From: Spirochaetes bacterium RIFOXYC1_FULL_54_7
GTDB taxonomy: Bacteria > Spirochaetota > Spirochaetia > Treponematales > UBA12059
DNA length: 11,556 nt
Reading direction: 5' to 3'
NCBI GenBank assembly: GCA_001830645.1
Contig: MIBM01000102.1
Coordinates: forward strand, 1,487-13,042
The position numbers were made by a program, and so were the translations under genes. Within the stretch, counting starts at the first letter, position 1; each line of letters opens with the position of its first letter. This document shows positions 1 through 11,556 of the stretch, one piece after another. The notes under the pieces were generated by a model. That model was given only the letters and a program-made list of their open reading frames with translations. It was not told where the DNA came from and made no database searches.

Positions 1-224
1 CCAGCCGGGTACTGCTTCACTATGAAGTGAAGATCCCCAGGCGCAGGTGCCACGCCGGATGCCTGGACCCCCGGGGTGGAAGACAAAGTCTCGTAAGCCG
101 TCCTCAAAAGAATCGTGGCTGCCGCACACGCAGGATTGGAACCAGCTGGTTCCGGTCCTGCATGCCCCCTCGCCTCCACACGACTTACTATGCCGTTGGA
201 ATCGAAGGAAACCCTTACTTCCAT
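1..224 (-). CDS. prp: Ribosomal-processing cysteine protease Prp (partial, C-terminus outside window)
   Basis: I translated the minus strand from an ATG at 224; the frame stays open for 74 codons to the window edge. Prp (YsxB family) is a small cytoplasmic cysteine protease that removes an N-terminal extension from ribosomal protein L27. The visible part starts MEVRVSFDSNG and carries the family core: a Gly-His-Ala motif with the candidate catalytic His at residue 21, and an Ala-Cys-Ala-Ala motif with the candidate catalytic Cys at residue 33. The 12-residue His-Cys spacing matches the family as I remember it. A GAGG ribosome site lies 8 nt upstream (233-236). It starts 27 bp after rplU stops, the usual rplU-prp-rpmA order, so rpmA is expected next, beyond position 1. 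The position usually held by Asp three residues before the Cys is Asn30 here. About a third of the protein is missing because of the window edge, not damage. Confidence 0.88.
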   Translation of the reverse strand, partial: MEVRVSFDSNGIVSRVEARGHAGPEPAGSNPACAAATILLRTAYETLSSTPGVQASGVAPAPGDLHFIVKQYPA

Positions 225-251
225 GGCCGTAGCCTCAAGCCCCCTGTGGCC

Positions 252-563
252 TCATGCCACGACGATTTCCTCTACCGCAAGCATGGTATACTGCTGGCGA
301 TGGCCTTGGGTGCGTCTGTAGTTCTTCTTGGACTTGTACTTGAAGACAATGATCTTGTCACCTTTGACCTGGTCCTTGATGGTGGCTTTCACTGAAGCGC
401 CGGCCACGTAGGGAGCGCCGACCTTGATGGTATCACCGGAGACCATGAGGACAGAGGCAAAATCCACGGCAGTGCCGGTTTCGCCTTCCATACGATCTAC
501 CTTGATGACAGCGCCTTTTTCGGCGCGATACTGTTTACCCTTGATTTCTACCACTGCATACAT
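252..563 (-). CDS. rplU: 50S ribosomal protein L21
   Basis: This 103-residue protein has the full length and pattern of bacterial L21: the start MYAVVEIKGKQYRAEKGAVI, the central segment with VKGDKIIVFKYKSKKNYRR, and a C-terminal GHRQQYT block that contacts 23S rRNA. L21 is an early-assembling protein of the large subunit. The ATG at 563 has a GAGG ribosome site 8 nt upstream. It is followed by prp and presumably rpmA (L27), the conserved L21-Prp-L27 group. A strong sigma70-like promoter and a leader of about 125 nt precede it, so it is probably transcribed separately from argS, which ends 232 bp upstream. There is nothing unusual in the coding sequence. Confidence 0.97.
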   Translation of the reverse strand: MYAVVEIKGKQYRAEKGAVIKVDRMEGETGTAVDFASVLMVSGDTIKVGAPYVAGASVKATIKDQVKGDKIIVFKYKSKKNYRRTQGHRQQYTMLAVEEIVVA

Positions 564-689
564 GCTGTGAACCTCTTGTGTTCCGTATAACGAGGCCGCG
601 GGGACGGGGCTTCCCTTGCGACCGACGCGTACCGTATCGGTTGCCGCGTTCGACGAACGCAGCTTTGCGTCCAGTACTGTGGGTACCGG
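564..689 (-). promoter_or_regulatory. Structured 5' leader of rplU, candidate autoregulatory RNA
   Basis: The stretch between the inferred transcription start near 689 and the rplU ATG is about 125 nt, long for a ribosomal-protein message. It holds a near-perfect stem-loop at 643-663: a 9-bp stem (six perfect pairs GCGTTC/GAACGC, extended by G-C, C-G and a U-G wobble) closed on a 3-nt loop. A second, weaker stem follows (ACCGA pairing with TCGGT, around 619-639), then a GC-rich segment before the ribosome site. L21-operon leaders in other bacteria can be feedback regulated; whether this one is remains an inference from length and structure only. Confidence 0.4.
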
Positions 690-695
690 CGCAAT

Positions 696-725
696 TTTAT
701 ACTATGCGACAAGGGGCGATGTCAA
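696..725 (-). promoter_or_regulatory. Sigma70-type promoter for rplU-prp
   Basis: Reading the minus strand, a perfect -35 hexamer TTGACA (725-720) is followed after 18 nt by TATAAA (701-696), which matches the -10 consensus at five of six positions. Transcription would begin around 689, giving a leader of about 125 nt. It lies 70 bp past the argS stop, in the right place to drive the ribosomal-protein genes independently. Confidence 0.75.
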
Positions 726-795
726 CCTTGACGCCCCCTCCCACCTGAGTCCCTATGCAGAGGGCCCGGAATTGCATCCTGGCGGCCAGTTCCTC

Positions 796-2553
796 TTACA
801 TTGCCTCCAGAAAGGGGATGCAAAGTAAGCCCAAGCCATTGACCAGTACGGTCCGTACCGCCGCGACCAGAGCCAGCCTGGAGGCGGCTGTATCCGCATC
901 CTCACAGTTGAGGATGGGATTGTCATGGTAATACCGGGAGAAAGCCGAGGCCAGGTCATACATGTGGGCAGCCACCAGGGCAGGATTATACTCTGACCCC
1001 GCCTGCTCAACGACCTCGGGATACTGGGCTACCCGACGGACCAGTTCCCATTCAGCGTCTCCGGCCAGCAGTTCCGGCCGGACAGTGCCACCGGGAGCCT
1101 TGCCCTCACCCTTGTCGCGCTTGCGCAACAGGCTTGAAATACGCGCACCCATATACTGGATATACGGGCCGGTATCACCATTGAAGGACAGGGAATCCTT
1201 TGGATTGAAGACCATATCCTTGGACGGCGTAGCCTGGGCCAGGTAATAATGCACTGCACCGAGGGCAATCTTCTCGGCTATTTCCGCCGCGTCGCCCATG
1301 GCTTCTTCCCTGCCCTTGGCCTGTATCTCCTCAAGGGCAATTTCCTTCAGGGATTCAAGGAGGGCATCGGCATCGACCACAGTGCCTTCACGGGTCTTCA
1401 TCCGTCCTTCCGGCAGGTTCACCATGCCATAGGAGAGGTGGAAGAGGTTCCTGGCCCATTCGTAGCCCAGACGCTCGAGTATGTGGAAAAGTACCTTGAA
1501 GTGGTATTGTTGCTCGTTGGCCACCACATAGACCAGACGATCGAAAGGCCAGTCATGATGGCGGTGTATAGCCAGGCCTATGTCCTGAGTCATATAGATG
1601 GAGGTGCCATCCTTACGGAGAAGTACCTTTTCTTCCAGGCCGAGGGGCGACAGGTCTATGCGGACCGAGCCATCCTCAGCCTTGAAGAAAGCACCGTTTT
1701 CCAGGCCCTTGAGGACTTCTTCCTTGCCGGTCAGGTAGATCTGGCTCTCGAAATAATACTTGTCAAAACTGATGCCTGTGCGCTCGTAGGTCTTGCGTAT
1801 GCCACCCACGGCCCATTCATTCATACGCTTCCAGAGATCCATGACCTCAGGATCGCTGGCTTCCCATTTGACCAGCATTTCCTGGGCCTTCTCCTCCGCC
1901 TGTGGGTCGGCCTTCTTGAGGTCGTTGAACTTTACATAATAGTCGCCCACAAAATGATCAGGCTTCTTGCCCTCGTCCTCAGGGGTTCGGCCACCACCAT
2001 AGGCCATGTAGGACAACATGGACTTGCAGATATGTACGCCCCGGTCGTTCACCAGGTTTATCTTGAGTACCTCGGCACCATTTTCCTTGAGTATGCGTGA
2101 AGTGCTCTCTCCAAGCACATCATTGCGCAAGTGGCCAAGGTGCAGGGGTTTGTTGGTGTTGGGACTGGAAAACTCGATCATGATGCGGGTGCCGGCCAGG
2201 GATGATGATTTCCCGTAGCCCTCTCCGGCAACCGAGGCCATTACTTCGGCCGAGGTGGAAACCCGGTCCAGAAAGACATTCAGGTAGGGGCCAATTGCCT
2301 TGGGTGTACCCGCCGGGGTATCAGCCGCTGCCAGTTTATCTGCCAGCAACAGTGCAATCTGGGGAGGGCCCATGCGAAGGGGCTTGGACCAGGCAAACAT
2401 CGGGAAACCTATATCACCCATGTCCGGTTTTGGAGGGGTCTCGGATACGATGGCAGAGCTTGTTGCCATTCCGGCATCAAGACCTTTTTCCCGCAGTATA
2501 TCGGCTATTCCGGCCGCAACGGCCGTCTTCCATGCTTCCCTGATCTGTTTCAT
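796..2553 (-). CDS. argS: Arginyl-tRNA synthetase
   Basis: This 585-residue class I aminoacyl-tRNA synthetase charges tRNA-Arg in the cytoplasm. Visible landmarks: an N-terminal additional domain of about 110 residues that would contact the tRNA D-loop (with GDIGFPMF near 46-53); the HIGH-type ATP motif as HLGH at 138-141 within SSPNTNKPLHLGHLRN; the INLVNDRG strand at 165-172; the degenerate KMSK region MKTREGT at 385-391, as is normal for ArgS, which often lacks a true KMSK; and the DALR anticodon-binding domain from about 455, beginning GDTGPYIQYMGARI. Length is normal for the family. ATG at 2553 is supported by a GGGAG ribosome site 5 nt upstream. It lies 116 bp downstream of ligA and probably has its own promoter. 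No missing key residue was seen. Confidence 0.97.
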   Translation of the reverse strand: MKQIREAWKTAVAAGIADILREKGLDAGMATSSAIVSETPPKPDMGDIGFPMFAWSKPLRMGPPQIALLLADKLAAADTPAGTPKAIGPYLNVFLDRVSTSAEVMASVAGEGYGKSSSLAGTRIMIEFSSPNTNKPLHLGHLRNDVLGESTSRILKENGAEVLKINLVNDRGVHICKSMLSYMAYGGGRTPEDEGKKPDHFVGDYYVKFNDLKKADPQAEEKAQEMLVKWEASDPEVMDLWKRMNEWAVGGIRKTYERTGISFDKYYFESQIYLTGKEEVLKGLENGAFFKAEDGSVRIDLSPLGLEEKVLLRKDGTSIYMTQDIGLAIHRHHDWPFDRLVYVVANEQQYHFKVLFHILERLGYEWARNLFHLSYGMVNLPEGRMKTREGTVVDADALLESLKEIALEEIQAKGREEAMGDAAEIAEKIALGAVHYYLAQATPSKDMVFNPKDSLSFNGDTGPYIQYMGARISSLLRKRDKGEGKAPGGTVRPELLAGDAEWELVRRVAQYPEVVEQAGSEYNPALVAAHMYDLASAFSRYYHDNPILNCEDADTAASRLALVAAVRTVLVNGLGLLCIPFLEAM

Positions 2554-2644
2554 GGGTACTCCCGGGCCTCATTTTCGGCTAGACGGATTGCCAGGGGCAC
2601 CAGTCTTACCGGGCGACGCCAGGCCGCCTTACGTTGACTATGGG

Positions 2645-2673
2645 AGTGTATCCGAATATCAAGGGTGTTTCAA
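2645..2673 (-). promoter_or_regulatory. Candidate sigma70 promoter for argS
   Basis: On the minus strand TTGAAA (2673-2668, five of six consensus positions) is followed after exactly 17 nt by TACACT (2650-2645, four of six). Transcription would start near 2638 and give a leader of about 85 nt to the argS ATG. The -35 element overlaps the ligA stop codon. The spacing is ideal, but the -10 is only fair, and read-through from ligA is also possible. Confidence 0.45.
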
Positions 2674-4616
2674 CGACCAGGAGCTTTGCCATCCAGGATA
2701 GCCAGGAACTCATCCTCCCCTATCACCGGAATGCCCAGTTCCATGGCCTTGCGGTTCTTGCCGGAACCCGATTTTGGATCATTGGTAACCAGATAGGACA
2801 GGCCTTTTGCAACCGAAGAACGGGTTGATCCCCCAAGGGCTTTTACCCTGGCCTCGGCCATGGGTCGCTTCATGGAAAGCAGTTCACCGGTAAAACAAAA
2901 ACTCTTGCCGCTCAGAGGACCAGCCGAAGCGTCGGCAGAACGTATGCTCAGGGCACCAGTGGCCAGAACCTTGTCCATGGCAGTTGCCAGCTCTTTCAGG
3001 CCGTCAGAGATGACCCTGGCGGTAATCTCCCCAAAGCCGTCGATACCGGACAGTACTTCGGACGGAGCGTTTCGCAACTTCTCCAAGGTATCAAATCCCG
3101 CTGCCGCCGCCTTTTCCACCATAAGCACACCTATGCCTTCTATATCAAAACCAGCAATGAAATCCGCCAGGGATACAGTGCTCCTGCTCCTTAGGTTCTG
3201 GATGACCTTCCCGGCACTGGTAGCCCCCATACGCTCATACGACGCCAGTTCTTCAGGCTCCAGGGTGTAAAGATCGGCAATGGAAACCACCCTGCCGGAA
3301 TCGAACAAGCGCCTGAGGATAGCGGGACCGAACTCCATTATGTTCAGCACCGACAGCCACTTTTCAAGACGGTGGATGGCTTTTTTCGGACAGTCGCGGT
3401 TTGGGCAATACAGCCTGGTGCCTTCGTCGATCAGGACAGCTCCGCATGAACAGGCCTGGGGGGCCAGAATTTCACGAGAATCAGGCAGGTCTTCTACCAG
3501 CCCCTCTATCTTGGGTATGATCTCGCCGCGCTTAACCACGATCACCCGACTGCCTATGCGAAGTCCCATACCCCGTATCGTATTGGTATTGGCCAGGTTG
3601 GCCCTCTGCACGGTGGTTCCGGCAATCCTGACGGGCTGAACAATGGCTATTGGAGTGAAAGTGGCACCTGATTCGCTCCACTCGACATCGATGAGGGTGC
3701 TCACCGCCTGTTCAAGGGGGAATTTGAAGGCAATCTGCCGCTCCGGCCTGGCCCTGCGCATGTCTTCCAAGTCTACCCGCCGCCCCTTGACCACCAGTCC
3801 ATCTATATCATGGTCCATGGCATCCCGACCGGCTACCACCCGGGCACGGTAATCAACAACCTCGTAGGGCTCGGTGAAAACTTCGTAGGCAACCGTCCTG
3901 AAACCTGTGGCAGCAAGCCATTCCATCTTCGTTATTTCATCATCGAAAGGCGGTAGAATCCGGGGGCCTTCGAAAAGATCCAGAGTGCCAGGGCCAGGCC
4001 GGTCAAAAGCGCCCCGAGGCGCCACATCATAGCAGAGTACCTCGAGACGCTCGGCTCCGATCCCGTCCTTGCGCTTCATGATGCCATTGGCTGCATTACG
4101 GCAATTGGCCTTGTCCGGAAAATAGCGTGCCAGGGTCTGCCTGGTCATCAGTACTTCACCACGCGCCGCCCCGCTCCAGGGCTGAGGCAAGCGACCTGGC
4201 ACACCGGCCATGCGCTTTGCATTCGGTGTAATATCATCCCCGACAAGACCGTCACCCCTGGTGACAGCCCGCACAAGCATCCCCTCTTCGTACTGCAGTT
4301 CTATGCTTGCGCCATCCATCTTCAGTTCGGCTACATATTCCGGGTGGCGGATCTTGGCACACCAAGCCAGGAACTCCTCAGGATCCGCAGCCTTGGCCTG
4401 ACTGCCCATGGGCAACACATGGGCAGCCTTCGGAAAGCCGTCAACTGCGTCCTGTCCTACCCTGACCAGGATTGGACTCCCGGGCCTAAGCTTGGTCAGC
4501 TCATCCCACAGGGCATCAAACTCGGCATCACTGATTGCCGGGTGGCCGTTGTAGTACAGATCCTGGTGTTGACCTATCAGTGATTCCAGTTCGTCTGCCC
4601 TGCTGTCAATATCCAT
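2670..4616 (-). CDS. ligA: NAD-dependent DNA ligase LigA (divergent)
   Basis: This 648-residue NAD+-dependent ligase seals nicks during replication and repair. Domains in order: an N-terminal NMN-binding Ia domain (YYNGHPAISDAEFDAL, 21-36); the adenylation domain with catalytic lysine K99 in KMDG, then RGDGLVGDD (120-128) and ARGEVLM (151-157); the OB fold around 305-370 (VKRGEIIPK, 361-369); a four-cysteine zinc finger (C389, C391, C404, C409); helix-hairpin-helix repeats around 440-550; and a BRCT domain from about 566 to 645 (GKSFCFTGEL). Two features are unusual: the segment after FPK reads LPMGSQAKA where most LigA have a PMLSLDN-like motif, and the zinc finger spacing is C-x1-C-x12-C-x4-C, shorter than the usual C-x2-C-x14-C-x5-C. 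An AAGGGA ribosome site precedes ATG 4616 and overlaps the stop of the upstream gene 11 bp away, so the two are co-transcribed and probably coupled. Confidence 0.95.
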   Translation of the reverse strand: MDIDSRADELESLIGQHQDLYYNGHPAISDAEFDALWDELTKLRPGSPILVRVGQDAVDGFPKAAHVLPMGSQAKAADPEEFLAWCAKIRHPEYVAELKMDGASIELQYEEGMLVRAVTRGDGLVGDDITPNAKRMAGVPGRLPQPWSGAARGEVLMTRQTLARYFPDKANCRNAANGIMKRKDGIGAERLEVLCYDVAPRGAFDRPGPGTLDLFEGPRILPPFDDEITKMEWLAATGFRTVAYEVFTEPYEVVDYRARVVAGRDAMDHDIDGLVVKGRRVDLEDMRRARPERQIAFKFPLEQAVSTLIDVEWSESGATFTPIAIVQPVRIAGTTVQRANLANTNTIRGMGLRIGSRVIVVKRGEIIPKIEGLVEDLPDSREILAPQACSCGAVLIDEGTRLYCPNRDCPKKAIHRLEKWLSVLNIMEFGPAILRRLFDSGRVVSIADLYTLEPEELASYERMGATSAGKVIQNLRSRSTVSLADFIAGFDIEGIGVLMVEKAAAAGFDTLEKLRNAPSEVLSGIDGFGEITARVISDGLKELATAMDKVLATGALSIRSADASAGPLSGKSFCFTGELLSMKRPMAEARVKALGGSTRSSVAKGLSYLVTNDPKSGSGKNRKAMELGIPVIGEDEFLAILDGKAPGR

Positions 4617-4627
4617 GGATCGTCCCT

Positions 4628-6754
4628 TCAGCCTCCGATTTTAAGAAACGCATCCTTGAAGCCAAGAGACCGCACCCGGAGCAAGGCCATGCCGCTTTCA
4701 TCCCTGCCCAGAGGCCCCACAAAAATCTTCCAGATCCTGGCGCTGGAACCTGCTGGTGTTTCCAGCACTATCACATAGTCCATACGGAGTACCGATACAG
4801 TCTCGGCCGCAACCGCTTCGGTACGGTAAGCCCCAACCTGTATGTAATGCCTGCCCTTTTCAAGGGAACCGGTGGCCATGGCCGGCCTGACTGACGCAGC
4901 AGGAGAAACCGGTGCCACCGTTGCAGGAGCAGGAACCCCTGCAGTGCTGGCTGGAGCCTGTTCAATAGGAGCGGTGTCTTCTACCTCCGGTGCTTGCTCT
5001 GCTACAACAGGAGCATCCATGACCGGCGGCCTCAGATCGGTTGGTTCGAGTACAACAATCACCTCTCCAGGGGCATCTACTTCCACCTCGGGACTATCCT
5101 CCGCCACCGGGGTGTCATCACCTACCACAGCAGGGGCCGTACGCTCCGCGATTACGGGAGCCTCGGATGCGATATCAGCTTCGGCAAGTTCAACATCAAC
5201 ATCGGATGCCAACGTTCCCGGAGCCGCGGGATCCAGGACCTCTGCTTGGTCAACTGCTTCAACCTCAGGAGCGGCCAAGGCTATCCTGGTTTCAGCTGCA
5301 CCAAAAGATGGTGTCTCCAGGGCAACAGCAGAGGGCATCCCGGTATAAGGGAAGATGACTTCCCCCTCTGCCAGACTGGTCGCTGGAACCAGCTGGACCG
5401 GTTCCGTCAGCCGGGCGAGCACGACATCGGGTATCTCGTCGGCTTCCAGTTCCGGCCAGGCCAGTGAGGCCAAGGCAACACCGCCACGCCGAGGTGGCAT
5501 CAGGAGTTCGTGGGCCACCACTCTATCCGCCGCTCCATCCGCTGCCATGGCACCAGGCTCGGCCAGAGCAAAGGATCCAGCTTCTCCGGTAAGAGATGGA
5601 GAACCAAGTTCTTCCGCCGTTGCGCCTTCCTCTGTCTCGACTTCTGGTTCCACCAGAGCCAGCCCGGTATCAGTATCGCTGGCGGTCGGAGTCTCAAGGG
5701 GCAGAGCGACGAAACCTTCAGGACCAGGCGCCTGAGGTTCGACAAGACTCAGTTGTATAGGTTCCGGAACCAATTGCGGCGTCCTGGACCTGTCCAGCAC
5801 ATCAGGTAGCGCTGCCGGAGCCTCGAAGCGTTTTGGCACCGGGGAGGGGCTTACCCGGATCGGTGTCTCATCCGGAACAGGCAGGGTCATGGCCAGTATT
5901 TCTGGACCTGACACTTCAATTGGAGGAGCTTCGGTTGGCACCGGTTCGTTTTCGATCGGCAAGGGTGCAACGATAGCCAAGGCAGAGGGAGCCTCGGGTT
6001 CAGGCAATTCAGGTAGTACCACAGTCCGAACCGGTTTTGGTTTGCCACCGTTGATGGCCTCGGGCCGTTCAGCAGCAGTAACCCGGGGAGCCTCGGGACT
6101 CGGCACAGGAACCGTTTCAGCTTCGGGAGTCGCCGGTTCGGGTCTGACAAGGTCCTGCACCATCTGGGGTCCCTCTTCCAAGGGCTCAATCGGTAGCGGG
6201 GCAACCACAGGCGGAATGGGTTCGATGACTTCAGGTGCTGCTTCAGGTGTGACTTCAACGGTTTCAGTACCAAGTTCAGGGGCAGTTTCGGTCTCGACAG
6301 GAGTCTCGACAGGAGTCTCGACAATATCATAGCCCATCCGTTCCAGTTCTTCGGCTGCGAGCAGACGTGGATTGAAGTCGGCATCCAAGGCTTTCCTGGA
6401 ACCCGAGGATGGTGCAAGGGATGACACACTCCGCGGTTCTACAGCCCTGACTCTGGCAATCTTGCCCTGGCGTAGACCAAGAGCCTCTGCCGCCTCGGCT
6501 GACACCATCATGAACACCCCGGGATTATCCAGACCGCGCACGATTATAACCGTTACGGTTTTCCCGGTTTCAAGATTGGTCACCTCGACGGCAGTATTGC
6601 GGGGGAAGGAATTGCAGGCTGCGAAATATCCACCGGGTGGAAAGTCGCCGTAGGAACCCATCATCGCACTACCTTCCCATGATGAAGCCGACGCCAGCAG
6701 GGCGACGGCCAATATGGAAACAGACAGGGCCATGATTCTCTTCATTCTATCCAT
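4628..6754 (-). CDS. Exported RlpA-like protein with DPBB domain, long acidic Pro-rich linker and SPOR domain
   Basis: This 708-residue protein starts with a signal peptide (MDRMKRIMALSVSILAVALL, likely cleaved near residue 24; no lipobox Cys). Residues about 43-105 form a double-psi beta-barrel like RlpA: FPRNTAVEVTNLETGKTVTV followed by VSAEAAEALGL. Residues about 145-625 are a low-complexity linker rich in Pro, Glu, Ala and Val, surely extended and acidic, with a small VETP repeat near 145-153 and a repeated APLPIE (185-190, 263-268). Residues about 633-708 are a SPOR domain (GRHYIQVGAYRTEAVA ... WKIFVGPLG), which binds stem-peptide-free septal peptidoglycan. True RlpA is a lytic transglycosylase using His and Asp; the aligned residues here are Cys47 and Val72, so catalysis is doubtful and a structural or recruiting role at the division site in the periplasm is more likely. 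A GGAGG site 5 nt from ATG 6754 fixes the start. Confidence 0.85.
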   Translation of the reverse strand: MDRMKRIMALSVSILAVALLASASSWEGSAMMGSYGDFPPGGYFAACNSFPRNTAVEVTNLETGKTVTVIIVRGLDNPGVFMMVSAEAAEALGLRQGKIARVRAVEPRSVSSLAPSSGSRKALDADFNPRLLAAEELERMGYDIVETPVETPVETETAPELGTETVEVTPEAAPEVIEPIPPVVAPLPIEPLEEGPQMVQDLVRPEPATPEAETVPVPSPEAPRVTAAERPEAINGGKPKPVRTVVLPELPEPEAPSALAIVAPLPIENEPVPTEAPPIEVSGPEILAMTLPVPDETPIRVSPSPVPKRFEAPAALPDVLDRSRTPQLVPEPIQLSLVEPQAPGPEGFVALPLETPTASDTDTGLALVEPEVETEEGATAEELGSPSLTGEAGSFALAEPGAMAADGAADRVVAHELLMPPRRGGVALASLAWPELEADEIPDVVLARLTEPVQLVPATSLAEGEVIFPYTGMPSAVALETPSFGAAETRIALAAPEVEAVDQAEVLDPAAPGTLASDVDVELAEADIASEAPVIAERTAPAVVGDDTPVAEDSPEVEVDAPGEVIVVLEPTDLRPPVMDAPVVAEQAPEVEDTAPIEQAPASTAGVPAPATVAPVSPAASVRPAMATGSLEKGRHYIQVGAYRTEAVAAETVSVLRMDYVIVLETPAGSSARIWKIFVGPLGRDESGMALLRVRSLGFKDAFLKIGG
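6291..6323 (-). repeat. 12-bp tandem repeat inside the RlpA-like linker
   Basis: The plus strand reads gtctcgacagga twice, followed by nine bases of a third copy (2.75 units, perfectly matching). In the minus-strand protein it encodes repeated V-E-T-P. Perfect copies of a unit divisible by three suggest recent slippage that lengthens or shortens the linker without breaking the frame. Confidence 0.9.
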
Positions 6755-6771
6755 TTATCCCTCCAGGCGGC

Positions 6772-7254
6772 CTACCGGCCCCGCAAACTAGTCCTTGTCA
6801 TTTCAGCACCCATAAGCATACAGACCTTGTCCACATCGGCTTTTACTGCAGAAGCTGCCGGCAGTGCCGGCAGTACAGCTTCATACCGGGTGGCCAGACC
6901 GGACACCCGTATCAGGCGGTAGGTGCAATCAGGCGCCTTGTAATTGGCTCCGTTTTTCATGAGGTCGGCGAACACCACCAATTCATAATCCACAAAACCT
7001 TCTATTGATTCCTTGCCTGGTTTGTAGGCCAGGGTGGTGACCAAGCTGCCAGCCTGTGGCCTGTCATTGGTTCCAATCACACCACTTTCAAAACAGGCAT
7101 CAAGGGCACCCTGGATGACGGCTTCCGACAACTCCAGGGCTAGCTCTTCCGGCAACCTGGGGTCGGCCTCATACCACAGGACCACGCGAAGCGTCTGGGC
7201 CGATACTGCCGAAACAATGGATGCAAGCATCATAGCTATCAATAATTTCTTCAT
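6772..7254 (-). CDS. Small secreted protein of unknown function
   Basis: I do not recognise this 160-residue protein. It begins MKKLLIAMMLASIVSAVSAQ, a clean signal peptide with an AxA cleavage site near residue 19, so the mature protein of about 141 residues would be exported to the periplasm or beyond. A longer frame opens at 7308, but ATG 7254 is preferred because it begins the signal peptide and has an AAGGA ribosome site just upstream. The mature part looks like a mixed alpha/beta globular fold (TLRVVLWYEA strand; amphipathic helix LPEELALELSEAVIQGAL; FVDYELVVFADLM) with three cysteines at 54, 110 and 145. There are no membrane segments beyond the signal. It stops 17 bp before the RlpA-like gene and probably heads that operon, which hints at an envelope role. 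The VDYELVVFADL stretch might reflect an outer-membrane or lipoprotein-assembly-type fold, but that is only a guess. Confidence 0.8.
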   Translation of the reverse strand: MKKLLIAMMLASIVSAVSAQTLRVVLWYEADPRLPEELALELSEAVIQGALDACFESGVIGTNDRPQAGSLVTTLAYKPGKESIEGFVDYELVVFADLMKNGANYKAPDCTYRLIRVSGLATRYEAVLPALPAASAVKADVDKVCMLMGAEMTRTSLRGR

Positions 7255-7323
7255 TCGTAGTCCTTCCCGTTCATCATATCGGCGCATTCCAGAGCCGACT
7301 TGAAACAAGGAAAGTCCACACCC

Positions 7324-7353
7324 TTGCCCTCGGAGCCAGCTTCATGCTAAAAA
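7324..7353 (+). promoter_or_regulatory. Candidate extended -10 promoter for the sugar operon
   Basis: TTGCCC (7324-7329) is followed after 18 nt by TAAAAA (7348-7353). The -10 is preceded by TGC, giving an extended -10 arrangement (TGn) that would compensate for the poor -35. Transcription would start around 7360, leaving a leader of about 48 nt. This is a moderate match only. Confidence 0.35.
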
Positions 7354-7364
7354 AATCAGGCCAA

Positions 7365-7390
7365 GTCCAGGCCAGCCCGGCCGGCAGGAC
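7365..7390 (+). promoter_or_regulatory. Leader hairpin upstream of the NusG-paralogue gene, candidate antiterminator recognition site
   Basis: The predicted leader contains a two-part stem-loop: GTCC (7365-7368) pairs with GGAC (7387-7390), an internal loop (A against GGCA) follows, and GGCC (7370-7373) pairs with GGCC (7379-7382) around the loop AGCCC. An overlapping alternative uses the second GGAC at 7394-7397, which includes part of the ribosome site GGAGG (7391-7395), so the two folds could expose or hide it. GGAGG is an unusually long 12 nt from the ATG. LoaP-type NusG paralogues act through an RNA hairpin in the leader of their target operon, which makes this a candidate; I cannot compare it with a known LoaP target here. 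Confidence 0.3.
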
Positions 7391-7407
7391 GGAGGACCCC
7401 GGGAATC

Positions 7408-7959
7408 ATGGATTATTACGCCGTACAGGTGTGGACAGGCCACGAAAGCGACTATGCCGAACGCCTCGCCAAAGACTCCCGTTGCCAGACCAGTATCGCT
7501 GTGCCAAAGCGGACCATGCAGATACGAAAGCTCGGCAAGATCAAAAAGGAAGAACGTCCTGTTTTCCCAGGCTATGTATTCATCCCGATACCGGAAGGCA
7601 CCATCGATCCAGCCCTGCGCTGGATCATCCGCTCCACCAAATACTTTGTACGCCTGCTCCCTTCCACAGGGGATCCGAAACCCATACAGGAAAAGGACCG
7701 TCGCATACTTGCCCACTTCATGTCCTTTGGCAAAGTGGCCGATACATCGAAGGTCGTTTTCGATGAAAACGAGCGGATAGTCGTCATCGAAGGCCCCCTG
7801 AAAGGACTGGAAGGATCAATCGTCAAGATCAACAAAAGGAAGGGTCGCGCCAAGGTCAGCCTTGATATGTGCGAATCTTCCTTCCTGATAGATCTGTCCT
7901 TCGAGATCCTCGACCGTTCATCGAAAGGATCCGGCAGCGAACATGGGCAACAGCCTTGA
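7408..7959 (+). CDS. NusG-paralogue antiterminator (LoaP/RfaH/UpxY type)
   Basis: This 183-residue protein has the NusG layout: an N-terminal NGN domain (DYYAVQVWTGHESDYAERL at 2-20; PVFPGYVFIPI at 51-61) that would bind the RNA polymerase clamp, and a C-terminal KOW domain (about 120-155, VIEGPLKGLEGSIVKINKRKG). A short Ser/Gly tail follows. It is not the housekeeping nusG, which normally sits with secE and the rplK/rplA genes; here it is the first gene of a nucleotide-sugar operon. Specialised NusG paralogues in that position (RfaH targets, UpxY of Bacteroides capsule loci, LoaP, reported in Firmicutes, Actinobacteria and spirochaetes) stop premature termination in their own long operon. 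I saw no RfaH ops element upstream. Its stop overlaps the next gene by 17 bp. The exact subfamily is uncertain, so I give no symbol. Confidence 0.85.
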   Translation: MDYYAVQVWTGHESDYAERLAKDSRCQTSIAVPKRTMQIRKLGKIKKEERPVFPGYVFIPIPEGTIDPALRWIIRSTKYFVRLLPSTGDPKPIQEKDRRILAHFMSFGKVADTSKVVFDENERIVVIEGPLKGLEGSIVKINKRKGRAKVSLDMCESSFLIDLSFEILDRSSKGSGSEHGQQP

Positions 7960-9430
7960 AAACCCCAGAATCTATATCCTCGGTGCCGGTTTTGCCGGCA
8001 TTTCGATTGCCAAGGAAATAAGGCAAAAAGGCGTCTTCGGTACCATCGTAGCCTTCCTGGACGACAATCCGGAAAAGGTCGGCCGGAGCATAGAAGGTGT
8101 GCCCGTCCTGGGTCCAATCCGGGATGTGGTAAACCTCCTGGCCCGCACACCTGCAGACGAAGCCATCATTGCCATCCCGAGCGCTTCCCGCGAACTGATC
8201 CGGGATCTGTATTTCCTCCTGAAGCGGGCCGGTTTTGCGCGTATCCGTATACTGCCAAGCGTGGCCCAGATAGTCGAGGGCGATGCCCACCTTGTGCAGA
8301 CCAGGGAGATAGATCCCCAGGATCTACTCGGGCGTAGCCCTGTAGCCATAGGCCTCAAGGAGAGCATCCGGTGGCTGCGTGGCCGACGGGTACTCATCAC
8401 CGGAGCTGGTGGCTCGATAGGTTCCGAGCTTGCCAGACAGCTCCTGTCTGCAGGAGTCGAGCGCCTCTATCTTTTTGGCCATGGCGAGAATTCGATTTAC
8501 CAGATAGACAGGGAGCTGCGGATACTCCAGGCCGGCGGCGTCGGGGTTTCCACCGCCATTGTCCCGGTCATAGGCGAATTGAAGGACGCCCAGTATGTAA
8601 CCCACATACTCAAGCGGCTGAAGGCCGATGTAGTCTTCCATACTGCCGCATACAAGCACGTCCCCCTGATGGAAGCCAACACAGTGGCCGCCATGGAGAA
8701 CAACGTATTCGGCACCCTGAATCTGTGCCAGGCGAGCCTGGAGGCCGGTGTTCGCCGCTTCGTGCTGGTCAGCACCGACAAGGCTGTGGAGCCCTTGTGC
8801 ACCTACGGAGCCTCCAAGCACCTTTCGGAGCGCATCGTCATGAACGCCCAGTCAAAAGCAGGGCGCGATTGCCACTACATGGTGGTACGGTTCGGCAATG
8901 TCCTGGGCTCAAGGGGATCCATACTACCCCTGTTCATGAAGCAGGTAGCCCAGGGCGGGCCGGTTACGGTGACCGATCCAGCCGCCCGCCGCTATTTCAT
9001 GACCATACCCGAGGCCTGTTCCCTGGTGCTGAAGACTGGCGGTGTAGGTGGCGGCGGTGAATCCTACCTTCTGGATATGGGAGAAGCCATCTACATACGT
9101 GAACTCGCGGAGCAGGTCATCCGCTTTTCAGGCTTCGAACCAGACAAAGACATCCAGATCGATTACATAGGACTGCGTGCTGGAGAACGTCTTGAGGAAA
9201 AACTGGTGGCCGACAACGAAACCCTGGAAGCCACTGACTTTCCACGGATAAACCGTCTGGTCCGCAAAGACGCAGATCCCGAGCTCCCTGCCATACTGGC
9301 GGAACTGAAGCCTGCCTGCACCTATGACCCAGCCAGGCCAGAAGCATACCGGAACCGCCGCTACCTGCGGGAGACCCTGCGTACCTGGATCCCGAGTGTA
9401 GAGGAAAAAACCGATGAACCGGAATACTGA
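7943..9430 (+). CDS. Soluble nucleotide-sugar 4,6-dehydratase (CapD/PglF/FlaA1 family)
   Basis: This 495-residue protein has two Rossmann-type domains. Residues about 8-130 resemble the cytoplasmic N-terminal domain of CapD/WbpM/PglF (YILGAGFAGISIA, then FLDDNPEKVGRSIEGVPVLG). Residues about 147-440 are an extended short-chain dehydrogenase: NAD motif TGAGGSIGSEL (153-163), HTAAYKHVPLME (233-244), STDKAVEP (277-284), and Tyr288-Gly-Ala-Ser-Lys292. The family removes water from UDP-GlcNAc to give a UDP-4-keto-6-deoxy sugar. Two things are odd: the four N-terminal membrane helices typical of long family members are absent, so it should be cytosolic, and the position usually held by Met in long members (MGASK) is Tyr, as in the short FlaA1/PseB enzymes. 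The start overlaps the NusG paralogue by 17 bp and has only a weak AAAGGA 13 nt upstream, consistent with translational coupling. The exact sugar product is not determined. Confidence 0.88.
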   Translation: MGNSLENPRIYILGAGFAGISIAKEIRQKGVFGTIVAFLDDNPEKVGRSIEGVPVLGPIRDVVNLLARTPADEAIIAIPSASRELIRDLYFLLKRAGFARIRILPSVAQIVEGDAHLVQTREIDPQDLLGRSPVAIGLKESIRWLRGRRVLITGAGGSIGSELARQLLSAGVERLYLFGHGENSIYQIDRELRILQAGGVGVSTAIVPVIGELKDAQYVTHILKRLKADVVFHTAAYKHVPLMEANTVAAMENNVFGTLNLCQASLEAGVRRFVLVSTDKAVEPLCTYGASKHLSERIVMNAQSKAGRDCHYMVVRFGNVLGSRGSILPLFMKQVAQGGPVTVTDPAARRYFMTIPEACSLVLKTGGVGGGGESYLLDMGEAIYIRELAEQVIRFSGFEPDKDIQIDYIGLRAGERLEEKLVADNETLEATDFPRINRLVRKDADPELPAILAELKPACTYDPARPEAYRNRRYLRETLRTWIPSVEEKTDEPEY

Positions 9431-10583
9431 TTTCCTGCCCTTTGCCCGGCCATCCATAGGACCGGAGGAGGAAGAAGCCGTCCTGCGCATCATGCGTTCC
9501 GGCTGGCTGACAACCGGCTCAGAGGCCTTGGCTTTCGAGAAGGAATTTGCTGCATATGTCGGAGTTCCTTTTGCCCTGGCTGTCAATTCGGCTACCAGTG
9601 GACTCCACCTGGCCCTTGAGGCCGCAGGCATAGGCAAGGACGACGTGGTGATAACCAGCCCCTACACCTTCACCTCCACCGCCGCGGTGGTCCGCCATCT
9701 GGGGGCCGAGCTGGCCTTCAGCGACACCGCCCCCGGATCATACAACCTGGATCCAGACCAACTGCAACGCCTTCTGGCAGGTACCCGCAACTGCCGCGCC
9801 ATAATTCCCGTACATATCGGGGGGCTTCCCTGCGACATGGATGCCATCACAACCCTCGGCAAACGCTATGGTTGTACGGTGGTTGAAGACGCAGCCCACG
9901 CCTTTCCGGTCATGACCTCACAGGGTTTTGCCGGGACCCTGGGTGAGCTGGGAGTCTATTCGTTCTATGCCACCAAGACCATAACCACCGGGGAGGGCGG
10001 CATGGTGGTAACCGCCAACGAAAAGCTGGCCAGACGCATGAGCCTCATGAGGATGCACGGTATCGACCGTGCAGTCTGGGACCGTTATACTGCGAGGAAG
10101 GCATCCTGGCGCTACGAAGTGAGCGAAGCAGGTTTCAAGTACAACCTGCCTGATATCCTTGCTGCCATCGGGCGGGTGCAATTGCGTCGGGCGGAGACAT
10201 TCATGGAACAGAGGAAAAGGACCGCCGCCATCTATAACAAAGCCTTTTCCCGAACACCTGGCCTTGGCCTGCCTCCGGAAGCCCCGAACCATGCCTGGCA
10301 CCTGTATTCCCTACGCGTGGATCCAGCACTCACTGGCATCGATAGGGACACCCTTATAGAAACCCTGGCCGACAAGGGCATAGGGGCATCGATGCACTTC
10401 ATTCCCCTGCACCTCATGCCCTATTATGCAAAGCGGTATTCCCTGGCTCCCGGAGATTTCCCGAACGCAGTTGCGATGTATGAAGCTACCCTGAGCCTAC
10501 CCATCTGGCAGGGAATGACAGAGGATGATGCCCGTCGGGTAACCGATGCCGTCCTGGAAGCAGTCGGATCCGGCCGGAAATGA
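9414..10583 (+). CDS. DegT/DnrJ/EryC1/StrS-family PLP sugar aminotransferase
   Basis: This 389-residue fold-type I PLP enzyme transfers an amino group, usually from glutamate, to a keto sugar nucleotide. Landmarks: RSGWLTTG (28-35); VNSATSGLHLAL (57-68), which positions the PLP phosphate; TSPYTFTSTA (81-90); EDAAHAF (158-164) with Asp159 facing the PLP ring nitrogen; SFYATKTITTGEGGMV (183-198) with the Schiff-base lysine K188; KYNLPDILAAIGRVQL (242-257); and HFIPLHLMPYY near the C-terminus. Length is typical and all key residues are present. Its start overlaps the dehydratase by 17 bp, with GAGG 9 nt before the ATG. Placed after a 4,6-dehydratase, it most likely aminates C4 of the 4-keto product, as PglE does in bacillosamine synthesis. 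Substrate is inferred from context only. Confidence 0.92.
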   Translation: MNRNTDFLPFARPSIGPEEEEAVLRIMRSGWLTTGSEALAFEKEFAAYVGVPFALAVNSATSGLHLALEAAGIGKDDVVITSPYTFTSTAAVVRHLGAELAFSDTAPGSYNLDPDQLQRLLAGTRNCRAIIPVHIGGLPCDMDAITTLGKRYGCTVVEDAAHAFPVMTSQGFAGTLGELGVYSFYATKTITTGEGGMVVTANEKLARRMSLMRMHGIDRAVWDRYTARKASWRYEVSEAGFKYNLPDILAAIGRVQLRRAETFMEQRKRTAAIYNKAFSRTPGLGLPPEAPNHAWHLYSLRVDPALTGIDRDTLIETLADKGIGASMHFIPLHLMPYYAKRYSLAPGDFPNAVAMYEATLSLPIWQGMTEDDARRVTDAVLEAVGSGRK

Positions 10584-11556
10584 ACAATCCCGACATGATC
10601 GGCGGCAAACCGGTTCCGGATCACGCCCTCCACGTGGCAACCATACGATCTCCGGTATCAAAAGGCGTCATCAAGTCCATCAACATACCCCACCTGCCTC
10701 GGGACTACCGAAGCTTTACCGCTGAGGATTTTCCGGGCTCTCCGGATATCGAGTTGTTCGGCGTTTCCATCCCGATCCTGGCACCAGGACGCGTCTCCTA
10801 TCGGGGAGAGCCCATTGCCCTTATCGCCGGACCAGACAAGCAACGGGTAGCCGAAGCGGTCAGGCTTACCCGGCTGGTAATAGACGAGGAACCAGCAGTC
10901 TTCGGGTTTGAAACCTGGGATTCTTCCCGGATAGCCGCAAGCAGCCTCCTGGAAGGCGGCGATGTCGATGAAGCCTTGGGCAAGGCCGAATTGGTGGTTG
11001 AAAGGGATTTCAGACTGGGTGCCCATTATCATTATTACCCTGAAACGCACCGGGCTTCCGCTGTCTTTGACTATGACAAGCTGAAGATCCACTCTGCCAC
11101 CCAATGGCCTTTCCAGGTGAGACAGGCTGTGGCACGGTCCCTTGCTGTCAAGGAAGATGAAGTGATCGTGCTTCCGGTAATGACAGGCCCCCATCTGGAC
11201 GGCAAGCTTTGGTATCCATCCATGATAGCCTGCCAGGCTGCCCTGGTATCCATGCTGTGTGGCAAGCCTGCCGTCCTGATCCTCTCGCGCTTCGAAGACT
11301 TCATGTACACGACAAAAAGAGCGCCTGTCCTGGCATCCTACCGTATCGGTATGAATGCCGAAGGACAGCTGCTGGGCATGGATGTACGGATAGCCATCAA
11401 TGTCGGAGCCCGCAGTCCACTAGCCGAAGAACTGGCGGCACGGTCGGCCCTTCTGGCCTCTGGGGTGTATTCATGCCCGAATTTCAGGGTAAGCGCCAGG
11501 TCGATAAACACCAATCTGCCTCCTATGGACGCTTATGCCGGCATGGGCTCATCCAC
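10580..11556 (+). CDS. Xanthine dehydrogenase / aldehyde oxidase large-subunit-like protein (partial, C-terminus outside window)
   Basis: I translated from ATG 10580, which shares ATGA with the aminotransferase stop; the frame is open for 325 codons to the window edge. The protein follows the molybdenum hydroxylase large subunit: HVATIRSPVSKGVIKSI (18-34), AEDFPG (48-53), GRVSYRGEPIALIAG (70-84), GGDVDEALGKAELVVERDF (126-144), SATQWPFQVRQAVAR (172-186), CGKPAVLILSRFEDFM (227-242), and TNLPPMDAYAGMGS (311-324). It lacks the usual N-terminal segment before the first of these. The glycine-rich GGGFGGK cofactor loop reads TGPHLDGK (202-209), and the conserved AYRGFG reads AYAGMG (319-324), losing the Arg and Phe. 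Known members hydroxylate purines, aldehydes or N-heterocycles with molybdopterin; whether this one binds it is doubtful. No strong ribosome site was found, so coupling to the upstream gene is likely. Family assignment is good; function is unknown. Confidence 0.8.
   Translation, partial: MNNPDMIGGKPVPDHALHVATIRSPVSKGVIKSINIPHLPRDYRSFTAEDFPGSPDIELFGVSIPILAPGRVSYRGEPIALIAGPDKQRVAEAVRLTRLVIDEEPAVFGFETWDSSRIAASSLLEGGDVDEALGKAELVVERDFRLGAHYHYYPETHRASAVFDYDKLKIHSATQWPFQVRQAVARSLAVKEDEVIVLPVMTGPHLDGKLWYPSMIACQAALVSMLCGKPAVLILSRFEDFMYTTKRAPVLASYRIGMNAEGQLLGMDVRIAINVGARSPLAEELAARSALLASGVYSCPNFRVSARSINTNLPPMDAYAGMGSS

Follow-up and report, generated by a model that had tools for sequence, protein, structure and literature searches.

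A xanthine-dehydrogenase-like complex of Spirochaetia that has probably given up its molybdenum cofactor

The xanthine oxidase family (PF01315/PF02738/PF20256 with PF00111/PF01799 and PF00941) includes xanthine dehydrogenase, CO dehydrogenase, and the nicotinate and quinoline oxidoreductases. The spirochaete complex described here has the fold of this family across the whole large subunit (L) and a three-subunit gene set (L-S-M) with 2Fe-2S and FAD motifs in most members. It differs in that residues of the pterin site are lost in L and S, the Glu is replaced in about half of the proteins, and the complex occurs in genomes in which no genes for synthesis of the molybdenum cofactor (Moco) were found. 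A second known system, the PseB-PseC flagellin sugar pathway, is resembled by the CapD-like and DegT genes upstream of L, but both upstream proteins score beneath the NCBIfam cut-offs, and to our knowledge L-S-M is no part of that pathway. Among the literature matches listed, there was no description of a Moco-free xanthine dehydrogenase of spirochaetes.

The window, i.e. the whole analysed stretch of 11,556 nucleotides, covers bases 1487-13042 of a 13193-base contig from Spirochaetes bacterium RIFOXYC1_FULL_54_7, the genome of which is 72.6% complete. It contains an operon with the order LoaP, CapD-like, DegT, and L, in which neighbouring frames of the ORF list overlap by 4 to 17 bases. The features are as follows:

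2670-4616, minus strand: LigA gene (NCBIfam 470.3 bits, above its cut-off)
4628-6754, minus strand: 708-aa protein rich in Pro, Glu, Val, and Ala (no Pfam match at 0.001)
7408-7959, plus strand: LoaP antiterminator gene, first gene of the operon (ORF; NCBIfam LoaP 148.7 bits, cut-off 125)
7943-9430, plus strand: CapD/PseB-like nucleotide-sugar 4,6-dehydratase (Polysacc_synt_2, E 1e-104; motif STDKAVEPLCTYGASK with Tyr)
9414-10583, plus strand: DegT-family, PseC-like sugar aminotransferase with PLP-type Lys (DegT, E 4e-114; SFYATKTITTGEGG)
10580-11556, plus strand, 3' end off the contig: L, predicted large subunit of a Mo-free xanthine-dehydrogenase-like complex (ORF, Pfam, relatives)
10802-10813, plus strand: RGEP block of L (sequence)
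within 10952-10975, plus strand: GDVDEA block of L (sequence)
11099-11107, plus strand: TQW of L (sequence and row comparison)
11183-11206, plus strand: altered pterin loop TGPHLDGK, in which T precedes GPHLDGK; GG.FG.K in ordinary enzymes (alignment)
11285-11302, plus strand: SRFEDF block of L (sequence)
11528-11548, plus strand: DAYAGMG with the altered Arg motif AYAGMG; A.RGFG in ordinary enzymes (alignment)

Against the NCBIfam PseB model, the CapD-like protein scores 167.2 bits (equivalog cut-off 407.75), and the DegT-family protein reaches 355 bits against PseC (cut-off 423.5). LoaP of a relative (L057) scores 148 bits against the LoaP model (cut-off 125). In other families of the class, too, L-S-M has DNA ligase and dnaE genes in its vicinity, which points to an old shared gene order.

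The L frame begins at an ATG (10580) and shares the four bases ATGA (10580-10583) with the DegT-family gene, as a sequence-only reading of this DNA had noted. That reading had also assigned L to the large subunit of xanthine dehydrogenase, which is borne out by the RGEP, GDVDEA, TQW, and SRFEDF blocks and by a Pfam MoCoBD_1 match (148.7 bits, E 2e-43), and had described two cofactor glycine motifs as altered. Alignment with 21 ordinary paralogues from the same and related genomes confirmed both changes, GPHLDGK and AYAGMG. They are more than chance, because relatives carry changes at these positions, which ordinary enzymes keep intact. The contig stops 151 bases beyond the window, so the end of the gene, the C-terminal Glu, and downstream genes are not visible there, and relatives, in which complete L has about 690 aa, were used to complete it. 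As a query, the partial L of the window gave no confirmed relative in a genome-contig search and none among phage records.

Matches to the L protein of the window were found in 57 of 58 genomes searched, its own included. L is usually followed by a protein of about 160 aa with a Fer2_2 (2Fe-2S) domain, S, and then by one of about 280 aa with FAD_binding_5, M. We compared gene order at 110 loci, 57 from this relatives set and 53 hand-picked from the class (5 of the latter again from family f3 of the same order), and counted genes as adjacent if they were on the same strand with frames at most 1500 bases apart; for G030, G036, G044, and G049, a divergent LoaP-linked copy replaced the top-scoring match. 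L-S-M is adjacent in 104 loci, CapD-DegT-L-S-M in 76, and LoaP-CapD-DegT-L-S-M in 58. Among the six misses, G000, G013, G019, G041, and G122 are on contigs that end close by, and in G042, neither S nor M was found next to L; since the contigs of G047 and G122 end near L, absent neighbours there are weak evidence. The five-gene set spans 29 families among the class-level loci. At 1e-20, an L profile matches 254 of 297 class genomes, ordinary enzymes counted in, and among 20 listed class genomes without a match, 13 belong to one small-genome family (f24). Outside the class, the six phylum-level loci that were opened all have ordinary motifs.

To describe the altered site, 107 altered L rows were set against 28 canonical (ordinary) rows, with the partial G000, G013, and G041 left out; the compared positions in L and S are those that we take to touch the pterin in bovine xanthine oxidase, with bovine residue numbers mapped through the alignment. 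None of four key pterin-site positions is kept in 85 of the altered rows, and three to four are kept in the canonical ones. In the pterin loop, the second Gly is present in 28/28 ordinary versus 6/107 altered rows, the Phe in 28/28 versus 7/107, and the fourth Gly in 28/28 versus 9/107; the Arg of A.RGFG drops from 27/28 to 3/107, the Gly of GQG from 96% to 6%, and the Gln aligned with bovine Gln1194 from 100% to 2%. The steepest losses are these motif positions and a few further glycines, and Gly304 (alignment-reference numbering) is at 100% in both sets. The matching pterin-site Gln of S is gone in 104 of 106 proteins, one of these being a gap. These residues (GG.FG loop, Arg, GQG, and the Gln of S) are thus lost in nearly all rows of the family and kept in the canonical ones. 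Judged by these alignments, both L and S have lost their pterin-site residues, and the complex keeps its fold, most of its 2Fe-2S cysteines, and its FAD motifs. The cofactor site is the part of the definition of the xanthine oxidase family from which the complex departs. Two genomes, G109 and G157 (L169 and L170), have lost the pterin loop but keep MGQG in L and the Gln in S, and look like intermediates that hold part of the cofactor site.

The catalytic Glu, described as the base in xanthine oxidase (PMC3624778), shows a more mixed pattern. Its position is occupied by E in 55, D in 21, and other residues in 31 of the altered rows, and within the order, 37 of 54 rows have E and 12 have D. As E or D is often kept, part of the family could still carry out some Mo chemistry.

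The altered L proteins also have features of their own. Twenty columns are conserved among them and rare in the ordinary set. The Gln of TQ is common to both sets (70% and 79%), and the Trp that follows it is present in 94% of the 107 altered and 0% of the 28 canonical rows. Likewise, the Trp of KLW reaches 77% versus 0%, and an Arg-Phe pair 91% and 82% versus 0% and 4%. Within the rebuilt loop, HLD is most frequent in the order (H and L in 34/57 rows, D in 40/57). Such newly conserved residues suggest that the protein was reused rather than left to decay. In a tree calculated without the motif columns, a single branch (SH-aLRT 99) separates all altered rows from the rest, and the loss of the cofactor site therefore most likely happened once; this is a quick tree with some unsure long branches, and it includes a hand-picked 30 of the 57 rows from the relatives set. 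The neighbours of the altered clade are seven ordinary spirochaete enzymes (C_G081b, C_G167, C_G291, D_G118b, D_G156, D_G296a, and D_G296b), six of which have S and M genes within the fetched stretch. Unlike the altered complex, they retain GG.FG.K, RGFG, and GQG, and the fetched stretches yielded neither CapD nor DegT; similar enzymes occur in the six phylum-level loci.

Taken together, L is probably the large subunit of a conserved L-S-M complex with a xanthine oxidase fold that gave up the Mo cofactor and was then refitted. In the mechanism we propose, the cofactor would have been given up once, early in the class Spirochaetia. The vacated cavity may bind another ligand, with HLDGKLW standing in the place of the pterin loop and TQW beside the retained Gln, and FAD and two 2Fe-2S clusters would carry electrons to or from this cavity in most lineages. 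In flagellated lineages, the complex would mostly sit in an operon with two amino-sugar genes, its core task being independent of them. A fuller proposal, which we put forward tentatively, is that this is a class-wide, vertically inherited Mo-free enzyme whose emptied cavity houses a new active site supplied by FAD and 2Fe-2S groups, and that it carries out a basic spirochaete reaction retained even by a treponeme genome of 1.14 Mb. If the cofactor site is truly gone, a metalloenzyme scaffold minus its metal cofactor is still selected across a bacterial class, and the intermediates G109 and G157 still hold part of that site.

For the rebuilt complex, we lean towards a redox function, regard a non-redox one as conceivable but doubtful, and give a hidden cofactor little chance. 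A redox role is most likely in most lineages and less sure where Fe-S cysteines are lost. All eight cysteines are retained in 89 of 106 S subunits, and the FAD motifs are largely retained, which suggests that the redox groups matter in most species. This argues against a scaffold, regulator, or transferase in which S and M are structural only, a reading we consider unlikely, although several Fe-S cysteines are lost from S in G032, G083, G194, G333, G058, and G061 with the proteins kept, and the Glu is lost in other lineages.

The position of L in a sugar operon had suggested a dedicated role in a surface sugar pathway. One version of this idea places L in the CapD-DegT (PseB/PseC-like) pathway as an enzyme that might form the unusual acyl group of a flagellin nonulosonate glycan; in T. 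denticola, this glycan reportedly has a Pse-type structure with an acyl group. The CapD-DegT-L-S-M order at 76 of the 110 loci is in keeping with it. So is the distribution of flagellin: among 77 genomes with an altered L locus (of 80 searched), CapD-DegT lies beside L in 49/58 flagellin-positive versus 0/19 flagellin-negative genomes. Strong NeuB matches (E <1e-40, the analyst's choice) accompany 36/38 loci with CapD-DegT beside L versus 5/15 class-level loci without, a co-occurrence that is not strict, and they also track flagellin (53/55 positive versus 1/11 negative); the states of MoaC, NeuB, and flagellin were entered by hand from search tables. In addition, T. denticola flagellins are described as carrying a 450.2-Da glycan that is required for filament assembly (PMC9481697). 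On the tree, however, flagellin state changes three times and CapD-DegT adjacency 10 times, so that the flagellin link amounts to three independent events (sign test p 0.25-0.5), and a Fisher p of 1e-11 overstates it. L is kept in 19/19 and L-S-M in 18/19 flagellin-negative genomes without CapD-DegT beside L, compared with L-S-M in 57/58 flagellin-positive genomes, and nine of the 58 flagellin-positive genomes have L without adjacent CapD-DegT. The flagellin-negative pair G033/G052 shows dN/dS of 0.043-0.058 for L, S, and M, with high dS. We dropped the dedicated sugar role because flagellin-less genomes without sugar genes beside L keep the complex, and we rate it as improbable. The sugar link is real but separable, and the complex is probably not solely a sugar enzyme: CapD and DegT would serve the flagellin glycan known from T. 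denticola, and L-S-M would have its own task.

E1/E3-type deoxygenation by a DegT dehydratase and a flavin/Fe-S reductase was set aside as well, because Lys is present in 76 of 84 DegT motifs (7 others fall outside the pattern and 1 has His). Replacement of the PLP Lys by His occurs in E1-type dehydratases; a DegT-like gene with this change (SFYPPHHMTMGEGG) lies away from L in G029 (L050).

The refitted, Mo-free complex also has to be weighed against a divergent but otherwise ordinary molybdenum hydroxylase that uses other residues to bind Moco. Such an enzyme would account for the full L-S-M gene set, for the Glu in 55 of 107 altered rows, and for MoaC, which is present in 33 of the 58 genomes of the relatives set. 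On the other hand, 25 of the 58 genomes lack MoaC, 27 lack MoeA, and 25 lack MoaA, and none of the three was found in any of 12 nearly complete f3 relatives, all of which keep the complex; MoaC was found in G322, a further f3 genome from outside the relatives set. Ten of these 12 relatives have a single MoCoBD_1 domain, and G024 and G043 have two each. Of 83 altered rows in a tree, 45 belong to genomes without a MoaC match and 38 to genomes with one, MoaC being the gene searched at class level. Moco genes were not found in the window's own genome either, which contains ordinary paralogues; G033 and G052 hold such paralogues too, and in some genomes, these three among them, the lack of MoaC may reflect an assembly gap. 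The joint loss of pterin-site residues in two different subunits, and their retention by ordinary paralogues in related genomes, further oppose an ordinary hydroxylase, for which we see only a small chance. The earlier reading had proposed that a Glu together with FAD, 2Fe-2S, and Moco synthesis genes would indicate an ordinary enzyme. In relatives, FAD and 2Fe-2S genes do follow L and the Glu is often kept, and many of them would count as ordinary by this combination; it is indecisive, because the same complex, operon, and pterin-site losses occur in genomes with none of the three Moco genes. Its proposal of eroded cofactor motifs on a repurposed fold is supported by the pterin-site losses and with the conserved complex in those genomes.

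Two further genes were seen in genomes without MoaC, MoeA, or MoaA matches. The first is a second xanthine-dehydrogenase-like gene with GGSFGGK in the 99% complete G024 (L093:5019-7313; G024:C1:2145018-2147312), possibly an orphan molybdoenzyme. The second, in the complete genome G031 (L094; G031:C1:670690-671409), has a MoCoBD_1 match of 272.7 bits in a short 399-aa frame and was left out of the paralogue set.

In pairs of MoaC-less genomes, dN/dS is 0.04-0.19 for L, S, and M, next to 0.055-0.074 for CapD and 0.079-0.150 for DegT; these ranges come from nine pairs that share genomes, omit non-finite dS, and include many dS values >1. Such values indicate that the complex is kept by selection in genomes in which no Moco synthesis genes were found. 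A decaying relic carried in the operon is therefore highly improbable: the loss of motifs and some Fe-S cysteines, and an L that is less similar than CapD in some genome pairs (e.g., 60% vs 84% for G048/G051), are set against these dN/dS values, the new conserved residues, L-S-M adjacency in 104/110 loci, and presence in a 1.14-Mb genome. A complex without a cofactor site that is under strong selection, even where no Moco genes were found, probably has an undescribed job.

One of the 12 f3 relatives is G032, a single contig of 1,139,633 bases (1.14 Mb) that has CapD-DegT-L-S-M and gave no match to MoaC, MoeA, or MoaA. Its L has Thr at the Glu position, and its S keeps just four Cys of one cluster. 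The protein and its place beside L stay despite the Cys loss in the S subunits of G032, G083, G194, and G333 (L036, L164, L230, and L182). From its size and gene order, we infer that G032 is Treponema pallidum, so that the syphilis agent apparently carries the complex. A T. pallidum homologue next to cap5D/spsC-type genes had been mentioned in the sequence-only reading; the neighbourhood holds, with L beside CapD/DegT and none of the three Moco genes found, but the name given there, quinoline oxidoreductase, was not found for T. pallidum in a literature search. TPASS_0079 and TPASS_0081 of T. pallidum are described as predicted xanthine dehydrogenase, molybdoprotein- and FAD-binding, with no mention of a lost cofactor site in that description (PMC4403809). 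The gene order of G032 fits these two as L and M. Some proteins of the family bear the public name "xanthine dehydrogenase family protein molybdopterin-binding subunit", and such names invite wrong metabolic models for treponemes. The complex raises a testable question about genes in a syphilis-type genome.

In part of the order, a tetrapyrrole-methylase-family gene, with a weak match to the RsmI models below cut-off, and a PilZN3-domain gene lie downstream of M (e.g., L058:4701-5531 and 3855-4667).
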